Part shown: positions 1 through 64,000 of the stretch, in pieces
Layout of the letters: the number at the start of each line of letters is the position of its first letter
Position numbering within the stretch: position 1 is the first letter of the stretch
From: Polaribacter sp. Q13
Lineage (GTDB): Bacteria; Bacteroidota; Bacteroidia; Flavobacteriales; Flavobacteriaceae
Assembly (NCBI RefSeq): GCF_016858305.2
Contig: NZ_CP074436.1
Coordinates: 144,001 to 208,000, forward strand
Reading direction: 5' to 3'
DNA length: 64,000 nt
Translations under genes and position numbers: made by a program
Notes under the pieces: generated by a model
Database searches by the model: none
Told to the model about the DNA's origin: nothing
The model's input: the letters and a program-made list of their open reading frames with translations, nothing else

Positions 1-51
1 TTCTTTTTAGAATGACAATCTATGTGTGAAAAAAGAATAAGAAAAATTAAC

Positions 52-96
52 TTAGTCTTGATTCTTGTATCTTTTAGCGAAACAGTCTTGAATCAT
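52..96. repeat. Degenerate intergenic repeat, copy 1
   Basis: A T-rich tract built on 'cttgattcttgtatctttt' followed by 'agcgaaacagtctt'. A related tract lies at 55543-55595 ('cttggttcttgattcta' followed by 'aagcgaagcggtcct'). It looks like a decayed copy of a repeated flavobacterial intergenic sequence. No coding potential is seen. The match is loose, so the assignment is tentative. Confidence 0.35.
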
Positions 97-111
97 TTTT
101 CTATATAAAAC

Positions 112-145
112 AAAAAACTCGAAGCTTAAAAGCTTCGAGTTTTTT
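112..145 (-). terminator. Intrinsic terminator after the nif3 operon
   Basis: A perfect 16-bp inverted repeat (arms 112-127 and 130-145, 2-nt loop) whose outer bases are A6 and T6. It lies 20 bp beyond the stop codon of the minus-strand gene ending at 166, so it probably ends that operon. By symmetry it can work in both directions. Confidence 0.85.
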
Positions 146-165
146 ATAAATTATGTGTAGAAATA

Positions 166-939
166 TTAAGAAAAGAATTTTTCCATTTTTAATTTTTCTT
201 CTTCCGCTAAGGCAGCATCAACCAAAATACGACCACTATGCTCATCGATAGTAATTTTCTTTCTATTTGCTATTTCTAATTGGACCTGAGGAGGAATAGT
301 AAAGTAAGAACCTCCAGAAGCTCCACGCTCTATAGCAACAACTGCTAAACCGTTTTTAACTTTAGTTCTAATTCTAGTATAAGCAGAAAATAAGTGTGCA
401 TCTAAAGTTTGAGAAAACTCATCAGATTTTTTAGCTAATAATTCTTCTTCATTTTGAGTCTCTTTTAAGATAGCATCTAATTCTGCTTTTTTATGACCTA
501 AATGTTTTTCTTGTTTCGCTAATTTTTCTTTAGTAGCATCAATTACTTCATTTTTCTGAGCAATTTTTGCTTTGTATTCAATAATTCTTTTTTCAGCTAA
601 TTGAATTTCTAAATCTTGATATTCAATTTCTTTAGATAAAGAATCGAATTCTCTGTTATTTCTAACTTTCTTTTGCTGCTCATCATACTTTTTCATTAAC
701 CCATTAGACTCTTCAATAGCTAATTTTTTGTTGTTAATGTCCGTTTCTAAGTTTGCTGCATCTTGATTTAAGTTAGCAATACGCGTGTTTAATCCGGCAA
801 CTTCATCTTCTAAATCTTCAACTTCTAAAGGTAGTTCACCTCTAACGTTTCTAATTTCGTCAATTCTAGAGTCGATTAATTGTAAATCGTATAAAGCTCT
901 TAATTTTTCTTCAACCGAAATTTCTTTCTTCTTTGCCAT
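166..939 (-). CDS. Coiled-coil protein with degenerate C4 zinc-ribbon fold (COG1579-like)
   Basis: A 257-aa cytoplasmic protein. Residues ~10-185 are a long charged coiled coil (repeated E/K/L/N heptads). Residues ~200-250 align with the zinc-ribbon end of the COG1579/DUF164 family, including the conserved 'IPPQ' and 'HSGRILVD' segments. In the usual family the ribbon carries two CxxC pairs. Here these positions read 'RGASGGS' and 'DEHSG', so no zinc-binding cysteine remains; I recall the same loss in flavobacterial homologues. The function is unknown; a nucleic-acid or adaptor role has been suggested for relatives. The gene starts 2 bp after nif3 ends, so the two are one operon, a pairing I recall in other Bacteroidota. 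Confidence 0.8.
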   Translation of the reverse strand: MAKKKEISVEEKLRALYDLQLIDSRIDEIRNVRGELPLEVEDLEDEVAGLNTRIANLNQDAANLETDINNKKLAIEESNGLMKKYDEQQKKVRNNREFDSLSKEIEYQDLEIQLAEKRIIEYKAKIAQKNEVIDATKEKLAKQEKHLGHKKAELDAILKETQNEEELLAKKSDEFSQTLDAHLFSAYTRIRTKVKNGLAVVAIERGASGGSYFTIPPQVQLEIANRKKITIDEHSGRILVDAALAEEEKLKMEKFFS

Positions 940-941
940 GT

Positions 942-2036
942 TTATATATAATATATAGGATTTGTACTTTCTTCTGATAAAATGACTGCAAAATTACTAA
1001 ATTTTTTCGTAAGATAGTCTACCAAAAGGTTTTTTGTAAACTGTTCACTCTCATAATGTCCAATATCTGCCAAAAGAATCTTGTTTTCGGCTTTAAAAAA
1101 CTCATGATATTTAAAGTCTGCACTCACATATGCATCTGCTCCGGCTCTTTTTGCGTTTGAAATGGCAAAACTACCAGATCCGCCTAAAACAGCTATTTTT
1201 TTTATTTTTTTATTGATTAAATTAGAATGACGCACACAATCTGTTTTCATTGTGGCTTTTAAATATAAAAGAAAGTCGGTTTCATCCATCTCCGATGGAA
1301 GTTCTCCAATCATTCCCATTCCAGTATTTTGATGCACATTTTCTGTGATAACTAATTCATAAGCAACCTCTTCATACGGATGATTGTCTTGCAATGCTTT
1401 TAAAACTGCAGCTTCATATTTACTTTCAAAAACTACAGAAATTTGAGTTTCATTTTCAGTATGATTTTTTCCTTTTTCTCCTAAAGTCTGATTAGAATTT
1501 TCATTACCTCTAAAAGTACTTTTTCCAAAAGAACTAAAAGAACTATTATCATAATTACCTATACTTCCAGCGCCAGCTTTAAAAAGAGAATCTCTTAGAG
1601 CATCTGCATTTGCAGTAGGAGTGTAGGTAGTTAGTTTTTTGATAATCCCTTTTTTCGGAATTAAAATGCTAGTATTTTCTAAGCCTAAAACTTCACACAT
1701 TTTTGCTGAAACTCCATTTTTAGAATTATCTAAAGCTGTGTGGGTAGCATAAATGGCAATGTCATTTTTTATTGCTTTTAAAACGACACGTTCTACATAC
1801 GAATTTCCGTTTAGTTTTTTTAAACCGCCAAAAATAATAGGATGAAAGCTCACAATTAAATTACACTTTTTAGCAATTGCTTCATCTACTGTTTTTTCTA
1901 AAGTATCTAAAGTAACTAAAATATTGGTAACTTTTGTTTGATAATTACCAATTAATAACCCAACATTATCAAAATCTTCAGCGTAATTTAAAGGAGCTAA
2001 TTCTTCTAAATAATTTGTGATGTCTTTTATGGTCAT
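942..2036 (-). CDS. Nif3-like dinuclear metal centre protein
   Basis: A 364-aa NIF3/YbgI (DUF34) family protein, a toroidal hexamer with a two-metal centre. Visible marks are 'DFDNVGLLIG' (~20-30), 'SFHPIIFGGLK' (~64-74, metal ligand H), 'THTALDNS' (~98-105, H and D ligands) and the C-terminal 'IGHYESE' (~325-331, H and E ligands). The middle (~120-260) carries the PII-like insertion found in the long bacterial form. The family's biochemical role is unsettled; GTP cyclohydrolase-like and metal-chaperone roles have been proposed. It is cotranscribed with the coiled-coil gene immediately downstream and diverges from lpxK. Confidence 0.9.
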   Translation of the reverse strand: MTIKDITNYLEELAPLNYAEDFDNVGLLIGNYQTKVTNILVTLDTLEKTVDEAIAKKCNLIVSFHPIIFGGLKKLNGNSYVERVVLKAIKNDIAIYATHTALDNSKNGVSAKMCEVLGLENTSILIPKKGIIKKLTTYTPTANADALRDSLFKAGAGSIGNYDNSSFSSFGKSTFRGNENSNQTLGEKGKNHTENETQISVVFESKYEAAVLKALQDNHPYEEVAYELVITENVHQNTGMGMIGELPSEMDETDFLLYLKATMKTDCVRHSNLINKKIKKIAVLGGSGSFAISNAKRAGADAYVSADFKYHEFFKAENKILLADIGHYESEQFTKNLLVDYLTKKFSNFAVILSEESTNPIYYI

Positions 2037-2279
2037 AAATCAATATTGTATGAAAAATCAAAGTTAACATTTTCCTTTCAGCATTCCATAGAAATGAGCT
2101 GCTTTTTGGATGCGATTTTCTTTAATTATCATAATTAATTAGGTGATATTGAATTGAAAGTTGTTAAAATGGAATTATTAAATTCCTTGCACAATAATTT
2201 TATAAATAATTTGTGTAAATATTTGAAATTGGTGACTTTTTCTTTTTTTAATGCGTTGAACCTGCTTATTTTCGTATCA

Positions 2280-3293
2280 ATGAAATTTCTAAGATTTTTA
2301 TTATTTCCGTTTGCCATTATTTATGATGTGGTTACAAGCATTCGTAACTTCTTTTTTGAAGTAGGGGTTTTTAAACAAACTTCGTTTAAGATTCCAGTAA
2401 TTGTTGTTGGTAATTTAAGCGTTGGAGGTACGGGGAAAACACCACAAATAGAATATTTAATTCGCTTATTAAAAGTGTCTTTTAAAACAGCTGTTTTAAG
2501 TAGAGGGTATAAACGTAAAACAGAAGGATTTGTGTTGCTAAATAGTACGCATTCTGCAGAAGATGTTGGAGATGAACCTTTACAGTACTTTAAAAAGTTT
2601 AGTGCTATTAATGTAGCTGTAGATGCAAACAGGGCTGAAGGAATTATCAGATTAATTAATGAGAATTCTCCTGAGGTTATTTTATTAGATGATGCTTATC
2701 AGCATAGAAAAGTAAAAGGTAGTTTTTATATTTTGTTAACTAAATTTGATGATTTATTTACAGATGATTTTTTATTACCAACAGGAAATTTAAGAGAAAG
2801 TAGAAGTGGCGCAAAACGAGCAGATGTTATTTTAGTAACAAAATGCCCAATAAACTTATCTGAATCTTCTAAAAATAAAGTAGAAGAGAAGTTAAAGAAA
2901 TTCCATAAAAAGGTGTTTTTTACAACGATTTCTTATGATGATAAAACGGCAGGATCTGAATCTGTTTTGGTTGATGATTTAAAAAATTACGAGATTTTAT
3001 TAATTACTGGAATTGCAAATCCAACACCGCTTTTATCTTTTTTAAATGAAAAGAAAGTGAATTTTAAACATTTAAAATTCCCAGATCATCATCATTTTAC
3101 AGAGCATGAAATAGTTACGATTAAAGAGGAATACGCTGATTTAAAATCTTCTAAAAAACTTATTTTAACTACAGAAAAAGATTATGTTCGTTTAGAAAAT
3201 AGGGTGGAAGCACTTTCTTTTTTAGGAATACGAACTTCTTTTTTAGAGCAGCAAGAAGAGTTTAATACTATTATAAAAAGTCATATAAAATAA
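2280..3293 (+). CDS. lpxK: Tetraacyldisaccharide 4'-kinase
   Basis: A 337-aa inner-membrane enzyme that phosphorylates the 4' position of the lipid A disaccharide precursor. The protein starts 'MKFLRFLLFPFAIIYDVVTS', the usual LpxK membrane-anchoring helix. The P-loop 'GNLSVGGTGKTPQ' is at ~44-56, and 'SRGYKRKT' and 'DDAYQHRKV' follow. The reading frame is open upstream to 2154, but those 42 extra residues are not typical of LpxK and would place a second hydrophobic stretch before the anchor, so ATG 2280 is preferred. It stands alone and is followed directly by a strong terminator. Confidence 0.93.
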   Translation: MKFLRFLLFPFAIIYDVVTSIRNFFFEVGVFKQTSFKIPVIVVGNLSVGGTGKTPQIEYLIRLLKVSFKTAVLSRGYKRKTEGFVLLNSTHSAEDVGDEPLQYFKKFSAINVAVDANRAEGIIRLINENSPEVILLDDAYQHRKVKGSFYILLTKFDDLFTDDFLLPTGNLRESRSGAKRADVILVTKCPINLSESSKNKVEEKLKKFHKKVFFTTISYDDKTAGSESVLVDDLKNYEILLITGIANPTPLLSFLNEKKVNFKHLKFPDHHHFTEHEIVTIKEEYADLKSSKKLILTTEKDYVRLENRVEALSFLGIRTSFLEQQEEFNTIIKSHIK

Positions 3294-3327
3294 AACCAGC
3301 GTTGTTAGGACGCTGGTTTCTTTTTTT
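3293..3327 (+). terminator. Intrinsic terminator of lpxK
   Basis: A 9-bp perfect stem (3293-3301 with 3311-3319) and a 9-nt loop, followed by C and seven T. It begins at the last base of the lpxK stop codon. Confidence 0.9.
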
Positions 3328-3422
3328 GATTTTTGTTAGAAGTATCTTTTTAAGATCCCTCATTTATATGACACGATTCTTTGGGATAAGTCACATTGTA
3401 GTTTTTTATAGTTTATAATCTA

Positions 3423-3467
3423 TAAAACAATAAGACCTCAGTTATAAGGAATAGCTGAGGTCTTATT
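3423..3467 (-). terminator. Intrinsic terminator of yebC
   Basis: A 13-bp perfect inverted repeat, 3429-3441 with 3455-3467. Read on the minus strand the second arm runs into a T-rich tract. It lies 50 bp past the yebC stop codon. Confidence 0.8.
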
Positions 3468-3517
3468 AGTTTATAATAATTTAGTTGTAATTAACGTCTT
3501 GTGGTAACTCCCAAAAA

Positions 3518-4234
3518 TTACATTTCCATAGAATGATATACATGTTGTACATCATCATCTTCTTCTAGTTTTTCTAAAAGTTTTTCTACATCAGCTTGCT
3601 GCTCTTCGTTTAATTTTGTGGTTGTAGTTGGTATTCTTTCAAAGCCAGAAGATAATATTTCTATATTATTTTCTTCAAAGTAAGTTTGTAATGCTCCAAA
3701 TTGTTCAAAAGGAGCATAAATAATTACCCCTTCTTCATCATCAAAAACTTCTTCAACTTCAAAATCGATTAACTCTAATTCTAATTCTTCCATATCCATA
3801 GTAATGTCTTCCTTTTTTAAGGTAAAATTACACGTATGGTCAAACATAAAAACTACAGAACCAGAAGTTCCTAAATTTCCGTCACATTTATTAAAACAAG
3901 CTCTAACATTTGCTACTGTTCTGTTGTTATTGTCTGTTGCTGTTTCTAAAAGTAGTGCAATTCCGTGTGGCGCATAGCCTTCAAAAAGAACTTCTTTATA
4001 GTTAGCCGTATCTTTGTCTGTTGCTTTTTTTATAGCACGTTCAACATTTTCTTTTGGCATGTTGGCAGCTTTTGCATTCTGTATCACAGCACGCAAACGA
4101 GAGTTTGTTTCAGGGTTTGGTCCACCTTCTTTTACTGCCATCACAATATCTTTACCTATTCTGGTAAAAGTTTTTGCCATTGCCGACCAACGTTTCATTT
4201 TTCTTGCTTTCCTGAACTCAAATGCTCTACCCAT
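3518..4234 (-). CDS. yebC: YebC/PmpR family translation/transcription factor
   Basis: A 238-aa cytoplasmic protein of the YebC/TACO1 family. The N-terminus 'MGRAFEFRKARKMKRWSAMA' is followed by 'RIGKDIVMAVKEGGPNPE' and 'AANMPKENVERAIKKA', which are family hallmarks. The C-terminal acidic domains ('FEVEEVFDDEEGVIIYAP', 'LEKLEEDDDVQHVYHSME') are also typical. Members have been described as transcriptional regulators and more recently as ribosome factors that relieve stalling at proline tracts. Monocistronic, with its own terminator. Full family length. Confidence 0.93.
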   Translation of the reverse strand: MGRAFEFRKARKMKRWSAMAKTFTRIGKDIVMAVKEGGPNPETNSRLRAVIQNAKAANMPKENVERAIKKATDKDTANYKEVLFEGYAPHGIALLLETATDNNNRTVANVRACFNKCDGNLGTSGSVVFMFDHTCNFTLKKEDITMDMEELELELIDFEVEEVFDDEEGVIIYAPFEQFGALQTYFEENNIEILSSGFERIPTTTTKLNEEQQADVEKLLEKLEEDDDVQHVYHSMEM

Positions 4235-4383
4235 TTCTAATGATTGTTTTTAAAAATTATAAATACAAATGTAAAAATTAGCTAGTTGATTCACAATTTT
4301 TTAAACAAGGATTTTTTAGAAATACTCTTATTTGTAGGTATATTTCTTTATAATTTTAATGTTCAACCTTATATATAAAAATT

Positions 4384-4799
4384 ATGAAAAAAATTACGCA
4401 ATTAATTTTAACTTTTTGCTTATTTAACTTGCTTGGCTAAGTGAAATTAACGTATTCAGGCGAAGAATATTTTGATGATTTAATAGGTCAGAATAATAAA
4501 TTTATAAACAAGTTAATTGGTTCTTTTGAAGAATCAGGTTACAGAACAACTTCTTATTATTGTGAAGAAACTGCAAGTGTAAGAGAGTTTGTTTTTATAG
4601 GTAACTTCTTCAATTTTAAAGATGGATGATGCTCGTTTTACTTTAAAGAATATTTAACTATTTAATGTTTTAGGAAAAAAAGAGTTTTCATTAACAAAAG
4701 ATGAAATACATATAGAGTATTTAGTGAATGGAGTTTATCTTCTAAAAATAGAATCAGAAAAAGGTAATATTGCAACCAAAAGGAATTGTAAAAAAATAA
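4384..4799 (+). pseudogene. Decayed T9SS cargo gene (signal peptide and C-terminal sorting domain remnants)
   Basis: ATG 4384 opens a signal-peptide-like 'MKKITQLILTFCLFNLLG', then an in-frame TAA (4438-4440). The same frame continues as 62 codons with protein-like composition ('YFDDLIGQNNKFINKLIG', 'EESGYRTTSYYCEETASV') to stops at 4627-4632. After a +1 shift, at 4664 the frame reads 'NVLGKKEFSLTKDEIHIEY' and 'LVNGVYLLKIESEKGNIATK', the beta-rich type A sorting domain that T9SS removes at export. A one-base insertion near 4784 hides the usual end 'KRIVKK' and stop at 4797-4799. At least one nonsense and two frameshift changes show the gene is dead. The central passenger domain is mostly lost, so its function cannot be told. 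Confidence 0.75.
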
Positions 4800-4821
4800 A
4801 AAGGAAAAGTATTTTATACGG

Positions 4822-4865
4822 AAAAAAAAGAGCCTTTAAGTACAAATACTTGAAGGCTCTTTTTA
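4822..4865. terminator. Bidirectional intrinsic terminator
   Basis: A long inverted repeat (about 18 bp per arm with one mismatch, centre near 4845) flanked by A-rich and T-rich ends. It lies 17 bp beyond the ackA stop codon on the minus strand and just after the dead T9SS gene on the plus strand. Confidence 0.85.
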
Positions 4866-4881
4866 TAAGATAAGTATATTA

Positions 4882-6066
4882 TCAATTTAAAAGATCATAC
4901 GTTTCTTTTGCAATTTCTAGTTCTTCATTAGTAGGAATCACTAAAATTTTAACTTTGCCTGTTTGTTTTTGAATTTCTCTAATTTCTTTAGAACGGATAT
5001 CGTTTTTAGAATCGTCTAAATCAATACCAAAAAAGTCTAAGTTTTCACAAGATAATCTTCGCATAAAGTTAGAGTTTTCTCCAATACCAGCTGTAAAAAT
5101 AATGGCATCTAAACCATTTAAAGCAGCCGTGTAAGCACCAATAAATTTCTTAATTCTATAACTGGCTAAATTTAAGGCGATTTGGCATTCTTCATTTCCG
5201 TTACCTGCTTTTTCTTCTATTTCTCTTAAATCAGAAAAACCAGTTAAACCTAACATTCCAGAATTTTTTTGTAAGATATCATTCACTTCATCTGCTGTTT
5301 TATTTAATTTTTTCATTAAAAAGAAAATAACAGAATGATCTATATCTCCAGATCTTGTTCCCATTATTAATCCATTTGTTGGAGAAAAACCCATTGAAGT
5401 ATCAATGCACTTTCCGTCTTTAACAGCAGCCATACTACAACCGTTGCCTAAATGGATGGTAATTATTTTTGATGATTTTCCGCCTAAATATTCTATTGCT
5501 TTTTCTGATACGTATTTATGACTAGTACCATGAAAACCGTAAGCTCTAACTTTGTTTTCTTTTAAATATTTAGTTGGTATTGCGTATTGAAAAGCCTCTT
5601 TAGGCATTGTTTGATGAAAAGCAGTATCAAAAACGACCGCTTGTTTTGCAGATGTAAAAATTGTTTCTGCAATTTCTATACCTGTTAAATTTGCAGGGTT
5701 GTGCAAAGGAGCTAAGCTAAATAAATCTTTAATATTAGATTTTACTTTTTCATCAACTTCTACAGTACCACTATATCTGCTTCCTCCATGTACAACTCTA
5801 TGACCAATTGCTTTTATTTCATCAACAGAAGAAATAACACCTATTTCTTTATCTAATAAAGCATCTGCTACTTTCTTTAAACCAATTTTATGGTTTAAAA
5901 TAGGGGTAACTTCAGAATGTTTTTCACCATCTTTTTCATGTGTAAAAATAGCATCTTGCATACCAATTCTTTCTACTAAACCAACACATTTTACTACTTG
6001 TGAAGGCATTTCTATTAATTGGTATTTTAAAGAAGAAGAACCTGCGTTTAAAATTAAAATATTCAT
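4882..6066 (-). CDS. ackA: Acetate kinase
   Basis: A 394-aa cytoplasmic kinase that converts acetyl phosphate and ADP to acetate and ATP. The ASKHA-fold marks are 'LILNAGSSSLKYQLIEM' at the N-terminus, 'HRVVHGGSRYSGT', 'FDTAFHQTMP', 'YGFHGTSHKYVS' (catalytic H and R region), 'IHLGNGCSMAAVKDGK', 'MGTRSGDIDHSV' and 'FTAGIGENS' near the end. Length is standard. It follows pta by 1 bp, so both are made from one message as a phosphotransacetylase-acetate kinase unit for acetate overflow or uptake. Confidence 0.97.
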   Translation of the reverse strand: MNILILNAGSSSLKYQLIEMPSQVVKCVGLVERIGMQDAIFTHEKDGEKHSEVTPILNHKIGLKKVADALLDKEIGVISSVDEIKAIGHRVVHGGSRYSGTVEVDEKVKSNIKDLFSLAPLHNPANLTGIEIAETIFTSAKQAVVFDTAFHQTMPKEAFQYAIPTKYLKENKVRAYGFHGTSHKYVSEKAIEYLGGKSSKIITIHLGNGCSMAAVKDGKCIDTSMGFSPTNGLIMGTRSGDIDHSVIFFLMKKLNKTADEVNDILQKNSGMLGLTGFSDLREIEEKAGNGNEECQIALNLASYRIKKFIGAYTAALNGLDAIIFTAGIGENSNFMRRLSCENLDFFGIDLDDSKNDIRSKEIREIQKQTGKVKILVIPTNEELEIAKETYDLLN

Positions 6067-6067
6067 A

Positions 6068-8161
6068 TTATCCTTGGTGTGCTTGTATTGCTGTTAATAA
6101 AACGGTGTTAAAAATATCTTCTACCGTACAACCTCTACTTAAGTCGTTTACCGGTTTATTTAAACCTTGTAACATTGGCCCAATTGCTAAAGCACCAGTT
6201 TCTCTTTGTATTGCTTTGTATGTATTGTTTCCTGTATTTAAGTCTGGAAAAATTAAAACAGATGCTTGTCCTGCTACTTCAGAGTCTGGCATTTTTGTTT
6301 TTGCCACAGACATATCTACTGCAGCATCATATTGTATTGGCCCTTCAATTTTTAATTCTGGATGTAGTTTTTTTACAATTTCTGTTGCTTTTCTTACCTT
6401 TTCTACTTCTTCTCCTTTTCCAGAGCTTCCAGAAGAATAAGATAACATGGCAATTTTTGCTTCAATTCCAAAAGCTTCTGCTGATTGTGCTGAAGAAATT
6501 GCAATTTCTGCTAATTGTTCAGCATTAGGGTTAGGGTTTACAGCACAATCTCCCATAACAGAAACTCTGTCTGATAAACACATAAAAAATACAGAGGATA
6601 CCACTGATACTCCGGGTTTTGTTTTAATTAATTGTAGTGATGGTTTTATAGTATGCATAGTTGTATGCACTGCACCAGAAACCATACCATCTGCCAAACC
6701 ATTCATAATCATTAAAGTTCCGTAATAAGAAACATCGCTTACTAAATCTTTAGCAATAGTTTCTGTCATACCTTTATGTTTACGAGCTTTGCACAACGTT
6801 TCTACAAAAGCGTCATTATGAATTGAGTCTTCTGGGTTTAGAATGTTTATTTTATCCAAATCTATTTGCAAACCAATTTGATCGCATTTAAACTGAATTG
6901 CATTTCTATCTCCTAATAACGTTAAATCTACAATATCTAATAATTGTAAACGAGCTGCAGCAGTAATAATTCTTTCATCATCTCCTTCTGGTAAAACAAT
7001 ATGTTTTTTATAAGCTCTTGCTTTTTGCAATAGATTATATTGAAACATACTAGGTGTTAGTTTAACAGAATGGTATGATGTAAGTGTATTGGTTAAGCCT
7101 TCTGCATTTACATACGTATCAAAAGTATCTAAAGATAATAATATCTTTTTGCTATGACTTGCGTAAATTTTCGATTTTACTGCCCCAATCTTATTTGTAA
7201 TACCAAAAGTACCTCCTTCAACAGAAATAATAGGCACTGTAGATTGTACCCCTTTAATTAATTTGGTAATTGATTCTTCTGGAATTAAAGAACCGGTTAA
7301 AATAATACCTGCAATTTTAGGATAATTGGTTGAAGCATTTGCTTGTAAAGCACCTAAAATAATGTCTGCTCTGTCTCCAGGGGTTACCACTAATGCATTT
7401 TCTCTTATTCTTGTTAAATAGTTACGGAGTTGCATTGCACCTGTACTGTAACTACCAATGGCGTTATCTAAAAATTGTTCTCCAAATAATACTTTACCTT
7501 CTAAAGCTAGTAAAACCTCTCTAACTGTTGGGTAGGCTAAGAAATCTATTCTAGGAATAACATTTATTTGTATATTTTCTGGAAAACTTTTTTCTAATTC
7601 TTTTTGAATATAGTCTACTTCATCAACTTCAATTTTGTTGGCAATAATACCAATAACATCAACCTCTTTTCTTACAAAAGATTTATAAGTAAGTTGCATT
7701 GTATTTACAAAATCTTTCTTTTTCTTACCATTTCCAGAACCTACTATTAAAGCAGGAATTCCTAAATTTTTGGCAATCATTAAATTTACGTCTAACTCTG
7801 TAAAACCACCTTCACCAGAAAAGTCTGTACCTTCTACCAAAACATAGTCGTATTTGGCTTCTAGTTTTTTATATTTTTTAATTACAGTATGAATTACATC
7901 ATCTGCTTTTCCTTCACTTAAAAGTTCTACAACTTCATTGTGCTTATAGGCATAACAATCTTCGTATTCGATATCTAAGTTGAAAAAATTAATAGCAGTA
8001 TTGGTATGGTCATCAAGTGTACTGTCTTTAACTTCGTTGATTATAGGTCTAAAATAACCTACTTTAGAAGATTTGGTTAACATCATTCTTAAAAGACCTA
8101 ATGATACCAAAGATTTACCACTGTCAGATTCTACTGCGGCAATATAAATAGCTTTACTCAT
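6068..8161 (-). CDS. pta: Phosphate acetyltransferase (long form)
   Basis: A 697-aa enzyme interconverting acetyl-CoA and acetyl phosphate. It is the three-domain class II form. An N-terminal P-loop domain of the BioD/CobQ type ('AVESDSGKSLVSLGLLRM', ~9-26) is followed by a DRTGG regulatory domain (~215-330). The catalytic PTA domain (~370-697) has 'IVLPEGDDERIITAAARL', 'GMVSGAVHTT', 'SGSSGKGEEVEKVRKAT' and 'IGPMLQGLNKPVNDLSRG'. It is the first gene of the pta-ackA operon; a 194-bp AT-rich gap separates it from the acyltransferase gene downstream of the carboxylase. Confidence 0.97.
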   Translation of the reverse strand: MSKAIYIAAVESDSGKSLVSLGLLRMMLTKSSKVGYFRPIINEVKDSTLDDHTNTAINFFNLDIEYEDCYAYKHNEVVELLSEGKADDVIHTVIKKYKKLEAKYDYVLVEGTDFSGEGGFTELDVNLMIAKNLGIPALIVGSGNGKKKKDFVNTMQLTYKSFVRKEVDVIGIIANKIEVDEVDYIQKELEKSFPENIQINVIPRIDFLAYPTVREVLLALEGKVLFGEQFLDNAIGSYSTGAMQLRNYLTRIRENALVVTPGDRADIILGALQANASTNYPKIAGIILTGSLIPEESITKLIKGVQSTVPIISVEGGTFGITNKIGAVKSKIYASHSKKILLSLDTFDTYVNAEGLTNTLTSYHSVKLTPSMFQYNLLQKARAYKKHIVLPEGDDERIITAAARLQLLDIVDLTLLGDRNAIQFKCDQIGLQIDLDKINILNPEDSIHNDAFVETLCKARKHKGMTETIAKDLVSDVSYYGTLMIMNGLADGMVSGAVHTTMHTIKPSLQLIKTKPGVSVVSSVFFMCLSDRVSVMGDCAVNPNPNAEQLAEIAISSAQSAEAFGIEAKIAMLSYSSGSSGKGEEVEKVRKATEIVKKLHPELKIEGPIQYDAAVDMSVAKTKMPDSEVAGQASVLIFPDLNTGNNTYKAIQRETGALAIGPMLQGLNKPVNDLSRGCTVEDIFNTVLLTAIQAHQG

Positions 8162-8355
8162 TTTTTAATTAATTGTTTTTACAAAAATATAATTTAGAGT
8201 GATTATTATTTATGATAATAGTCATTAAAAATTTACTAGAATTACTGGTTATAATGTGTTTTTTTTAATTGTTTGTTGAAAATATTATTTTTCTTGTAAA
8301 CAGCCATAAATATTATATAAATTTACAAAATGAGAAATTACGTTTAATTTATATT

Positions 8356-9333
8356 TTAGTTTAATTTATTCTTACTATTATTTCTTAATAGGTCTAAGTC
8401 TTTTTTAGATCCTAAGAACAAAACTCTACAAATTATATTTTGTTCAAATATTTTATAAAATAAACATGAAAAACCTATAATCATAGTAAAAGTTAGAATA
8501 ATATTAATGTTAAAATTATTTTTAAGGAATATATATATTGGTTGATGTAAAAACATTATTATCATTGATTTTCTTCCAATATATTTTAACTTTTTAGAAA
8601 TAAAATTGATATGTTGTAATTTTTTAGCAATAAAAATAATGAAAAGAATTGAGGCTGTAGATAAAATAAAACTAATAATAGGTATTCCGTAATTTGCAGT
8701 TTTCATATCGTACGCAATAGGAGTTTGGTAATAAATAATATATGCGGAAATAATGTTTAATACTAAAATAACTATTAAATTGATTGAGTATTTCTTTAGT
8801 TTAAATAAATAGCCTGTGTAAAAAAAAGGAATAGCAGCTAAAACTACATTAGCGTTCCAAGGAAGTTTAAAAACAGAATAAATCTCGGAATTTATATAAC
8901 TAGTTATATAAAATAAGAACACTATAAGTGCAAGAAGTTTTTTAGAATTTATTTTATGAACTAGTAAATTAAAAACTTGTTGGGTTAAAAAAAGACAAGT
9001 TATAAACCAAAATGCAATTAAGCCGTTGTTTAAAAGTTGTCCTCCATAAATTGGTTTTAAAATATATTTGAAAATATTAGTATCAACTGAATATGGGTAT
9101 TCAAAAGGATATAGGATAACTAAAAAAGTAAAATAAGGAAGTAATAAAGATATTGTTTTTTTTAAAAAATAGTCTTTTATACATTGTGATTTAAATAAAT
9201 AGCCTGAAATAAAAAAGAAAAGAGGCATGTGTACAAGAAAAATTAAATTTTGACTGTAACCCCCTGTAATATGCCCTAAAACAACAAGAATAATACCTAT
9301 TCCTTTTACAATATCAATCCAAGAATATTTCAT
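8356..9333 (-). CDS. Acyltransferase 3 family membrane protein
   Basis: A 325-aa integral membrane protein with about ten hydrophobic helices. The N-terminal 'IDIVKGIGIILVVLGH' (catalytic H ~21) and 'FLVHMPLFFFISGYLF' are the standard Acyl_transf_3 (OafA/NodX) motifs. Such enzymes O-acetylate sugars of polysaccharide, lipopolysaccharide or peptidoglycan at the inner membrane. The substrate cannot be read from the sequence. It starts 3 bp after the carboxylase gene ends, so it is cotranscribed, although the two functions have no clear link. Base composition is even more AT-rich than the neighbours, which may point to acquisition. Confidence 0.85.
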   Translation of the reverse strand: MKYSWIDIVKGIGIILVVLGHITGGYSQNLIFLVHMPLFFFISGYLFKSQCIKDYFLKKTISLLLPYFTFLVILYPFEYPYSVDTNIFKYILKPIYGGQLLNNGLIAFWFITCLFLTQQVFNLLVHKINSKKLLALIVFLFYITSYINSEIYSVFKLPWNANVVLAAIPFFYTGYLFKLKKYSINLIVILVLNIISAYIIYYQTPIAYDMKTANYGIPIISFILSTASILFIIFIAKKLQHINFISKKLKYIGRKSMIIMFLHQPIYIFLKNNFNINIILTFTMIIGFSCLFYKIFEQNIICRVLFLGSKKDLDLLRNNSKNKLN

Positions 9334-9336
9334 TTT

Positions 9337-10965
9337 TTAAACCTGTAAAACACCCATATTAAATTGTTTTGTAATAGGAGCGTGGTTTGCAGCTTCGATT
9401 CCCATAGAAATCCAAGTTCTTGTGTCTAACGGGTTAATAATACCATCTGTCCAGATTCTTGCAGCTGCATAATATGGAGAGATTTGATTGTCGTAACGCG
9501 ATTTTATTTTATTAAATAACTCAGTCTCTTTTTCTGGAGTTATTTCTTCGCCACGTTTTTTAAGTGATGCTGTTTCTATTTGTAGTAAAACTTTAGCTGC
9601 TGAATTTCCGCTCATTACAGCCAGTTCTGCACTTGGCCATGCAACAATTAGTCTTGGATCATAAGCTTTACCACACATGGCATAATTACCTGCTCCGTAA
9701 GAATTACCAATAATAATGGTGAATTTTGGTACTACAGAATTACTCACTGCGTTTACCATTTTGGCACCGTCTTTTATAATACCTCCGTGTTCAGATTTTG
9801 AGCCTACCATAAAACCAGTAACGTCTTGTAAGAAAACTAAAGGTATTTTTTTCTGATTACAATTGGCAATAAAACGAGTAGATTTATCTGCCGAATCGTT
9901 ATAAATAACACCGCCAAATTGCATTTCTCCTTTTTGGGTTTTTACCAATTTACGTTGATTGGCAATAATACCAACTGCCCAACCATTAATTCTTGCATAA
10001 CCGGTTAAAATGGTTTTTCCGTAGCCTTCTTTGTATTGTTCAAATTCAGAGTTATCTACCAAACGCTTTATGATTTCTAACATATCATATTGCGCGTTTC
10101 TTTCCTTCGGAAGGATTCCGAAAATATCATCTTCATTTTCTTTTGGAGGAAAAGCTTCGGTTTTACTAAAACCAGCTTTGTCATAATCACCAATTTTATC
10201 AACAATAAATTTTATTTTATCAAGCGCATCTTTATCGTCTTTGGCTTTGTAATCTGTAACACCCGAAATTTCACAATGTGTTGTTGCGCCACCTAAAGTT
10301 TCATTGTCTATACTTTCTCCTATGGCAGCTTTAACCAAATAACTTCCAGCAAGAAAAATACTAGCTGTTTTATTTACAATTATTGCTTCATCGCTCATAA
10401 TTGGTAAGTAAGCTCCACCAGCTACACAGCTGCCCATAACCGCAGAAATTTGTGTAATACCCATGCTACTCATCACCGCGTTATTTCTAAAAATACGTCC
10501 GAAATGTTCTTTGTCAGGAAAAATTTCATCCTGCAAAGGCAAATAAACACCAGCAGAATCTACTAAATAAATAATTGGTAATCTGTTTTCTATGGATATT
10601 TCTTGTGCTCGTAAATTCTTTTTTCCAGTAATAGGAAACCAAGCTCCTGCTTTTACAGTAGCATCATTTGCAACAACAATACATTGTTTTCCTTTTATGT
10701 ATCCTATTTTTACCACAACGCCTCCAGAAGGGCAGCCTCCATGTTCTGTATACATATCTTCACCAGCAAAAGCACCAATTTCTATAGATTTAGAATTTTT
10801 ATCTAATAGGTAGTCAACTCTTTCTCTTGCGGTCATTTTACCTTTTCCGTGTTGTTTGTCAATTCTTTTTTGACCACCACCTAGTTTTACTTTTGCAAAT
10901 CTTCGTTTTAGGTCTGATGCTAACAATTTATTGTAATCTTCGTTTTTATTGAAGTTGATATCCAT
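9337..10965 (-). CDS. Acyl-CoA carboxylase beta (carboxyltransferase) subunit, probably methylcrotonyl-CoA carboxylase
   Basis: A 542-aa carboxyltransferase that moves CO2 from carboxybiotin to an acyl-CoA. Marks: 'GGCPSGGVVVKIGYIKGKQC', 'ITGKKNLRAQEISIENRLP', 'LVDSAGVYLPLQDEIFPDK', 'GSCVAGGAYLPIMSDEA', 'GGATTHCEISGVTDY' and 'VTGFMVGSKSEHGG'. The pattern fits 3-methylcrotonyl-CoA carboxylase of leucine breakdown better than propionyl-CoA carboxylase. The HMG-CoA lyase at 41289 would act two steps later. No biotin-bearing alpha subunit is in this window. ATG 10965 (MDINFNKNE) matches the family N-terminus; an in-frame ATG at 10983 would add six residues. Confidence 0.9.
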   Translation of the reverse strand: MDINFNKNEDYNKLLASDLKRRFAKVKLGGGQKRIDKQHGKGKMTARERVDYLLDKNSKSIEIGAFAGEDMYTEHGGCPSGGVVVKIGYIKGKQCIVVANDATVKAGAWFPITGKKNLRAQEISIENRLPIIYLVDSAGVYLPLQDEIFPDKEHFGRIFRNNAVMSSMGITQISAVMGSCVAGGAYLPIMSDEAIIVNKTASIFLAGSYLVKAAIGESIDNETLGGATTHCEISGVTDYKAKDDKDALDKIKFIVDKIGDYDKAGFSKTEAFPPKENEDDIFGILPKERNAQYDMLEIIKRLVDNSEFEQYKEGYGKTILTGYARINGWAVGIIANQRKLVKTQKGEMQFGGVIYNDSADKSTRFIANCNQKKIPLVFLQDVTGFMVGSKSEHGGIIKDGAKMVNAVSNSVVPKFTIIIGNSYGAGNYAMCGKAYDPRLIVAWPSAELAVMSGNSAAKVLLQIETASLKKRGEEITPEKETELFNKIKSRYDNQISPYYAAARIWTDGIINPLDTRTWISMGIEAANHAPITKQFNMGVLQV

Positions 10966-11368
10966 AAAAATGTTTATTTTCAATTGCTAAAATAAGAAAC
11001 TTTTAGATGTAAAAGTTAATAATATTAGCTACTGTAATTTCAATGTCTTTGTATTTATTTTGTTTTTCTAATCGAGATTGTTCAACAACACTATTCTTAC
11101 AGTTTTTAACAACACAAGTTTCGCAAATACTGCAACTATTTTTTTAGTAAAGGTGTTTTCTTTAAAGAAGTTAAGTTTCTTTTTTAATAATGAAATTGCA
11201 ATATATTAGGGCTTACATTGGTGATGATCATAAAGTGTTCTTTGTAGGTGATAGAGCTTTAAAAGCACGAGTAACAGACAACACTTCCAATCAGTTTAAA
11301 TTAAGTTAAACTTCTGAAAAAATAAAAAATGAAATTTTTAAAGTAGCTTATTTCTTTTTCATAAAAAA

Positions 11369-11395
11369 AACCATCTCAATGAGATGGTTTTTTTT
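11369..11395. terminator. Bidirectional hairpin terminator
   Basis: A 9-bp perfect stem (11369-11377 with 11381-11389) with a 3-nt loop between A8 and T8 tracts. No intact gene feeds into it from either side, which fits loss of a gene from this interval. Confidence 0.75.
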
Positions 11396-11526
11396 AAAAT
11401 AAATTCAAATATTTAAACATGAAAACAGTTTACAAAGTTGCTTTCAAATTCCTTTTTCAAGGATTTTGCAAAAATAAAATATTAGATACATATATGATAA
11501 TAAAATAGTGATTTTTTATTTATTTA

Positions 11527-11560
11527 ACAAAAAAACGATTCTCTATTGAGAATCGTTTAA
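11527..11560 (-). terminator. Intrinsic terminator of lipA
   Basis: An 11-bp perfect stem (11533-11543 with 11548-11558). On the minus strand it is followed by a T run. It lies about 65 bp past the lipA stop codon. Confidence 0.85.
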
Positions 11561-11624
11561 TTTTATTTTTAGAAGAGACTAAATATGTAACTATTTCAGT
11601 TAAACTTTTGTCTACTTAAAAATA

Positions 11625-12494
11625 TTATATAGCGTGTTTATGTGCCTTGTAAGAAGAACGTACTAACGCACCACTTTCTACATACATAAAGCCCATTTCT
11701 AAACCTAAAGTTTCGTATTTTTTAAACTGATCTGGTGTTATAAAGTTCTTAACAGGTAAGTGTTTTTTAGTAGGTTGTAAGTATTGTCCAATGGTAATAA
11801 TATCGCAATTTGCTTCACGTATATCTTTCATCGTTTGTATTACCTCTTCTTCCGTTTCTCCTAAACCAAGCATTAAACCTGTTTTAGTTCTCATTCCGTT
11901 TTCTTTTAAGTATTTTAAAACACCTAAACTTCTATCGTATTTTGCTTGTATTCTAACATCACGAGTCAACCTTCTAACCGTTTCCATATTATGAGAAACA
12001 ACTTCTGGGTGTACTTCTATAACTCTGTCTATCTGTTTTGTGTTTCCTTGAAAATCTGGAATTAAAGTTTCTAAAGTAGTATTTGGGTTTGCTCTACGAA
12101 TTGCTTCTACAGTTTCTGCCCAAATAATAGAACCACCATCTTTTAAATCGTCTCTATCTACAGAAGTAATTACTGCATGCTTTATACTCATTAACTTAAT
12201 AGAACGTGCTACTTTTTCTGGTTCATCCCATTCTACAGTTTCTGGTCTTCCGGTTTTAACACCACAAAAACCACATGAACGAGTACATATATTTCCTAAA
12301 ATCATAAATGTAGCAGTTCCTTCTCCCCAACATTCTCCCATGTTTGGGCAGCTTCCACTTGTACAAATGGTATTCAGTTTGTATTTATCTACCAAACTCC
12401 TTAATTCAGTATATTTTTTACCAACGGGTAGTTTTACACGTAGCCATTTTGGTTTTTGTTGTTTTTCTGGAAGTATTACGGATTCTATTGCCAT
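11625..12494 (-). CDS. lipA: Lipoyl synthase
   Basis: A 289-aa radical SAM enzyme that inserts two sulfur atoms into protein-bound octanoyl groups to make lipoate for 2-oxoacid dehydrogenases and the glycine cleavage system. The auxiliary cluster motif 'CTSGSCPNMGEC' (~43-54) and the radical SAM motif 'CTRSCGFCGV' (~70-79) are intact. The family C-terminal end 'GALVRSSYKAHKHA' supplies the conserved serine ligand. Length is normal. It lies alone on the minus strand, downstream of the 50-codon membrane protein gene and the dead transporter. Confidence 0.97.
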   Translation of the reverse strand: MAIESVILPEKQQKPKWLRVKLPVGKKYTELRSLVDKYKLNTICTSGSCPNMGECWGEGTATFMILGNICTRSCGFCGVKTGRPETVEWDEPEKVARSIKLMSIKHAVITSVDRDDLKDGGSIIWAETVEAIRRANPNTTLETLIPDFQGNTKQIDRVIEVHPEVVSHNMETVRRLTRDVRIQAKYDRSLGVLKYLKENGMRTKTGLMLGLGETEEEVIQTMKDIREANCDIITIGQYLQPTKKHLPVKNFITPDQFKKYETLGLEMGFMYVESGALVRSSYKAHKHAI

Positions 12495-12605
12495 TTTATT
12501 TCTGAATTGAAGTGCGAATTTACAAAGAAAAAAGTAAAAATGAGTGGTTAATATCCGAAGTAATTATTCTGCTTGCTTAGAATGAATGGGAGGTAATTGT
12601 TTTTA

Positions 12606-12758
12606 TTAAAAACCACCCGATATTCCAACTTTAAAATGTTCCCAATTCGTAAAGATCTCTTTTAAAATGAAAAAAGCAATTACAGAAATTACTATAGCTA
12701 ATCTTAATTTATTTTTTTCTTTTTTAGAAAGCGTAGTGTTTTTTAATTTAGAAGTCAT
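12606..12758 (-). CDS. Small membrane protein, 50 aa
   Basis: ATG 12758 to TAA 12606. A basic N-terminus ('MTSKLKNTTLSKKEKNKLR') leads into one hydrophobic helix ('LAIVISVIAFFILKEIF') and a short tail ('NWEHFKVGISGGF'). This positive-inside layout suggests a single-pass inner-membrane protein with a cytoplasmic N-terminus. I recall similar unnamed small proteins in other Flavobacteriaceae. No function can be assigned. It lies about 45 bp downstream of the dead Nramp gene. Confidence 0.55.
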   Translation of the reverse strand: MTSKLKNTTLSKKEKNKLRLAIVISVIAFFILKEIFTNWEHFKVGISGGF

Positions 12759-12803
12759 CGCAATTTGTTTCTCTTAAAGGTATAAAATATTTTTTTAAAC
12801 TCA

Positions 12804-13153
12804 TTAAAAACCAAATACTAACCCTATTAAAAAAGCAATACCAATAATACTTAAAATTCTTAAATAAATTTCTGGTTGATGTTCTTTTGGAGTATGTTTC
12901 CCTGTAATTAATTTGAAATTTACAACGGCATAAAAAGGTGCTGTTAAAAAGGATAATATTGTGGCCGTTTTTATAAGAATACACATATCCTCCATAAAGT
13001 ATTTTAAGATTAAAAATGTACTACAAAACAAGAAGATAATTCAAAACCACATTCTGCTCCAACTCTTGTAAATTGTACTAAATTCGAAACCGAAATTGCT
13101 GCTCCTGCAAATAATAATCCTAGTCCTAAAGATTGCAAGAATGATTTTTTCAA
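12804..13153 (-). pseudogene. Nramp-family divalent metal transporter remnant with internal deletion
   Basis: The N-terminal piece starts at TTG 13153, 4 bp after the sigma factor stop: 'KKSFLQSLGLGLLFAGAAIS', then 'VSNLVQFTRVGAECGFEL'. This matches the first helix of Bacteroidota Nramp (MntH-like) transporters. The frame stops near 13012. A second frame opening by 13031 carries the C-terminal helices: 'ILIKTATILSFLTAPFYAVV', 'NFKLITGKHTPKEHQPE', 'RILSIIGIAFLIGL'. The roughly 300 residues in between are gone. Only about 115 residues of a 400-plus-residue carrier remain, so it cannot transport. The sequence at the joint still reads well, so the deletion may be fairly recent. Confidence 0.7.
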
Positions 13154-13156
13154 AGC

Positions 13157-13720
13157 TTAAGATTTTCTGATAATCTCTGCTAATAATTTTCTTGCACGTA
13201 ACAATTTTACTTTTACGTTGTTCATTGGTTCGTTAATTTGCTCAGAAATTTCTTTATAAGATAATTCTTGAAAATAACGCAACTGTATTACTTCTTGGTA
13301 TTTAGGTTTTAATTGTTTAATATCTCTTAACAATTTTGCTAAATTCTGTTCGGTAATAATTTTGTCTTCAGGTGTAGGGCTTTCATCAACCACTAAATAC
13401 GCTTTCTCTTCTTGTTCTTTAGAGGTGTCTGCAGCTATCGAAATACTTTTTTTTCGAAGTAAATCAATATGAACATTTTTAGAAATGGCAATTAACCAAG
13501 TCTTAAAAACGTATTGTTCATTAAAAGTATTAATTTTATCAAAAGCTTTAGAAAAAGTTTGAATGGTAATATCTTCTGCTTCGTTTTCGCTTTTAGTTCT
13601 TTTTAATTGATAATTATAAACATCAGACCAAAAGGTATCTAATAAGTATCTAAATGCAGATTGATTTCCATTTTTAGCTTTAGAGATGTTTATTTGAAGT
13701 TTATTATCGTTTATTTCCAA
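13157..13720 (-). CDS. RNA polymerase sigma-70 family (ECF-type) factor
   Basis: A 187-aa sigma factor with regions 2 and 4 only. Region 2 (~20-90) has 'SDVYNYQLKRTKSENEAEDI' and 'FKTWLIAISKNVHIDLLRKK'. Region 4 (~125-185) has 'LKPKYQEVIQLRYFQELSYK' and then 'EISEQINEPMNNVKVKLLRA'. No anti-sigma gene is adjacent. It overlaps the upstream glycosyltransferase by 10 bp, so the two are translationally coupled. The sigma-lipA neighbourhood is one I recall in other Flavobacteriaceae, suggesting a housekeeping-type sigma rather than a specialised one. Its targets are unknown. Confidence 0.88.
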   Translation of the reverse strand: MEINDNKLQINISKAKNGNQSAFRYLLDTFWSDVYNYQLKRTKSENEAEDITIQTFSKAFDKINTFNEQYVFKTWLIAISKNVHIDLLRKKSISIAADTSKEQEEKAYLVVDESPTPEDKIITEQNLAKLLRDIKQLKPKYQEVIQLRYFQELSYKEISEQINEPMNNVKVKLLRARKLLAEIIRKS

Positions 13721-14814
13721 TGATTTGGTTTTGACGACAAATTAGTGATAAATATTGAAAATTGAAATATTAGTAGGCCAATTTCTAAAAAAGGTAATAA
13801 ATAAGTAATTGTTGGTTCTTTTAATTTTTTAGAAGACATGCCTATCACAATAAATTGAACTAAATAATACGTTAAAAATATTGCTAAAATAAGTTGCCAT
13901 GGATAAAAGAAAAACAAGGTAATTGCTAAAAGATAAAACAATACTTTAGAAACGAAAAATAGCCCTAAAAAGAATTTATGTTGGTTTTTATAATGTTTTG
14001 CTGTAGAAATATGTCTTCTTTTTTGTCGAAACCATTCTGTGAAATTCTTTGGAGCAATAGATTCCGTAAAACTTTTTTCAGATATTGAAATAGTTGTATT
14101 TTCTTTATTTGCAGCGTCTTGTATAAATAAATCATCATCACCAGATCTTATGTGTATATGATTTATAAATCCTTTTACGCTAAAAAACTCCGATCTGTGA
14201 TACGCTAAATTTCGGCCAACGCCCATATATGGAGAGCCTAATTTGGCGTAACTAAAATACTGAATGGCTGTTAACAAAGTTTCATACCTAACAAATAAAT
14301 TTATTAAGGATTTTTCTCTTTTATATTTACCATAACCTAAAACAATGGTTTTTTCTTTATTGAAATTTTTAGCCATTTCAGAAATCCAATGTTTAGACAC
14401 AGGTTTACAATCGGCATCTGTAAACAATAGATGTTCGTTTTTTGCACCTTTTATTCCTAAAGTTAAAGGATATTTTTTATTTCCCCAAAAAGCCTCAATA
14501 TTTTCTACATTAATTACTTTAATATTCGAATGTTGTTTTTCAAAAGATTGCATTATTTCTAACGTGTCGTCAGAAGAAGCGTCATTTATTAAAACAATTT
14601 CAAAATTAGGATAATCTTGATTTATAATAGAAGGCAAAAAATCTTGTAAATTTTTAGCTTCGTTTTTGGCACAGACAATTACAGAAAAAGGAACATTACT
14701 ATCCGTTATTTTTTCTTTTTTAGGTTTAAATAAGAAAGAAGAAAAAACAAGGTAGTAAATAATTTGAATTGCTGTAAATGCTACAAAAAAGTAGAAGAGT
14801 ACAGTTAATATCAT
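13711..14814 (-). CDS. Membrane glycosyltransferase, family 2
   Basis: A 367-aa GT-A enzyme. An N-terminal membrane helix (~2-28) precedes the catalytic domain. Visible marks are 'FSVIVCAKNEAKNLQDFLP', 'INDASSDDT' (nucleotide-binding D), 'LLFTDADCKP' (the metal-binding DxD), 'SGDDDLFIQ' and 'EWFRQKRRHISTAKHY' (the Q/RxxRW-like motif of processive enzymes). Two or three helices follow at the C-terminus (~285-355). It would polymerise or transfer sugars at the cytoplasmic face of the inner membrane. The product is unknown. It precedes and overlaps the sigma factor gene. Confidence 0.85.
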   Translation of the reverse strand: MILTVLFYFFVAFTAIQIIYYLVFSSFLFKPKKEKITDSNVPFSVIVCAKNEAKNLQDFLPSIINQDYPNFEIVLINDASSDDTLEIMQSFEKQHSNIKVINVENIEAFWGNKKYPLTLGIKGAKNEHLLFTDADCKPVSKHWISEMAKNFNKEKTIVLGYGKYKREKSLINLFVRYETLLTAIQYFSYAKLGSPYMGVGRNLAYHRSEFFSVKGFINHIHIRSGDDDLFIQDAANKENTTISISEKSFTESIAPKNFTEWFRQKRRHISTAKHYKNQHKFFLGLFFVSKVLFYLLAITLFFFYPWQLILAIFLTYYLVQFIVIGMSSKKLKEPTITYLLPFLEIGLLIFQFSIFITNLSSKPNHWK

Positions 14815-14829
14815 TGACTAAAAAGAGGA

Positions 14830-15033
14830 TTAATTATGTTCTGGTTCCGAACAAGTATCAAACTGGTCTGGTGCTTTACCACAAAAACCACAAGGTTCTC
14901 CCGTTTTATTTAATACAGGGTTTTGACTTGCACAAGTACCTGCAAATTTACCATCTTTTTTTGCCCAAATTTTAATTGCAATACCAGCAACACCTAGTGC
15001 TAATAAACCTATAGTAATAAATAATAATTTCAT
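14830..15033 (-). CDS. Small cysteine-rich membrane-anchored protein
   Basis: A 67-aa protein: one N-terminal helix ('LLFITIGLLALGVAGIAIKI'), then a short soluble part with 'CASQNP' and 'GEPCGFCGKAPDQFDTC'. The four cysteines plus acidic/His tail ('SEPEHN') could hold a metal ion or disulfides. Similar unnamed membrane or secreted proteins are, as I recall, common in Flavobacteriia. It lies 15 bp upstream of the glycosyltransferase and is probably first in that operon. Function unknown. Confidence 0.7.
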   Translation of the reverse strand: MKLLFITIGLLALGVAGIAIKIWAKKDGKFAGTCASQNPVLNKTGEPCGFCGKAPDQFDTCSEPEHN

Positions 15034-15171
15034 AATAAAAAATTGTGGAACAAAGATACATATTCTTAAGCTGTCTTAAAAAAACTATAGACAATATTTA
15101 AAGTGTGACTTTTTAAAAAATTATGTGTCATAATTTTGAAAATAAATGATTAATTAAATAATATTTATACT

Positions 15172-16002
15172 ATGGAAACAACAACTGAATCTTTAAAAAA
15201 TTTTTACAACTCAATTTCATCTGGTTTAGGAGACTGGGGACTTCAATTAATAGGAGCTATTGCAGCTTTAGTTATTGGTCTTTGGATTATTAGAATGATA
15301 ATGAAAGGAATCTCTAAAGCGTTTGAAAAAACAAAATTAGATGAAACTTTGCAGCCTTTTTTATTAACCACTATCGGTTTTATTTTAAAACTTTTATTAA
15401 TTATTTCTATTGCAGGTATTGTTGGTTTACCAATGGCTTCTTTTGCAGCTTTATTAGCAGGTGTTGGTTTGGCAATTGGTGCAGCATTTAATGGCTCTTT
15501 GGGGCATATTGCATCAGGAATAATGCTACTTATCTTTAAGCCTTTTAAAGTAGGAGATTTAATTAAAACAAATGGCGCTTTTGGTTTTGTAAAAGAAATC
15601 TCTGTTTTTGTTACTGTTATAGAAACGTTTCAAAATGAAACGGAGATTATACCAAACTCTGCAATTACTTCTAATAAAATTACTAATTTAACTAAAATAG
15701 GAAATTTACGTATCGATATGCCGTTTGCAATTAGATATGGTTCAGATATTGCGAAAGCAAAACAAATTGTATTAGATGTTCTTAAGAAAGATACACATGT
15801 TTTACAAGAAGGAGCTAGTGCACCAAGAGTTGCCGTTAATAATTTAGGGCAAAATAGTGTTGAATTATTGGCTTTGCCATATGCGAATTGTGAAAACTAT
15901 TGGGAGGTTTATTGGGATACAAGACAAGAAATTGTAGAAGCACTAGGTAAGGCAGGTTACGAGGCTCCTTTACCACAACGTGTTGTTACCATGACAAAAT
16001 AA
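15172..16002 (+). CDS. Small-conductance mechanosensitive channel (MscS family)
   Basis: A 276-aa inner-membrane channel that opens on membrane tension to release solutes during osmotic downshock. It has three helices (~20-110). The pore helix is 'AALLAGVGLAIGAAFNGSLG', with the Gly/Ala packing pattern of MscS TM3. The beta domain follows ('IFKPFKVGDLIKTNGAFGFV', 'IPNSAITSNKITN'). The length matches the minimal E. coli MscS type. Monocistronic: its terminator follows at 16025. Confidence 0.92.
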   Translation: METTTESLKNFYNSISSGLGDWGLQLIGAIAALVIGLWIIRMIMKGISKAFEKTKLDETLQPFLLTTIGFILKLLLIISIAGIVGLPMASFAALLAGVGLAIGAAFNGSLGHIASGIMLLIFKPFKVGDLIKTNGAFGFVKEISVFVTVIETFQNETEIIPNSAITSNKITNLTKIGNLRIDMPFAIRYGSDIAKAKQIVLDVLKKDTHVLQEGASAPRVAVNNLGQNSVELLALPYANCENYWEVYWDTRQEIVEALGKAGYEAPLPQRVVTMTK

Positions 16003-16024
16003 ATTAAAAATACATAATAATTAG

Positions 16025-16055
16025 AAAAGACTGTTTTAAGAAGCAGTCTTTTTTT
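16025..16055 (+). terminator. Intrinsic terminator of mscS
   Basis: A stem (16027-16033 with 16044-16050) followed by a run of T to 16055. The next gene's upstream in-frame ATG at 16054 lies in this T tract, which argues for a later start of that gene. Confidence 0.85.
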
Positions 16056-16083
16056 GTATGTTTACTTTTTGTTAAACTACCTT

Positions 16084-16665
16084 TTGAACGAAGAAACTTT
16101 TATAACTCAATTACAAGCCGGAAAACAAACTGCTTTTAGTCAATTAATAGATGATTATCAGCATAAAGTTTTTGGTACCTGTATTTCTTTTATCCCAAAT
16201 AAAGAAGATGCAGAAGATGTAGCACAAGAAGTTTTTTTAGAAGTTTTTAAATCAATTGGTAAATTTAAAGGAGATTCTAAGTTATCTACTTGGATTTATA
16301 AAATTACAACCAATAAGTGTTTAGAGTTTATCCGAAAAAAGAATACAAAAAAGAGATTTGCTTTTATGCAAACTATTTTAGGAAATGAAATACCATTAGA
16401 TAAGACGAGTTACTTTACAGAAGTAAATCATCCAGGAATTTTATTAGAGAATCAAGAAAAATCAGCAATTATTTTTAAGGCGATAAATACTTTGCCAGAA
16501 GCTCAAAGAGTGGTTTTTACCTTAGCAAAAATTGATGATAAAAGTTATCAAGAAATTGTAGAGATAACAGGTAAAAGCTTATCGTCTGTAGAGTCTTTAA
16601 TGTTTAGAGCAAAAAAAGGATTACAAGATAAATTAGAGAATTTTTATAAGAATGAAAACTCTTAA
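16084..16665 (+). CDS. ECF sigma factor, probable master of the local regulon
   Basis: A 193-aa ECF sigma factor. Region 2 shows 'DDYQHKVFGTCISFIPNKED' and 'AEDVAQEVFLEVFKSIGKF', followed by 'STWIYKITTNKCLEFIRKKN'. Region 4 shows 'INTLPEAQRVVFTLAKIDDK', 'SYQEIVEITGKSLSSVESLM' and 'FRAKKGLQDKL'. TTG 16084 is preferred because the upstream ATG 16054 lies inside the mscS terminator and adds an atypical hydrophobic stretch. It is followed by a one-helix protein and a CpxP/CnrX-like periplasmic protein, the layout of metal-sensing sigma systems such as CnrYXH. Four matching promoter copies downstream are likely its targets. It has no copy of that promoter itself. Confidence 0.88.
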   Translation: MNEETFITQLQAGKQTAFSQLIDDYQHKVFGTCISFIPNKEDAEDVAQEVFLEVFKSIGKFKGDSKLSTWIYKITTNKCLEFIRKKNTKKRFAFMQTILGNEIPLDKTSYFTEVNHPGILLENQEKSAIIFKAINTLPEAQRVVFTLAKIDDKSYQEIVEITGKSLSSVESLMFRAKKGLQDKLENFYKNENS

Positions 16666-16748
16666 TTCTTTTAAATTATAGGAATAAATAAAAGTTTTAC
16701 AATAATTAGTAAATAGCAATAAATCTATTAAAAAAAAATAGAAGGCAG

Positions 16749-16778
16749 CGCAAGTTTTTATAAATTATTGCATCTAAA
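16749..16778 (+). promoter_or_regulatory. ECF-type promoter P1
   Basis: CGCAAGTTTTT at 16749-16759 and CATCTAAA at 16771-16778, 22 bp from start to start. It lies 30 bp upstream of the one-helix protein at 16809. The same two boxes with exactly the same spacing recur at 19677, 21685 and 22859. I read them as -35 and -10 elements of one ECF sigma factor. Confidence 0.8.
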
Positions 16779-16808
16779 TAAATAGTAATTGTGTAAAGAA
16801 TAAGTAAA

Positions 16809-17132
16809 ATGGAAAATAAAAAATATATAAACCAGCAAGTAGAAGATACTTTTAAGTCATTAGATGCTATTGAAAAGGTAGATGTAAATCACTTTTTTAA
16901 GCATAAAATATTACAAAAGTTAGATGCAGAAAAAGTAGAAAAACAATCTGTTTTTTCTTGGTTTACACCCCAACTGCAATTGGCTACTTTAAGTGTTGTT
17001 TTGTTATTAAATTTAGGTACTATTTTTTATGCTTTTAATAATTCAGATAAAAGTGCCAATTCTAATTCTAGTATTGAAGCTTTTGCAAAAGAGTATTCAT
17101 TACAATCAGATAGCAGCTCAATTTTAAATTAA
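16809..17132 (+). CDS. Single-helix membrane protein, probable anti-sigma factor
   Basis: A 107-aa protein with a cytoplasmic-type N-terminal part ('QQVEDTFKSLDAIEKVDVNH', ~9-28; 'KILQKLDAEKVEKQSVF'), one membrane helix ('LATLSVVLLLNLGTIFYAF', ~58-76) and a polar outer tail. No zinc-binding HxxxC motif is seen, so it is not a ZAS-type anti-sigma. By position (sigma, one-helix protein, periplasmic CpxP/CnrX-like protein) it resembles CnrY. It is driven by P1, so if it is the anti-sigma, the sigma switches on its own inhibitor. It lies 5 bp before the next gene. Confidence 0.6.
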   Translation: MENKKYINQQVEDTFKSLDAIEKVDVNHFFKHKILQKLDAEKVEKQSVFSWFTPQLQLATLSVVLLLNLGTIFYAFNNSDKSANSNSSIEAFAKEYSLQSDSSSILN

Positions 17133-17137
17133 AAAAT

Positions 17138-17650
17138 ATGAAATCAAAATTACTTCCTATTTTATTATTTTTATTAATACTTTTAAATGGAGTGTTAATC
17201 TTTATGTTGGTAAAAAGACCTCATGAAATTCAAAGAAATAATCCGCAAGAAAATTTTTTGACAGATCAATTACAATTTTCTAAAACTCAAAAAGAAGACT
17301 TTAAAGCTTTAGATGCAGATCATAGAGATTTTATGATGAGTCTAGAAGATACTATAAAAGATCAAAAAGATGTTTTGTTTAGTTCTTTTAATAAAAAAGA
17401 CTTTAATATAGATTCATTAACGGTTAAAATAGGGCTTTTAGAAGCTAAAAAGGACGCTGAAGTTTTTTCTTTTTTTAATAAAGTAAGAGTCATTTGTACA
17501 ACGGAACAAGCAATAAAGTTTGATGAAATAATTAAAGAAGCAATAAGAGGAGGAGACCAAAGACCCCCAAATAATAGAAGAATGCCACCTCCTAGAAATG
17601 ATGGAAGAATGTTGCCTCATGGAAATGAAGGAATGCCACCTAGAAGATAA
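17138..17650 (+). CDS. Periplasmic CpxP/Spy/CnrX-like metal-sensor or chaperone protein
   Basis: A 170-aa protein anchored by one N-terminal helix ('LLPILLFLLILLNGVLIFML', ~5-24). The soluble part is helical and fits the LTxxQ/heavy-metal-sensor fold: 'TDQLQFSKTQKEDFKALDAD', 'HRDFMMSLEDTIKDQKDVLF', 'FFNKVRVICTTEQAIKFDEI'. The tail is Pro/Arg/Gly-rich ('RPPNNRRMPPPRNDGRM') with Met and His that could bind metal. Relatives (CnrX, ZraP, CpxP, Spy) sense metal or misfolded protein in the periplasm and signal through a membrane partner. It is cotranscribed with the one-helix protein. I infer sensor function from context. Confidence 0.75.
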   Translation: MKSKLLPILLFLLILLNGVLIFMLVKRPHEIQRNNPQENFLTDQLQFSKTQKEDFKALDADHRDFMMSLEDTIKDQKDVLFSSFNKKDFNIDSLTVKIGLLEAKKDAEVFSFFNKVRVICTTEQAIKFDEIIKEAIRGGDQRPPNNRRMPPPRNDGRMLPHGNEGMPPRR

Positions 17651-17668
17651 TATTTTAGAAAGTTATAA

Positions 17669-17710
17669 AAAAAGAAAATCCAAAGCAATTAAACTTTGGA
17701 TTTTCTTTTT
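17669..17710. terminator. Bidirectional intrinsic terminator
   Basis: A 17-bp perfect inverted repeat (17669-17685 with 17694-17710) with an 8-nt loop, A-rich on the left and T-rich on the right. It separates the convergent sensor and sulfatase genes. Confidence 0.9.
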
Positions 17711-17726
17711 GTTATTGAATTAGTTT

Positions 17727-19349
17727 CTAATAGGTTTTATTAAATTCCTTAAGAAGTTCTTTTACAATTTCAGGGTTCTGAGCGGCAATATTTATAGATT
17801 CATTCGGGTCATTTTTATGATCGTATAGTTCTATAAATAAAGGTGTATCCTTAGGTTTTCTTCTGTCTTTCCAAACTACAATTCTGTAATCATCAGTTCT
17901 CATAGCGTAGCCCATTACAAACTGCTCAAAAGTTTTTCTATTCCATTTATCTCCCATTTGAGCTTTAATTTTATTCTCTATTTTTACAATTAAAGGCTTA
18001 AAAAAACTAGTTCTAAAAGGAGGTGTAAATGGTCTTGCTGCCCATTCTCTTAAAGCAGGTGTTGGAAATAAACTAAAAGCAGGTTTTTGAGATTTGCTAC
18101 TTGGTCTTTTTAAGATTGGCACTAAACTTTTACCTTCTAAATTACTAGGTATTGATAAACCAGCTAAATCACATAGCGTAGGGTATAAATCAATTAACTC
18201 AACCAAAGCATTTGCTTTTTGGCCTTTTGTTTTATCAGTTACTCCAGGTGCAGAAATAATAAAAGGTACTCTGGTAGCTATTTCGTAATTAGTTGCTTTA
18301 CCCCAATATCCCATTTCTCCAAGATTAAACCCATGATCAGACCAAAAAACAATAATGGTGTTTTCATATTCTCCAGAATCTTTTAAGGCTTGAATCATTT
18401 TACCTACCTGAGCATCTACATAACTAATACAAGCATAATAACCATGACGTAATTTTTTTTGTAAAGGGATGCTAAAATCTCCAGTTTTAGGCATATCTGC
18501 AGAAACACGGACTTCTAAAGATTCAGATAAGCCCATCGCAGCACCATCTTTTGGAGGAGTTACTTGTGTAGCGATTGGTATATCCGCTTCATTATACATA
18601 TCCCAATATTTTTTTGGAGCAATAAAATCTAAATGAGGTTTTTTAAATCCTAAAGCTAAAAACCATGGTTTGTCATCTTTTTTAACCAGATCTTTTAAGG
18701 TTGCAATTGCTGAAAGCGTATTATATCCATCTTCATAAGTTTCATCTGGTACATCTGCATTTTCTGTAACAGGACCTTTTGCTAGCCAATTCTCACGAAT
18801 CATTTTTTCTCCATACTTAGCGTCTAAAGCTATTTTATTTTTTAAATACATTAATTGACTTTCAGGAAGTGCATAACCACCAGAAGTTTTTGGCACATTT
18901 GCATTTACCTTTACTTTTATAGGTTTTCTACTCCAAGACATTTCATCGTCTGTATATTGACCATGAAATACTTTTCCAAGATATACCGTTTCATATCCAT
19001 TTTCTTTAAAATGTTGAGGTAAAGTTACAATACCAGGTCTGTTGGCTCTAAAATCTTGAAATAAATCGATAACGTTAATCGTTTCTGGACGAGCACCTGT
19101 TAGAATACTTGCTCTAGAAGGACCACAAATAGCTTGTTGTACATAGGCTTTATTAAATTGAATACCTTCACTAGCCAACTTGTCTATGTTCGGTGATAAA
19201 ACAACATTAGAACCATAAGTTCCAAGTTCTGCCTTTAAATCATCAACAGCGATAAATAAGACATTTGGTTGTTTTTTCTTTTGAGCGAATCCCGTAAAGG
19301 AAACGAAGACGGATAATAAAAAAATACTTAATAAAAATTTGGTTTTCAT
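17727..19349 (-). CDS. Secreted sulfatase (S1 family, iduronate-2-sulfatase-like)
   Basis: A 540-aa exported sulfatase. A signal peptide ('LLSIFLLSVFVSFTGFAQ') leads to 'NVLFIAVDDLKAELGTYGS' (metal-binding D pair). The formylglycine motif is 'CGPSRASILTG' (C-x-P-S-R type), so it depends on an anaerobic or FGE-type maturase elsewhere. Further marks are 'KPWFLALGFKKPHLDF' and 'VFWSDHGFNLGEMGYWGKAT'. Such enzymes remove sulfate from algal polysaccharides or glycosaminoglycans, usually inside polysaccharide loci. Here no glycosidase or SusCD pair is adjacent. ATG 19349 gives the best signal peptide; in-frame ATGs at 19352 and 19373 are possible. It lies between parts of the ECF regulon but lacks the shared promoter. 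Confidence 0.9.
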   Translation of the reverse strand: MKTKFLLSIFLLSVFVSFTGFAQKKKQPNVLFIAVDDLKAELGTYGSNVVLSPNIDKLASEGIQFNKAYVQQAICGPSRASILTGARPETINVIDLFQDFRANRPGIVTLPQHFKENGYETVYLGKVFHGQYTDDEMSWSRKPIKVKVNANVPKTSGGYALPESQLMYLKNKIALDAKYGEKMIRENWLAKGPVTENADVPDETYEDGYNTLSAIATLKDLVKKDDKPWFLALGFKKPHLDFIAPKKYWDMYNEADIPIATQVTPPKDGAAMGLSESLEVRVSADMPKTGDFSIPLQKKLRHGYYACISYVDAQVGKMIQALKDSGEYENTIIVFWSDHGFNLGEMGYWGKATNYEIATRVPFIISAPGVTDKTKGQKANALVELIDLYPTLCDLAGLSIPSNLEGKSLVPILKRPSSKSQKPAFSLFPTPALREWAARPFTPPFRTSFFKPLIVKIENKIKAQMGDKWNRKTFEQFVMGYAMRTDDYRIVVWKDRRKPKDTPLFIELYDHKNDPNESINIAAQNPEIVKELLKEFNKTY

Positions 19350-19735
19350 CATGGAAATGTTTGAACAATTCATAGTATATATTAAAATAGTAATTAGAGT
19401 ATAAATTTTAAAAAAAAGGATGGTAAAAACTTCTTTAATATTACCTTAATATATAGGTATTTTACCCTCATTTAATTGGTGTAAAAATTAAGTTATTCAC
19501 ATAAAAAAATATTTTTTTTATGGAATTATAAATACAATATGCATTTATTTCACATACATATAATTTTTATAGTGTTTTTTGATAAAATAAATCAACGTAT
19601 TTATTTGTATTTAATTGATTTTTAGAGGTTTTTATAATTAGCTATTTATGTTAAATGTTAAAATAAAGTTAACGTGCGCAAGTTTTTAAAAAGAGTGACA
19701 TCTAAACTTTTATAAACTTAATAAATAGATTTAGG
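19350..19735. other. 386-bp AT-rich divergent intergenic region
   Basis: It separates the sulfatase from the EF-hand gene. Apart from promoter P2 at its right end, it is a low-complexity AT-rich sequence with short A and T runs. No open frame of note and no clear sulfatase promoter could be picked. Confidence 0.5.
19677..19706 (+). promoter_or_regulatory. ECF-type promoter P2
   Basis: CGCAAGTTTTT at 19677-19687 and CATCTAAA at 19699-19706, again 22 bp apart start to start. It lies 29 bp upstream of the EF-hand gene, in a common arrangement with P1, P3 and P4. Confidence 0.8.
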
Positions 19736-20029
19736 ATGAAAAAATCAACAAATAAAATTTTAGCAGTTATAATCGTTTCTTTAGGATTGTCTGCATCCAC
19801 TTTTGCACAGGCAGGTAATTCTGATGAGCGTCCAAAAGGACCTCCAACTTTTAAGCAACTTCTTAAAGATTTGGATGCAAATGAAGATGGTAAAATTTCT
19901 TTAAAAGAAGTTAAAGGGCCTTTAGCAAAAGATTTTAAAAAAATTGATACAGATGAAGATGGTTTTTTATCAGAAAAAGAAATAAAAAATGCACCGAAAC
20001 CAGAAAGAAAACAAAGACCAAGAAATTAA
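19736..20029 (+). CDS. Secreted EF-hand pair protein
   Basis: A 97-aa exported protein. The signal peptide ('KILAVIIVSLGLSASTFAQA') is followed by two EF-hand calcium loops: 'DANEDGKISLKE' (47-58) and 'DTDEDGFLSEKE' (71-82). Both keep the 1, 3, 5, 9 and 12 ligands and the central Gly. The link between them, 'VKGPLAKDFKKI', recurs nearly unchanged in the C-terminal EF-hand pair of the YHYH protein at 21735. It is the first gene behind P2 and lies 19 bp before CotH. It probably binds calcium in the periplasm; the partner is unknown. Confidence 0.85.
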   Translation: MKKSTNKILAVIIVSLGLSASTFAQAGNSDERPKGPPTFKQLLKDLDANEDGKISLKEVKGPLAKDFKKIDTDEDGFLSEKEIKNAPKPERKQRPRN

Positions 20030-20048
20030 AAATAAAAATCAATCAATT

Positions 20049-21500
20049 ATGAAAAATTTTAAAACTCAACTGTTCTCATTATTTATTATACTCATTATTT
20101 TTTCGTGTACGAGTGATGATGTTGCGGATGTTACAGATGTTGTAGAAGAAGATGATACTGAAGTTGCTATAGTAATAGATGATACAGATTTTGAAGCTAC
20201 AGATTGGACTAGCGAAACACATAGTAAAGATGTAGATCCTAATCTAGAGGAAGTGTTTGAAGATAATACGGTAAAAAGATTAGATCTTGTAATTACGGAA
20301 GAAAGATGGCAAACAATGTTAGATGATATGACAAATCTTTATGGAACATTTGGAGGGACTTCTACAGGTGCTGGAGGACCTGGAGCAGGTGGTCCAGGTG
20401 GTGCTACTGCAGGTATAGATGAAGACCCAATTTTTGTACCCGGAGAAGTTTTTTACGAAGGCAAAGAATGGTATCGTGTAGGTTTGCGTTTTAAGGGGAA
20501 TTCTAGTTTAAAATCTAGCTGGGAAGCAGGTATTTTAAAATTATCATTCAAATTAGATTTTGATGAATTTGAAGATGATTATCCGCAGATAAAAAATCAA
20601 CGTTTTTACGGAATTAAAAAGCTAAGTCTTAAAAACAATTATAATGATGCTTCTATGTTACGAGAAAAAGTAGCAGCAGATGTGTTTAGAAATGCTGGTT
20701 TAGCAGCATCTCACACCGCTTTTTATACGGTTTATGTAGATCATGGAGATGGACCTCAATATTTTGGATTGTACACTTTGGTAGAAGAAGTAGATGGTTC
20801 TGTGTTAGACACTCAATTTTCTGATGATAACGGAAATTTATACAAACCAGATGGTGATGCAGCTACTTTTGCAAGCGGTACTTTTGATGAAGATGAATAT
20901 GTAAAGAAAAATAACGAGGATGAAGCCGATTTCTCTGATGTACAAAGCTTGTTAACTGTTTTACATGATGGAACTAGAACTACAGACCCTGCAGCTTGGA
21001 GAGCAAGTTTAGATGCCGTTTTTGATACAGATGTATTCTTAAAATATTTAGCAGTAAATACCGTTATTCAAAATTGGGATACTTATGGTAGAATGACACA
21101 TAATTACTTCTTATATAATGATCCTGATACTAGTAAATTAACTTGGATTCCTTGGGATAATAATGAAGCTTTAGAAACTGGAAATGGACAAGGTGCTTTG
21201 TCTTTAAATTTCTCTGAATTAAATGCTGCACAATGGCCAATTATAGGGTATTTATATCAAGATGATGTTTACAAAGCAAAATATGATGCGTATGTAAAAG
21301 AAGTTGTAGAGAATTCATTTGAAGAAAGTACAATGCAAGCATTGTATACAAGCTATGCGGCTTTAGTGGAGGAATATGCAAATGCAGAAGTATCTGGCTA
21401 TACTTTTTTAAGTAACAGTTCAAGTTTTCAGTCTGCTATTAGTCAATTAAAAAGTCATGTTAGCTCTAGAAAAGCAGCAGTAGAAAGTTATTTAGATTAA
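20049..21500 (+). CDS. CotH-family lipoprotein (putative secretory protein kinase fold)
   Basis: A 483-aa lipoprotein (lipobox 'LFIILIIFSC', Cys ~18). An acidic linker and a Gly-rich insert ('GGPGAGGPGGA', ~105-125) precede the CotH domain. That domain shows 'GLRFKGNSSLKSSWEAGILK', 'KKLSLKNNYNDASMLREKVA' and 'YFGLYTLVEEVDGSVL', then 'FLKYLAVNTVIQNWDTYGR' and 'TWIPWDNNEAL' (the Asp corresponds to the active-site region). CotH of Bacillus phosphorylates spore coat proteins; bacterial relatives outside spores are uncharacterised. ATG 20049 is chosen because it opens the signal peptide, though the frame is open upstream. Cotranscribed with the EF-hand gene. Confidence 0.88.
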   Translation: MKNFKTQLFSLFIILIIFSCTSDDVADVTDVVEEDDTEVAIVIDDTDFEATDWTSETHSKDVDPNLEEVFEDNTVKRLDLVITEERWQTMLDDMTNLYGTFGGTSTGAGGPGAGGPGGATAGIDEDPIFVPGEVFYEGKEWYRVGLRFKGNSSLKSSWEAGILKLSFKLDFDEFEDDYPQIKNQRFYGIKKLSLKNNYNDASMLREKVAADVFRNAGLAASHTAFYTVYVDHGDGPQYFGLYTLVEEVDGSVLDTQFSDDNGNLYKPDGDAATFASGTFDEDEYVKKNNEDEADFSDVQSLLTVLHDGTRTTDPAAWRASLDAVFDTDVFLKYLAVNTVIQNWDTYGRMTHNYFLYNDPDTSKLTWIPWDNNEALETGNGQGALSLNFSELNAAQWPIIGYLYQDDVYKAKYDAYVKEVVENSFEESTMQALYTSYAALVEEYANAEVSGYTFLSNSSSFQSAISQLKSHVSSRKAAVESYLD

Positions 21501-21531
21501 ATAAAAAAGTATTTGAATTTGGTTAATAATG

Positions 21532-21563
21532 AAAAGCTTCGTGAGCAATTGCGAGGCTTTTTT
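21532..21563 (+). terminator. Intrinsic terminator after CotH
   Basis: A stem of 8-9 bp (left arm 21533-21541, right arm starting 21552) with a G-T pair, followed by seven T. It ends the EF-hand-CotH unit, so the next gene depends on P3. Confidence 0.75.
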
Positions 21564-21684
21564 ATGTTAAATCAACAACCTAGATAAGGATAGCTAGTAT
21601 GCAGCCAAAACAAATACTTTTCATTTCGAATCAAGCCTCGGTGAATTAAACCTTGGCTATCACACTGCGATTAAAGTTAAAAAA

Positions 21685-21714
21685 CGCAAGTTTTTATCAA
21701 ATAAGACATCTAAA
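21685..21714 (+). promoter_or_regulatory. ECF-type promoter P3
   Basis: CGCAAGTTTTT at 21685-21695 and CATCTAAA at 21707-21714, spacing 22 bp start to start. It lies 20 bp upstream of the YHYH/EF-hand gene. The bases after the -10 box ('CTTTTATAAA') are the same as after P2. Confidence 0.8.
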
Positions 21715-21734
21715 CTTTTATAAAACCATTTAAG

Positions 21735-22847
21735 ATGATAAAAAAATATTTTATTCCAATAATAGCGAGCGTTCTTTTATTAGGATGTAAAAGTAAAGTG
21801 ACAAATAGTGCACTCATTCATAAAGATGAAACAGAAAGTCATACAGATGTAAAAACAGATTATTTTGATTCCTATGTTTTAAGTAGTCCCATTTATGGAA
21901 CAGAAACAGTAGTAACCGTAAAAGGAGGTGAACGTAAAATGGTAACAAATGCATTGCCAAATCATAGAACGGGAGCTTTTCCAAGAAAAGGAAATCCGAA
22001 TACAATTTCTGCTCAAGACAAAGCATACACATTTACTTTAAATCCAAAATATACAGGAAAACCGACTTGGGTTAGAGAGCCAGGTATTGCTTTAAATGGT
22101 GTAAAATTTGAACCCGGAACCGCAGAAGTGGTGGTTTGTGAAACAGGTGAGAATTATAGAGTAGAAGCTTTTCAAGACAAGATAGATTTAGGTCTCGATT
22201 TTAACCATGCACATGTGCAACCTACAGGAGAATATCATTATCATGGTACTCCAACCTCTGTAATTGAAGAGTTTGATGCAGGAAAAGATTTGGTACACGT
22301 TGGTTTTGCACATGATGGATTTCCTATTTATTATTCTAAAAGTAGCGTTTATAAACCAAGTTATAAATTATTAGAGGGCACCCGAGAAGGAGAAGATTGT
22401 GTTTATACAAATCCTAAGCAAACCATAAAAATGGATGTGAACGATGATCATGATGGAACTTTTGGTTCTGATTTTGAGTATATCGTGGGTTCAGGAGATT
22501 TAGATGAATGTAACGGTATTACAATTGACGGTAAGTACATGTATTTAGTAACAAATGAGTTTCCGTATGTAAGCCGTTGTTTAATGGGAGAAGTAAAACA
22601 AGAAGAGCGCCGAGGACCATCTAGAAATGGAAATGAAGACAGAAATGGTGGAGCGCGTAAAAACTTTAATGAGTTGTTAGAAATGATGGATACAGACAAA
22701 GACGGTAAATTATCTAAAACCGAAGTAAAAGGTCCGTTAAAACTACAGTTTTCTAAAGTTGATACCAATAAAGACGGCTTTTTAACGAAAGAGGAATTGG
22801 GAAATGTTGGGCAAAGACGAGAACAAAGATTACTTAAACACAATTAA
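21735..22847 (+). CDS. YHYH-domain lipoprotein with C-terminal EF-hand pair
   Basis: A 370-aa lipoprotein (lipobox 'ASVLLLGC'). The YHYH domain (~60-285) contains 'GVKFEPGTAEV', 'DFNHAHVQPTGEYHYHGTP' and 'HVGFAHDGFPIYYSK'. The His-rich segments suggest a metal site, but the domain's function is not established. After a basic linker (~285-305) come two EF-hand loops, 'DTDKDGKLSKTE' and 'DTNKDGFLTKEE', joined by 'VKGPLKLQFSKV', close to the free EF-hand protein at 19736. Domain fusion links the two genes functionally. Transcribed from P3. Confidence 0.85.
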   Translation: MIKKYFIPIIASVLLLGCKSKVTNSALIHKDETESHTDVKTDYFDSYVLSSPIYGTETVVTVKGGERKMVTNALPNHRTGAFPRKGNPNTISAQDKAYTFTLNPKYTGKPTWVREPGIALNGVKFEPGTAEVVVCETGENYRVEAFQDKIDLGLDFNHAHVQPTGEYHYHGTPTSVIEEFDAGKDLVHVGFAHDGFPIYYSKSSVYKPSYKLLEGTREGEDCVYTNPKQTIKMDVNDDHDGTFGSDFEYIVGSGDLDECNGITIDGKYMYLVTNEFPYVSRCLMGEVKQEERRGPSRNGNEDRNGGARKNFNELLEMMDTDKDGKLSKTEVKGPLKLQFSKVDTNKDGFLTKEELGNVGQRREQRLLKHN

Positions 22848-22858
22848 AAAAAATAAAA

Positions 22859-22888
22859 CGCAAGTTTTGTTTTAATTAAGCATCTAAA
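22859..22888 (+). promoter_or_regulatory. ECF-type promoter P4
   Basis: CGCAAGTTTTG at 22859-22869 and CATCTAAA at 22881-22888, spacing 22 bp start to start. It lies 27 bp upstream of the second YHYH gene. It would drive the YHYH-MORN-SCO1 operon. Confidence 0.78.
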
Positions 22889-22915
22889 TATAAAACACTA
22901 AAAAACCATTAAAAA

Positions 22916-23710
22916 ATGAAAAACCAATTTATCAAAACCACAATACTTTTAGCAATACTTTTTACAGGAATAGTTTCTTGTAGCTCAGATGCAGATGATA
23001 ACCTTACGGAAGAAGTAGAAGAAGTAGTGGAACAAGAAGAAACAACAGGTACATTACATAATGCTTTTGCAGAGTTTGATGTAGACGAAACAACAATTTA
23101 TCTTTCAGGATCAAATGTAGTAATAGAAACTACAGGTTTACCAAATCACAAAACCCCTTATTGGAGCGAAAGTCACCCATTATATATAGCTCCAACAGTT
23201 ACAAGTGAAGCTCAAATGACACCAACTAGAATTGATACTTCTAATAGAGATAATTCAAGTACTTTAACGGTCTCTCAAAATGCTAGTTTAGCAAGTGCAA
23301 CAACAGCAACACAATTAGGTGCAATTGGTATTGCTGTAAGTGGTGCTTATCTTTATAATGATCAAGAAGGAAATGGTGCTTTAGATGCTGCAGCAGGAAG
23401 TTTAGATTATTCGGGTGCACATATTGGCCCAACAGATTATCACTATCATTTAGAGCCTTTAGCTTTCTCTGATGACGATGATAAATTAAATGGTATTATT
23501 TCTGATGGTTTTTTTATCTATGGAAGAAAATGTAATTCTACAGGAACCTATCCTACAGATTTAGATACTTCTGGCGGTCATACAAGTACAACACAACATA
23601 CAACAATAGCAGAATATCATTATCATATTATTAACGAATTATATACAACAACAGGAAGATATCTTGTTTTTCCTGGCCCATATAAAGGAACACCTAATGC
23701 AATTAGATAA
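22916..23710 (+). CDS. YHYH-domain lipoprotein
   Basis: A 264-aa lipoprotein (lipobox 'FTGIVSC', Cys ~22) with an acidic linker, then a YHYH domain. The signature appears twice: 'GPTDYHYHLEP' (~178-188) and 'IAEYHYHIIN' (~231-240). Also seen are 'AIGIAVSGAYLYNDQEGNGA' and 'NGIISDGFFIYGRK', which recur in the family. It is only distantly related to the YHYH protein at 21735. It ends inside the start of the MORN gene (14-bp overlap). Function unknown; repeated His residues suggest metal binding. Confidence 0.85.
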   Translation: MKNQFIKTTILLAILFTGIVSCSSDADDNLTEEVEEVVEQEETTGTLHNAFAEFDVDETTIYLSGSNVVIETTGLPNHKTPYWSESHPLYIAPTVTSEAQMTPTRIDTSNRDNSSTLTVSQNASLASATTATQLGAIGIAVSGAYLYNDQEGNGALDAAAGSLDYSGAHIGPTDYHYHLEPLAFSDDDDKLNGIISDGFFIYGRKCNSTGTYPTDLDTSGGHTSTTQHTTIAEYHYHIINELYTTTGRYLVFPGPYKGTPNAIR

Positions 23711-24305
23711 ATATATTTTTTTAGTATTTATATGTGTTTTTGGTAGTTGTAATAAACAGACTACCAAAAACATATCTATTACGGATACTATAGAAATTGT
23801 AAACGTTCTTATTCCCAAAGAACAAGTAATATTGAATCCTCTAAAAGGACAATGGTTTTACAAAGACCAACCTTTTAATGGCTATGCTATTACTTATAAT
23901 AAGAATGAAGTTTTATCTGAAAAAACTGGTTTTTTTAATGGAAAAAGGCAAGGGGAAATGTTTAAATATTTTGATGATGGAACTATAAAAATGGAAGCAC
24001 ATTATGTTCAAAATAAATTACATGGTTTAAAGTTGCATTATTTTAAAAATGGTAATATTTATTTAGAATCTAATTATGTCAACGGAAAAAAGCATGGAAT
24101 TCAAAAAACATGGTTTATAAACGGGCAATTAGCAAAACGGAAAAATTTAACAGACGGAAAAGAAAATGGTTTGCAACAAGCTTGGTTGCAAAACGGAAAA
24201 ATTTACGTTAATTATGAAGCTAAAAATGGAAGAACTTTTGGCTTACAAAGAGCAAATTTATGTTACCAATTAAAAGATGAAAAAGTTGCAGAAAAGAGTA
24301 AGTAG
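23697..24305 (+). CDS. MORN/YwqK-like repeat lipoprotein
   Basis: A 202-aa lipoprotein (lipobox 'ICVFGSC'). Four to five MORN-like (toxin_YwqK) repeats follow: 'NGKRQGEMFKYFDDGTIKME', 'NKLHGLKLHYFKNGNIYLES', 'NGKKHGIQKTWFINGQLAKR', 'DGKENGLQQAWLQNGKIYVN'. These beta-hairpin repeats form an extended scaffold. Despite the common YwqK 'antitoxin' label, no toxin is present, so a structural or binding role is likelier. ATG 23697 overlaps the YHYH gene by 14 bp, and the gene itself overlaps SCO1 by 29 bp: three genes are tightly coupled. Confidence 0.8.
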   Translation: MQLDKYIFLVFICVFGSCNKQTTKNISITDTIEIVNVLIPKEQVILNPLKGQWFYKDQPFNGYAITYNKNEVLSEKTGFFNGKRQGEMFKYFDDGTIKMEAHYVQNKLHGLKLHYFKNGNIYLESNYVNGKKHGIQKTWFINGQLAKRKNLTDGKENGLQQAWLQNGKIYVNYEAKNGRTFGLQRANLCYQLKDEKVAEKSK

Positions 24306-24951
24306 ATTTTTTTTATTATTGATTATAGTAATATCAATCAGTTGTAAAAATACAAAGAAAGAAACCGTTTTAAGTAGAGTAGATGCTTTGCCTTATTATA
24401 ACGGAGCTTCTTTTACTCCAAAATGGATAGATGCTAATAGTGATGAATTAAAATCTTTTCACACCATTCCAGAATTTAGTTTAACAGATCAGGATGGAGA
24501 AAATATCACTCAGAAAACATTTGAGAATAAAATTTATGTTGCAGATTTTTTCTTTACTACTTGTCCTGGTATTTGTCCAATGATGACAAAAAACATGACA
24601 CTTGTACAAGATGCTTTTAAAGATGATACTAGTGTTTTAATGTTATCTCATTCAGTAACTCCTTCTATCGATTCTGTAGCGCAATTAAAAAAATATGCAA
24701 TAGATAAAAATATTGGTGAGAATTGGCATTTGGTTACAGGTGATAAAAAAGAAATTTACGATTTAGGTAGACAGTCTTATTTTGTTGAAGAAGACTTAGG
24801 AGAACCAAAAGGAATCGATGATTTTTTACATACGGAGAACTTTATTCTTATCGATAAGCAAAAACACATTAGAGGTATTTATAACGGTTTAAATAAAAAT
24901 TCTGTAAAACAATTAATTGCTGATATTAAAACGCTGCAATTAGAGCAGTAA
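24277..24951 (+). CDS. SCO1/SenC/PrrC family copper protein
   Basis: A 224-aa lipoprotein (Cys ~23) with a thioredoxin fold. The copper ligands are intact: 'TTCPGICPMM' (C96, C100) and 'FLHTENFILID' (H185). SCO proteins deliver copper or reduce cysteines for the Cu-A centre of cytochrome c oxidase, but non-oxidase copper roles are known. No oxidase gene is near; instead it ends an operon of YHYH and MORN lipoproteins behind P4. This is the best clue that the regulon handles copper or redox stress. Confidence 0.9.
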   Translation: MKKLQKRVSRFFLLLIIVISISCKNTKKETVLSRVDALPYYNGASFTPKWIDANSDELKSFHTIPEFSLTDQDGENITQKTFENKIYVADFFFTTCPGICPMMTKNMTLVQDAFKDDTSVLMLSHSVTPSIDSVAQLKKYAIDKNIGENWHLVTGDKKEIYDLGRQSYFVEEDLGEPKGIDDFLHTENFILIDKQKHIRGIYNGLNKNSVKQLIADIKTLQLEQ

Positions 24952-24985
24952 TTTTTAAAAAGAGTCTGTCTAAAAAAGATAAGCT

Positions 24986-25068
24986 TGTCATGCTGAACTC
25001 GTTTCATTATCTTAAACTACGGAATTTCAATGTTTATAAGAATCTGAAATAAATAATTCAGATTGACA
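24986..25068. repeat. Interspersed repeat (TGTCAT/TTGACA-bounded), copy A
   Basis: Bounded by TGTCA and TGACA. The left part 'TGTCATGCTGAACTCGTTTC' and right part 'AATTCAGATTGACA' recur, in reverse orientation and with decay, at 57270-57353. It is a flavobacterial intergenic repeat of non-autonomous type and holds no gene. Confidence 0.6.
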
Positions 25069-25097
25069 AAAATGCTACTTTTTAGATGACTTCTTTT

Positions 25098-26108
25098 TTA
25101 TGCAATAATATTCACTTCAATTTCTAAAGCGATACCAAACTTTTTAAAGATGGTTTCTTTTATTTTTTCAGCAAGCTGATAAATCTCGTTTCCAGTAGCG
25201 TTTCCGTAATTTACTAAAACCAAAGCTTGTTTTTCATGCACACCATAATTACCAAAACGTTTTCCTTTAAAGCCAGCTTGTTCTATTAACCAACCTGCCG
25301 GAACTTTAACTTCGGTATCCGATATTTTATAACTAGGAATTGTAGGAAAATTCTTTTGTAGCTCTAAAAATTGAGATTTAGCAATTACAGGGTTTTTAAA
25401 AAAACTACCGCTATTTCCTATTTCTTTAGGATCTGGAAGCTTCGATTTTCGAATCGCAATTACAGCCTCAGAAATATCTTTTAAAGTGGGGTTTGTAATA
25501 TTTTTAGATGTTAATTCAGTATTAATGGCTCCATAAGAATAGTTTAAAAGATGGTTGGTTTTTGTCAAATTAAAACTCACCGAAGTAATAATATATTTTC
25601 CTTTTACTTCATTTTTAAAAATAGAATTCCTGTAGCCAAAATTACAGTCCTCATTAGAAAACTGAACCAATTTACCAGTTTCAATATCTAGTGCTTCTAC
25701 TTTTGTAATAGTGTCTTTTACTTCTACACCATAAGCTCCAATATTCTGAATAGGGCAGGTGCCCACATTGCCTGGAATCAAAGATAAGTTTTCTATTCCG
25801 CCATAATTTTCAGAAACGCACCACAATACAAAATCGTGCCAATTTTCGCCAGCATTTACAGTAATATAAGCAGCGTTTTCATCTTCATTATCAATAGAAA
25901 TTCCTTTAATATCTATATGGACCACTAATTTCTCAATATCCTTAGTTAGCAACATATTGCTTCCTCCAGAGATTAAAAAAAGGTCTTTTTCAACTTTTAA
26001 AAGTTGTTGCAATTGATATACAGAATCTATAGAAATAAAACGTTTGGCATTTACCGAAATTCCAAATGTATTATAATTTTTTAGGGATGTGTTTTCTAGA
26101 ATATTCAT
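25098..26108 (-). CDS. murB: UDP-N-acetylmuramate dehydrogenase
   Basis: A 336-aa FAD enzyme reducing UDP-GlcNAc-enolpyruvate to UDP-MurNAc in peptidoglycan synthesis. Marks: 'NTSLKNYNTFGISVNAKRF' at the N-terminus, 'LISGGSNMLLT' (FAD pyrophosphate site), 'IPGNVGTCPIQNIGAYGVEV', 'GYRNSIFKN', 'GNSGSFFKNPV' (the catalytic Ser in 'GSFFKNP') and 'AGWLIEQAGFKG'. It has the long (type I) C-terminus. It stands alone on the minus strand. Confidence 0.96.
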   Translation of the reverse strand: MNILENTSLKNYNTFGISVNAKRFISIDSVYQLQQLLKVEKDLFLISGGSNMLLTKDIEKLVVHIDIKGISIDNEDENAAYITVNAGENWHDFVLWCVSENYGGIENLSLIPGNVGTCPIQNIGAYGVEVKDTITKVEALDIETGKLVQFSNEDCNFGYRNSIFKNEVKGKYIITSVSFNLTKTNHLLNYSYGAINTELTSKNITNPTLKDISEAVIAIRKSKLPDPKEIGNSGSFFKNPVIAKSQFLELQKNFPTIPSYKISDTEVKVPAGWLIEQAGFKGKRFGNYGVHEKQALVLVNYGNATGNEIYQLAEKIKETIFKKFGIALEIEVNIIA

Positions 26109-26165
26109 TTGTTTTTCTGTAAAGTTCTATCGTTTTTTGTTACTTGCTAATGCTCGTTTTACACG

Positions 26166-26257
26166 ACTAGTATCGCTTTGTTTAACCAATCTTTGCTGGC
26201 TCTCGTTAAAAACGAGCGATAGCAGCAAGGTAAAACCTAACAATTAATTATACTAGT
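26166..26257. repeat. 92-bp imperfect palindrome (cassette-boundary-like)
   Basis: Outer arms ACTAGTAT (26166-26173) and ATACTAGT (26250-26257) are perfect reverse complements. Nested inside are CTTTGCTG with CAGCAAGG, and CTCGTT with AACGAG around a 3-nt loop at 26203-26217. The GC-richer core stands out from its AT-rich setting. It lies between murB and a hypothetical gene, just past the latter's stop. It could be a REP-like element or a recombination site; the canonical integron attC core layout is not met. Confidence 0.5.
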
Positions 26258-26275
26258 TGTTGGTGTTTCTTAATT

Positions 26276-26761
26276 TTATTCATTCAATAATTTCTCTTCT
26301 TTCATTATTTTTTTCGCATTTTCAGTTTCTTTCTTTCCATTCTTCATAGAACCTGGTAACATTATTATACGCTTCTTAATTTTTCTATTTTGGTCTATAA
26401 AAAGAACTTCAAACCGAGAGCGAGTTATTCCGAATATTGCTTTTTTAAATTTGATACTCTTAATATCATTTCGTTCAATTATTGATGTTGCTGAATTATT
26501 CAGGCTCGTAAATATTCCATAAATAAGAAACAAACCAACTATTGAATAAAATATAGATATAGGAACTTGATTTTTTTGAAAACTATCAAATGCTGAATAG
26601 AGTAAGAAGGCAGAAACTCCACCATAAATTATTAAAATTCGAGTTATGTTTTTTCCAACAGCAACTTTTGCAACATTTCCAATTATTCCACCTCTAGTTA
26701 GAATAATTTTATCAGGTAAAATATGACAAAATCCCGTTTTAGTTTTAAATACTTTTTCCAT
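26276..26761 (-). CDS. Hypothetical two-helix membrane protein
   Basis: A 161-aa protein (168 aa if ATG 26782 is used; ATG 26761, 'MEKVFKTKTGFCHILPDKII', fits the homologues I recall better). Two helices ('ITRILIIYGGVSAFLLYSAF', 'ISIFYSIVGLFLIYGIF') separate an N-terminal strand-rich part from a C-terminal part with 'IIERNDIKSIKFKKAIFGIT' and 'FEVLFIDQNRKIKKRIIMLP', a layout like membrane PH-domain proteins. Homologues in flavobacteria sit in variable loci. With the palindrome just downstream and no operon partner, this looks like an acquired single-gene insert. Function unknown. Confidence 0.6.
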   Translation of the reverse strand: MEKVFKTKTGFCHILPDKIILTRGGIIGNVAKVAVGKNITRILIIYGGVSAFLLYSAFDSFQKNQVPISIFYSIVGLFLIYGIFTSLNNSATSIIERNDIKSIKFKKAIFGITRSRFEVLFIDQNRKIKKRIIMLPGSMKNGKKETENAKKIMKEEKLLNE

Positions 26762-26912
26762 TAACTTTCTATCAATTTTCAATATATTTTATAAACTTTA
26801 TCAAGTTTCCGTTTTGTTTCTCAATAATTTTGAACTGCTTTTTAATTCAGATTTGTTTTTAAAACTCTATTTCTAACTTTTAGTTTTTAATGAACTCCAA
26901 CTCCGTAAACAA

Positions 26913-28103
26913 CTAATCCTTATATACATTCAATGCTTCTCCTAAAATTTCTACAGATCTAATTAAATCTGTTTTGTTTAAAACGTATGCCATTCTAATT
27001 TGGTTTTTTCCTTCACCTTCGGTAGAATAAAAACCACTTGCAGGGGCTACCATAACTGTTTCGTTATTCAAGTTATAGTCTTCTAATAACCATTGTGCAA
27101 AATGATCTGAATCTTTAATAGGCAATTCGGCAACACAGTAAAAAGCACCTTTTGGATTGGCTACTTTTATACCTTCAATTTTGTTTAATTCTGTAATTAA
27201 AGTATTTCTTCTGCCTACATATTCTTCTTTTACATCATCAAAATATTGTTGAGGTGTATCTAATGCAGCTTCACTGGCAATTAAAGCGTATGTTGGCGGA
27301 CTTAAACGTGCTTGTGCAAATTTAATAGCTGTTTTTATAAAGTCGTCATTTTTAGAAACAATACAACCAATTCTTGCACCACACATACTGTAACGTTTAG
27401 AAACAGAATCTATAATAATAGAATTTTGCTCTAAACCATCTAATGCCATTACAGAAGTATGTTGTAAACCATCGTAAGTAAATTCTCTATACACTTCATC
27501 AGCAATTAAAAATAAATCGTGTTTTAAAACAATTTCTTTTAATTTCTGAATTTCTTCTTTAGAGTATAAATATCCAGTAGGATTACCAGGATTACAAATT
27601 AAAATTGCTTTTGTTTTCTTGGTGATTAATTTCTCAAAATCTTCAATTTTTGGCAATGCAAAGTTATCTTCTATTTTAGAAATTACCGGAACAACTTTTA
27701 CTCCAGAAGCAGTAGAAAATCCGTTGTAATTTGCGTAAAAAGGCTCAGGGATAATAATTTCATCACCCGGATCGGTAATACTTCCAATGGTAAAAATTAA
27801 GGCTTCAGAACCACCTGTAGTAACAACAATATTGTTTGCGGTTACGTTAACTTGGTGTTTTTTATAATAAGAAACCAATTTGTTTCTGTATTCTTCAGAT
27901 CCTTCAGAACGCGCGTATGCCAATGTTGTTATATTATTGTTTTTTACGGCATCTAAAGCTACTTGTGGTGTTTTAATATCTGGTTGACCGATATTTAAAT
28001 GAAATACTTTAACGCCTCTTTTTTTAGCATCTTCCGCAAATGGCACCAATTTTCTAATTGGCGATTCTGGCATTTTTAATCCTTTCTTAGATATTGCAGG
28101 CAT
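26913..28103 (-). CDS. Pyridoxal-phosphate aminotransferase (class I, aspartate aminotransferase-like)
   Basis: A 396-aa fold-type I aminotransferase. Marks: 'HLNIGQPDIKTP', 'TTGGSEALIFTIGSITDPGD' (PLP phosphate site), 'AILICNPGNPTGYLYSKEE' (PLP ring Asn), 'LIADEVYREFTYDG' (Asp and Tyr), 'SVSKRYSMCGARIG' (Schiff-base Lys, binding Arg), and the C-terminal 'KNQIRMAYV' (substrate carboxylate Arg). The likely donor-acceptor pair is aspartate or an aromatic/branched amino acid with 2-oxoglutarate. Monocistronic. Confidence 0.9.
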   Translation of the reverse strand: MPAISKKGLKMPESPIRKLVPFAEDAKKRGVKVFHLNIGQPDIKTPQVALDAVKNNNITTLAYARSEGSEEYRNKLVSYYKKHQVNVTANNIVVTTGGSEALIFTIGSITDPGDEIIIPEPFYANYNGFSTASGVKVVPVISKIEDNFALPKIEDFEKLITKKTKAILICNPGNPTGYLYSKEEIQKLKEIVLKHDLFLIADEVYREFTYDGLQHTSVMALDGLEQNSIIIDSVSKRYSMCGARIGCIVSKNDDFIKTAIKFAQARLSPPTYALIASEAALDTPQQYFDDVKEEYVGRRNTLITELNKIEGIKVANPKGAFYCVAELPIKDSDHFAQWLLEDYNLNNETVMVAPASGFYSTEGEGKNQIRMAYVLNKTDLIRSVEILGEALNVYKD

Positions 28104-28271
28104 AAATATTTTTTTTAAAGTTATTCATGCGAATTTCCGAAATATATTTTATTTAGACGACTTTATTAAAAAAAGTTTGAAGGTTTCTATTTTAAAATGG
28201 TTTGGATAATATTTAATGTGTTTTATGAACAATAAGCTAGGTAATAATTGTAAAAGGGTAAATTAGAGTAC

Positions 28272-28326
28272 AAAAAAAATCGAATTCCAAATTTAAGAAA
28301 TACTCTTAAAATTGAAATTCGATTTT
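28272..28326 (-). terminator. Hairpin terminator of the DUF1573 gene
   Basis: Perfect 11-bp arms (28276-28286 with 28316-28326) with a long A/T loop that can pair further. On the minus strand it runs into eight T. It lies about 25 bp past the stop codon. Confidence 0.7.
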
Positions 28327-28348
28327 CGTTTAGAAAAAAAAGTACAGT

Positions 28349-28753
28349 TTAAATATCGGTTAAAATACTTTTTTCTTTTTCTAAAGAAATAGCTTTGTTT
28401 ACAAAACCTTTAATTTTAATCATTTTTCTAGCAGTTTTAGCATTAGAAAAAACAGTAATGGTTTTAGAAAAACCGCCAACTCTTTTAGTGTCGTAAGAAA
28501 CTTTAATTTCTCCTTTTTGCCCTGGCATTATTGGTTGTTCTGGTTTTTTAGGCACTGTACAACCACAAGAAGACTGAACGTTTTTTATAATTAAAGGTTG
28601 ATCTCCAATATTTGTAAAGACAAAAACCCTTTCTCCATTAGAACTTTTATCAATTTTACCATAGTCAATAGTTTCTTTTTCAAATTTAAATTCTTGTGCG
28701 TTAATTGAAAAAGAAATAAAGAATACTACTAATAATGTTCCGAAAGTTTTCAT
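28349..28753 (-). CDS. Secreted DUF1573 (ASH/MSP-like) protein
   Basis: A 134-aa exported protein: signal peptide ('FGTLLVVFFISFSINAQ'), then one immunoglobulin-like DUF1573 domain with the hallmark 'NVQSSCGCTVPKKPEQPI' and 'PGQKGEIKVSYDTKRVGGF'. The two cysteines of 'SSCGCT' probably form a disulfide or bind metal. Such single-domain proteins are abundant in Bacteroidota and of unknown function. It diverges from valS. Confidence 0.88.
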   Translation of the reverse strand: MKTFGTLLVVFFISFSINAQEFKFEKETIDYGKIDKSSNGERVFVFTNIGDQPLIIKNVQSSCGCTVPKKPEQPIMPGQKGEIKVSYDTKRVGGFSKTITVFSNAKTARKMIKIKGFVNKAISLEKEKSILTDI

Positions 28754-28839
28754 AATTAAATATTTTATGCTGTAAATTTATGATTAATAATTTGTTTTAA
28801 AAAATCAACTACTAATTTTCTCGACAAATTAGAGTTTTG

Positions 28840-28847
28840 TATTTTTG
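28840..28847 (+). promoter_or_regulatory. Bacteroidota -7 box of valS
   Basis: TATTTTTG matches TAnnTTTG, the -7 element of the primary sigma factor of Bacteroidota. It lies 30 bp before ATG 28878. Because an in-frame TTG at 28845 lies inside this box, translation cannot start there. A clear -33 TTG is not seen. Confidence 0.55.
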
Positions 28848-28877
28848 CAAACTATATATCAAAAACGATACCAAAGT

Positions 28878-31514
28878 ATGACAATTCCATCTAAATATGA
28901 TGCAAGCCAAGTAGAAGGTAAATGGTACGACTACTGGATGAAAAACAACTATTTTCATTCAACGCCAGACGAAAGAGAACCTTATACAATTGTAATTCCG
29001 CCACCAAACGTAACAGGCGTTTTACATATGGGGCACATGTTAAATAATACAATTCAAGATGTATTAATAAGACGTGCGCGTTTATTAGGTAAAAATGCAT
29101 GTTGGGTTCCTGGTACAGATCATGCATCTATTGCTACAGAAGCAAAAGTGGTTGCCAAGTTAAAAGAACAAGGAATTAGTAAAAGCGATTTAACGCGTGA
29201 AGAGTTTTTGCAACACGCTTTTGATTGGAAAGATGAATACGGAGGAATCATTTTAGAACAATTAAAGAAGTTAGGTGCTTCTTGCGATTGGGAAAGAACT
29301 GCGTTTACAATGGATCCGGAAATGTCTGAATCTGTAATTAAGGTTTTTGTTGATTTATACAACAAAGGTTTAATTTATAGAGGATACAGAATGGTAAACT
29401 GGGATCCAGAAGCTAAAACGACACTTTCTGATGAAGAAGTAATTCACGAAGAAAGACAAGGAAACTTGTATTATTTAGAATATAAAATTGAAGGATCAGA
29501 AGATACTTTAACCATTGCTACTACAAGACCAGAAACTATTTTTGGTGATACTGCAATTTGTATCAACCCAAATGATGAACGTTTTACGCATTTAAAAGGG
29601 AAGAAAGCAATTGTACCTTTATCTAATAGAGTAGTGCCTATTATAGAAGACGAATATGTAGATTTAGAATTTGGTACAGGTTGTTTAAAAGTGACGCCTG
29701 CACACGATGAAAATGATAAGAATTTAGGTGATAAGCACAATTTAGAGGTTATCGATATTTTTAATGAAGATGCTTCTTTAAATTCTTTCGGATTACATTA
29801 CCAAGGAAAAGATAGGTTTGTAGTAAGAAAAGAAGTTGCTAAAGAATTAGAAGAAAAAGGAATTTTAGTAAAAACTGAAGTTCATGTTCATAAAGTAGGT
29901 ACCTCAGAAAGAACAAAAGCAGTTATAGAACCTAGATTGTCTGATCAATGGTTTTTAAAGATGAAAGATTTAGCGAAACCTGCTATTGATGCAGTTTTGG
30001 GTGAAGATGCTGAGATTAACTTATATCCAAAGAAATTTGAAAACACGTACCGTCATTGGATGGAAAATGTACGTGATTGGAATATTTCTCGTCAGCTTTG
30101 GTGGGGACAACAAATTCCAGCGTTTTTCTACGGAGACGGAAAAGAAGATTTTGTAGTTGCTGAGACAAGAGAAAAAGCTTTAGTTTTAGCAAAAGAGAAA
30201 ACAGGAAATACTTCGCTGTCGGCGTCCGACCTTCGTCAAGATGAAGATGCTTTAGATACGTGGTTTTCTTCTTGGTTGTGGCCAATGTCTGTTTTTGATG
30301 GAATTAGAAATCCAGAAAACGAAGAAATTAAATATTATTATCCAACAAACGATTTAGTTACCGGACCTGATATTTTATTTTTCTGGGTAGCAAGAATGAT
30401 TGTTGCGGGTTACGAATATAAAGGCGAAAAACCTTTTAATAATGTGTATTTAACTGGTTTGGTTAGAGATAAACAAAGACGTAAAATGTCTAAATCTTTA
30501 GGGAATTCACCAGATGCTTTAAAATTAATTTCTGATTATGGAGCAGACGGAGTAAGAGTTGGACTTTTATTAAGTTCTGCTGCCGGAAATGATTTAATGT
30601 TTGATGAAGATCTTTGTCAGCAAGGAAAAGGATTTGCAAATAAAATTTGGAATGCTTTCCGTTTGATAAAAGGTTGGGAAGTTGATGCAAGTTTACCACA
30701 ACCAGCAACTTCTAAAATTGGTTTAGAATGGTACGAAGCGAAGTTTCAAAAAACGTTGGCAGAAATAGAAGATCATTTCTCTAAATACCGTTTGTCTGAT
30801 GCTTTAATGGCAATTTATAAACTAATTAACGATGATTTTTCTTCATGGTTATTAGAAATTGTGAAGCCTGCTTATCAACAACCAATAGATAAAACTACGT
30901 TTGATGCTATTATTGAAGTTTTAGAAAATAACTTAAAAGTATTGCATCCATTTATGCCATTTTTATCAGAAGATATTTGGCAATATATTGCAGACAGAAC
31001 ACCAGAAGAAGCATTGATTATTGCAAAATATCCAGTATTAAAAGAGTTTGATACTCAAATTATTGCTGATTTTGAATTTGCAACAGATGTAGTATCAGGT
31101 ATAAGAACTATCAGAAAAGATAAAAATATTTCTTTTAAAGATGCCATTGAATTATTTGTTATTGATAACGATAAGAGTTCTAAAGAATTTGATGCTGTAG
31201 TTCAGAAATTAACAAATACCGAAACTATAAACTATGTTTCAGAAAAAGTAGAAGGTGCTTCATTTAGAGTAAAATCTAATGAATACTTTGTGCCAATTTC
31301 TATAGAAAATATAGATGTAGAAGCAGAAATAAAGAAATTAGAAGGAGAGCTTAAAAGAGCAGAAGGTTTCTTATTTGGTATTACAAAGAAGCTATCTAAC
31401 GAACGTTTTGTATCTAATGCACCAGAAAAAGTGTTGGCTTTAGAACGTAAGAAAGAAGCAGATACTATTGCAAAAATAGAAACCATAAAAAGTAGTTTGA
31501 GTTCTCTTAAATAA
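28878..31514 (+). CDS. valS: Valyl-tRNA synthetase
   Basis: An 878-aa class I synthetase. It starts '[20 protein letters not shown]'. The ATP-binding HIGH-type motif is in '[15 protein letters not shown]' (~40-54), the catalytic KMSKS motif in '[13 protein letters not shown]' (~540), and the CP1 editing domain lies between ('[16 protein letters not shown]'). The C-terminal coiled-coil arm ('[17 protein letters not shown]') is present. The start is set at ATG 28878, downstream of the -7 box. Length is that of bacterial ValS. Confidence 0.97.
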
Positions 31515-31536
31515 TTTTTATTTTTTTTAATATTAT

Positions 31537-31573
31537 AAGTCCATGAAAATTAAGTTTTTATGGGCTTTTTTTT
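31537..31573 (+). terminator. Intrinsic terminator of valS
   Basis: Stem AAGTCCATgAAAA with the right arm ending ATGGGCTT (31558-31567), using G-T pairs, followed by a T run. It lies 22 bp past the stop codon. Confidence 0.75.
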
Positions 31574-31698
31574 GTTTTTTATAAAAAAGTTGATTTTTAT
31601 GGTAGGGTTTTTTAAAACTGAGTTGTTTTATTTATAACAGTATCATTTAATAACAAAATAACCTTTTAAACGGTTATAAAAATTTAAATCAATCTATT

Positions 31699-32565
31699 AT
31701 GAGAAAATTTATTATTCCGGTTGTAGCAATATCATTATTGGCAACATCTTGTGTCTCTAAAAAAAAGTATGTTGCGCTAGAAAACCAGTATATTAATACA
31801 AAAGGAAATCTTCAAAAAACTACTTTAGAAAAAGAAGCATTAGAAGGAAAATTTGCTAAAATTGAAAATAGAGTAGCGGATTATAATGAAAAAATTAATT
31901 CATTAAAAAGTAACAATTCTAGCTTACAAGATGCGAACGATGTAAAGTTAGATATGGTTGGTAAAACCGCTGTAATATCTAACAAGACAAGAGAGAGAAT
32001 GAGAGAAACTTTAGCAAAAGTAGATCCTGCATTACTTTCTGAGGCAAAAACATTAAAAGATTCTTTAAATCTTGCTATTGCGTATAATTTAAAAAATAAA
32101 ATTAACTCATCTGATTTAACAGATTCTGATGATTTAAATATTGATATAGATCAAACAGTAGTGATGATTTCTGTTTCTGATAAATTATTATTTAACAACG
32201 CTAGTTATAGAGTTAAAAGTGGCGCTTATGGTTTAATTGAAAAATTAGCAGCAGTTATAAAATCTGAACCAAGTATGGATGTTATGATTGAAGGACACAC
32301 AGATTCTAGAACCATTAACAATGCAGTTGTACAAGACAATTGGGATTTAAGTGTAAAAAGAGCAACGTCTATTGTACGTCTTTTAGAAAGTAAATATAAT
32401 ATTGAGGGGAGTAGATTGATTGCTGCAGGTAGAGGTTCTACAATGCCTTTAGTAGAAAATACTACAAATGCTAATAGAGCAAAAAACAGAAGAACTAGAA
32501 TTGTAATTTTACCAAATTTAGACAAATTCTTTGCTTTACTTGCAGATGATCAACTTTCTGAATAA
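31699..32565 (+). CDS. OmpA-family lipoprotein
   Basis: A 288-aa outer-membrane lipoprotein (lipobox 'ISLLATSC', Cys ~18). A coiled-coil linker (~30-80, 'LEKEALEGKFAKIENRVADY') and a helical part lead to the OmpA/MotB peptidoglycan-binding domain (~165-275). This shows 'VMIEGHTDSRTI', 'NWDLSVKRATSIVRLLE' and 'LIAAGRGSTMPL', then 'NRAKNRRTRIVI' (Asp and Arg that hold diaminopimelate). It likely tethers the outer membrane to the wall. Monocistronic. Confidence 0.92.
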   Translation: MRKFIIPVVAISLLATSCVSKKKYVALENQYINTKGNLQKTTLEKEALEGKFAKIENRVADYNEKINSLKSNNSSLQDANDVKLDMVGKTAVISNKTRERMRETLAKVDPALLSEAKTLKDSLNLAIAYNLKNKINSSDLTDSDDLNIDIDQTVVMISVSDKLLFNNASYRVKSGAYGLIEKLAAVIKSEPSMDVMIEGHTDSRTINNAVVQDNWDLSVKRATSIVRLLESKYNIEGSRLIAAGRGSTMPLVENTTNANRAKNRRTRIVILPNLDKFFALLADDQLSE

Positions 32566-32623
32566 GAAAAATTGTATGAAAAAGGAAGAGTTTAGGAAAA
32601 GGAAGAGTGTAGTATAAATAGTG

Positions 32624-32652
32624 AAAAGCTCCTTTAACAAGGAGCTTTTTTT
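32624..32652 (+). terminator. Intrinsic terminator of the OmpA-family gene
   Basis: An 11-bp perfect stem (32624-32634 with 32639-32649) with a 4-nt loop, ending in a T7 tract. Confidence 0.88.
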
Positions 32653-32687
32653 ATGTAATAAATAATCATCTTCTGTTCGGTGATAAT

Positions 32688-32733
32688 AAAAAAAAGAGTC
32701 CTTTTAGGTTTATAAAACTTAAAGGAGCTTTTA
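32688..32733 (-). terminator. Hairpin terminator of the aldo/keto reductase gene
   Basis: An imperfect stem whose arms contain GTCCTTT and AAAGGAGC. On the minus strand it leads into a T run (plus-strand A8 at 32688-32695). It lies 10 bp past the stop codon. Confidence 0.6.
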
Positions 32734-32743
32734 TCATTTTATT

Positions 32744-33733
32744 TTAAGCTAAAATGGAATTAATTGTAGTCAGTTCCTCATCAGAAAAGGTAGTATTTTC
32801 AGTAGCCTTTACACTATCTAAAATTTGTTCGGTTTTACTTGCTCCAATAAGTACAGACGTAATTCTATCATCTTTTAAAATCCAAGAAATTGCCATTTGC
32901 GCTAAATTCTGATTTCTGCTTTTAGCAACTTCGTTTAAAGCATTTATTTGAGGAAGCATTTCCATCACTTTATCTGTCTTTAAATAGCGTCCGTCTTTCA
33001 CGGCTCTAGAATCTTTTGGCAATCCGTTAATGTATTTGTCCGTTAACATACCTTGTGCTAATGGAGAAAAACAAATTGCTCCAACACCAGAATTTCCTAA
33101 TAAATCTATCAAACCATCTTCTATCCAACGGTCAAACAAACTATATCTTGGTTGATGAATTAAACAAGGAGTTCCTAAGTCTTTTAATATTTTAAACGCT
33201 TTTTCTGCTTCTTTAGGCTGATAGTTAGAAAGACCAACATACAACGCTTTTCCTTGTCTTACTATTAAATCTAAGGCACCCATTGTTTCTTCTAAAGGTG
33301 TATCATAATCGGGTCTGTGGTGATAAAAAATATCCACATAATCCAATTTCATTCTTTGTAAACTTTGGTCTAAACTAGAAATTAAATATTTCTTAGAGCC
33401 AAAATTTCCATAAGGACCTTCCCACATATCATAACCTGCTTTTGATGAAATAATCAATTCATCTCTGTACTTTTTAAAATCTTTTTTTAAGATTTTACCA
33501 AAAGTTTTTTCTGCAGAACCATAAGGAGGTCCGTAGTTGTTGGCCAAATCAAAATGGGTTATTCCGTTATCAAAAGCACATTTTAATAAATTTCTGGCAT
33601 TGTCAAAATCGTCATTTTTACCGAAATTATGCCACAAACCTAAAGAAAGTTCCGGTAACAGCAAGCCGCTATTTCCTGTTCTTCTATAGTTCATTTTATT
33701 ATATCTCTCTGAATCTGCTTTGTATTTTGCCAT
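32744..33733 (-). CDS. Aldo/keto reductase (YghZ-like)
   Basis: A 329-aa (beta/alpha)8 NADPH-dependent reductase. The catalytic tetrad can be placed: Asp and Tyr in 'HFDLANNYGPPYGSAE', Lys in 'ELIISSKAGYDMW', His in 'VDIFYHHRPDYDTP'. The cofactor segment is 'SVLIGASKTEQILDSV'. The opening 'YRRTGNSGLLLPELSLGLWH' and 'FGKNDDFDNARNLL' match the YghZ/L-glyceraldehyde-3-phosphate reductase group (Kv-beta-like). It probably detoxifies small aldehydes such as methylglyoxal. Monocistronic. Confidence 0.9.
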   Translation of the reverse strand: MAKYKADSERYNKMNYRRTGNSGLLLPELSLGLWHNFGKNDDFDNARNLLKCAFDNGITHFDLANNYGPPYGSAEKTFGKILKKDFKKYRDELIISSKAGYDMWEGPYGNFGSKKYLISSLDQSLQRMKLDYVDIFYHHRPDYDTPLEETMGALDLIVRQGKALYVGLSNYQPKEAEKAFKILKDLGTPCLIHQPRYSLFDRWIEDGLIDLLGNSGVGAICFSPLAQGMLTDKYINGLPKDSRAVKDGRYLKTDKVMEMLPQINALNEVAKSRNQNLAQMAISWILKDDRITSVLIGASKTEQILDSVKATENTTFSDEELTTINSILA

Positions 33734-33928
33734 GATTATTTGTAAATTAATCTCATAGAATAATTATTAATATTTAGACTAATATTCTATTTTCAAAGTA
33801 ACAAAAAAGCAACGATTTTACAATCATTGCTTTTCATATATTTCCGTTAAATATCTTTTAGAAGTTTGTTTAATTTCTTTGGATCTTCTTTGTTTACTGC
33901 CAACTGCAACTAAAAACTGCTTACTAAA

Positions 33929-36841
33929 TTAAACCAACGCTTCTTTTAAAATAGTAATAGGATGTTTTGCAATACGTTTTGTTCCATCATAAATTTGGTG
34001 TCTACAACTTGTTCCTGCAGCCACAATTTGTGTGTCTTCTGGTGTATTTCTAATTTTTGGAAATAAGGTGTCTTCACCAACTTGCATAGAAACTTTGTAA
34101 TGTTCTTTTTCATACCCAAAAGAACCGGCCATTCCGCAACAACCAGAATTGATAATGGTTACTTTATAATTTTCTGGAATATTTAATATTTGAAAACTTG
34201 CATGTGTGCTAGACAATGCTTTTTGATGACAATGGCCATGAATTTTTAGAGTCTTAGCTGCAGATGTAAATACAGAAGTATCAATATTACCTTTTTCTAA
34301 TTCTTTTGCTAAAAATTCTTCGAAGGTTAAAGCATTTTTCGCTATTTTTTCTGCGGATTTTTTATCATCCGCTAAACGAATATACTCGTCTCTAAAACCT
34401 AAAATTGCTGAAGGTTCTATTCCTACCAATGGAGTTTCGTCTGTAATAATTTCTTTAAAAGTAGCAACATTATTATTACAAATTGCTTTCGCTTCTTTTA
34501 AGAAACCTTTAGAAATATGACTTCTTCCGCTTTCATCATGTTTTACCGTTTTTACTTCGTAGCCTAATTTTTCTAATAAAATTACAGCGTCTTGTCCAAT
34601 TTCTGCATCGTAAAAATTGGTGAATTCATCATTGAATAAATAAAGAGACTTTTTAGTTTTCTCAGCAGCAATCGAAGTTGCAAAGTGTTTCTTTAACCAA
34701 CTTTCTAAGGTTTGATTCGCTAATTTAGGAACTGTTCTTTCAACTGCAACACCTAATATTTTTTTTGTTAGTGTAGTGTTTGTGAAAAAGTTAGTTATTG
34801 TAGGTAAATAACTTCCTAATTTATTGTACTTGGCATTATTTGCAAATAATTTATTTCTAAAAGAATACCCGTTTGTTTCTTGATATTGATAAAGAAACTC
34901 TGCCTTCATGGTAGCAATATCCACATTACTTGGGCATTCTGATGCACACGCTTTACAACTTAAACAAAGATCGAAAACTTGTTTTAATTCTTTATGATTA
35001 AATTTATTTGCTTCCGTAGAATTTGTTAAAAACTCACGTAAGGTATTTGCTCTTGCTCTTGTAGTATCTTTTTCGTCTTTAGTAGCTCTGTAACTAGGAC
35101 ACATGGTTCCGCCAGCTTCTACAGGTTTTCTACAATCTCCGGTACCATTACATTTTTCTGCTAATTTTAAAATTCCTTCATTATCAGAGAAATCTTGAAT
35201 GGTTTTAATTTCTGGTTCAACTCTATCAATTTCATATCTAAGGTTTTCATCCATTGCAAAAGCATCCGTAATTTTTCCTTGATTAAATACGTTGTTTGGA
35301 TCAAATGCTTTTTTAACCCTTCTTAATAACTGGTAATTTTTATCACCAATCATTAACGGAATAAACTCTGCACGCACAATTCCGTCTCCGTGTTCACCAG
35401 AAAAAGAACCTTTATATTTTTTTACCAACTCAGCCGTTTCAGTAGTAATTTTTCTAAATAAAACCACATCTTCCTTTTTCTTGATATTCAAAATAGGGCG
35501 TAAATGCAATTCACCAGCGCCAGCATGTGCATAATACACAGCGTTTTGTTGGTATTTGGCCATAATTTGAGTGAATTCCTCAATATAATTAGGCAAATCT
35601 TCTAAAGCAACTGCAGTATCTTCTATACAAGCAACCGCTTTTTTATCTCCTACAATATTAGCCAAAGCACCTAAACCTGCTTTACGTAAATAATGTACTT
35701 TTGCAATATCTGCTCCGTACACTTTTGGATGATGATATCCGAAATTGTTTTTCTCTAAATCGGCAATTAATTTATCTGCTAAAATTTCGGTTTCTTCAAT
35801 GGTATTTGAAGAAACTTCTAGCATTAAGATAGCTTCTGGATCACCTTGTAAAAAGAAACGATTTTCGGCTAATTTTCTATTGTTTTTAGAGCAATCTAAA
35901 ATGGTTTTATCCATTAACTCACAATTATATAAATTGTGATTCATGGCAATTACAGTAGCATTTAAACTTTCGTTTATAGATTTAAAATGCGTACAAACCA
36001 TAATACTTTGAGAAGGAGGAAGGGGGTCTAATTGCAAGGTAATTGACGTAGAAAAAGCCAAAGTTCCTTCACTTCCTGCTAATAATTTTGCAACATTTAT
36101 GGTTTTTGAAGTTCCTCCGAATAAATCTGAACTTAATAATTCGTCAATAGCATAACCAGTACATCTTCTGTGAATGGTTTCTTTAGGAAATTCGTTTTTA
36201 ATTTCTTGCTGATTTTCAACTAATGAAAGCTCATCAAAAAGACTTTTATAAATTTTTCCTTCTTGTGTATTCTCTTTTGTTTTTTTGATGAAATCTGCCG
36301 AAGTAATTTCTTTAAAAATTGCGGTGCTACCATCACTTAAAACGGCATCAATTTCTAAAACTTTATCACGAGTTACTCCATATTTTATAGAGGTACTTCC
36401 AGAGGAATTATTTCCAACCATTCCGCCCATCATACAACGGTTAGATGTAGATGTATTTGGACCAAAAAACAAACCGAAAGGTTTTAAATATACATTTAAA
36501 GAATCTCTTACAATTCCGGGTTGTAATGTTACGGTTTTTGCTTTTTCATCAAAAGAAATAATGTTCGTAAAATGTTTAGAAACATCTACCACAAGACCGT
36601 CACCAACACATTGTCCTGCCAAAGAAGTTCCTGCGGTTCTTGGTATTAACGTAATATTGTTTTTAGTTGCAAAGGTAATTAAGGTTTTTAAGTCTTTTTC
36701 ATCCTTTGGAAAAGCGACCGCTAATGGAATTTTCCTGTAAACAGAAGCATCGGTTGCGTATAAAGTTTTATGTAAATTATCAAAAAGAACATCACCAGAA
36801 AGTGAGTTATTTAAATTGTCTAAAGTAGTATTGTCTATCAT
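33929..36841 (-). CDS. FAD-linked oxidoreductase fused to Fe-S domain (YdiJ/GlcD-GlpC type)
   Basis: A 970-aa fusion. The N-terminal PCMH-type FAD domain (~20-270) shows 'LIPRTAGTSLAGQCVGDGLV' and 'MMGGMVGNNSSGSTSIKYGV'. The FAD-oxidase C domain (~280-540) has 'YYAHAGAGELHLRPI' and 'FSGEHGDGIVRAEF'. Ferredoxin motifs follow: 'CNGTGDCRK' with 'MCPSYRA', and 'CLSCKACASECPSNVD' (~620). A GlpC-like CCG domain closes it ('HGHCHQKALSST', 'NSGCCGMAGSFGYE'). It is a membrane-associated dehydrogenase for a 2-hydroxy acid (D-lactate or D-2-hydroxyglutarate) feeding the quinone pool. The substrate is inferred from the family. Monocistronic. Confidence 0.9.
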   Translation of the reverse strand: MIDNTTLDNLNNSLSGDVLFDNLHKTLYATDASVYRKIPLAVAFPKDEKDLKTLITFATKNNITLIPRTAGTSLAGQCVGDGLVVDVSKHFTNIISFDEKAKTVTLQPGIVRDSLNVYLKPFGLFFGPNTSTSNRCMMGGMVGNNSSGSTSIKYGVTRDKVLEIDAVLSDGSTAIFKEITSADFIKKTKENTQEGKIYKSLFDELSLVENQQEIKNEFPKETIHRRCTGYAIDELLSSDLFGGTSKTINVAKLLAGSEGTLAFSTSITLQLDPLPPSQSIMVCTHFKSINESLNATVIAMNHNLYNCELMDKTILDCSKNNRKLAENRFFLQGDPEAILMLEVSSNTIEETEILADKLIADLEKNNFGYHHPKVYGADIAKVHYLRKAGLGALANIVGDKKAVACIEDTAVALEDLPNYIEEFTQIMAKYQQNAVYYAHAGAGELHLRPILNIKKKEDVVLFRKITTETAELVKKYKGSFSGEHGDGIVRAEFIPLMIGDKNYQLLRRVKKAFDPNNVFNQGKITDAFAMDENLRYEIDRVEPEIKTIQDFSDNEGILKLAEKCNGTGDCRKPVEAGGTMCPSYRATKDEKDTTRARANTLREFLTNSTEANKFNHKELKQVFDLCLSCKACASECPSNVDIATMKAEFLYQYQETNGYSFRNKLFANNAKYNKLGSYLPTITNFFTNTTLTKKILGVAVERTVPKLANQTLESWLKKHFATSIAAEKTKKSLYLFNDEFTNFYDAEIGQDAVILLEKLGYEVKTVKHDESGRSHISKGFLKEAKAICNNNVATFKEIITDETPLVGIEPSAILGFRDEYIRLADDKKSAEKIAKNALTFEEFLAKELEKGNIDTSVFTSAAKTLKIHGHCHQKALSSTHASFQILNIPENYKVTIINSGCCGMAGSFGYEKEHYKVSMQVGEDTLFPKIRNTPEDTQIVAAGTSCRHQIYDGTKRIAKHPITILKEALV

Positions 36842-37174
36842 TATTTACTATTGAAAAGTAAGAATAAGAAACAAATATCCGAATAATAAACTCATTATTT
36901 CTATCTCTAAAAACTTCTTTGGTAATTTTTATCGATTCTATAAAAAATGATTTAAAAAACGGCTAATTTTAAAGGATAAAAAAATGGTATATATAATTTT
37001 TTGCTATTTCTGTGAATAATTAAAATACTAGGTTTTAAAAAGTATCTTTGCAAAATATTATTTGGTAAACAATTGATTGTAGATTGCTACTAGATTTTAA
37101 TACGATTTCTAATTTTTAAAAGAATGAGTTGCAAATAGCATTAAGCTGCAATTCTATATAATACACATAAATTA
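36842..37174 (+). other. 333-bp divergent intergenic region with one -7 box
   Basis: It lies between the FAD dehydrogenase and the methyltransferase. The only clear signal is TATCTTTG at 37043-37050, a TAnnTTTG -7 box about 125 bp before ATG 37175. This implies a long leader for the methyltransferase mRNA. No small gene or stable hairpin is seen. Confidence 0.5.
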
Positions 37175-38242
37175 ATGAGTTCAGCGTTACAAATAAACAA
37201 ACCAACACCAATTCACCCAGGTGATGATCTAATAAAATTTGATAGTAATACAGATGTAAGAGAAACGCTTTATGCGATGAGGGAAGGGCAATCTGTTTTA
37301 ATTACGGAATTTTATAGCAACGGAATGTTGCTTTTAAAAGAGTTGCAAAAACATTTAAAAATTCGTTTGCCAAATAAAACAATTAAAGAGCAACATGCAT
37401 TTCGTGTAGAATACCATACGCTTTCTAATCAAATTTTATTACAAATTAAAAATCAAAAAGTGGTGGTAGACAAAGCGCCTAAAATTGGTTGGTTTGCTAA
37501 AATGTTTGCAAATAAAAATAATTTTTTATTAACGTTTCCAGAAGTTCAAAGATTAAACAGTGCTTGGCAAAAGTATAATAAAGGAATTAAAGTGCCTGTT
37601 TTAAGAAACAAAGTACATCCTTATTATGGCGTATATTTTCCTACGCGTTTCGATCAATTAACCTTGTTTGATAATTGGTTAAAACGATACGAAGGACCAA
37701 AAAAATCTGCTATAGATGTTGGTATTGGTAGTGGTGTTTTGTCTTTTCAGATGGTGCAACATGGTTTTCAGAAAGTATTTGGTACAGATACAAACCCGAA
37801 TGCTATTTTTGGTTTAAAAGAATTTATGGGAGAGACCAAATTGTCTCGTAAAATAGAATTAGATCACGGATCTCTTTTTGGTAAATGGGAAAAAGAAACG
37901 GAATTAATAGTTTTCAATCCGCCTTGGTTGCCAGCAATTTCTGGAGAAGAAAATATAGACGAAGCTGTTTATTATAATAAAAACTTGTTTCCTAAGTTTT
38001 TTGCAGAAGCAAATAATAGGTTGTCTGAAGACGGGGAATTAGTCGTATTATTTTCTAATGCAGCTCAAATAAAGAATCTTACAAAAGAAAATCCGATAGA
38101 AAAGGAATTAGCAAAAGGAATTCGTTTTAAACTAGAAAAATGTTTAAAGAAAACCATAAAACCTGTGGTTGATAAAACAAAACGAAACAAAAAAGCAGCT
38201 CCTTTAGAAGAAGTGCAGCTTTGGGTTTTGACTAAAGTTTAG
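37175..38242 (+). CDS. Class I SAM-dependent methyltransferase with NPPW motif
   Basis: A 355-aa protein. The N-terminal ~140 residues resemble no family I can name. The Rossmann methyltransferase core begins at 'AIDVGIGSGVLSFQMVQHGF' (SAM-binding motif I, ~180-199). It continues with 'VFGTDTNPNAIFGLKEF' and 'LIVFNPPWLPAISG' (motif IV). NPPW/NPPY marks enzymes that methylate exocyclic or glutamine nitrogen atoms (HemK/PrmC, RsmC, N6-adenine types). The target here is unknown: rRNA, protein or small molecule. Monocistronic, with its own terminator. Confidence 0.8.
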   Translation: MSSALQINKPTPIHPGDDLIKFDSNTDVRETLYAMREGQSVLITEFYSNGMLLLKELQKHLKIRLPNKTIKEQHAFRVEYHTLSNQILLQIKNQKVVVDKAPKIGWFAKMFANKNNFLLTFPEVQRLNSAWQKYNKGIKVPVLRNKVHPYYGVYFPTRFDQLTLFDNWLKRYEGPKKSAIDVGIGSGVLSFQMVQHGFQKVFGTDTNPNAIFGLKEFMGETKLSRKIELDHGSLFGKWEKETELIVFNPPWLPAISGEENIDEAVYYNKNLFPKFFAEANNRLSEDGELVVLFSNAAQIKNLTKENPIEKELAKGIRFKLEKCLKKTIKPVVDKTKRNKKAAPLEEVQLWVLTKV

Positions 38243-38338
38243 TAGATTATTTGTCATTTCGACTTTTCGTAGAAATTACATAACGATGATTACACCAAAT
38301 TGATCACTTTTAATTTCGGTGAAGAAACATAAGAATAT

Positions 38339-38372
38339 AAGGATAGCAATTAGTTTTGCTATCCTTTTTTTT
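38339..38372 (+). terminator. Intrinsic terminator of the methyltransferase gene
   Basis: An 11-bp perfect stem (AAGGATAGCAA with TTGCTATCCTT) with a short loop, ending in a T tract. It lies about 100 bp past the stop codon. Confidence 0.85.
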
Positions 38373-38415
38373 GTTTGTGTAAAATGTAATTTTGGGTGTA
38401 ATAAACAAAATGTTC

Positions 38416-38452
38416 TAGTTATAAAATTTCTGAAAAAGAAATTTTATAACTA
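38416..38452. repeat. Perfect 16-bp inverted repeat
   Basis: TAGTTATAAAATTTCT (38416-38431) and its exact reverse complement (38437-38452) around a 5-nt loop. A T-rich tract follows. It is not adjacent to a gene end; it could be a second terminator for the methyltransferase message or part of the intergenic repeat field here. Confidence 0.6.
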
Positions 38453-38520
38453 TTGATTTTTTTTTACAAGTGACTGTGAATCAATTATTTTTTTTTGAAA
38501 TTATAAAAAACTTCACAAAA

Positions 38521-38602
38521 CTGTTACTTCGACCTTTTGGGAGAAGTCTCATAAAGAGGAGAACGTAAATTGAGCAATATTATGTGATTTCTCCCTTTGG
38601 TC
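38521..38602. repeat. REP-like palindrome, left part, split by the IS element
   Basis: Arms GACC-TTTT-GGGAGAAGTCTCATAA and TTATGTGATTTCTCCC-TTT-GGTC (38531-38602) form a large imperfect palindrome of the kind scattered in flavobacterial genomes. Its left outer part reads TTACTTC before GACC. The expected right outer part, GAAATGAC, is missing here but appears at 39879-39886, directly after the IS element. The palindrome was therefore the insertion target. Confidence 0.7.
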
Positions 38603-38659
38603 CTTTAGATTAGCAAAGTATAATTATTGAGTTTAATTCTTATATTTTAGTCCAATATA

Positions 38660-38822
38660 GAACTCATGTTTTATAATAAAAAAGAATGGAGTGAACTTTC
38701 CTTAAGTCTAGATTTATCAGATCTATATTTCGTATTAGTCTCCATTCTTTTATTTCCGATTACAAAGGACCAAATAGAATTTCAGTTTCGACCTTTTAAA
38801 GGTTTTAGTCAACGTAATCATT
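38660..38822 (+). ncRNA. Candidate bridge RNA (seekRNA) of the IS110 element
   Basis: Two stem-loops with internal loops. Loop 1: outer stem 38680-38691 with 38740-38751 (12 bp), inner stem 38709-38713 with 38721-38725. Its left strand CCTTAAGTC (38700-38708) matches 7 of 9 bases of the left target CCTTTGGTC (38594-38602). Its right strand ATTTCG (38727-38732) is complementary to CGAAAT at the right flank (39878-39883). Loop 2: outer stem GATTAC/GTAATC (38758-38763 with 38814-38819). Its left strand ATAGAAT (38774-38780) equals the right transposon end (39870-39876), and its right strand TAAAGG (38797-38802) is complementary to the left end CCTTTA (38602-38607). This is the target-loop/donor-loop layout of IS110 bridge RNAs. 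The exact ends are guesses. Confidence 0.65.
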
Positions 38823-38845
38823 TTTTACTAACACAAAACAAAATT

Positions 38846-39841
38846 ATGAAAATTAAACAAACTATTGGTATCGACATTAGTAAATTAACCTTTGATGTTC
38901 GGATTCACAGTAATCAGTGTTATCAAGCATTTGAGAATAACTTAAAAGGTTTTAAAGCACTTATAAAATGGGTAGAAAAAAACAACTCTATTTCTAAGGA
39001 ACACACTTTATTTGTTTTGGAACACACAGGTATTTATTCTGAAGAAATCGCATCATTTTTTGATGTAAATAACTTTTATTTCGCATTAATTCCAGGTTTA
39101 GAAATAAAGAAATCTCTAGGAATATCAAGAGGAAAAGATGACAAAGTAGATGCTACAAAAATAGCATTATATGGGTATCGATTAAGAGATGAAATTAAAC
39201 CATATAAACTTCCATCAAAAAACATTCATCAATTAAAACGCCTTTTAACATTAAGAGAAAGGCTAGTGAAACAAAACGCTGGTTATAAAGCAACACTTAA
39301 AGAACAGAAAAGAGTTTATACTAGAAAAGAGAATCAACTTCTTTTAGAAACTCAAGAGAAAATGATAAAATATTTTACAAAGCAAATTAAAAGTGTTGAA
39401 GCCGAAATGAACAAAATAATTAAGGCTAGTGAACAACTTAAAAAACAATACAAACTAATTGTGAGTATTAAAGGAATTGGTAGTCAAACAGCTTTATTTA
39501 TGATTGTAACAACCAACGGATTTACAAAGTTTGCTTCTTGGAGAAAGTTTGCTTCTTATTCTGGTATTGCTCCTTTTCCGAATACTTCAGGAACAAGTAT
39601 AAGAGGGAGAACCAAAGTAAGTAATCTTGCTAATAAAAAAATCAAAAGTCTTTTTGATATGTGTGCAAAATCAGCAATACAATACAATCCAGAAATGAAG
39701 CTATTTTATAATCGAAGAGTCGAACAAGGAAAGAATAAAATGAGTACAATTAACATCATTAGAAATAAATTATTATCACGAATTTTTGCAGCTATAAAAA
39801 GACAAACTCCTTATGTAAATGTTTTAAAATATGCTGCTTAA
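38846..39841 (+). CDS. IS110-family transposase (RNA-guided recombinase)
   Basis: A 331-aa DEDD recombinase. The RuvC-like N-terminal domain has 'TIGIDISKLTFDV' (D10), 'LFVLEHTGIYSE' (E59) and 'GKDDKVDATKIALYG' (D99/D102). A coiled coil (~150-200) follows, then the Transposase_20 domain: 'LIVSIKGIGSQTALFMI' and 'FASYSGIAPFPNTSGTSIRG' with the catalytic Ser among 248-251, ending 'RIFAAIKRQTPYVNVLKYA'. All catalytic residues and the length are intact, so it may be active. The frame is open upstream to 38666, but that part lies in the guide-RNA region; ATG 38846 is the family start. Confidence 0.92.
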   Translation: MKIKQTIGIDISKLTFDVRIHSNQCYQAFENNLKGFKALIKWVEKNNSISKEHTLFVLEHTGIYSEEIASFFDVNNFYFALIPGLEIKKSLGISRGKDDKVDATKIALYGYRLRDEIKPYKLPSKNIHQLKRLLTLRERLVKQNAGYKATLKEQKRVYTRKENQLLLETQEKMIKYFTKQIKSVEAEMNKIIKASEQLKKQYKLIVSIKGIGSQTALFMIVTTNGFTKFASWRKFASYSGIAPFPNTSGTSIRGRTKVSNLANKKIKSLFDMCAKSAIQYNPEMKLFYNRRVEQGKNKMSTINIIRNKLLSRIFAAIKRQTPYVNVLKYAA

Positions 39842-39877
39842 AAATTACTAAAATATATTTGGTAGAGTCATAGAATA

Positions 39878-39886
39878 CGAAATGAC
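39878..39886. repeat. REP-like palindrome, right part
   Basis: CGAAATGAC completes the palindrome whose other part ends at 38602. Joined, the two read GGTC followed by GAAATGAC, close to the reverse complement of the left outer arm (TTACTTCGACC). Confidence 0.6.
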
Positions 39887-39972
39887 AAAACTGCAAGTCA
39901 TCATTTCCGCTTGATATTTTTTTATCAGATGCCTCAATCAGACAGCTTGCGTTACTAAGTTTATTATAGAAT

Positions 39973-40016
39973 TGTCACATCAAGTGATGTTGCTTTTCGC
40001 AAAATTGTATCGAGAT
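39973..40016. repeat. Interspersed repeat of the GTCA..AAATTGTATCGAGA type, copy D
   Basis: TGTCA, then AAGTGATGTTG, then CAAAATTGTATCGAGATG. The same elements occur at 48413-48460 inside the HTTM gene (GAGTGATTTTG, AAAAATTGTATCGAGA). It lies just past the stop codon of the MFS gene. Confidence 0.55.
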
Positions 40017-40026
40017 GTTTTTAAGT

Positions 40027-41202
40027 TCACGAATGAACTTCTTTTCTAGAAAAAGTAAATAATCCTAAAATAGGACCAATGGCTAATAGCATAAAAATAG
40101 CATTAGAATCTGTCATTTCTTTGTAGTTGCTTATTAATTGAATACTTACAATAGTGATTGCAAAACCAATACAATTAACAATGGTCAATGCTGTTCCTTT
40201 ATTTTTTGACGCTACATTTTGTGCAACTAGAGTAGAAAATAATGGAGAGTCTGTAACAACTACCATTCCCCAGAAAAGTAAAAAGGCAATAAATAGATTT
40301 TCATTTGTTAGTTGAAACATCAACGGAGAAATAAGACAACAAATACAAGATAAAAATAAGGCTAAATAAGCAATGTTTTTTGGGCCATATTTTTGTGATA
40401 AATAGCCTCCTAAAACACAAGCTAAACTTCCTGTTCCAATAATTATAAAGGATAATAAAGGAATATTAAGTTGGGTGTCTGTATGTGAATTCTCGTAGAT
40501 TTTTAAAAGAATAGGTACAAAAGTCCAGAAGGTATAGAGTTCCCACATGTGCCCGAAATAACCAAAAGCAGCTTTTCTAAATTTCACATTTTTAAAGATG
40601 GAAAAACAAATGGTAATATCTAGCTTTTTTCCGGCAGTTCTATAAGGTCCGTTAGGTACAAAAAGCAACATTAATAATCCGCCAAAAGCGGCTAAAACAG
40701 AAATTGATGTAATAATTGTTTTCCAAGAATAGGAATGCATCATGTCTTTTAATAGGTGAGGTAAAGCAGTACCTAAAACCAATGCGCCAACTAAAAAGCC
40801 TAAAGATTTACCCAGGCCTTTATCAAAATAATCTGTCGCAATTTTCATACCTACAGGATAAATTCCTGCCAAGAAAAAACCAGTTAGAAATCGCATACCT
40901 ATTAGCGAGAAAAAAGTTTGATTATCGAAAATAAGTCTCCAATTAAAAAACGCACCTAAAATTGCACAGAAAAAAAACACTTTAGATGGGGGAAATCGGT
41001 CTGCAATGGTAAACAAAGCAAAGACTAAAGTCCCCATAATAAAACCAAATTGTACTGCAGATGTTAAATAGCCTAGCGCAATAGTACTTAAGTTAAAACT
41101 GATTACTAAATCTGTCATTACACCGTTGCTTGCAAACCATAAAGAAGTGCAACAAAACTGAGAAATAATGATTATTGGAAGAATATGTTTTGAGTGGCTC
41201 AT
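40027..41202 (-). CDS. Major facilitator superfamily transporter
   Basis: A 391-aa inner-membrane protein with twelve predicted helices in two halves. Marks include 'LPIIIISQFCCTSLWFASNG' (helix 1), 'GMRFLTGFFLAGIYPVGMKI' (helix 4), 'GKSLGFLVGALVLGTALPHL' and the inter-domain loop 'PYRTAGKKLDI'. It resembles the nitrate/nitrite-porter-like or YfcJ-like MFS groups, but the substrate cannot be told. ATG 41202 ('MSHSKHILPIIII') is preferred to the open frame up to 41241, which would place an extra hydrophobic stretch in front. It diverges from HMG-CoA lyase; a shared transport role for branched-chain acids is only a thought. Confidence 0.85.
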   Translation of the reverse strand: MSHSKHILPIIIISQFCCTSLWFASNGVMTDLVISFNLSTIALGYLTSAVQFGFIMGTLVFALFTIADRFPPSKVFFFCAILGAFFNWRLIFDNQTFFSLIGMRFLTGFFLAGIYPVGMKIATDYFDKGLGKSLGFLVGALVLGTALPHLLKDMMHSYSWKTIITSISVLAAFGGLLMLLFVPNGPYRTAGKKLDITICFSIFKNVKFRKAAFGYFGHMWELYTFWTFVPILLKIYENSHTDTQLNIPLLSFIIIGTGSLACVLGGYLSQKYGPKNIAYLALFLSCICCLISPLMFQLTNENLFIAFLLFWGMVVVTDSPLFSTLVAQNVASKNKGTALTIVNCIGFAITIVSIQLISNYKEMTDSNAIFMLLAIGPILGLFTFSRKEVHS

Positions 41203-41253
41203 ATAGAAAAGCGAAAGTACCAAAAAGCAGGTAATAATCAATTAAAAAATGTT

Positions 41254-41282
41254 TTGCCACTTCATTAGAATTTCTATCTTTG
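41254..41282 (+). promoter_or_regulatory. Bacteroidota promoter of HMG-CoA lyase
   Basis: TTG at 41254-41256 (-33) and TATCTTTG at 41275-41282 (-7, TAnnTTTG) with an 18-bp spacer. The expected transcript start lies at about 41286-41289, at or just before ATG 41289, so the mRNA would have almost no leader. Confidence 0.6.
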
Positions 41283-41288
41283 ATATTG

Positions 41289-42143
41289 ATGAAAAAAGTA
41301 AAAATCATAGAATGTCCGCGTGATGCAATGCAAGGAATAAAAAGCCATTTTATTTCTACAGAAAAAAAAGCATTGTATATTAACTCACTCTTAAAAGTAG
41401 GATTTGATACTATTGATTTTGGCAGCTTTGTTTCACCAAAAGCAATTCCGCAAATGCGAGATACTGCAGCTGTTTTGTCTAAATTAGATTTGTCTAGAAC
41501 GCAAAGTAAATTGTTAGCAATTATAGCCAATGTAAGAGGTGCAAACGATGCTTCTCAGTTTGAAGAAATCGATTATTTAGGATATCCTTTTTCTATTTCA
41601 GAAAACTTTCAAATGCGTAATACGCATAAAACAATACAAGAATCTATAGAAACGTTAGATGCCATTTTAAATATTGCAGATAAAACCAATAAAGAAGTAG
41701 TGGCGTATTTGTCTATGGGTTTTGGTAATCCGTATGGAGATCCTTGGAATGTGGAGGTTGTAGGAGAGTGGACCGATAAATTGTCTTCTATGGGCGTTAA
41801 AATTTTATCACTTTCCGATACTGTAGGGAGTTCAACACCAGAAGTAATCGACTATTTGTTTTCTAATTTAATTCCGCAGTATCCATCTATAGAGTTTGGC
41901 GCACATTTACACACCACTCCAGATAAATGGCACGAAAAAGTAGATGCAGCTTTTAAAGCTGGATGCCATCGTTTTGATGGTGCCATTAAAGGTTATGGAG
42001 GTTGCCCAATGGCAAAAGATGAGTTGACTGGTAATATGCCAACAGAAAAGTTATTGAGTTATTTTACCACGCATAAAGCAGATACAAATTTAAAACCCAT
42101 GAGTTTTGAAAGTGCTTATAACAAGGCTTTAGAGACTTTTTAA
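41289..42143 (+). CDS. Hydroxymethylglutaryl-CoA lyase
   Basis: A 284-aa TIM-barrel lyase splitting HMG-CoA to acetyl-CoA and acetoacetate, the last step of leucine breakdown. Marks: 'KIIECPRDAMQGIKSHF' (active-site Arg and Asp), 'VGFDTIDFGSFVSPKAIPQM', 'LSLSDTVGSSTPE', 'FGAHLHTTPDKWHEKV' (metal-binding His pair) and 'GYGGCPMAKDELTGNMPTE', the catalytic Cys loop. It pairs functionally with the carboxylase beta subunit at 9337. In-frame TTG codons upstream lie in the -7 box, so ATG 41289 is the start. Confidence 0.93.
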   Translation: MKKVKIIECPRDAMQGIKSHFISTEKKALYINSLLKVGFDTIDFGSFVSPKAIPQMRDTAAVLSKLDLSRTQSKLLAIIANVRGANDASQFEEIDYLGYPFSISENFQMRNTHKTIQESIETLDAILNIADKTNKEVVAYLSMGFGNPYGDPWNVEVVGEWTDKLSSMGVKILSLSDTVGSSTPEVIDYLFSNLIPQYPSIEFGAHLHTTPDKWHEKVDAAFKAGCHRFDGAIKGYGGCPMAKDELTGNMPTEKLLSYFTTHKADTNLKPMSFESAYNKALETF

Positions 42144-42297
42144 TAAGTAAAGAATAATTACCTTTATAGGTTAACAGTAAGCTAAAAGGCATAATTCCCT
42201 AATCAGAATCTGATTTTTTTTTGAATAAAACAACAGACTGAAAATGGAAACACTTAATTAACTTATTACTATTTCTGTAACTCAAAATTAATTCGGA

Positions 42298-42912
42298 TTA
42301 ATACCATTTATCACTTACATTTTTAATTTCTTCTTTTGCATCGGCTATCATTTGTTCAGATTTGTCTGCATATTGTATCATACCAAATTTATTGATAGCT
42401 TCAGCAGGAATCCCAAGAAAATCAAAAGCTGTTATTAAAAAAGGAGTTGCAAAATTAACACTTTTATAAGGTTCCATTCCAAAATCACTTCCACTTGTCA
42501 TTAATATCAAAGCTTTTGTATTTTTACAGAATCCTTGAACACCAGTTTCTGTATATCCAAAAGTTTTTCCAGCTTGTATGACAGCATCAAACCAAGCTTT
42601 AACTGTTGCAGGAATTGAAAAATTGTACATCGGACTCGCCAAAACAACATAATCTGTATCCAATAATTGTTGCATCATTTTATCATTTTTGGCTAAAATT
42701 TTCTGTTGTTCATCCGTAAGTGCTACACCACCAAAATTTCTATTTACATAAAGATTCAAATTTTCTTTTAATAATAAATCTGGAGCTTCTTCTGCTAAAT
42801 CAACAAATGTTATTTCTGTTTTGTTTTGATTGTTTTCTATAAAGAAATCAAGCATTTTTTTTGTATTGGAATTATCTCTTGGAGTATAACTTAAAATTAA
42901 TGTTTTTTTCAT
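42298..42912 (-). CDS. FMN-dependent NADH-azoreductase / quinone reductase
   Basis: A 204-aa flavodoxin-fold enzyme of the AzoR family. Marks: 'LSYTPRDNSNTKKMLDFFIE' (FMN phosphate loop), 'YVVLASPMYNFSIPATVKAW' then 'FDAVIQAGKTFGY' (FMN ring-binding loop) and 'LMTSGSDFG'. It reduces quinones or azo compounds with NAD(P)H, giving protection against electrophiles. It diverges from an HxlR-type regulator with a dyad between them, the usual layout for a quinone- or electrophile-induced reductase. Confidence 0.92.
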   Translation of the reverse strand: MKKTLILSYTPRDNSNTKKMLDFFIENNQNKTEITFVDLAEEAPDLLLKENLNLYVNRNFGGVALTDEQQKILAKNDKMMQQLLDTDYVVLASPMYNFSIPATVKAWFDAVIQAGKTFGYTETGVQGFCKNTKALILMTSGSDFGMEPYKSVNFATPFLITAFDFLGIPAEAINKFGMIQYADKSEQMIADAKEEIKNVSDKWY

Positions 42913-42971
42913 TTTAATATTCTTTGATTATTATGAACAAATTTATGTTAAATTTGCTATATAAAGTATAC

Positions 42972-43009
42972 TACTATACTAAAGTATATCGATATGCTTT
43001 GGTATAGTA
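42972..43009. promoter_or_regulatory. Dyad operator between azoreductase and HxlR genes
   Basis: TACTATACTAAAG (42972-42984) and CTTTGGTATAGTA (42997-43009) are reverse complements except for one base, with a 12-bp spacer that is itself palindromic (TATCGATA). It lies centrally in the 119-bp divergent gap. It is the natural binding site for the HxlR dimer and would control both genes. Confidence 0.8.
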
Positions 43010-43031
43010 AAGTATTAAGACGAATCTAAAG

Positions 43032-43397
43032 ATGGATAAAAAAAAGAGTGAAATGAATATATATACTCCAACAGAATGTAAAAAATTTATTCTTCCTGTT
43101 CGAGATGTTATAGACATAATTGGAGGAAAATGGAGATTACCAATTATTATAGCGCTATCTTTTAAAGTTCATAGATTTAAAGAATTAGAGCGCCAAATTG
43201 AAGGAATAACCCCAAGAATGTTATCCAAGGAATTGAAGGAGTTAGAAATAAATGGATTAATAAACAGAGAGGTATTTAACGCTATGCCTGTCTCTGTTGA
43301 ATATAGCCTTACGGATTACGGAAAATCATTAGATAAAGTAATTGAAACAATGAGAGATTGGGGATTAACCCATCGAAACAAAATAAGAAATGAATAA
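43032..43397 (+). CDS. HxlR-family transcriptional regulator
   Basis: A 121-aa winged-helix protein. 'RDVIDIIGGKWRLPIIIALS' (~22-41), 'RFKELERQIEGITPRMLSKE' (recognition helix), 'GLINREVFNAMPVSVEYSLT' (wing) and 'TMRDWGLTHRNK' are the HxlR hallmarks. The Cys near the N-terminus ('PTECKKF') is where relatives sense quinones, diamide or aldehydes. It probably represses or activates the divergent azoreductase through the dyad at 42972-43009. Confidence 0.93.
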   Translation: MDKKKSEMNIYTPTECKKFILPVRDVIDIIGGKWRLPIIIALSFKVHRFKELERQIEGITPRMLSKELKELEINGLINREVFNAMPVSVEYSLTDYGKSLDKVIETMRDWGLTHRNKIRNE

Positions 43398-43499
43398 AAA
43401 CGATGCTTATTTTTAATTTAAACGTATCTATAATATGTAAAAATAAATTACTTTCAGAATATTTCTTATTTTATATATTGCATCAAAAAGAATTCAGAC

Positions 43500-45005
43500 A
43501 TGAAATTATCAAAGCTATTTTTATATTTTTTAGGAATCACAATTTTAGCATCTTGCTCTAAAGATGATGATAAAATAGACTTTACTTTTTTACAGTTAAA
43601 TGATGTGTACGAAATTGCCCCTATACAAGGAGGAGAATTCGGAGGAATGGAAAGAGTAGAAACGGTACACAAACAATTATTGGAAGAAAATAAAAACACC
43701 ATGCTTTTTATGGCTGGCGATTTTTTGAATCCGTCTTTATTAGGAACCATTAAAATTGATGGAGAAAGAATTCAAGGGAAACAAATGGTAGAAGTAATGA
43801 ATGCCATGAACTTCGATTTGGTTGCTTTTGGAAACCATGAGTTTGATGTTTCTAAAGTGGCCCTTCAAAAAAGATTAAACGAAAGTAATTTTCCTTGGAT
43901 TTCTGCCAACGTAAAATTAAAAACAAAAGAGGCTGCAATTCCTTTTTACAAAGAAGTTAATGGTCATAAAGAGCATGTGGGAGAAACTTTTATCAAAGAA
44001 TTTTCAGATGAAGATGGTACCAAAATAAAAGTAGGTTTTATAAGTGTTTGTATTCCATCCAATCCAAAGGATTTTGTAGAATATGGAAGTATGTTTGTAA
44101 AAGCAAGAGCCTCTTATGCAGCTATAAAAGATTCTGTAGATGTGGTTTTTGGGTTAACGCATGTAGCTTTAGAAGATGACAAAAAAATTGCAAAGATAAT
44201 TCCAGACCTACCATTAATTATGGGAGGACATGAGCATACCAATAGTAATGATTTTGTTGGAAATGTGCAAATTTCTAAAGCAGATGCCAATGCAAAAACA
44301 GTGTATATTCATCGAATTTCTTATGATAAGAAAACAAAGAAAGCGGTGGCTACATCAGAATTAAAAGAAATCAATGCTACCGTTAAACCGGATGAAAAAG
44401 TAGCCAAAATTGTATCGAAATGGCAAACAATTTTAACTTCAAAAATTACTGAGATTATAAAAAATCCAGAGGAAGTTATTTTTGAAGCTAAAACACCGTT
44501 AGACGGAAGAGATGCTTCAATTAGAAGTACACAAACAAATTTAGGAGAAATCATTACCCAATCTATGTCTTTTGCTTATAATGATAAAGTGGACTGTGCT
44601 CTTGTAAATGGCGGTTCTATAAGAATTGATGATGAATTGAGTGGGCATATAACACCTGTAGATATTTTTAGAGTGTTGCCTTATGGTGGAGCAATTTTAA
44701 AAGTTAAAATAAAAGGAGGGCTACTAAAAAGAGTGTTAGATTATGGTAATAAAGCAAAAGGTACAGGTGCTTATTTACAGCGTTTTAATGCTGAAAAAAT
44801 AGGAGAGAAGTGGTTGATTAAAAACGAAGAATTAAACATTAATAAAACCTATAGCGTTGCCTTTTCTGATTATTTATTAAAAGGTTTTGATATTCCTTTT
44901 TTATCCAAAGAAAATAAAGAAGTTTTAAATATTTATACGCCTATTGAATCTGAACTTTCTTACGATATTAGAAAGGCAGTAATTTCTTATTTGAAATCAT
45001 TATAA
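43500..45005 (+). CDS. 5'-nucleotidase / metallophosphatase lipoprotein
   Basis: A 501-aa lipoprotein (lipobox 'LGITILASC'). The calcineurin-like N-terminal domain shows 'LQLNDVYEIAP', 'LFMAGDFLNPSL', 'LVAFGNHEFDV', 'VFGLTHVALEDD' and 'LIMGGHEHTNS', the five metal-binding blocks. The C-terminal 5'-nucleotidase domain has 'TNLGEIITQSMSFAYNDKVD' and 'NGGSIRIDDELSGHITPVDI'. It releases phosphate and nucleosides from nucleotides in the periplasm. In the first block the usual DxH reads as 'NDVYEI', so the His ligand is missing. Monocistronic. Confidence 0.9.
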   Translation: MKLSKLFLYFLGITILASCSKDDDKIDFTFLQLNDVYEIAPIQGGEFGGMERVETVHKQLLEENKNTMLFMAGDFLNPSLLGTIKIDGERIQGKQMVEVMNAMNFDLVAFGNHEFDVSKVALQKRLNESNFPWISANVKLKTKEAAIPFYKEVNGHKEHVGETFIKEFSDEDGTKIKVGFISVCIPSNPKDFVEYGSMFVKARASYAAIKDSVDVVFGLTHVALEDDKKIAKIIPDLPLIMGGHEHTNSNDFVGNVQISKADANAKTVYIHRISYDKKTKKAVATSELKEINATVKPDEKVAKIVSKWQTILTSKITEIIKNPEEVIFEAKTPLDGRDASIRSTQTNLGEIITQSMSFAYNDKVDCALVNGGSIRIDDELSGHITPVDIFRVLPYGGAILKVKIKGGLLKRVLDYGNKAKGTGAYLQRFNAEKIGEKWLIKNEELNINKTYSVAFSDYLLKGFDIPFLSKENKEVLNIYTPIESELSYDIRKAVISYLKSL

Positions 45006-45017
45006 TTATAATACTCA

Positions 45018-45042
45018 TTTATTTAAACTAAATCTAAATAAA
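45018..45042 (+). promoter_or_regulatory. TTTATTTA-N9-TAAATAAA dyad, upstream of DUF4856 promoter
   Basis: TTTATTTA (45018-45025) and TAAATAAA (45035-45042) with 9 bp between. It abuts the -33 box at 45044. The same half-sites appear at 45091-45113, 46371-46387, 55298-55320 and 55359-55377, all next to imelysin/DUF4856 genes. They are probably operators for an iron-responsive repressor (Fur- or DtxR-like). Confidence 0.65.
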
Positions 45043-45043
45043 C

Positions 45044-45074
45044 TTTGTGTAAGTCAATATGAATTTTATATTTG
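45044..45074 (+). promoter_or_regulatory. Bacteroidota promoter of the DUF4856 gene
   Basis: TTTG at 45044-45047 (-33) and TATATTTG at 45067-45074 (-7) with a 19-bp spacer, a full match to the primary Bacteroidota promoter. It is bracketed by two dyads, so a bound repressor would block it. Confidence 0.75.
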
Positions 45075-45090
45075 CAGAAAAATAAGAATC

Positions 45091-45113
45091 TATTTATATT
45101 TAATCTAAATAAA
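45091..45113 (+). promoter_or_regulatory. TATTTA-N9-TAAATAAA dyad overlapping the start codon region
   Basis: TATTTA (45091-45096), 9 bp, TAAATAAA (45106-45113), ending at the base before ATG 45114. It lies just downstream of the predicted transcript start. Same spacing as 45018-45042 and 55298-55320. Confidence 0.65.
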
Positions 45114-46304
45114 ATGAAAAAAGTAATTCTATCATTAGCAATTGTAGCAACATTAATATCTTGTAGTAATAATGATAACGATACCGACAACCCAACAGTT
45201 GCTCCTGCTACTTATAGTTTTGAAAGAAACGCTGCTACAACAGTAGATTTTAACGGACAAACGACTAGAATTGAAATGGGAGGTGAGTTTATTACAGCTC
45301 TTGTAAATACTACAGAAACGGTTGCTACTTTAAATGGAAAGTTTGGACATTCTGCTGGAGATGCCGATTTTTCAGATGCCGATTTAAACGCTTCTTCAAA
45401 AAGCCTTAGAAGTAAAACTGCTGCATCTACAGATTTTTATGCTGCAAATACTACGGAAGCTGCTGTTATTAAAGCGGAGTTTGACGGTTGGATTGCTGCA
45501 CAAGTAGATGATGTTTTTCCTAATTGGAATACGGATGCTGCTGCAGGTGTTGCAGGGAAAATTCAACAAGCTGGTGGTGGTTCTCTAAGATATGTAAATG
45601 AAAAAGGTATTGAGTACAACCAACTAATAGCTAAAAGTTTAATTGGTGGTTTAATGGTAGATCAAATATTAAATAACTATTTAAGTACTGCTGTTTTAGA
45701 TGCAGGAACAAATAAGGCAGATAATGATGCAGATGTTTTTTTAGATGGTGAAAATTACACTTCTATGGAACATAAATGGGATGAAGCTTTTGGTTATTTA
45801 TATGGTAACGAAGATAATATTGCTGCACCAACATATGAAGCAGATAAATTTTTAAATGAGTATGTAGGTAAAGTTTTAGAAAACACCAACTTTTCTAGCA
45901 TAGGTAGAGATATTTACAATGCATTTAAATTAGGAAGAGCTGCTATTTCAGAAAAAGATTACACAACAAGAGATGCACAGATAGTAATTTTAAAAGAAAA
46001 AATTTCTACTGTTATTGCAGTAAGAGGGATTCATTATTTACAAAGCGGAAAAGCAAATTTAAGTATAGATAAAGCATCTGCTTTCCATGCACTTTCAGAA
46101 GGTTTAGGTTTTGTATATAGTTTACAATTTACTAGAAAACCAAATTCTACAGAAGCTTATTTTACAAAAGCAGAAGTAGATGGCTTTATGACTAAGTTAC
46201 AAGCTGGTAATGGTTTTTGGGATGTAACAGATGCAACTATAGATGAAGTTTCTACAGCTATTGCAGCAAAATTTAGCTTCACTTTAGCAGAAGCATCATT
46301 ATAA
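45114..46304 (+). CDS. DUF4856 lipoprotein of the iron-type locus
   Basis: A 396-aa lipoprotein ('LSLAIVATLISC', Cys ~17). It matches the DUF4856 family: 'YSFERNAATTVDFNGQTTRI', 'GLMVDQILNNYLS', 'YTSMEHKWDEAFGYLYG' and 'FHALSEGLGFVYSLQFTRK'. The His-Trp-Asp-Glu segment recalls the imelysin HxxE site, and the family may be a distant relative. It is usually found next to imelysin-like genes, as here. ATG 45114 sits directly after the operator dyad and opens the signal peptide; the frame is open further upstream. Confidence 0.85.
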   Translation: MKKVILSLAIVATLISCSNNDNDTDNPTVAPATYSFERNAATTVDFNGQTTRIEMGGEFITALVNTTETVATLNGKFGHSAGDADFSDADLNASSKSLRSKTAASTDFYAANTTEAAVIKAEFDGWIAAQVDDVFPNWNTDAAAGVAGKIQQAGGGSLRYVNEKGIEYNQLIAKSLIGGLMVDQILNNYLSTAVLDAGTNKADNDADVFLDGENYTSMEHKWDEAFGYLYGNEDNIAAPTYEADKFLNEYVGKVLENTNFSSIGRDIYNAFKLGRAAISEKDYTTRDAQIVILKEKISTVIAVRGIHYLQSGKANLSIDKASAFHALSEGLGFVYSLQFTRKPNSTEAYFTKAEVDGFMTKLQAGNGFWDVTDATIDEVSTAIAAKFSFTLAEASL

Positions 46305-46322
46305 TTGAATTTGAGGTAATTA

Positions 46323-46362
46323 AATAGGAAAAAGCAATCGTAAATGGTTGCTTTTTCCTATT
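46323..46362 (+). terminator. Intrinsic terminator after DUF4856
   Basis: A 15-bp perfect stem (46323-46337 with 46348-46362). It separates the DUF4856 gene from imelysin, which has its own promoter; a -7 box TATTTTTG (46359-46366) starts in the second arm. Confidence 0.8.
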
Positions 46363-46370
46363 TTTGTATC

Positions 46371-46387
46371 TTTATTTAGAATAAATA
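46371..46387 (+). promoter_or_regulatory. TTTATTTA-GAA-TAAATA dyad at the imelysin promoter
   Basis: TTTATTTA (46371-46378), GAA, TAAATA (46382-46387), just after the -7 box at 46359-46366 and 9 bp before ATG 46396. The same 3-bp-spaced form is at 55359-55377. Confidence 0.6.
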
Positions 46388-46395
46388 GAAATAAC

Positions 46396-47496
46396 ATGTT
46401 TAGAAAAATTTTACTCCTTTTAGTTTCAATTAGTGTAGTTTATAGCTGCTCAACCTCTGAAGAAGGAGAGCCAACAGTAAAAGATAGTTTTGATAGAGCT
46501 GCAATGCTCACTAATATTGCAGATAACATTATTATACCAGCGTATAATGATTTTAGTTCTAAAATGTCAGCTTTAAAAACATCAGGAGAAACGTTTACTA
46601 CCAATCCAAATCAAGCTAATTTAGAAGCATTAAGAACTTCTTGGTTGGCCGCATACAAAACTTGGCAACACGTAGAAATGTTTAATATTGGTAAAGCAGA
46701 AGAGCTACAATATTCTTTTTATATGAATATTTACCCATTAACGGTTACAGACGTTGAAACAAACATTTCTAGTGGAGTGTATGATTTAGATAGTGCTAAT
46801 AACCATGATGCACAAGGTTTCCCTGCGTTAGACTATTTATTGTACGGCGTTGCAGATACAGATGCCGCTATTCTTGCAAAGTTTACTACAGATTCAAATG
46901 CTATTGGTTACAAAAAGTACATAACAGATGTTCTAAACCAAATGGATAGCTTAACAGCACAGGTTGTGACAGATTGGGCTACGTTTAGAAGTGAATTTAT
47001 TGCAAGTGTTTCTAATACCGTTACAAGTGCAGTAAATATGTTGATAAATGATTACATATATTACTATGAAAAAGGCTTAAGAGCGAATAAGATTGGAACT
47101 CCAGTTGGTAATTTTTCTCCAACTCCTTTACCAGAAAAAGTAGAAGGTTACTATAGTAAAGTCTACTCTAAGGAATTGGCTTTAGAAGCATTAACAGCTG
47201 TAGAAAACCTATTTGAAGGAAAATCGTATAATTCTAATACATCAGGAATTGGTTTTAGTAATTATTTAATTGAATTAGACAGAGCTGATATTTCTACAAG
47301 TATTATCAATCAAAATACAGTTGCTAAAGCACAGATTAATACATTAAATGCTAACTTTTACGAGCAAATAAACACTAACGATGTTGCCATGAGAAAGGCG
47401 TATGATGAATTGCAAAAAGTGGTAGTTTTATTAAAAGTAGATATGTTGCAAGCTTTTAATATAAGTGTAGATTATGTTGATGCAGACGGAGATTAA
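46396..47496 (+). CDS. Imelysin-family (M75, IrpA-like) lipoprotein
   Basis: A 366-aa lipoprotein ('LLLLVSISVVYSC'). The imelysin (peptidase M75) fold is a pair of four-helix bundles. Seen here: 'LEALRTSWLAAYKTWQHVEM' and 'YPLTVTDVETNIS', then 'GFPALDYLLYG' at the place of the GxHxxE motif, where His is replaced by Pro-Ala. The length and duplicated helices fit IrpA-like iron-regulated proteins rather than active peptidases. ATG 46396 opens the signal peptide. It has its own operator-controlled promoter and precedes HTTM and the TonB receptor. Confidence 0.88.
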   Translation: MFRKILLLLVSISVVYSCSTSEEGEPTVKDSFDRAAMLTNIADNIIIPAYNDFSSKMSALKTSGETFTTNPNQANLEALRTSWLAAYKTWQHVEMFNIGKAEELQYSFYMNIYPLTVTDVETNISSGVYDLDSANNHDAQGFPALDYLLYGVADTDAAILAKFTTDSNAIGYKKYITDVLNQMDSLTAQVVTDWATFRSEFIASVSNTVTSAVNMLINDYIYYYEKGLRANKIGTPVGNFSPTPLPEKVEGYYSKVYSKELALEALTAVENLFEGKSYNSNTSGIGFSNYLIELDRADISTSIINQNTVAKAQINTLNANFYEQINTNDVAMRKAYDELQKVVVLLKVDMLQAFNISVDYVDADGD

Positions 47497-47522
47497 AACA
47501 GATATAATAAACTAAAATACAC

Positions 47523-47561
47523 CCTGAAAATTTATACATAAATAAGTTTTCAGGTTTTTTT
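47523..47561 (+). terminator. Hairpin between imelysin and HTTM genes
   Basis: CCTGAAAA (47523-47530) with TTTTCAGG (47547-47554), followed by six T. It ends 7 bp before ATG 47568. It may attenuate rather than end transcription, since the downstream genes lack a clear promoter. Confidence 0.6.
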
Positions 47562-47567
47562 ATTTTG

Positions 47568-48971
47568 ATGAAATTTTTAAATTACAATTTTAAAGAACAA
47601 ACAAATGCAGCTCCTTTAGCTGTTTTTCGTTTGTTTTTTGGTTTAATGATGTTTGCTAGTATTGTTCGGTTTTGGGCAAATGGTTGGATTGAAACGCTGT
47701 ATATAGAACCAAAATTTCATTTTACGTATTATGGCTTCAATTGGATAAAACCAATTGGTGATTACACCTACTTATTGTTTATTATTTGTGGTTTATCCGC
47801 CCTTTTTATAGCGTTTGGTTATAAATATAGATTGGCAATAATTACATTTTTTCTATCTTTTACATATGTAGAATTTATGGATAAAACCACATACTTAAAT
47901 CATTATTATTTTATTACGGTTCTTAGTTTTGTATTGATTTTTTTACCCGCAAATGCTACTTTTTCTGTTGATAATTTAAGAACTAAAAAGAAATATACAA
48001 ACATACCCAAATGGCCGATTGATATTATTAAAATCCTTTTAGGCGTTGTATATTTTTATGCTGGTTTGGCAAAACTAAATTCAGATTGGTTGTTTAGAGC
48101 AATGCCTTTAAAAATATGGTTGCCATCAAAATATGACCTTCCTTTAATTGGTAATAATTTTATGCAACAAGAATGGTTTCATTTTGCCATGAGTTGGTCT
48201 GGTATGTTGTACGATTTAACAATTCCGTTTTTGTTATTGTATAAAAGAACAAGAGTTTTTGCGTTTGTTCTAGTGGTCTTTTTCCATGTTTTTACAAGGG
48301 TTTTGTTTCCAATTGGTATGTTTCCTTTTGTAATGATTATTTCTACATTGATATTTTTTGAGGCTGGTTTTCATCAGAAAATAATAAATTTTATAAAAAG
48401 ATATTTCTTAAATGTCAGTTCGAGTGATTTTGAGGAACGAAAAATTGTATCGAGAACTAGTGTAATTATCGAAAAACATTATCAATTTTCAAAAACCAAT
48501 AGAAAAATATTAATTCCGTTTTTAAGTGTTTTCTTAATCATTCAATTGCTATTGCCTTTTAGGTCTTTATTGTATCCTGGTGAATTATTTTGGACAGAAG
48601 AAGGCTACCGTTTTTCTTGGCGGGTAATGTTAATGGAAAAGGCAGGAATGACAACCTTTAGGGTGGTAGATACAAAAACAGGCCGTTCTTTTATGGTGGA
48701 TAATAAAGATTTTTTAACCACATTTCAAGAAAAACAAATGAGTTATCAACCTGATTTTATTTTAGAATATGTGCATTATTTAGGCGATCATTTTAAAAGT
48801 CAGGGACATAAAAATATTGCTATTTTTGCAGAAAGTTACGTCGCCTTAAACGGACGATTAAGCACAAGGTACATCAACCCAAAGGTAGATTTGTATCAAC
48901 AAAAAGAAAGCTTTAAACACAAAGATTGGATTATTCCGTTTTCATCAAAAATAAAAATTAAAGGACTTTAA
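47568..48971 (+). CDS. HTTM (vitamin-K-dependent carboxylase-like) membrane protein
   Basis: A 467-aa protein with an HTTM domain (horizontally transferred transmembrane; about seven helices, ~15-300). Marks: 'AAPLAVFRLFFGLMMFASIV', 'TYVEFMDKTTYLNHYYFITV' (the HTTM Asp/Lys and His cluster) and 'LGVVYFYAGLAKLNSDWLFR'. A C-terminal soluble part follows ('LLPFRSLLYPGELFWTEEGY'). Relatives of gamma-glutamyl carboxylase; the bacterial substrates are unknown. Residues ~283-300 ('NVSSSDFEERKIVSRTS') are encoded by an inserted intergenic-type repeat, in frame. Position between imelysin and a TonB receptor ties it to iron-type uptake. Confidence 0.88.
   Translation: MKFLNYNFKEQTNAAPLAVFRLFFGLMMFASIVRFWANGWIETLYIEPKFHFTYYGFNWIKPIGDYTYLLFIICGLSALFIAFGYKYRLAIITFFLSFTYVEFMDKTTYLNHYYFITVLSFVLIFLPANATFSVDNLRTKKKYTNIPKWPIDIIKILLGVVYFYAGLAKLNSDWLFRAMPLKIWLPSKYDLPLIGNNFMQQEWFHFAMSWSGMLYDLTIPFLLLYKRTRVFAFVLVVFFHVFTRVLFPIGMFPFVMIISTLIFFEAGFHQKIINFIKRYFLNVSSSDFEERKIVSRTSVIIEKHYQFSKTNRKILIPFLSVFLIIQLLLPFRSLLYPGELFWTEEGYRFSWRVMLMEKAGMTTFRVVDTKTGRSFMVDNKDFLTTFQEKQMSYQPDFILEYVHYLGDHFKSQGHKNIAIFAESYVALNGRLSTRYINPKVDLYQQKESFKHKDWIIPFSSKIKIKGL
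48413..48460. repeat. Interspersed repeat copy E, in frame inside the HTTM gene
   Basis: TGTCA, GTTCGAGTGATTTTGAGG, AAAAATTGTATCGAGA, the same unit as 39973-40016, which is intergenic. It adds about 16 codons without breaking the frame, in the loop between the membrane part and the C-terminal domain. Confidence 0.6.
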
Positions 48972-48975
48972 GTAT

Positions 48976-51375
48976 ATGAAATTTAGAATCGTTTTTATCA
49001 TTCTTACCTTATTACAAACGGCAATTTACAGTCAGTACAAAGTATCGGGAACCGTAGTTTCTGATGAAAATAAAGCATTAAAAAATGTAGAAATTTATAA
49101 TGAATCTGGCGGATTATTAACACAAACAGACGCTTTAGGGAAATTTTCTTTTTCTGTTGATAAAGAAAAAGTTTCTCTTGTATTTTATGTTGATAATTTT
49201 AAAGTAGAACGCACCGTTTTAAAGTCTGATGCTTATACAGATGTAAAAATTGTTTTAAACTCGTTTTCAGAACAATTATCAGAAATTGAAATTAAAGCCA
49301 GAAAACGTAAGGTTTTTGAGCTAAAAAGATTGAAAGATGTAGAAGGAACTTCCATTTTTGCAGGTAAAAAAACAGAAGTCGTTTTGGTAAATCAATCAGC
49401 GGCTGCTTTATCAACAAATAATGCACGTCAGATTTTTAATCAAGTTGCAGGTTTAAATATTTACCAAAATGATGATGCTGGTTTGCAATTAAATATTGGA
49501 GGTAGAGGTTTAGATCCTAACAGAACAGCTAATTTTAATACGCGTCAGAATGGGTATGATATTAGCGCAGACGTTTTAGGATATCCAGAAAGTTATTATA
49601 CGCCAGCAAGTGAAGGTTTAGATGAAATACAAGTAATTCGTGGTGCAGCTTCTTTGCAATACGGAACGCAATTTGGTGGTTTGGTAAATTTTGTAACCAA
49701 GAAACCAACCAAAAACCAAGAAATTGTTTTTAGAAATACTGTTGGAAGTAACGGTTTGTACACCAACTTTACCAGTTTGAGTAACACACACGGAAAGTTT
49801 AGTTATTACGCGTATGTAAACTATAAAAAAGGAGATGGATTTAGACCGAATTCAGAATTTGAATCTACTAATGTATTTGCGCATTTAGGATATCAAATTA
49901 ACGATAAAAGCAAGTTGTCGGCAGAAGTTACCGTATTAAAATATTTGGCACAACAAGCAGGTGGTTTAACCGACCAGATGTTTAATGAAGATCCTTTACA
50001 GAGCAATAGAGCGCGTAATTGGTTTCAGGTAAAATGGTTTTTATACAGCCTAAAATGGGAACATGCTTTTTCTGATAAAACCAATTTTTCTTTTAATTTC
50101 TTTGGTTTAGATGCGTCTAGAGATGCCTTAGGTTTTAGAACAAATAGAGTAAGTCAGGTAGATTCTGGTGAAGAAAGAGATTTGATAAAAGGGACTTTTA
50201 AAAACTTTGGTTTTGAGTCTCGCTTGGTGAGTAAGTATACGTTGTTTGATAAGAAATCTACTTTTTTAATTGGTACAAAGTTTTACAAAGCGAACAATAC
50301 CAATATGCAGGGGCCAGGTTCTGATGGTTCGGATGCAGATTTTAAGATGTATTTAGATGAATATCCAGATTATGCGAGACAATCGGATAGTAAATTCCCC
50401 AATTTGAATGTGTCTTTATTTGGTGAAAATATTATATATGTAAATGAGAAATTGTCAATCACACCAGGCTTTAGATTGGAGTATATCAATACAAAAAGAG
50501 ACGAGATTATTAAAGATATTGTTACAGATGCAGCTGGTAATGTTATCAATGAAAACTTAAGAGATGAAGAAGAAACCAACGAAAGAACATTTGCTTTATT
50601 AGGTTTAGGCTCTAGTTATAAGTTGAATAAATCGACAGAGTTTTACGGTAATATTTCTCAGAATTATAGGTCTGTTACTTTCTCTGATATTAGTACTGCA
50701 AACCCTGCTTTTGAAATTTCGCCAGATATTTCTGATGAAAATGGTTTTACAATTGATGCAGGTTTCCGTGGAAATTATAAAAACTTCTTTTCTTATGATG
50801 CCAATGTTTTTGGGTTGTTTTATAATGATAGAATTAATATTTACACAAGAGATGATGGTAAGGCAGAAAGAGCAAATATTGGTGATGCAAGAATTTTAGG
50901 AGTAGAAAGTTTGATCGATTTTAATCTAAAAAAACTATTTACTAACAATTCTAATTATGTATTAAATTATTTTATAAATTCTTCTTTTATAACATCAGAA
51001 TACACAAAATCGGATATTAATGGAGTAGAAGGGAATGAGGTTGAATTTATACCCAACATCAACATAAAAACAGGTGCCCGTTTTGGTTACAAGGACTTTT
51101 TAGCAAGCTTACAGTATTCTTATTTATCGCGTCAGTTTTCTGATGCTACCAATGCTACTGGAGGAAGTATTAGCGGTGTTACTGGAGAAATACCAGCCTA
51201 TGATATTTTAGACTTTTCTGCTTCTTATAAATTTAAATTTATGAAGCTAGAAACCGGTGTAAATAACCTTTTAGATAATAGTTATTTTACACGTAGAGCA
51301 ACTGGTTATCCTGGACCTGGAATTATACCATCATCACCAAGAAATTATTATGTTACCTTAGAATTTAAGTTTTAA
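48976..51375 (+). CDS. TonB-dependent outer-membrane receptor (FecA-like)
   Basis: A 799-aa receptor. A signal peptide (~1-20), a carboxypeptidase-regulatory-like domain (~23-95, 'KVSGTVVSDENKALKNVEIY'), a plug (~125-235, 'RQIFNQVAGLNIYQNDDAG', 'DEIQVIRGAASLQYGTQFGG', 'LVNFVTKKP') and a 22-strand barrel ending in 'RNYYVTLEFKF' (aromatic terminal residue). The plug pattern is that of siderophore or ferric-citrate receptors rather than SusC. It starts 4 bp after the HTTM gene, the last gene of this arm. Ligand unknown. Confidence 0.92.
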   Translation: MKFRIVFIILTLLQTAIYSQYKVSGTVVSDENKALKNVEIYNESGGLLTQTDALGKFSFSVDKEKVSLVFYVDNFKVERTVLKSDAYTDVKIVLNSFSEQLSEIEIKARKRKVFELKRLKDVEGTSIFAGKKTEVVLVNQSAAALSTNNARQIFNQVAGLNIYQNDDAGLQLNIGGRGLDPNRTANFNTRQNGYDISADVLGYPESYYTPASEGLDEIQVIRGAASLQYGTQFGGLVNFVTKKPTKNQEIVFRNTVGSNGLYTNFTSLSNTHGKFSYYAYVNYKKGDGFRPNSEFESTNVFAHLGYQINDKSKLSAEVTVLKYLAQQAGGLTDQMFNEDPLQSNRARNWFQVKWFLYSLKWEHAFSDKTNFSFNFFGLDASRDALGFRTNRVSQVDSGEERDLIKGTFKNFGFESRLVSKYTLFDKKSTFLIGTKFYKANNTNMQGPGSDGSDADFKMYLDEYPDYARQSDSKFPNLNVSLFGENIIYVNEKLSITPGFRLEYINTKRDEIIKDIVTDAAGNVINENLRDEEETNERTFALLGLGSSYKLNKSTEFYGNISQNYRSVTFSDISTANPAFEISPDISDENGFTIDAGFRGNYKNFFSYDANVFGLFYNDRINIYTRDDGKAERANIGDARILGVESLIDFNLKKLFTNNSNYVLNYFINSSFITSEYTKSDINGVEGNEVEFIPNINIKTGARFGYKDFLASLQYSYLSRQFSDATNATGGSISGVTGEIPAYDILDFSASYKFKFMKLETGVNNLLDNSYFTRRATGYPGPGIIPSSPRNYYVTLEFKF

Positions 51376-51402
51376 AACGTAACTTTTATTAAATTTATTG
51401 AT

Positions 51403-51446
51403 AAAAAAAATCAACCTATGCTTAAAGTATAGGTTGATTTTTTTTT
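51403..51446. terminator. Bidirectional terminator between the converging arms
   Basis: A 17-bp perfect inverted repeat (51403-51419 with 51429-51445) framed by A8 and T9. It ends the TonB receptor message from one side and the imelysin message from the other. Confidence 0.9.
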
Positions 51447-51485
51447 GAATAGAAATGAGTTGTTTCTTAATAATCTAGAACTATA

Positions 51486-52556
51486 TTAATCACCATCATT
51501 ATCGGTTGGTAAAACATTTACAGATAAAGTACTCGCAGCATCTACAGAGAAATATTGTAATAAGGTAGCTAAAGAAGTGTGTAACGTTGCTACACTTTTG
51601 TCTCCATTAGAAATTGCGGTATACAAGTCTCCGTCAATAGCATCAATATTATTAAAAACGGTATTAAAGCTATTGTCTATTTCTGTAGAAATTTCTGAAG
51701 AACCCGCTATTTCATCAACAATATTTGCAAAATTGACACTACTTGTTGCATATGCTTTCTGTACTTCTTCTAAAGAACTTTTAATTAATTTTAAAGAACT
51801 TCTACTTCTGTAAGCTTCTAAAATACTTAAATCTGTATTTGGAGATTTCTCTAAACCTGCAGGTTTACCAATTTTAGTAACTCTAATAATATCGATAATA
51901 TTTATCAATTGATTAAAAGCCAAACAACGTGCATTTTCTACACAAGACAAGTTTTTGTAATTCTTAAAAGTTTCTTTATAACCTTGTTCCCAATAGTTGA
52001 TTAATAGATTAATTTGTCTTAGGTTTTCTTTGGTTATTGCTAACAAATAATCTACTCTGTACGTATCTTCTTGTAACAGCGTAAGACTGTTTTTTGCACC
52101 TTCATCATCAAAAAGTAAATACTCCATTCCTGCTAAACCTTTAGAAACAGTACTACTATTACTAATATAATCAGTATCAAAAGTTGTTTTGTCGGCAATA
52201 TTATCTTCAATTAAGTTTGTATTTACAGGGAAATTGTATATAATAATATCAAAATAAAGCGATTTTACATCAACAACATTATACACTCTTGTTTTAGAAA
52301 ATGAACTTGCAGATTTTAACCACTGTTCTTGTAATGCATTAAAATTTTCTTGGGTTGTATTTGTTTTAAATGTTTCAGTTAATTCAATTTGTTTTGAAAT
52401 TTCTGCTTTAAAATTATTTAAAGTGGGTAGTATGTTTACGCTATAATATTCTTCATGAAAAAGATCTATGGATGATGGTGTTGTATCTGTACTTTCTTTG
52501 CTGCATGATGCTAATAAAAGGATTGTAGACAGAAATAATAAAATATTTTTTTTCAT
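51486..52556 (-). CDS. Imelysin-family lipoprotein
   Basis: A 356-aa lipoprotein ('LLFLSTILLLASC'). Similar in layout to the protein at 46396: 'FNALQEQWLKSASSFSKTRV' and 'YNFPVNTNLIEDNIADKT' precede 'GLAGMEYLLFDDEGA', which keeps the Glu of GxHxxE but not the His. The C-terminus 'LSVNVLPTDNDGD' closely resembles that of 46396 ('ISVDYVDADGD'), showing that the two are paralogues. Third gene of the minus arm, 4 bp after the di-heme gene. Confidence 0.85.
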   Translation of the reverse strand: MKKNILLFLSTILLLASCSKESTDTTPSSIDLFHEEYYSVNILPTLNNFKAEISKQIELTETFKTNTTQENFNALQEQWLKSASSFSKTRVYNVVDVKSLYFDIIIYNFPVNTNLIEDNIADKTTFDTDYISNSSTVSKGLAGMEYLLFDDEGAKNSLTLLQEDTYRVDYLLAITKENLRQINLLINYWEQGYKETFKNYKNLSCVENARCLAFNQLINIIDIIRVTKIGKPAGLEKSPNTDLSILEAYRSRSSLKLIKSSLEEVQKAYATSSVNFANIVDEIAGSSEISTEIDNSFNTVFNNIDAIDGDLYTAISNGDKSVATLHTSLATLLQYFSVDAASTLSVNVLPTDNDGD

Positions 52557-52560
52557 AGTT

Positions 52561-53970
52561 TTATAAAGAATTTAAAAATTTAAGTAGTTGTTCTCGTTTT
52601 TCTTTGGATAAATTTTTGAAGTTATTTTTGGCATTTTCAGCTTCTCCACCATGCCATAATACCGCTTCTTCAATATTTCTAGCTCTACCATCATGTAATA
52701 AAAAAGTATGATTATTTACTTCTTTTATTAAACCTAAACCCCAAAGTGGTTGCGTTCTCCATTCATTTCCGTTGGCTAAAAAATCGGCTCTATTGTCTGC
52801 CAGTTCATCACCCATATCATGTAATAAAAAATCTGAATAAGGTTTAATTGTAATGTTTTCTAACTGCTTTAATAAAGAATAATCATTACCCGTTGTAAAG
52901 TTGTTTACGTGGCAGGTAACACAAGCCAAATCTTTAAATAATTGTTTTCCTTCTAAAACATCAGGGGTTTTATAATCTCTTCTTTTGGGGACAGAAATAG
53001 CTGCTTGATATACCATTATTCTACTCATTTGAGTATCGGTAACTTCTACAGTTTCACCAACATTATTACCGTTGTTTAATTTACTACAATCTACACCATC
53101 AGGACAATTTTCATCAGGAAAAATAGAAGATGTTAATCCCATATCTCCACTAAATGCTCCTGCTATTTGTTGTTCTAAAGTAGGTTGGTTTGCTTTCCAT
53201 CCAAACTTACCAATGGTAGTTTTATTCTCCTTAACATTCCAAACATAATTTGCTTTACCAGAAATTCCATCTCCATCCAAATCATTAATATCTTGGTTTG
53301 CTAAAATACTAGCTTCGCTTAAAGCATCTACAAAGCCCATTCCAATAACTTGCGTACCAACTCTTGCAGATTGCTTTACATTACTAATGCTTCCGTAATT
53401 TGTATCTACAATTGTATAGGTTGGTTTTCTTAACTCATACGTTTCTCCGTCTGGATAAGTACCTGTAATGGTTTCGAAACTTACATTAATTGATGCTTCT
53501 TTAGCAATACCTAAATTAGAATTATCTTGTAATTGTCCGCCATAATTAGGGAAATCAATTGGTCCATTTATTGGGGAATTACCAGTACTTAAACGGATTA
53601 AAAATCCTTGAGAACTTGCATTGTTTTCTAAAATAGGTTTTCCTCTTCCGTCATTTGAGTGGCAGGAAGCACAAGCTCTAGCGTTAAATATTGGACCTAA
53701 ACCATCTCTAGAAGTTGTGGTTGCAGGTGCAGAAACCCAACTTTGCTCAAACATAGCATTACCAACGCCAAAGAAAGCAGATTCTAAACTGATTAAACCA
53801 GGGATACTCGTTCCAAAAGCTTTTTCTGCTGTAAAAGCCTCGATAGATAAATTTGAAACTAAGTTTTCTTCACCTAATTCATATTTAATATCAATGTATT
53901 CTTCCTCTGAAAGTTCATTAGAATTACAAGAAAAAAAGATAAATATTAAAATGTAATAAAAATATTTCAT
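52561..53970 (-). CDS. Di-heme oxidoreductase-like lipoprotein (DUF1111)
   Basis: A 469-aa lipoprotein ('YILIFIFFSC'). Two c-type heme motifs: 'ARACASCHSNDGRG' (~100) and 'LACVTCHVNNF' (~350). Also seen is 'FLLHDGRARNIEEAVLWHGG', typical of the DUF1111/di-heme 'thiol oxidoreductase' (COG3488) family. Such proteins are regularly encoded between two imelysin genes, as here, and as I recall in the icmP region of Pseudomonas. It may change iron redox state in the periplasm; this is inference. It needs a cytochrome c maturation system elsewhere. Confidence 0.9.
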   Translation of the reverse strand: MKYFYYILIFIFFSCNSNELSEEEYIDIKYELGEENLVSNLSIEAFTAEKAFGTSIPGLISLESAFFGVGNAMFEQSWVSAPATTTSRDGLGPIFNARACASCHSNDGRGKPILENNASSQGFLIRLSTGNSPINGPIDFPNYGGQLQDNSNLGIAKEASINVSFETITGTYPDGETYELRKPTYTIVDTNYGSISNVKQSARVGTQVIGMGFVDALSEASILANQDINDLDGDGISGKANYVWNVKENKTTIGKFGWKANQPTLEQQIAGAFSGDMGLTSSIFPDENCPDGVDCSKLNNGNNVGETVEVTDTQMSRIMVYQAAISVPKRRDYKTPDVLEGKQLFKDLACVTCHVNNFTTGNDYSLLKQLENITIKPYSDFLLHDMGDELADNRADFLANGNEWRTQPLWGLGLIKEVNNHTFLLHDGRARNIEEAVLWHGGEAENAKNNFKNLSKEKREQLLKFLNSL

Positions 53971-53994
53971 TTTGCTTTTATTTATAAAATAGAG

Positions 53995-54024
53995 AAAACT
54001 GAAGACTCTAAAGTCTTCAGTTTT
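53995..54024 (-). terminator. Hairpin between imelysin and di-heme genes
   Basis: A 13-bp perfect stem (53995-54007 with 54012-54024) and a 4-nt loop. The T tract on the minus strand is short, so it may act as a partial terminator or as an RNA stabiliser that raises the level of the first gene. Confidence 0.65.
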
Positions 54025-54047
54025 ATTAAAAAATTAATATGTTATAA

Positions 54048-55286
54048 TTAGCCTCCAACTGTAATACTAACTCCTAAAGTAGTAGCAGCATCAGAAATTG
54101 CATGACTTTGTTCTACCAAAGCTAAAGCCAAATCATTAGCCGGACCACCAGAAGTTAAATTTTCTTCGTTAATAATTTCATCAAAATTCTTACCTAAACC
54201 TAATAAATTATTTAATTTAGAAATAGTTGCAGAAGCTTTTGTTTCTAAAGTAGTTCCAAAAGTGGTGTTGTTTTGTTTTACTAATGTTATTAAAGAAGCA
54301 CCCGAAATTGTAGTACCACTTTCTGTGGTATAGCTACCAATAATAATATTATTAATACCGTGTACATTTGCCCACATATCTTGGTTTGTATTGTCAGAAA
54401 AACAAGAATGTTCATTTTCTTGACCTTCATCAATAGCTGCATAAATTCTTTCTTGTGCAACCTCTCCGTTAGAGATAAAACCAATTCCATTTAAGATGTT
54501 TTTTAGTGCAACTTCTTCGCTTAAAGCTTCAAAAGTTGTTCTGTAAGTTCCTCCAACTTTCCACGTATTGTTTAAATCATTTAAATCGTTTACCAATAAA
54601 TCGGTAACAACTTGTAAATAAGTAGCTCTTCTGTCTGCAAAGTCTGCAGTTGTATAATCTGTAAAAGGTCTATCTCCAGAAACAGCATAATTATCTGTAG
54701 TGTGGTTGATAGGATCATAATTTAAATCTTGTCCCCAAAGTAAAAACTCAATTGCATGCCAACCAGTAGCAATATCATCAGCATCTATATCTTCATTTTT
54801 ATTGATAAGATTATCGGCTGTTATAGTAAAAGAAGTATCACCAATTAATCCGTTTTGCACAGTTCCTCCTGTAGTATTAAAAACATAGTCTATAAAACCT
54901 TCATCTAAAGGCCATGCATTAATTTGACCTTCGGTAGCTAATAAGCCTTCAGCAGGTGTTAATTTGTCATTATCAATAGCTCCTTTAGCTTCTCGGTAAG
55001 CCTCTGTTTGCCCATAAAAATCTCTTGCATACAACCAAGCTGCTCTGGCGTCTGCTAAAGTAATTTCTGAAGGATCTGCAATAAAAGCATTAATTTTTGT
55101 TTGCATTGTTACTGCTGTATTATAAGTGTCAGCGTAATTTGCAGAAGCTATTTTTGCATAGTTTTCTATAAAATCTGTTTTAGAAACAGTATCTAAAGGT
55201 GTGTCTACATCATCATTATTTGAACATGATACTGTAAAAATGCTTACTAATAAAAGTAAAGCTAATTTTGTAAAATTGAAATTCAT
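54048..55286 (-). CDS. Imelysin-family (M75) lipoprotein with intact GxHxxE motif
   Basis: A 412-aa lipoprotein ('ALLLLVSIFTVSC'). The imelysin signature 'ATGWHAIEFLLWGQD' (~170-184) has His and Glu of the HxxE metal site. Other marks are 'DARAAWLYARDFYGQTEAYR', 'LATEGQINAWPLDEGFIDYV' and 'TEVA'-like helices ('EALSEEVALKNILNGIGF'). This is the only one of the three imelysins here with the complete motif, and it is the largest; EfeO/IrpA relatives bind iron. It is the first gene of the minus arm, behind two operator dyads. Confidence 0.92.
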   Translation of the reverse strand: MNFNFTKLALLLLVSIFTVSCSNNDDVDTPLDTVSKTDFIENYAKIASANYADTYNTAVTMQTKINAFIADPSEITLADARAAWLYARDFYGQTEAYREAKGAIDNDKLTPAEGLLATEGQINAWPLDEGFIDYVFNTTGGTVQNGLIGDTSFTITADNLINKNEDIDADDIATGWHAIEFLLWGQDLNYDPINHTTDNYAVSGDRPFTDYTTADFADRRATYLQVVTDLLVNDLNDLNNTWKVGGTYRTTFEALSEEVALKNILNGIGFISNGEVAQERIYAAIDEGQENEHSCFSDNTNQDMWANVHGINNIIIGSYTTESGTTISGASLITLVKQNNTTFGTTLETKASATISKLNNLLGLGKNFDEIINEENLTSGGPANDLALALVEQSHAISDAATTLGVSITVGG

Positions 55287-55297
55287 TATGTAATAAG

Positions 55298-55320
55298 TTT
55301 ATTTAGATTCGTTTTAAATA
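55298..55320 (-). promoter_or_regulatory. TTTATTTA-N9-TAAATA dyad, minus-arm leader
   Basis: TTTATTTA (55298-55305), 9 bp, TAAATA (55315-55320), 12 bp before the imelysin start codon and downstream of its promoter. Matches 45018-45042 and 45091-45113 in spacing. Confidence 0.65.
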
Positions 55321-55325
55321 GATTG

Positions 55326-55356
55326 CAAATAAAATGACTTTTATCATAGTATACAA
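55326..55356 (-). promoter_or_regulatory. Putative promoter of the minus-arm operon
   Basis: On the minus strand TTG (55356-55354) and TTTATTTG (55333-55326) with a 20-bp spacer. This matches the Bacteroidota pattern except the second base of the -7 box. Dyads at 55359-55377 and 55298-55320 bracket it, mirroring the plus arm. Confidence 0.5.
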
Positions 55357-55358
55357 GT

Positions 55359-55377
55359 TTTATTTAGAATAAATAAA
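55359..55377 (-). promoter_or_regulatory. TTTATTTA-GAA-TAAATAAA dyad, upstream of the minus-arm promoter
   Basis: A perfect palindrome of two 8-bp halves around GAA. It abuts the -33 box of the minus-arm promoter. Same short-spaced form as at 46371-46387. Confidence 0.65.
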
Positions 55378-55719
55378 AATAACCTCTAGTGTCCGATTAA
55401 TATTTATTTTACTTTGATAAACCTTTTAAAACAAGTGATTTTACGTGTTTTTTAAGTATACACTAGCTTTTTTGAAATAATTTTATTGAGAAAAGGCAGA
55501 CTAATTTTAATTGAAGTTACATCTCTGTGTTAAGTAGTTAGAGTCAGGTCTTGGTTCTTGATTCTAAAAGCGAAGCGGTCCTATGTCTTTTATCGGACAA
55601 TAATGAAAAATAATGTTAAATGTAAACTAATTGTTATTATTAAGAGATACTAAATTAGTGATAGTATAAAATTCATTTATTAATTGTAAATTTGCACGCA
55701 ATTATACCTTAATTGCAAC
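55378..55719. other. Intergenic stretch before guaB with repeat and -7 box
   Basis: It contains a degenerate repeat at 55543-55595 ('cttggttcttgattcta', 'aagcgaagcggtcct') related to 52-96, and a TAnnTTTG -7 box, TAAATTTG, at 55687-55694, 25 bp before ATG 55720. No open frame of note and no obvious guanine or xanthine riboswitch fold was recognised by eye. Confidence 0.5.
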
Positions 55720-57195
55720 ATGACAGCACACGACAACAAAATTTTAGGAGAAGGATTAACATATGACGACGTTCTTTTAGTCCCTGCCTTTTCCGAAGTA
55801 CTTCCAAGAGAAGTAAGTATTCAAACAAAATTTACAAGAAACATTACTATTAACGTACCAATTGCATCTGCAGCCATGGATACCGTTACAGAATCTGCTT
55901 TAGCAATTGCTATTGCAAGAGAAGGTGGTATTGGTGTTTTACATAAAAACATGACGATTGAGCAACAAGCGAAAGAAGTTAGAAAAGTAAAACGAGCTGA
56001 AAGCGGAATGATTTTAGATCCGGTTACGTTGCCTTTAACAGCTGTGGTTTCTGAAGCAAAAGCCAATATGAAAGAACATGGTATTGGAGGAATTCCTATT
56101 GTTGATGACAATGGCATCTTAAAAGGAATTGTTACCAATAGAGATTTACGTTTTGAGCACGATAGCCAAAGACCTATTGTAGAAGTAATGACTAGCAAAA
56201 ATCTAGTAACAGCTTCTGTTGGTACTTCTTTAAGCGATGCAGAAAAAATACTTCAGAATTATAAAATAGAAAAGCTTTTAATTGTTGATGAAAATTATAA
56301 ATTAAAGGGATTAATTACTTTTAGAGATATTACCAAAGTAACTCAGAAACCAATTGCTAACAAAGATTCTTTTGGTAGATTAAGAGTTGCAGCTGCATTA
56401 GGTGTTACTGCAGACGCCGTAGATAGAGCAGAAGCTTTAGTAAATGCTGGTGTAGATGCTGTAATTATAGATACTGCACATGGGCATACTAAAGGTGTGG
56501 TAATGGTTTTAAAAGAAGTAAAAGCAAAATTTCCAAATTTAGATGTAGTTGTTGGTAATATTGCAACAGGAGCTGCAGCCAAATATTTAGTAGAAGCAGG
56601 CGCCGATGCTGTAAAAGTTGGTATTGGACCAGGTTCTATTTGTACAACCAGAATTGTTGCGGGAGTAGGTTTCCCTCAGTTTTCTGCAGTTTTAGAAGTG
56701 GCGGCAGCTATTAAAGGAAGTGGAGTTCCGGTAATTGCAGATGGAGGAATTCGTTATACAGGAGATATTCCAAAAGCATTGGCTGCTGGAGCAGATTCTG
56801 TAATGTTAGGTTCTTTATTAGCTGGTACCAAAGAATCTCCAGGAGAAACTATTATTTACGAAGGAAGAAAATTTAAATCTTATAGAGGTATGGGATCTGT
56901 AGAAGCGATGAAAAAAGGTTCTAAAGATAGATACTTTCAAGATGTAGAAGATGATATTAAAAAACTAGTTCCAGAAGGTATTGTAGGTCGTGTTCCTTAC
57001 AAAGGAGAATTATCTGAAAGTATTCACCAATTTATTGGAGGTTTACGTGCAGGAATGGGCTATTGTGGTGCAAAAGATGTGGAAACTTTAAAAGAAACAG
57101 GTCGTTTTATAAGAATTACCGCAAGCGGAATTAATGAAAGCCATCCGCATGATGTTGTAATTACGAAAGAATCTCCTAATTATAGTAGAAGATAA
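55720..57195 (+). CDS. guaB: Inosine-5'-monophosphate dehydrogenase
   Basis: A 491-aa enzyme making XMP, the first committed step to GMP. TIM barrel with two CBS domains inserted (~95-210). Marks: '[20 protein letters not shown]', '[20 protein letters not shown]', '[20 protein letters not shown]' (catalytic Cys loop), '[20 protein letters not shown]' and '[18 protein letters not shown]' (IMP-binding and flap). Full length. Monocistronic, with promoter and terminator visible. Confidence 0.97.
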
Positions 57196-57212
57196 ACGTA
57201 TTTTAAAATATT

Positions 57213-57249
57213 AAAAAACCGAGTAAATTTATTTTACTCGGTTTTTTTT
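57213..57249 (+). terminator. Intrinsic terminator of guaB
   Basis: A stem of about 13 bp (CCGAGTAAA with TTTACTCGG at its core) between A6 and T8. It lies 18 bp past the stop codon. Confidence 0.9.
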
Positions 57250-57269
57250 GGCCTTAAAAGTGAAATTTC

Positions 57270-57353
57270 TGTCAACCTGAATTTATTTTAAATTTTCTTC
57301 ATATATAATTACAATATAAGGAGATAAGATACTGAAACGAGTTCTGTATGACA
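57270..57353. repeat. Interspersed repeat (TGTCAT/TTGACA-bounded), copy B
   Basis: Inverted, diverged copy of 24986-25068: on the minus strand TGTCAT, GAACTCGTTTCA, TATCTTA and TAAATTCAG, TTGACA are shared. It lies between the guaB terminator and the thioesterase stop. Confidence 0.55.
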
Positions 57354-57387
57354 AGGTTTAATACTTTTTAGTCAGTAGTTTTTTTGT

Positions 57388-57936
57388 TTATTTTAAATCA
57401 ACCTTAGCATTACTCTCTTCTAACAAATGGATGTAATCTTCAATTTCAAATACATTACTGTTAAAACGAGAAGTTCTATGTCTTCCTTCATTTTGTCTAG
57501 TAATACTTCTGGCAAACCGTCTTACTTCATCTTTTGTAGTTAATACAATTCCAGGAACAGGCGTACTTTTACCATTATCGTCTTTGGCAACCATTGTAAA
57601 ATAAGAAGAATTACAATGTTTGGTTTCTCCCGTTCTAATGTTTTCAGAATCTACACGCAAACCAACCACCATAGAGGTTCTTCCTGTAAAATTAATAGAA
57701 GCTTTCATGGTTACCAATTCGCCAACTTCTATAGGGTTTAAAAAATCTACTTTATTAACAGAAGCCGTTACACAATAATTTCCAGAATGTTTGGACGCAC
57801 AAGCAAAAGCAATCTGATCCATCAAATTTAAAATATACCCTCCATGAATTTTACCACTAAAATTAGAGTTAGATGGTTTCATTAACTCCATAATTTTTAC
57901 TTGTGATTCTTGTATATATTTAAAATGTTTATTCAT
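57388..57936 (-). CDS. Acyl-CoA thioesterase, hotdog fold
   Basis: A 182-aa hotdog protein of the YciA/BFIT type. 'NSNFSGKIHGGYILNLMDQI' (~24-43) includes the catalytic Asp of the 'GG..L.LMD' segment. 'CVTASVNKVDFLNPIEVGEL' and 'ASINFTGRTSMVVGLRVDSE' follow, then a C-terminal basic tail. It hydrolyses acyl-CoA to free acid and CoA; chain-length preference cannot be read. Monocistronic. Confidence 0.9.
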   Translation of the reverse strand: MNKHFKYIQESQVKIMELMKPSNSNFSGKIHGGYILNLMDQIAFACASKHSGNYCVTASVNKVDFLNPIEVGELVTMKASINFTGRTSMVVGLRVDSENIRTGETKHCNSSYFTMVAKDDNGKSTPVPGIVLTTKDEVRRFARSITRQNEGRHRTSRFNSNVFEIEDYIHLLEESNAKVDLK

Positions 57937-58314
57937 AATTTAGTTTTGTGATTTAAGTAACAAGCCTTTAATATTTTAAAATTCTTATTTTTTGTTTTTA
58001 TTTCTGATAGGCGAAAATATCATTTTATTTACTTTATTAAATAAAAAACAGTACTTATTAAAAATTATTAAATATTTTTTAGTTAAGATATATAATTATT
58101 ACGGATTATTTGTTTTTGTATAGAGAAAATTATGACTATTAGGTCTGTAAACAAAAATTAAATGATCTAAGAAAACTATTCTGAAAAAAAAGATTTATAA
58201 AAGTGTAAAAAAGGTGTTATTTTTTTAAGTTGATAAAAACCAATTCTAATTAATAGAACGGGTTTTTTTTGTGCCTATTTTAAAGTAAATTTGTCCGACT
58301 TCAAAAAAGAAAAA
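57937..58314 (+). other. 378-bp divergent intergenic region with promoter of the GlmU-like gene
   Basis: Mostly AT-rich low-complexity DNA. A hairpin-like element with an A5 left side and a T8 right side lies at about 58234-58270 (AAAACC ... GGTTTTTTTT). A -7 box TAAATTTG is at 58286-58293. The in-frame TTG at 58291 lies inside the -7 box, so translation starts at ATG 58315 with a leader of only about 15 nt. Confidence 0.5.
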
Positions 58315-59490
58315 ATGAATTACATTCTATTTGATGGCGATGTTAGAAACGCGCTATTACCTTTTACATATACAAGACCTGTTGCAGATATTAGAATAGG
58401 AATTTTAACCATTAGAGAAAAATGGGAAATGCATTTAGGTTTAACCACTACTACAATTACGGAGGAATATTTAGAAGAAAAATATCCGATGGTAGAAATG
58501 GAAGAAAATATTTTAATAAATGCTTCTTTTTGTCCGACAGACAGTTTGGTTGAAAAAGTAAAGAATTTATCAAAATACGAAGCTATTTTTAAAGGTGAAG
58601 ATGTAATTGCCTTTTATACGTCAGATTCTCAAGAAGAAGTGAATTTTGATGAATACACGCAAATAGAATTTGAAGAAGATTTGATACAAGTTAAAAATAC
58701 TTGGGATATTTTTTCTTTAAATGATAAGGCTATTCAGCAAGATTTCGATTTAATTACAGAAGGAAGAGAATCTGAGCCAATACCAGAAGGAACGAGATGC
58801 ATCAATAAAGAAAATATTTTTATAGAACAAGGTGCAGAAATTACTTTTGCAACTTTAAATGCTTCTTCCGGACCAATTTATATTGGTAAAGATGCTGTAA
58901 TTTTAGAAAACAGTGCTGTTAAAGGCCCATTTGCAATGTGTGAACATGCGGTTTTAAAAATGGGTGCCAAGATATATGGAGGAACAACTTTAGGTCCTTA
59001 TTGCAAAGTAGGAGGAGAAGTAAGCAATGCTGTTTTATTTGGATATTCAAGTAAAGGACACGATGGTTATTTAGGAAATTCTGTTTTAGGAGAATGGTGT
59101 AATTTAGGTGCAGATACTAACAATTCTAACTTAAAAAACAACTATGCAGAAGTTAAATTATGGGATTACGAAACGGGGCGTTTTGCAAAAACAGGCTTAC
59201 AATTTTGTGGTTTAATGATGGGAGATCATTCTAAATGTGGAATTAACACCATGTTTAATACAGGAACTGTAGTAGGAGTCAGTGCAAATCTTTTTGGAAG
59301 CGGATTTCCAAGAAATTTTGTTCCGTCTTTTAGTTGGGGAGGAGCATCTGGATATACAGAATATAAAACCAATAAAGTTTTTGAGGTTGCAGAAGTTGTT
59401 ATGAAACGTAGAGGTCTTGTTTTTGACGAAATTGATAAAAAAATTCTAGAACACGTTTTTGAAGAGACGAAACAATATAGAAATTACTAA
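58315..59490 (+). CDS. GlmU-like putative sugar nucleotidyltransferase
   Basis: A 391-aa two-domain protein. The N-terminal part (~1-170, 'YILFDGDVRNALLPFTYTRP', 'ADIRIGILTIREKWEMHLG') is a nucleotidyltransferase-like domain that lacks a clear GxGTRM phosphate loop. The C-terminal part (~185-380) is a left-handed beta-helix of hexapeptide repeats ('AVKGPFAMCEHAVLKMGAKI', 'YGGTTLGPYCKVGGEVSNAV', 'SVLGEWCNLGADTNNSNLKN'). Bacteroidota encode this 'GlmU family' protein in addition to true GlmU; its product is not settled. Enzymatic activity of the N-domain is uncertain. Confidence 0.85.
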   Translation: MNYILFDGDVRNALLPFTYTRPVADIRIGILTIREKWEMHLGLTTTTITEEYLEEKYPMVEMEENILINASFCPTDSLVEKVKNLSKYEAIFKGEDVIAFYTSDSQEEVNFDEYTQIEFEEDLIQVKNTWDIFSLNDKAIQQDFDLITEGRESEPIPEGTRCINKENIFIEQGAEITFATLNASSGPIYIGKDAVILENSAVKGPFAMCEHAVLKMGAKIYGGTTLGPYCKVGGEVSNAVLFGYSSKGHDGYLGNSVLGEWCNLGADTNNSNLKNNYAEVKLWDYETGRFAKTGLQFCGLMMGDHSKCGINTMFNTGTVVGVSANLFGSGFPRNFVPSFSWGGASGYTEYKTNKVFEVAEVVMKRRGLVFDEIDKKILEHVFEETKQYRNY

Positions 59491-59495
59491 AAAAG

Positions 59496-59580
59496 TTTGC
59501 AGTTTTCAGTTACAGTGGGCAGTTAGTAAGTTACTGTAAACTGAGACTGAATACTGACCACTGAATTACTGCCAACTAAA
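59496..59580. repeat. CAGT/ACTG-rich intergenic palindromic repeat
   Basis: A run of short units (GCAGTTTTCAGTTACAGT, GGCAGTTAGTAAGTTACTG, then the complementary ACTGAGACTGAATACTGACC and ACTGCCAACT). The halves are roughly self-complementary. A fragment with ACTGCCAACTGC is at 33895-33908. Such tracts are common between flavobacterial genes. No gene. Confidence 0.5.
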
Positions 59581-62025
59581 TTAATACGCATCCACATCCG
59601 TAATAAACCTTATTGGTCTAAAATCTTTAACAGCTTCAAAAGTATCTTTGATCTTTTGAAGTTGTTTTTTTGTTTGTGCTAAATTCTGTTTCGGCGGAAT
59701 TTTAATGACAATATTCTTAATATATTGATTTCTAATTCTAGAAACAGCTGGAGCTGTAGGGCCTAATACATTTTCTCCAAAAGAAGTATATAGTGCTTTA
59801 AACAACCAATTAACACCACTATCTACTTTATTAAAGTCTTTGTGTTTTAAAGTTATTTTTATCAACCTGTAATAAGGCGGATATTTATATTGCCAGCGTT
59901 CTTGTAATTGTTCTTTATACATTTCTGCATAATTTGTAGTAGAAACTTGTTGTAATATTTGATGATGCGGATTGTAAGTTTGTATAGCTACATTTCCTTG
60001 TTTTTTACTTCTACCAGCGCGTCCAGAAACTTGCACCATCATATCATAAGCGCGTTCATGCGCCCTAAAATCGGGGAAATTAAGCATAGAATCTGCATTT
60101 ATGATTCCTACTAGCGTAACGTTTTCAAAATCTAAACCTTTAGAAAGCATTTGTGTACCTACAAGAACATCTATTTCTTTGGCTTCGAAAGCGCCAATAA
60201 TTTTTTGATATCCATATTTTCCACGTGTGGTATCTAAATCCATTCTTCCAATTTTAAAATCGGGAAATAAGGTGGTTAATTCTAATTCTATTTGTTCGGT
60301 TCCAAAACCTTTATTGTCTAAAGTATTGCTTCCGCAGGCACCACAATTGTTAGGCATGGATCTTTGATAATTGCAGTAATGGCAGCGTAATTCATGTCTG
60401 AATTTATGATAGGTTAAACTCACATCGCAATTTGGACATTGAGGAGAAACACCACATGTTTTACATTCTACAACAGGAGAAAATCCACGTCGGTTTTGAA
60501 ATAAAATCACCTGTTCTTTTAGGTCTAAAGCTTCCTGAATTAATTGAAGTAATCTGTCAGAAAAATGACCTTTCATTTCTTTTTTGCGCTGCTTTTCTTT
60601 TACATCGATCAATTCAATTTTTGGCAATTGCACATTTCCATGACGGCGATTTAATTCAACAAAGCCATATTTTTTTTGTTGCGCATTAAAATAGGTTTCT
60701 AAAGAAGGAGTAGCAGAACCTAACAATATTTTTGCCTGATGAATTTTGGCTAAGACAATAGCCGAATCTCGTGCATTGTATCTTGGAGAAGGTTCAAATT
60801 GTTTGTAAGAAGTTTCGTGTTCTTCATCCACCACAATTAAACCTAAGTTAGAAAAGGGTAGAAATATAGAAGAACGTGCGCCTAAAACAATGCGTGCTTT
60901 TGGTTTGTTTTCTAAAACATTATTCCAAACCTCTACTCGCTCATTCATAGAATATTTAGAATGAAATACAGAAATTTGTTCACCAAAATAAAACTGTAAA
61001 CGCGTAATTATTTGTGTTGTTAAAGCTATTTCTGGTAACAAGAATAATACTTGTTTTCCTTGGTCTAAAACCTCTTGAATTAATTTTGTATAGACTTCTG
61101 TTTTACCAGAACTGGTAATTCCATGTAAAAGTGTAACATCTTTTTCTTTAAAAGTTTCTTTAATTTCAGATAGCGCTTTTTCTTGAAACTCATTCAGCTT
61201 TTTTAAATCGTTTGTGTCTCCTTTAAACTGAATTCTATCGGTTTGTATGTGGTAAAACTCAAAGATGTTTTTATCAACTAAAGATTTTAAAATGGAAGCA
61301 GAAACACTTGCTTTTTCTTCTAACTCTTTTGCTTTTATAGGTTTTTTAGAAGCTGATAATTGAAAAAATCCTAAAACTGCTTCTCGTTGTTTTTTTGCTC
61401 TAGATAACTCTTCTAATAGTTTTCCTAAAGAATCATCCGAAGCATAATCTGGATGTAAGCGAACATATTTTACCAATTTTGGCTTGTATTGTTCGTAAAT
61501 TTCTTCTTTAATGGTAATTGCCTCTTTTTTGATTAAAGAATTTATAATAGGCATTACTTTTTGTTTTCCTAAAATTGCTACAACTTGATGAATAGTCAAT
61601 TGAGATTGATGTTGTAAGGCTTCAAAAATTAAAAATTCATCATCTGCTAAAATAGATTCGTCAGAAAATGCTTCATTTTTATTGATAATGGTTTCACTTT
61701 CTAACAAAAAGGCAGATGGTAATGCCGCTCTATACACGTCTCCCATAGAACACATATAATAAGTAGAAATCCATTGCCAATGTTTTAGTTGCAATTCATT
61801 TACCAAAGGAACTTCATCTAAAATCTGATGAATTTCTTTGGCTTCGTATAAAACAGGTTTAGTTTGATGAATGTTAAAAACTAAAGCAGAATACATTTTA
61901 GATTTTCCAAAAGAAACTGCAACACGCATTCCTTTTTTTAAAAAGTTGGCTTCTTCTTCTGTTACAGAATACGTAAACGTTCTCTGAATAGGAATGGGTA
62001 ATATGACGTCTATAAAATGTAGCAA
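59581..62025 (-). CDS. priA: Primosomal protein N' (replication restart helicase)
   Basis: An 814-aa SF2 helicase that reloads the replisome at stalled forks. DNA-binding N-terminus (~1-110), Walker A 'LLHGITSSGKTEVYTKL' (~303-319), Walker B 'IVVDEEHETSYKQ', motif III 'ILLGSATPSLETY'. Eight Zn-binding cysteines occur in 'CKTCGVSPQCPNCDVSLTYH', 'LRCHYCNYQRSMPNNC' and 'GACGSN'. The C-terminal helicase motifs include 'VLVGTQMLSKGLDFENV' and 'MVQVSGRAGRSKKQG'. Full length. Monocistronic. Confidence 0.96.
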   Translation of the reverse strand: MLHFIDVILPIPIQRTFTYSVTEEEANFLKKGMRVAVSFGKSKMYSALVFNIHQTKPVLYEAKEIHQILDEVPLVNELQLKHWQWISTYYMCSMGDVYRAALPSAFLLESETIINKNEAFSDESILADDEFLIFEALQHQSQLTIHQVVAILGKQKVMPIINSLIKKEAITIKEEIYEQYKPKLVKYVRLHPDYASDDSLGKLLEELSRAKKQREAVLGFFQLSASKKPIKAKELEEKASVSASILKSLVDKNIFEFYHIQTDRIQFKGDTNDLKKLNEFQEKALSEIKETFKEKDVTLLHGITSSGKTEVYTKLIQEVLDQGKQVLFLLPEIALTTQIITRLQFYFGEQISVFHSKYSMNERVEVWNNVLENKPKARIVLGARSSIFLPFSNLGLIVVDEEHETSYKQFEPSPRYNARDSAIVLAKIHQAKILLGSATPSLETYFNAQQKKYGFVELNRRHGNVQLPKIELIDVKEKQRKKEMKGHFSDRLLQLIQEALDLKEQVILFQNRRGFSPVVECKTCGVSPQCPNCDVSLTYHKFRHELRCHYCNYQRSMPNNCGACGSNTLDNKGFGTEQIELELTTLFPDFKIGRMDLDTTRGKYGYQKIIGAFEAKEIDVLVGTQMLSKGLDFENVTLVGIINADSMLNFPDFRAHERAYDMMVQVSGRAGRSKKQGNVAIQTYNPHHQILQQVSTTNYAEMYKEQLQERWQYKYPPYYRLIKITLKHKDFNKVDSGVNWLFKALYTSFGENVLGPTAPAVSRIRNQYIKNIVIKIPPKQNLAQTKKQLQKIKDTFEAVKDFRPIRFITDVDAY

Positions 62026-62447
62026 TTAACTCGTTTTTAGGTGTTTTAATGTACTGGATAGAGAAATATATAAACTTTTAGTAAAAGCGTTAAAATCTCA
62101 TTTTAGTAGCAGTTAAATACAAAATTAATTAAAAAAATGTTTTTTAAATTCATTAGTACTTAAATGACACTAATTATCAAAATTACATAAAATTTGGTAC
62201 ACTTTTTTGATAAATAGTTAAAGTTCTATTTTATAGTTATTAGAATGTGAAATCTTTATTTGTTCTGCTAATATTGTTTGTTTCTAAAGGATAATAAAAT
62301 AACTTTATAGTCTCTTTTAAACTTGTTTTTAGAATGCTGATTTATGTCAGTAATGGAATCTTAAATAAGTATTAATTTAGATCTTGGTTTTATAAATAAA
62401 TTAAATTATAATTCAAATAAAATCTTAAATATTAAGAAGGATTTTCA
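62026..62447 (+). other. 422-bp divergent intergenic region
   Basis: Lies between priA and the permease. Very AT-rich; no open frame, strong hairpin or clear TAnnTTTG box was picked out. An AAGAAGGA purine run at 62433-62440, about 8 nt before ATG 62448, is an unusually good ribosome-binding site for this window. Confidence 0.5.
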
Positions 62448-64000
62448 ATGAAAAAGCATAAAAAATTATCTGTTTTAGCATCTACAGCTATTTGTGGAAA
62501 TGATATAAGTTCATCTGTTTTATATGTGTCTGCGCTAGCGATTGCTTTTGCAGGTCAATATGCTTGGGTAACCTTGCTTATTGTATCATTAGTGCTCTTT
62601 TTATTCAGGAAAATATACGGAGAAGTGGTGGGAGCATTGCCTTTAAACGGAGGTGCTTATAACGCTTTATTAAACACAACAAGTAAATCTATGGCTTCTT
62701 TTGCGGCTACATTAACCTTGTTATCTTATATGGCTACAGCAGTAATTTCTGCCAATGAAGCCATTCATTATCTGCATCATTTAATTCCTTCAATACCTAT
62801 AATTATAGCCACTATTATATTACTAACTTTTTTTGGAGTACTAACCATAGGTGGAGTTTCGGAATCGGCAAAGGTTGCTATCGGAATTTTCCTTTTTCAT
62901 TTAGCCTCTTTTGCACTACTAAGTGTTTTTATCATTTTCTTTTTATTAAATAGTGGTTTTGATATTTTTATAGAAAATTGGCATTTACCAACTACTGGAG
63001 GGAGTATAACAAATGCTATTTTTCTAGGTTTTGCAGCCTCCATGTTAGGGGTTTCTGGTTTTGAAAGTTCCGCCAATTTTGTAGAGGAACAAGAAAAAGG
63101 TGTTTTTCCTAAAACACTAAAAAATATGTGGATTGTAGTTAGTGTGATCAATCCTTTAGCAGCGCTGTTTGCATTGTCTTTATTTGCAATGCCGCTATTA
63201 CAAAGCGATGCTTATCAAAATACATTATTAATAGAAATGGCTTCTCATGTTGGTGGTAATTGGTTGGCTATTTTAATTGCTATTGATGCCTTTTTAGTAT
63301 TAAGTGGAGCGGTGCTTACTAGTTTTGTTGGGGTTTCTGGTTTGTTAGAACGTATGGCCTTAGATCGTATTTTACCTCAGTACTTTCTAAAGAAAAACAA
63401 AAAAGGTAGTTCATATCGTATTATTATTGTTTTCTTACTTTTAACAATCTCTGTTTTACTTATTACCAACGGAAACGTAAAACTTTTAGCAGGTGTTTAT
63501 ACCATTTCGTTTTTATCTGTAATGGCTCTTTTTGGAATTGGTAATGTTTTATTGAAAGTAAAAAGATCTAGTTTACCTCGTCCGGAAAGGGCTAGTTGGT
63601 TTGCTATTGCAGTTGCAATTACTGCTGTTATTTTTGCTTTAGTAGGTAATATTAGTATGGAACCAAAAGATGGTTTACCTAGTAACTTATCCGTGTTTTT
63701 AGAGTATTTTATTCCTTCTATTATTTTTATCAGCATTATGCTAAATAGAATTTTATTACTGAAAGTTTTACTAAAAATAATGCATTCGGTTTTCGATCCT
63801 TTTAGAAAAGCAGTATTAAATACGGATAGAAAACTACTTTCTGTCATTGATAAAATTAATTCTCAGGAGTTTGTTTTTTTTACCAAAGGAGATAATATTG
63901 CAAATTTAAACCAAGTAATGTTATATATATCTAATAATGAACATACAAAAAAGTTAAAGTTGGTGTTTGTTGCAAATAAAGATAATGTAATGCCCAAACA
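62448..64000 (+). CDS. APC-family amino-acid permease, cut by the window end
   Basis: At least 517 residues from ATG 62448, still open at 64000. It has about twelve helices. Helix 1 has the unwound motif of the amino acid-polyamine-organocation superfamily ('STAICGNDISSSVLYVSALA'), followed by 'YGEVVGALPLNGGAYNALLN' and 'GFAASMLGVSGFESSANFVE'. The region after ~450 leaves the membrane ('LNTDRKLLSVIDKINSQEF', 'LVFVANKDNVMPK') and resembles a cytoplasmic USP-like domain, as in longer APC transporters. The substrate is not clear. Confidence 0.88.
   Translation, partial: MKKHKKLSVLASTAICGNDISSSVLYVSALAIAFAGQYAWVTLLIVSLVLFLFRKIYGEVVGALPLNGGAYNALLNTTSKSMASFAATLTLLSYMATAVISANEAIHYLHHLIPSIPIIIATIILLTFFGVLTIGGVSESAKVAIGIFLFHLASFALLSVFIIFFLLNSGFDIFIENWHLPTTGGSITNAIFLGFAASMLGVSGFESSANFVEEQEKGVFPKTLKNMWIVVSVINPLAALFALSLFAMPLLQSDAYQNTLLIEMASHVGGNWLAILIAIDAFLVLSGAVLTSFVGVSGLLERMALDRILPQYFLKKNKKGSSYRIIIVFLLLTISVLLITNGNVKLLAGVYTISFLSVMALFGIGNVLLKVKRSSLPRPERASWFAIAVAITAVIFALVGNISMEPKDGLPSNLSVFLEYFIPSIIFISIMLNRILLLKVLLKIMHSVFDPFRKAVLNTDRKLLSVIDKINSQEFVFFTKGDNIANLNQVMLYISNNEHTKKLKLVFVANKDNVMPK

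Follow-up and report, generated by a model that had tools for sequence, protein, structure and literature searches.

The closest described counterpart of the locus analyzed here is the CnrYXH system of Cupriavidus metallidurans, which is composed of the sigma factor CnrH, the anti-sigma factor CnrY and the sensor CnrX (PMC9045368, PMC4598750). In the parts of these accounts that we consulted, metal binding by CnrX is proposed to act as the switch for CnrY that sets CnrH free, and promoters that depend on CnrH lie ahead of cnrY and cnrC (PMC4598750, PMC9045368). Judged against these portions of the literature, the locus resembles CnrYXH in that an ECF sigma factor, a small membrane protein predicted to act as an anti-sigma factor and a CnrX-type periplasmic protein are encoded together, with one putative sigma-dependent promoter serving the latter two and another preceding the effector genes. 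It differs in its gene order (sigma, anti-sigma, sensor) and in its proposed targets, which encode EF-hand, CotH, YHYH, MORN and SCO1 proteins, whereas CnrYXH controls an efflux pump. Moreover, the anti-sigma profile lacks a match to CnrY, and nickel ligands are not evident in the sensor. A Pfam scan of nine proteins of the cluster returned no efflux family, and for this reason we do not class the locus as a CnrYXH system. Within the same phylum, ECF regulons with -30/-10 promoters have been described for SigW-1 and SigH-1 of Bacteroides thetaiotaomicron (PMC12596196, PMC7366714). As far as the consulted portions of these accounts go, the two-box promoters of these factors, like those proposed here, are distinct from the housekeeping TTTG/TAnnTTTG type. 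However, their regulons comprise an arylsulfatase operon and stringent-response genes, the SigW-1 sites have a named TGTT-like -10 element within a motif reported as not significant, and a CnrX-type sensor is not mentioned in these portions (PMC12596196, PMC7366714).

Our analysis started from a 64-kb stretch of the chromosome of Polaribacter sp. Q13, referred to as the window, which contains four copies of a two-block motif in a compact gene cluster (Table 1). On the sequence evidence laid out below, these copies, P1 to P4, are very probably the promoters of the ECF sigma factor encoded at position 16084, with a joint regulon that comprises the putative anti-sigma factor and sensor as well as three envelope units. 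The protein encoded at 16084 matches the Pfam families Sigma70_r2 (1.7e-16, residues 21-87) and Sigma70_r4_2 (3.9e-15, residues 130-178) and shows no match for region 3; with regions 2 and 4 only and a length of about 200 aa, it has the architecture of an ECF factor. The cluster also includes a sulfatase gene on the opposite strand (17727-19373, minus strand), which is not preceded by the motif and accompanies the cluster in only some of the relatives. Nearby, there is another ECF sigma gene (window 13157-13720, minus strand), which belongs to the core of the genus (93/97 genomes).

Table 1. Putative promoters and genes of the cluster (window coordinates).
Feature	Position	Strand	Remarks
Putative promoter P1	16749-16778	+	before anti-sigma/sensor genes; exact motif
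Putative promoter P2	19677-19706	+	before EF-hand-CotH unit; exact motif
Putative promoter P3	21685-21714	+	before YHYH-EF-hand gene; exact motif
Putative promoter P4	22859-22888	+	before YHYH-MORN-SCO1 unit; exact motif
ECF sigma factor gene	16084..16665	+	TTG start, 193 aa; proposed regulator
Anti-sigma factor candidate	16809..17132	+	107 aa; one transmembrane helix by eye; position after sigma
CnrX-like membrane-anchored periplasmic protein, candidate sensor	17138..17650	+	170 aa; profile and fold
EF-hand protein	19736..20029	+	97 aa; Pfam EF-hand; signal-like start by eye
CotH kinase-family protein	20049..21500	+	Pfam CotH 3.1e-72; lipoprotein-like start by eye
YHYH protein with C-terminal EF-hands	21735..22847	+	Pfam YHYH 4.6e-52 and EF-hand
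YHYH protein 2 (YHYH2)	22916..23710	+	Pfam YHYH 5.3e-09
MORN-variant repeat protein	23697..24305	+	Pfam MORN_2; gene order kept in many relatives
SCO1/SenC thioredoxin-fold family protein	24277..24951	+	Pfam SCO1-SenC 8e-27; gene order kept in many relatives

The motif, RCAAGTTTT-N12-CATCTAAA, occurs in exactly four perfect copies (0 mismatches, all on the plus strand), which are the only ones in the window and also in the complete genome of 4.42 Mb (G000, one contig of 4,423,854 bases), and each copy lies ahead of a gene start. An earlier note on this DNA had described the two blocks as lying 22 bp apart from start to start and 20-30 bp before a start codon, with no other copy in the window, and all of these statements are borne out. 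In each case, CATCTAAA begins 22 bases past the start of CGCAAG, leaving a spacer of 12 bases, and the distances from the end of the -10 block to the ATG are 30, 29, 20 and 27 nt for P1, P2, P3 and P4, respectively. Even at up to three mismatches, the window contains no further copy, with shuffled versions of it giving 0.18 matches on average and one at most. At the same tolerance, the genome yields 20 matches, compared with 19 for a reversed-pattern control, so that those beyond P1 to P4 represent background, and allowing spacers of 9-16 bases added no perfect copy. Two genomic matches with two mismatches were considered as a fifth copy and rejected, as both lie antisense within open frames (398 and 588 aa).

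The distribution of the motif among relatives follows that of the sigma factor. A scan of 397 genomes of the family detected the exact motif in 40 of the 48 genomes that encode a close orthologue of the sigma factor but in only 2 of the 349 others (G350 and G428, one match each), while a reversed-pattern control matched in 2/397. Orthologues were called at an identity of at least 59%, a cut-off that leaves out G195 (47%), with the best 8 candidates scored in most genomes. Seven of the eight sigma-bearing genomes that lack an exact copy have a site with one or two mismatches just after the sigma gene; in the remaining one, G487, no motif was found within three mismatches. Within the genus (97 genomes, at most one mismatch), the motif was present in all 27 genomes with the sigma factor (90 matches) versus 13 of the 70 without it (13 matches). 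The latter number is at background level; the reversed-pattern control produced 26 matches in the 97 genomes (counted by hand from the table). The corresponding Fisher p values, 2e-44 for the family and 2e-14 for the genus, treat genomes as independent and ignore shared ancestry. A similar picture emerges for a single target gene, with a site preceding the YHYH2 homologue in 15/22 sigma-bearing but 0/8 sigma-less genomes of the genus (30 genomes with loci examined among 43 with YHYH2 matches, 24 of them sigma-bearing and 19 sigma-less), although one of the 22 loci (L403) comprised only 49 nt of upstream sequence and four of the eight sigma-less genomes (G052, G059, G066 and G041) are incomplete assemblies, so that the absence of sigma from them is not certain. 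In G059, in which we found no sigma orthologue, a decayed motif with four mismatches occupies the normal place 63 nt before YHYH2 (L385), which may reflect either the loss of the site after that of the sigma factor or the incomplete assembly.

With 18 matches to sigma 16084 in the genome (E <= 0.001), P1 to P4 could conceivably be ECF promoters read by another ECF factor, such as the neighbor encoded at 13157-13720, but we consider this improbable. Being present in 93/97 genomes of the genus, the neighbor cannot explain the distribution of the motif, whose above-background occurrence tracks the 27 genomes with an orthologue of 16084, and it was rejected as the reader. In addition, 27 of 47 more distant loci have a site just after this particular sigma gene. 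Other factors probably act on promoters of similar form, since a related shape, TGTAAGTTTT-n-CGTCTTA, precedes a small-RNA-like element (see below) in genomes that include sigma-less ones. The co-occurrence data, together with the placement of the sites, support the proposal of the earlier note that P1 to P4 are targets of the adjacent sigma factor.

The placement of the sites was surveyed at 56 loci (170 nt before each start, up to two mismatches), comprising the window, 22 loci of the genus chosen partly for motif matches (L201-L220, L238 and L239) and 33 loci from named relatives chosen by sigma alone from the best 80 of 526 (L303-L333, L355 and L370). A site was found before 53/54 anti-sigma genes, 33/41 orthologues of the EF-hand gene, 29/55 of YHYH2 and 9/18 of the YHYH-EF-hand gene, and less often before sigma (11/54) and CotH genes (5/28). 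Among other ORFs, the count was 10/625, and no site preceded the interior genes of the units (0/166; sensor 0/55, MORN 0/56, SCO1 0/55), other sigma genes (0/43) or sulfatase genes (0/9) at these loci. The motif marks the first genes of units and only rarely others. The same blocks emerge from a count made without reference to the motif, in which CAAGTTTT was the most frequent 8-mer within 90 nt upstream of anti-sigma genes (51/54) and CATCTAAA the next one free of overlap with it (39/54), with a maximum of 8 in one shuffle. Upstream of anti-sigma genes, CAAGT and ATCTAA form 45 pairs, every one of them with a distance of 21 bases. Of the sites with at most one mismatch at these loci, 62/64 in the genus and window and 83/93 in the named relatives lie within 250 nt of an ORF start on the same strand. 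At one locus (L304), two near-identical perfect copies lie 143 bases apart (~17983 and ~18126, plus strand); no ORF of 70 aa starts within 250 nt of them, and they may serve a small-protein or RNA target.

The triad of sigma, anti-sigma and sensor genes is found in named relatives from Polaribacter, Tamlana, Mariniflexile, Hyunsoonleella, Winogradskyella, Algibacter, Lacinutrix, Psychroserpens, Maribacter and Kordia, among others. Further afield, we analyzed 47 loci with sigma homologs of 41-52% identity, which derive from Chitinophagaceae, Bacteroidales, a member of the Cytophagales and further groups; a small number come from Chlorobi, Ignavibacteria and KSB1. Read by eye, 41/47 have a CnrX-type gene behind sigma, assigned to PF13801 (Metal_resist) where tested. 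As in the window, distant Bacteroidota loci of this kind encode a homologous sigma factor, an anti-sigma counterpart and then the CnrX-type protein. The counterparts contain a zf-HC2 domain in 6/7 cases tested, those six having been picked for their zinc-finger look, whereas the flavobacterial anti-sigma candidate lacks the zinc-finger part; the genes that follow also differ. Just after sigma, 27/47 loci have a match at up to two mismatches to RCAAGTTTT-N12-NRTCWAA, a -10 form set after inspection of the distant sequences, and in 28/47 the site score was matched by at most 1% of shuffles. The -10 block drifts from CATCTAAA to CGTCAAA or GTGTCAWA. The triad and this type of promoter thus recur in distant Bacteroidota, and the motif, taken as an ECF promoter for this phylum, would illustrate how the -10 of one module may shift while the -35 stays.

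This pattern also bears on the possibility that the motif is bound as an operator by some other transcription factor or belongs to a processed RNA element of the 5' untranslated region, both of which would likewise be located close to start codons. The organization in two blocks at a constant distance, separated by an AT-rich spacer of free sequence, the retention of a -10-like TC core in distant Bacteroidota while adjoining bases change, and the co-occurrence with sigma 16084 (one other regulator gene was compared) argue against such an element, and we give it still less credence than a different ECF factor. That the copies, although clustered in 6.2 kb, were left behind by a repeated mobile element or by a recent duplication of one upstream region is hardly credible, since mainly the two blocks agree while spacers and flanks differ, no repeat borders surround the blocks, and the identical layout precedes different genes in several genera.

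With P1 to P4 regarded as promoters of sigma 16084, the extent of the regulon appears to vary among relatives. The earlier note had stated that the sigma gene lacks a copy of its own, which holds within the genus (0/11 genomes examined, out of 27) but not outside it, where 14 of 29 family relatives (out of 47 family genomes other than that of the window) have a site before sigma, mostly starting about 60 nt upstream. Positive self-control would thus be widespread among family members but missing from this genome. In relatives, sites are in addition located before VTC-DUF4956-DUF2490 units and before genes for a MauG-type peroxidase, for CotH-LTD proteins that have secretion tails, for further YHYH proteins, for a Cthe_2159 protein and for a protein of 190-200 aa that is Spy-like by eye. 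According to the part of a published account that we consulted, CotH, a polyphosphate polymerase and DUF4956 are encoded next to the Pel polysaccharide genes of streptococci and clostridia (PMC7112168).

The product of the second gene is a candidate anti-sigma factor, predicted from its position behind sigma, which is conserved in relatives, and from the zf-HC2 domain of six distant counterparts. Searched against the PDB, its profile (alignment A5) gave no useful match and no CnrY chain at E <= 10. The third gene product likely resembles CnrX in fold, as suggested by a profile match to Spy/CnrX/CpxP and by the best rows of both the Foldseek and VIA-align comparisons, which are CnrX; the label "CnrX-like", given to it in the earlier note, is therefore supported. 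With the nickel/cobalt ligands of CnrX as a yardstick, we inspected an alignment of 50 sensor sequences, in which His62 is present in 40, Cys120 in 45 and a histidine at position 112 in 31, with the window protein having Phe at the last position. As for the targets, YHYH2 contains two YHYH motifs that are invariant across 28 aligned sequences; its predicted structure has a mean pLDDT of 60.

Following the precedent of CnrYXH, we propose that, at rest, the 107-aa membrane protein would hold the sigma factor, with the CnrX-like periplasmic protein setting the state of the anti-sigma factor. A periplasmic signal would then free sigma, which, together with core polymerase, would read RCAAGTTTT-N12-CATCTAAA and transcribe both the anti-sigma and sensor genes, providing negative feedback, and the three secreted or envelope units (EF-hand-CotH, YHYH-EF-hand and YHYH-MORN-SCO1). 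Our guess is that the signal may be a periplasmic metal or redox cue, given the likeness to CnrX, the His62 and Cys120 columns, the SCO1 protein and the histidine-rich YHYH proteins with their invariant histidines. It is quite possible, if not yet probable, that a Bacteroidota-wide module, made up of an ECF sigma factor, an anti-sigma factor whose zinc finger was lost in this branch and a CnrX-like sensor in which nickel ligands are not evident, has been taken over by marine Flavobacteriaceae for an undescribed envelope response, with outputs that include YHYH and EF-hand proteins and CotH kinases and, in relatives, VTC/DUF4956/DUF2490, a peroxidase of the MauG type and proteins that are Spy-like by eye. 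If so, the module may respond to a metal or thiol-redox cue in the periplasm, and its action may bring phosphorylated proteins and proteins that bind metal or calcium to the cell surface. Marine Flavobacteriaceae repeatedly encode proteins of the YHYH, secreted EF-hand and bacterial CotH types, to which hardly any roles are assigned; once their promoter, sigma factor and sensor are defined, these proteins would have a common regulator and, through it, a direct route to the signal. In the literature searched, we found no prior account of YHYH with CotH, no description, in the portions seen, of an ECF-CnrX-anti-sigma system in Bacteroidetes, and no Flavobacteriaceae ECF regulon with a promoter motif or periplasmic heavy metal sensor paired with sigma; since this literature was mostly open, an earlier prediction of this ECF group is possible.

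The small-RNA-like element mentioned above is a conserved stretch of ~80 nt, located outside the window in the same genome (C1:3710845-3710923, minus strand; L417) and also represented at L413-L427. It consists of a 5' hairpin, a UUCUUUUUCAUAGCAAUUUUC linker and an intrinsic terminator (fold z -6.8), and is preceded in its own genome by the ECF-like TGTAAGTTTT-n-CGTCTTA promoter. In all four genomes whose flanking gene was inspected, it lies behind a gene for a Pif1-like helicase. These features suggest that it is probably a small RNA, and none of the six copies scanned against Rfam matched a family at its own place. A model search returned matches in 96/97 genomes of the genus at E <= 0.01, many of which are probably due to chance, as short hairpin-terminators score. 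With the site variant CGTCTAAA lying before it in four genomes, this two-hairpin element had been considered as a regulon member but was dropped, since high-scoring copies also occur in sigma-less genomes, e.g. G053 and G009. Matches to a looser motif pattern in viral contigs (at least 120 stretches) were likewise treated as chance, the pattern being too loose. Finally, a Flavo-1 RNA (RF01705, 54.7 bits) adjoins tmRNA in one of the relatives (L423, 2236-2318, minus strand).
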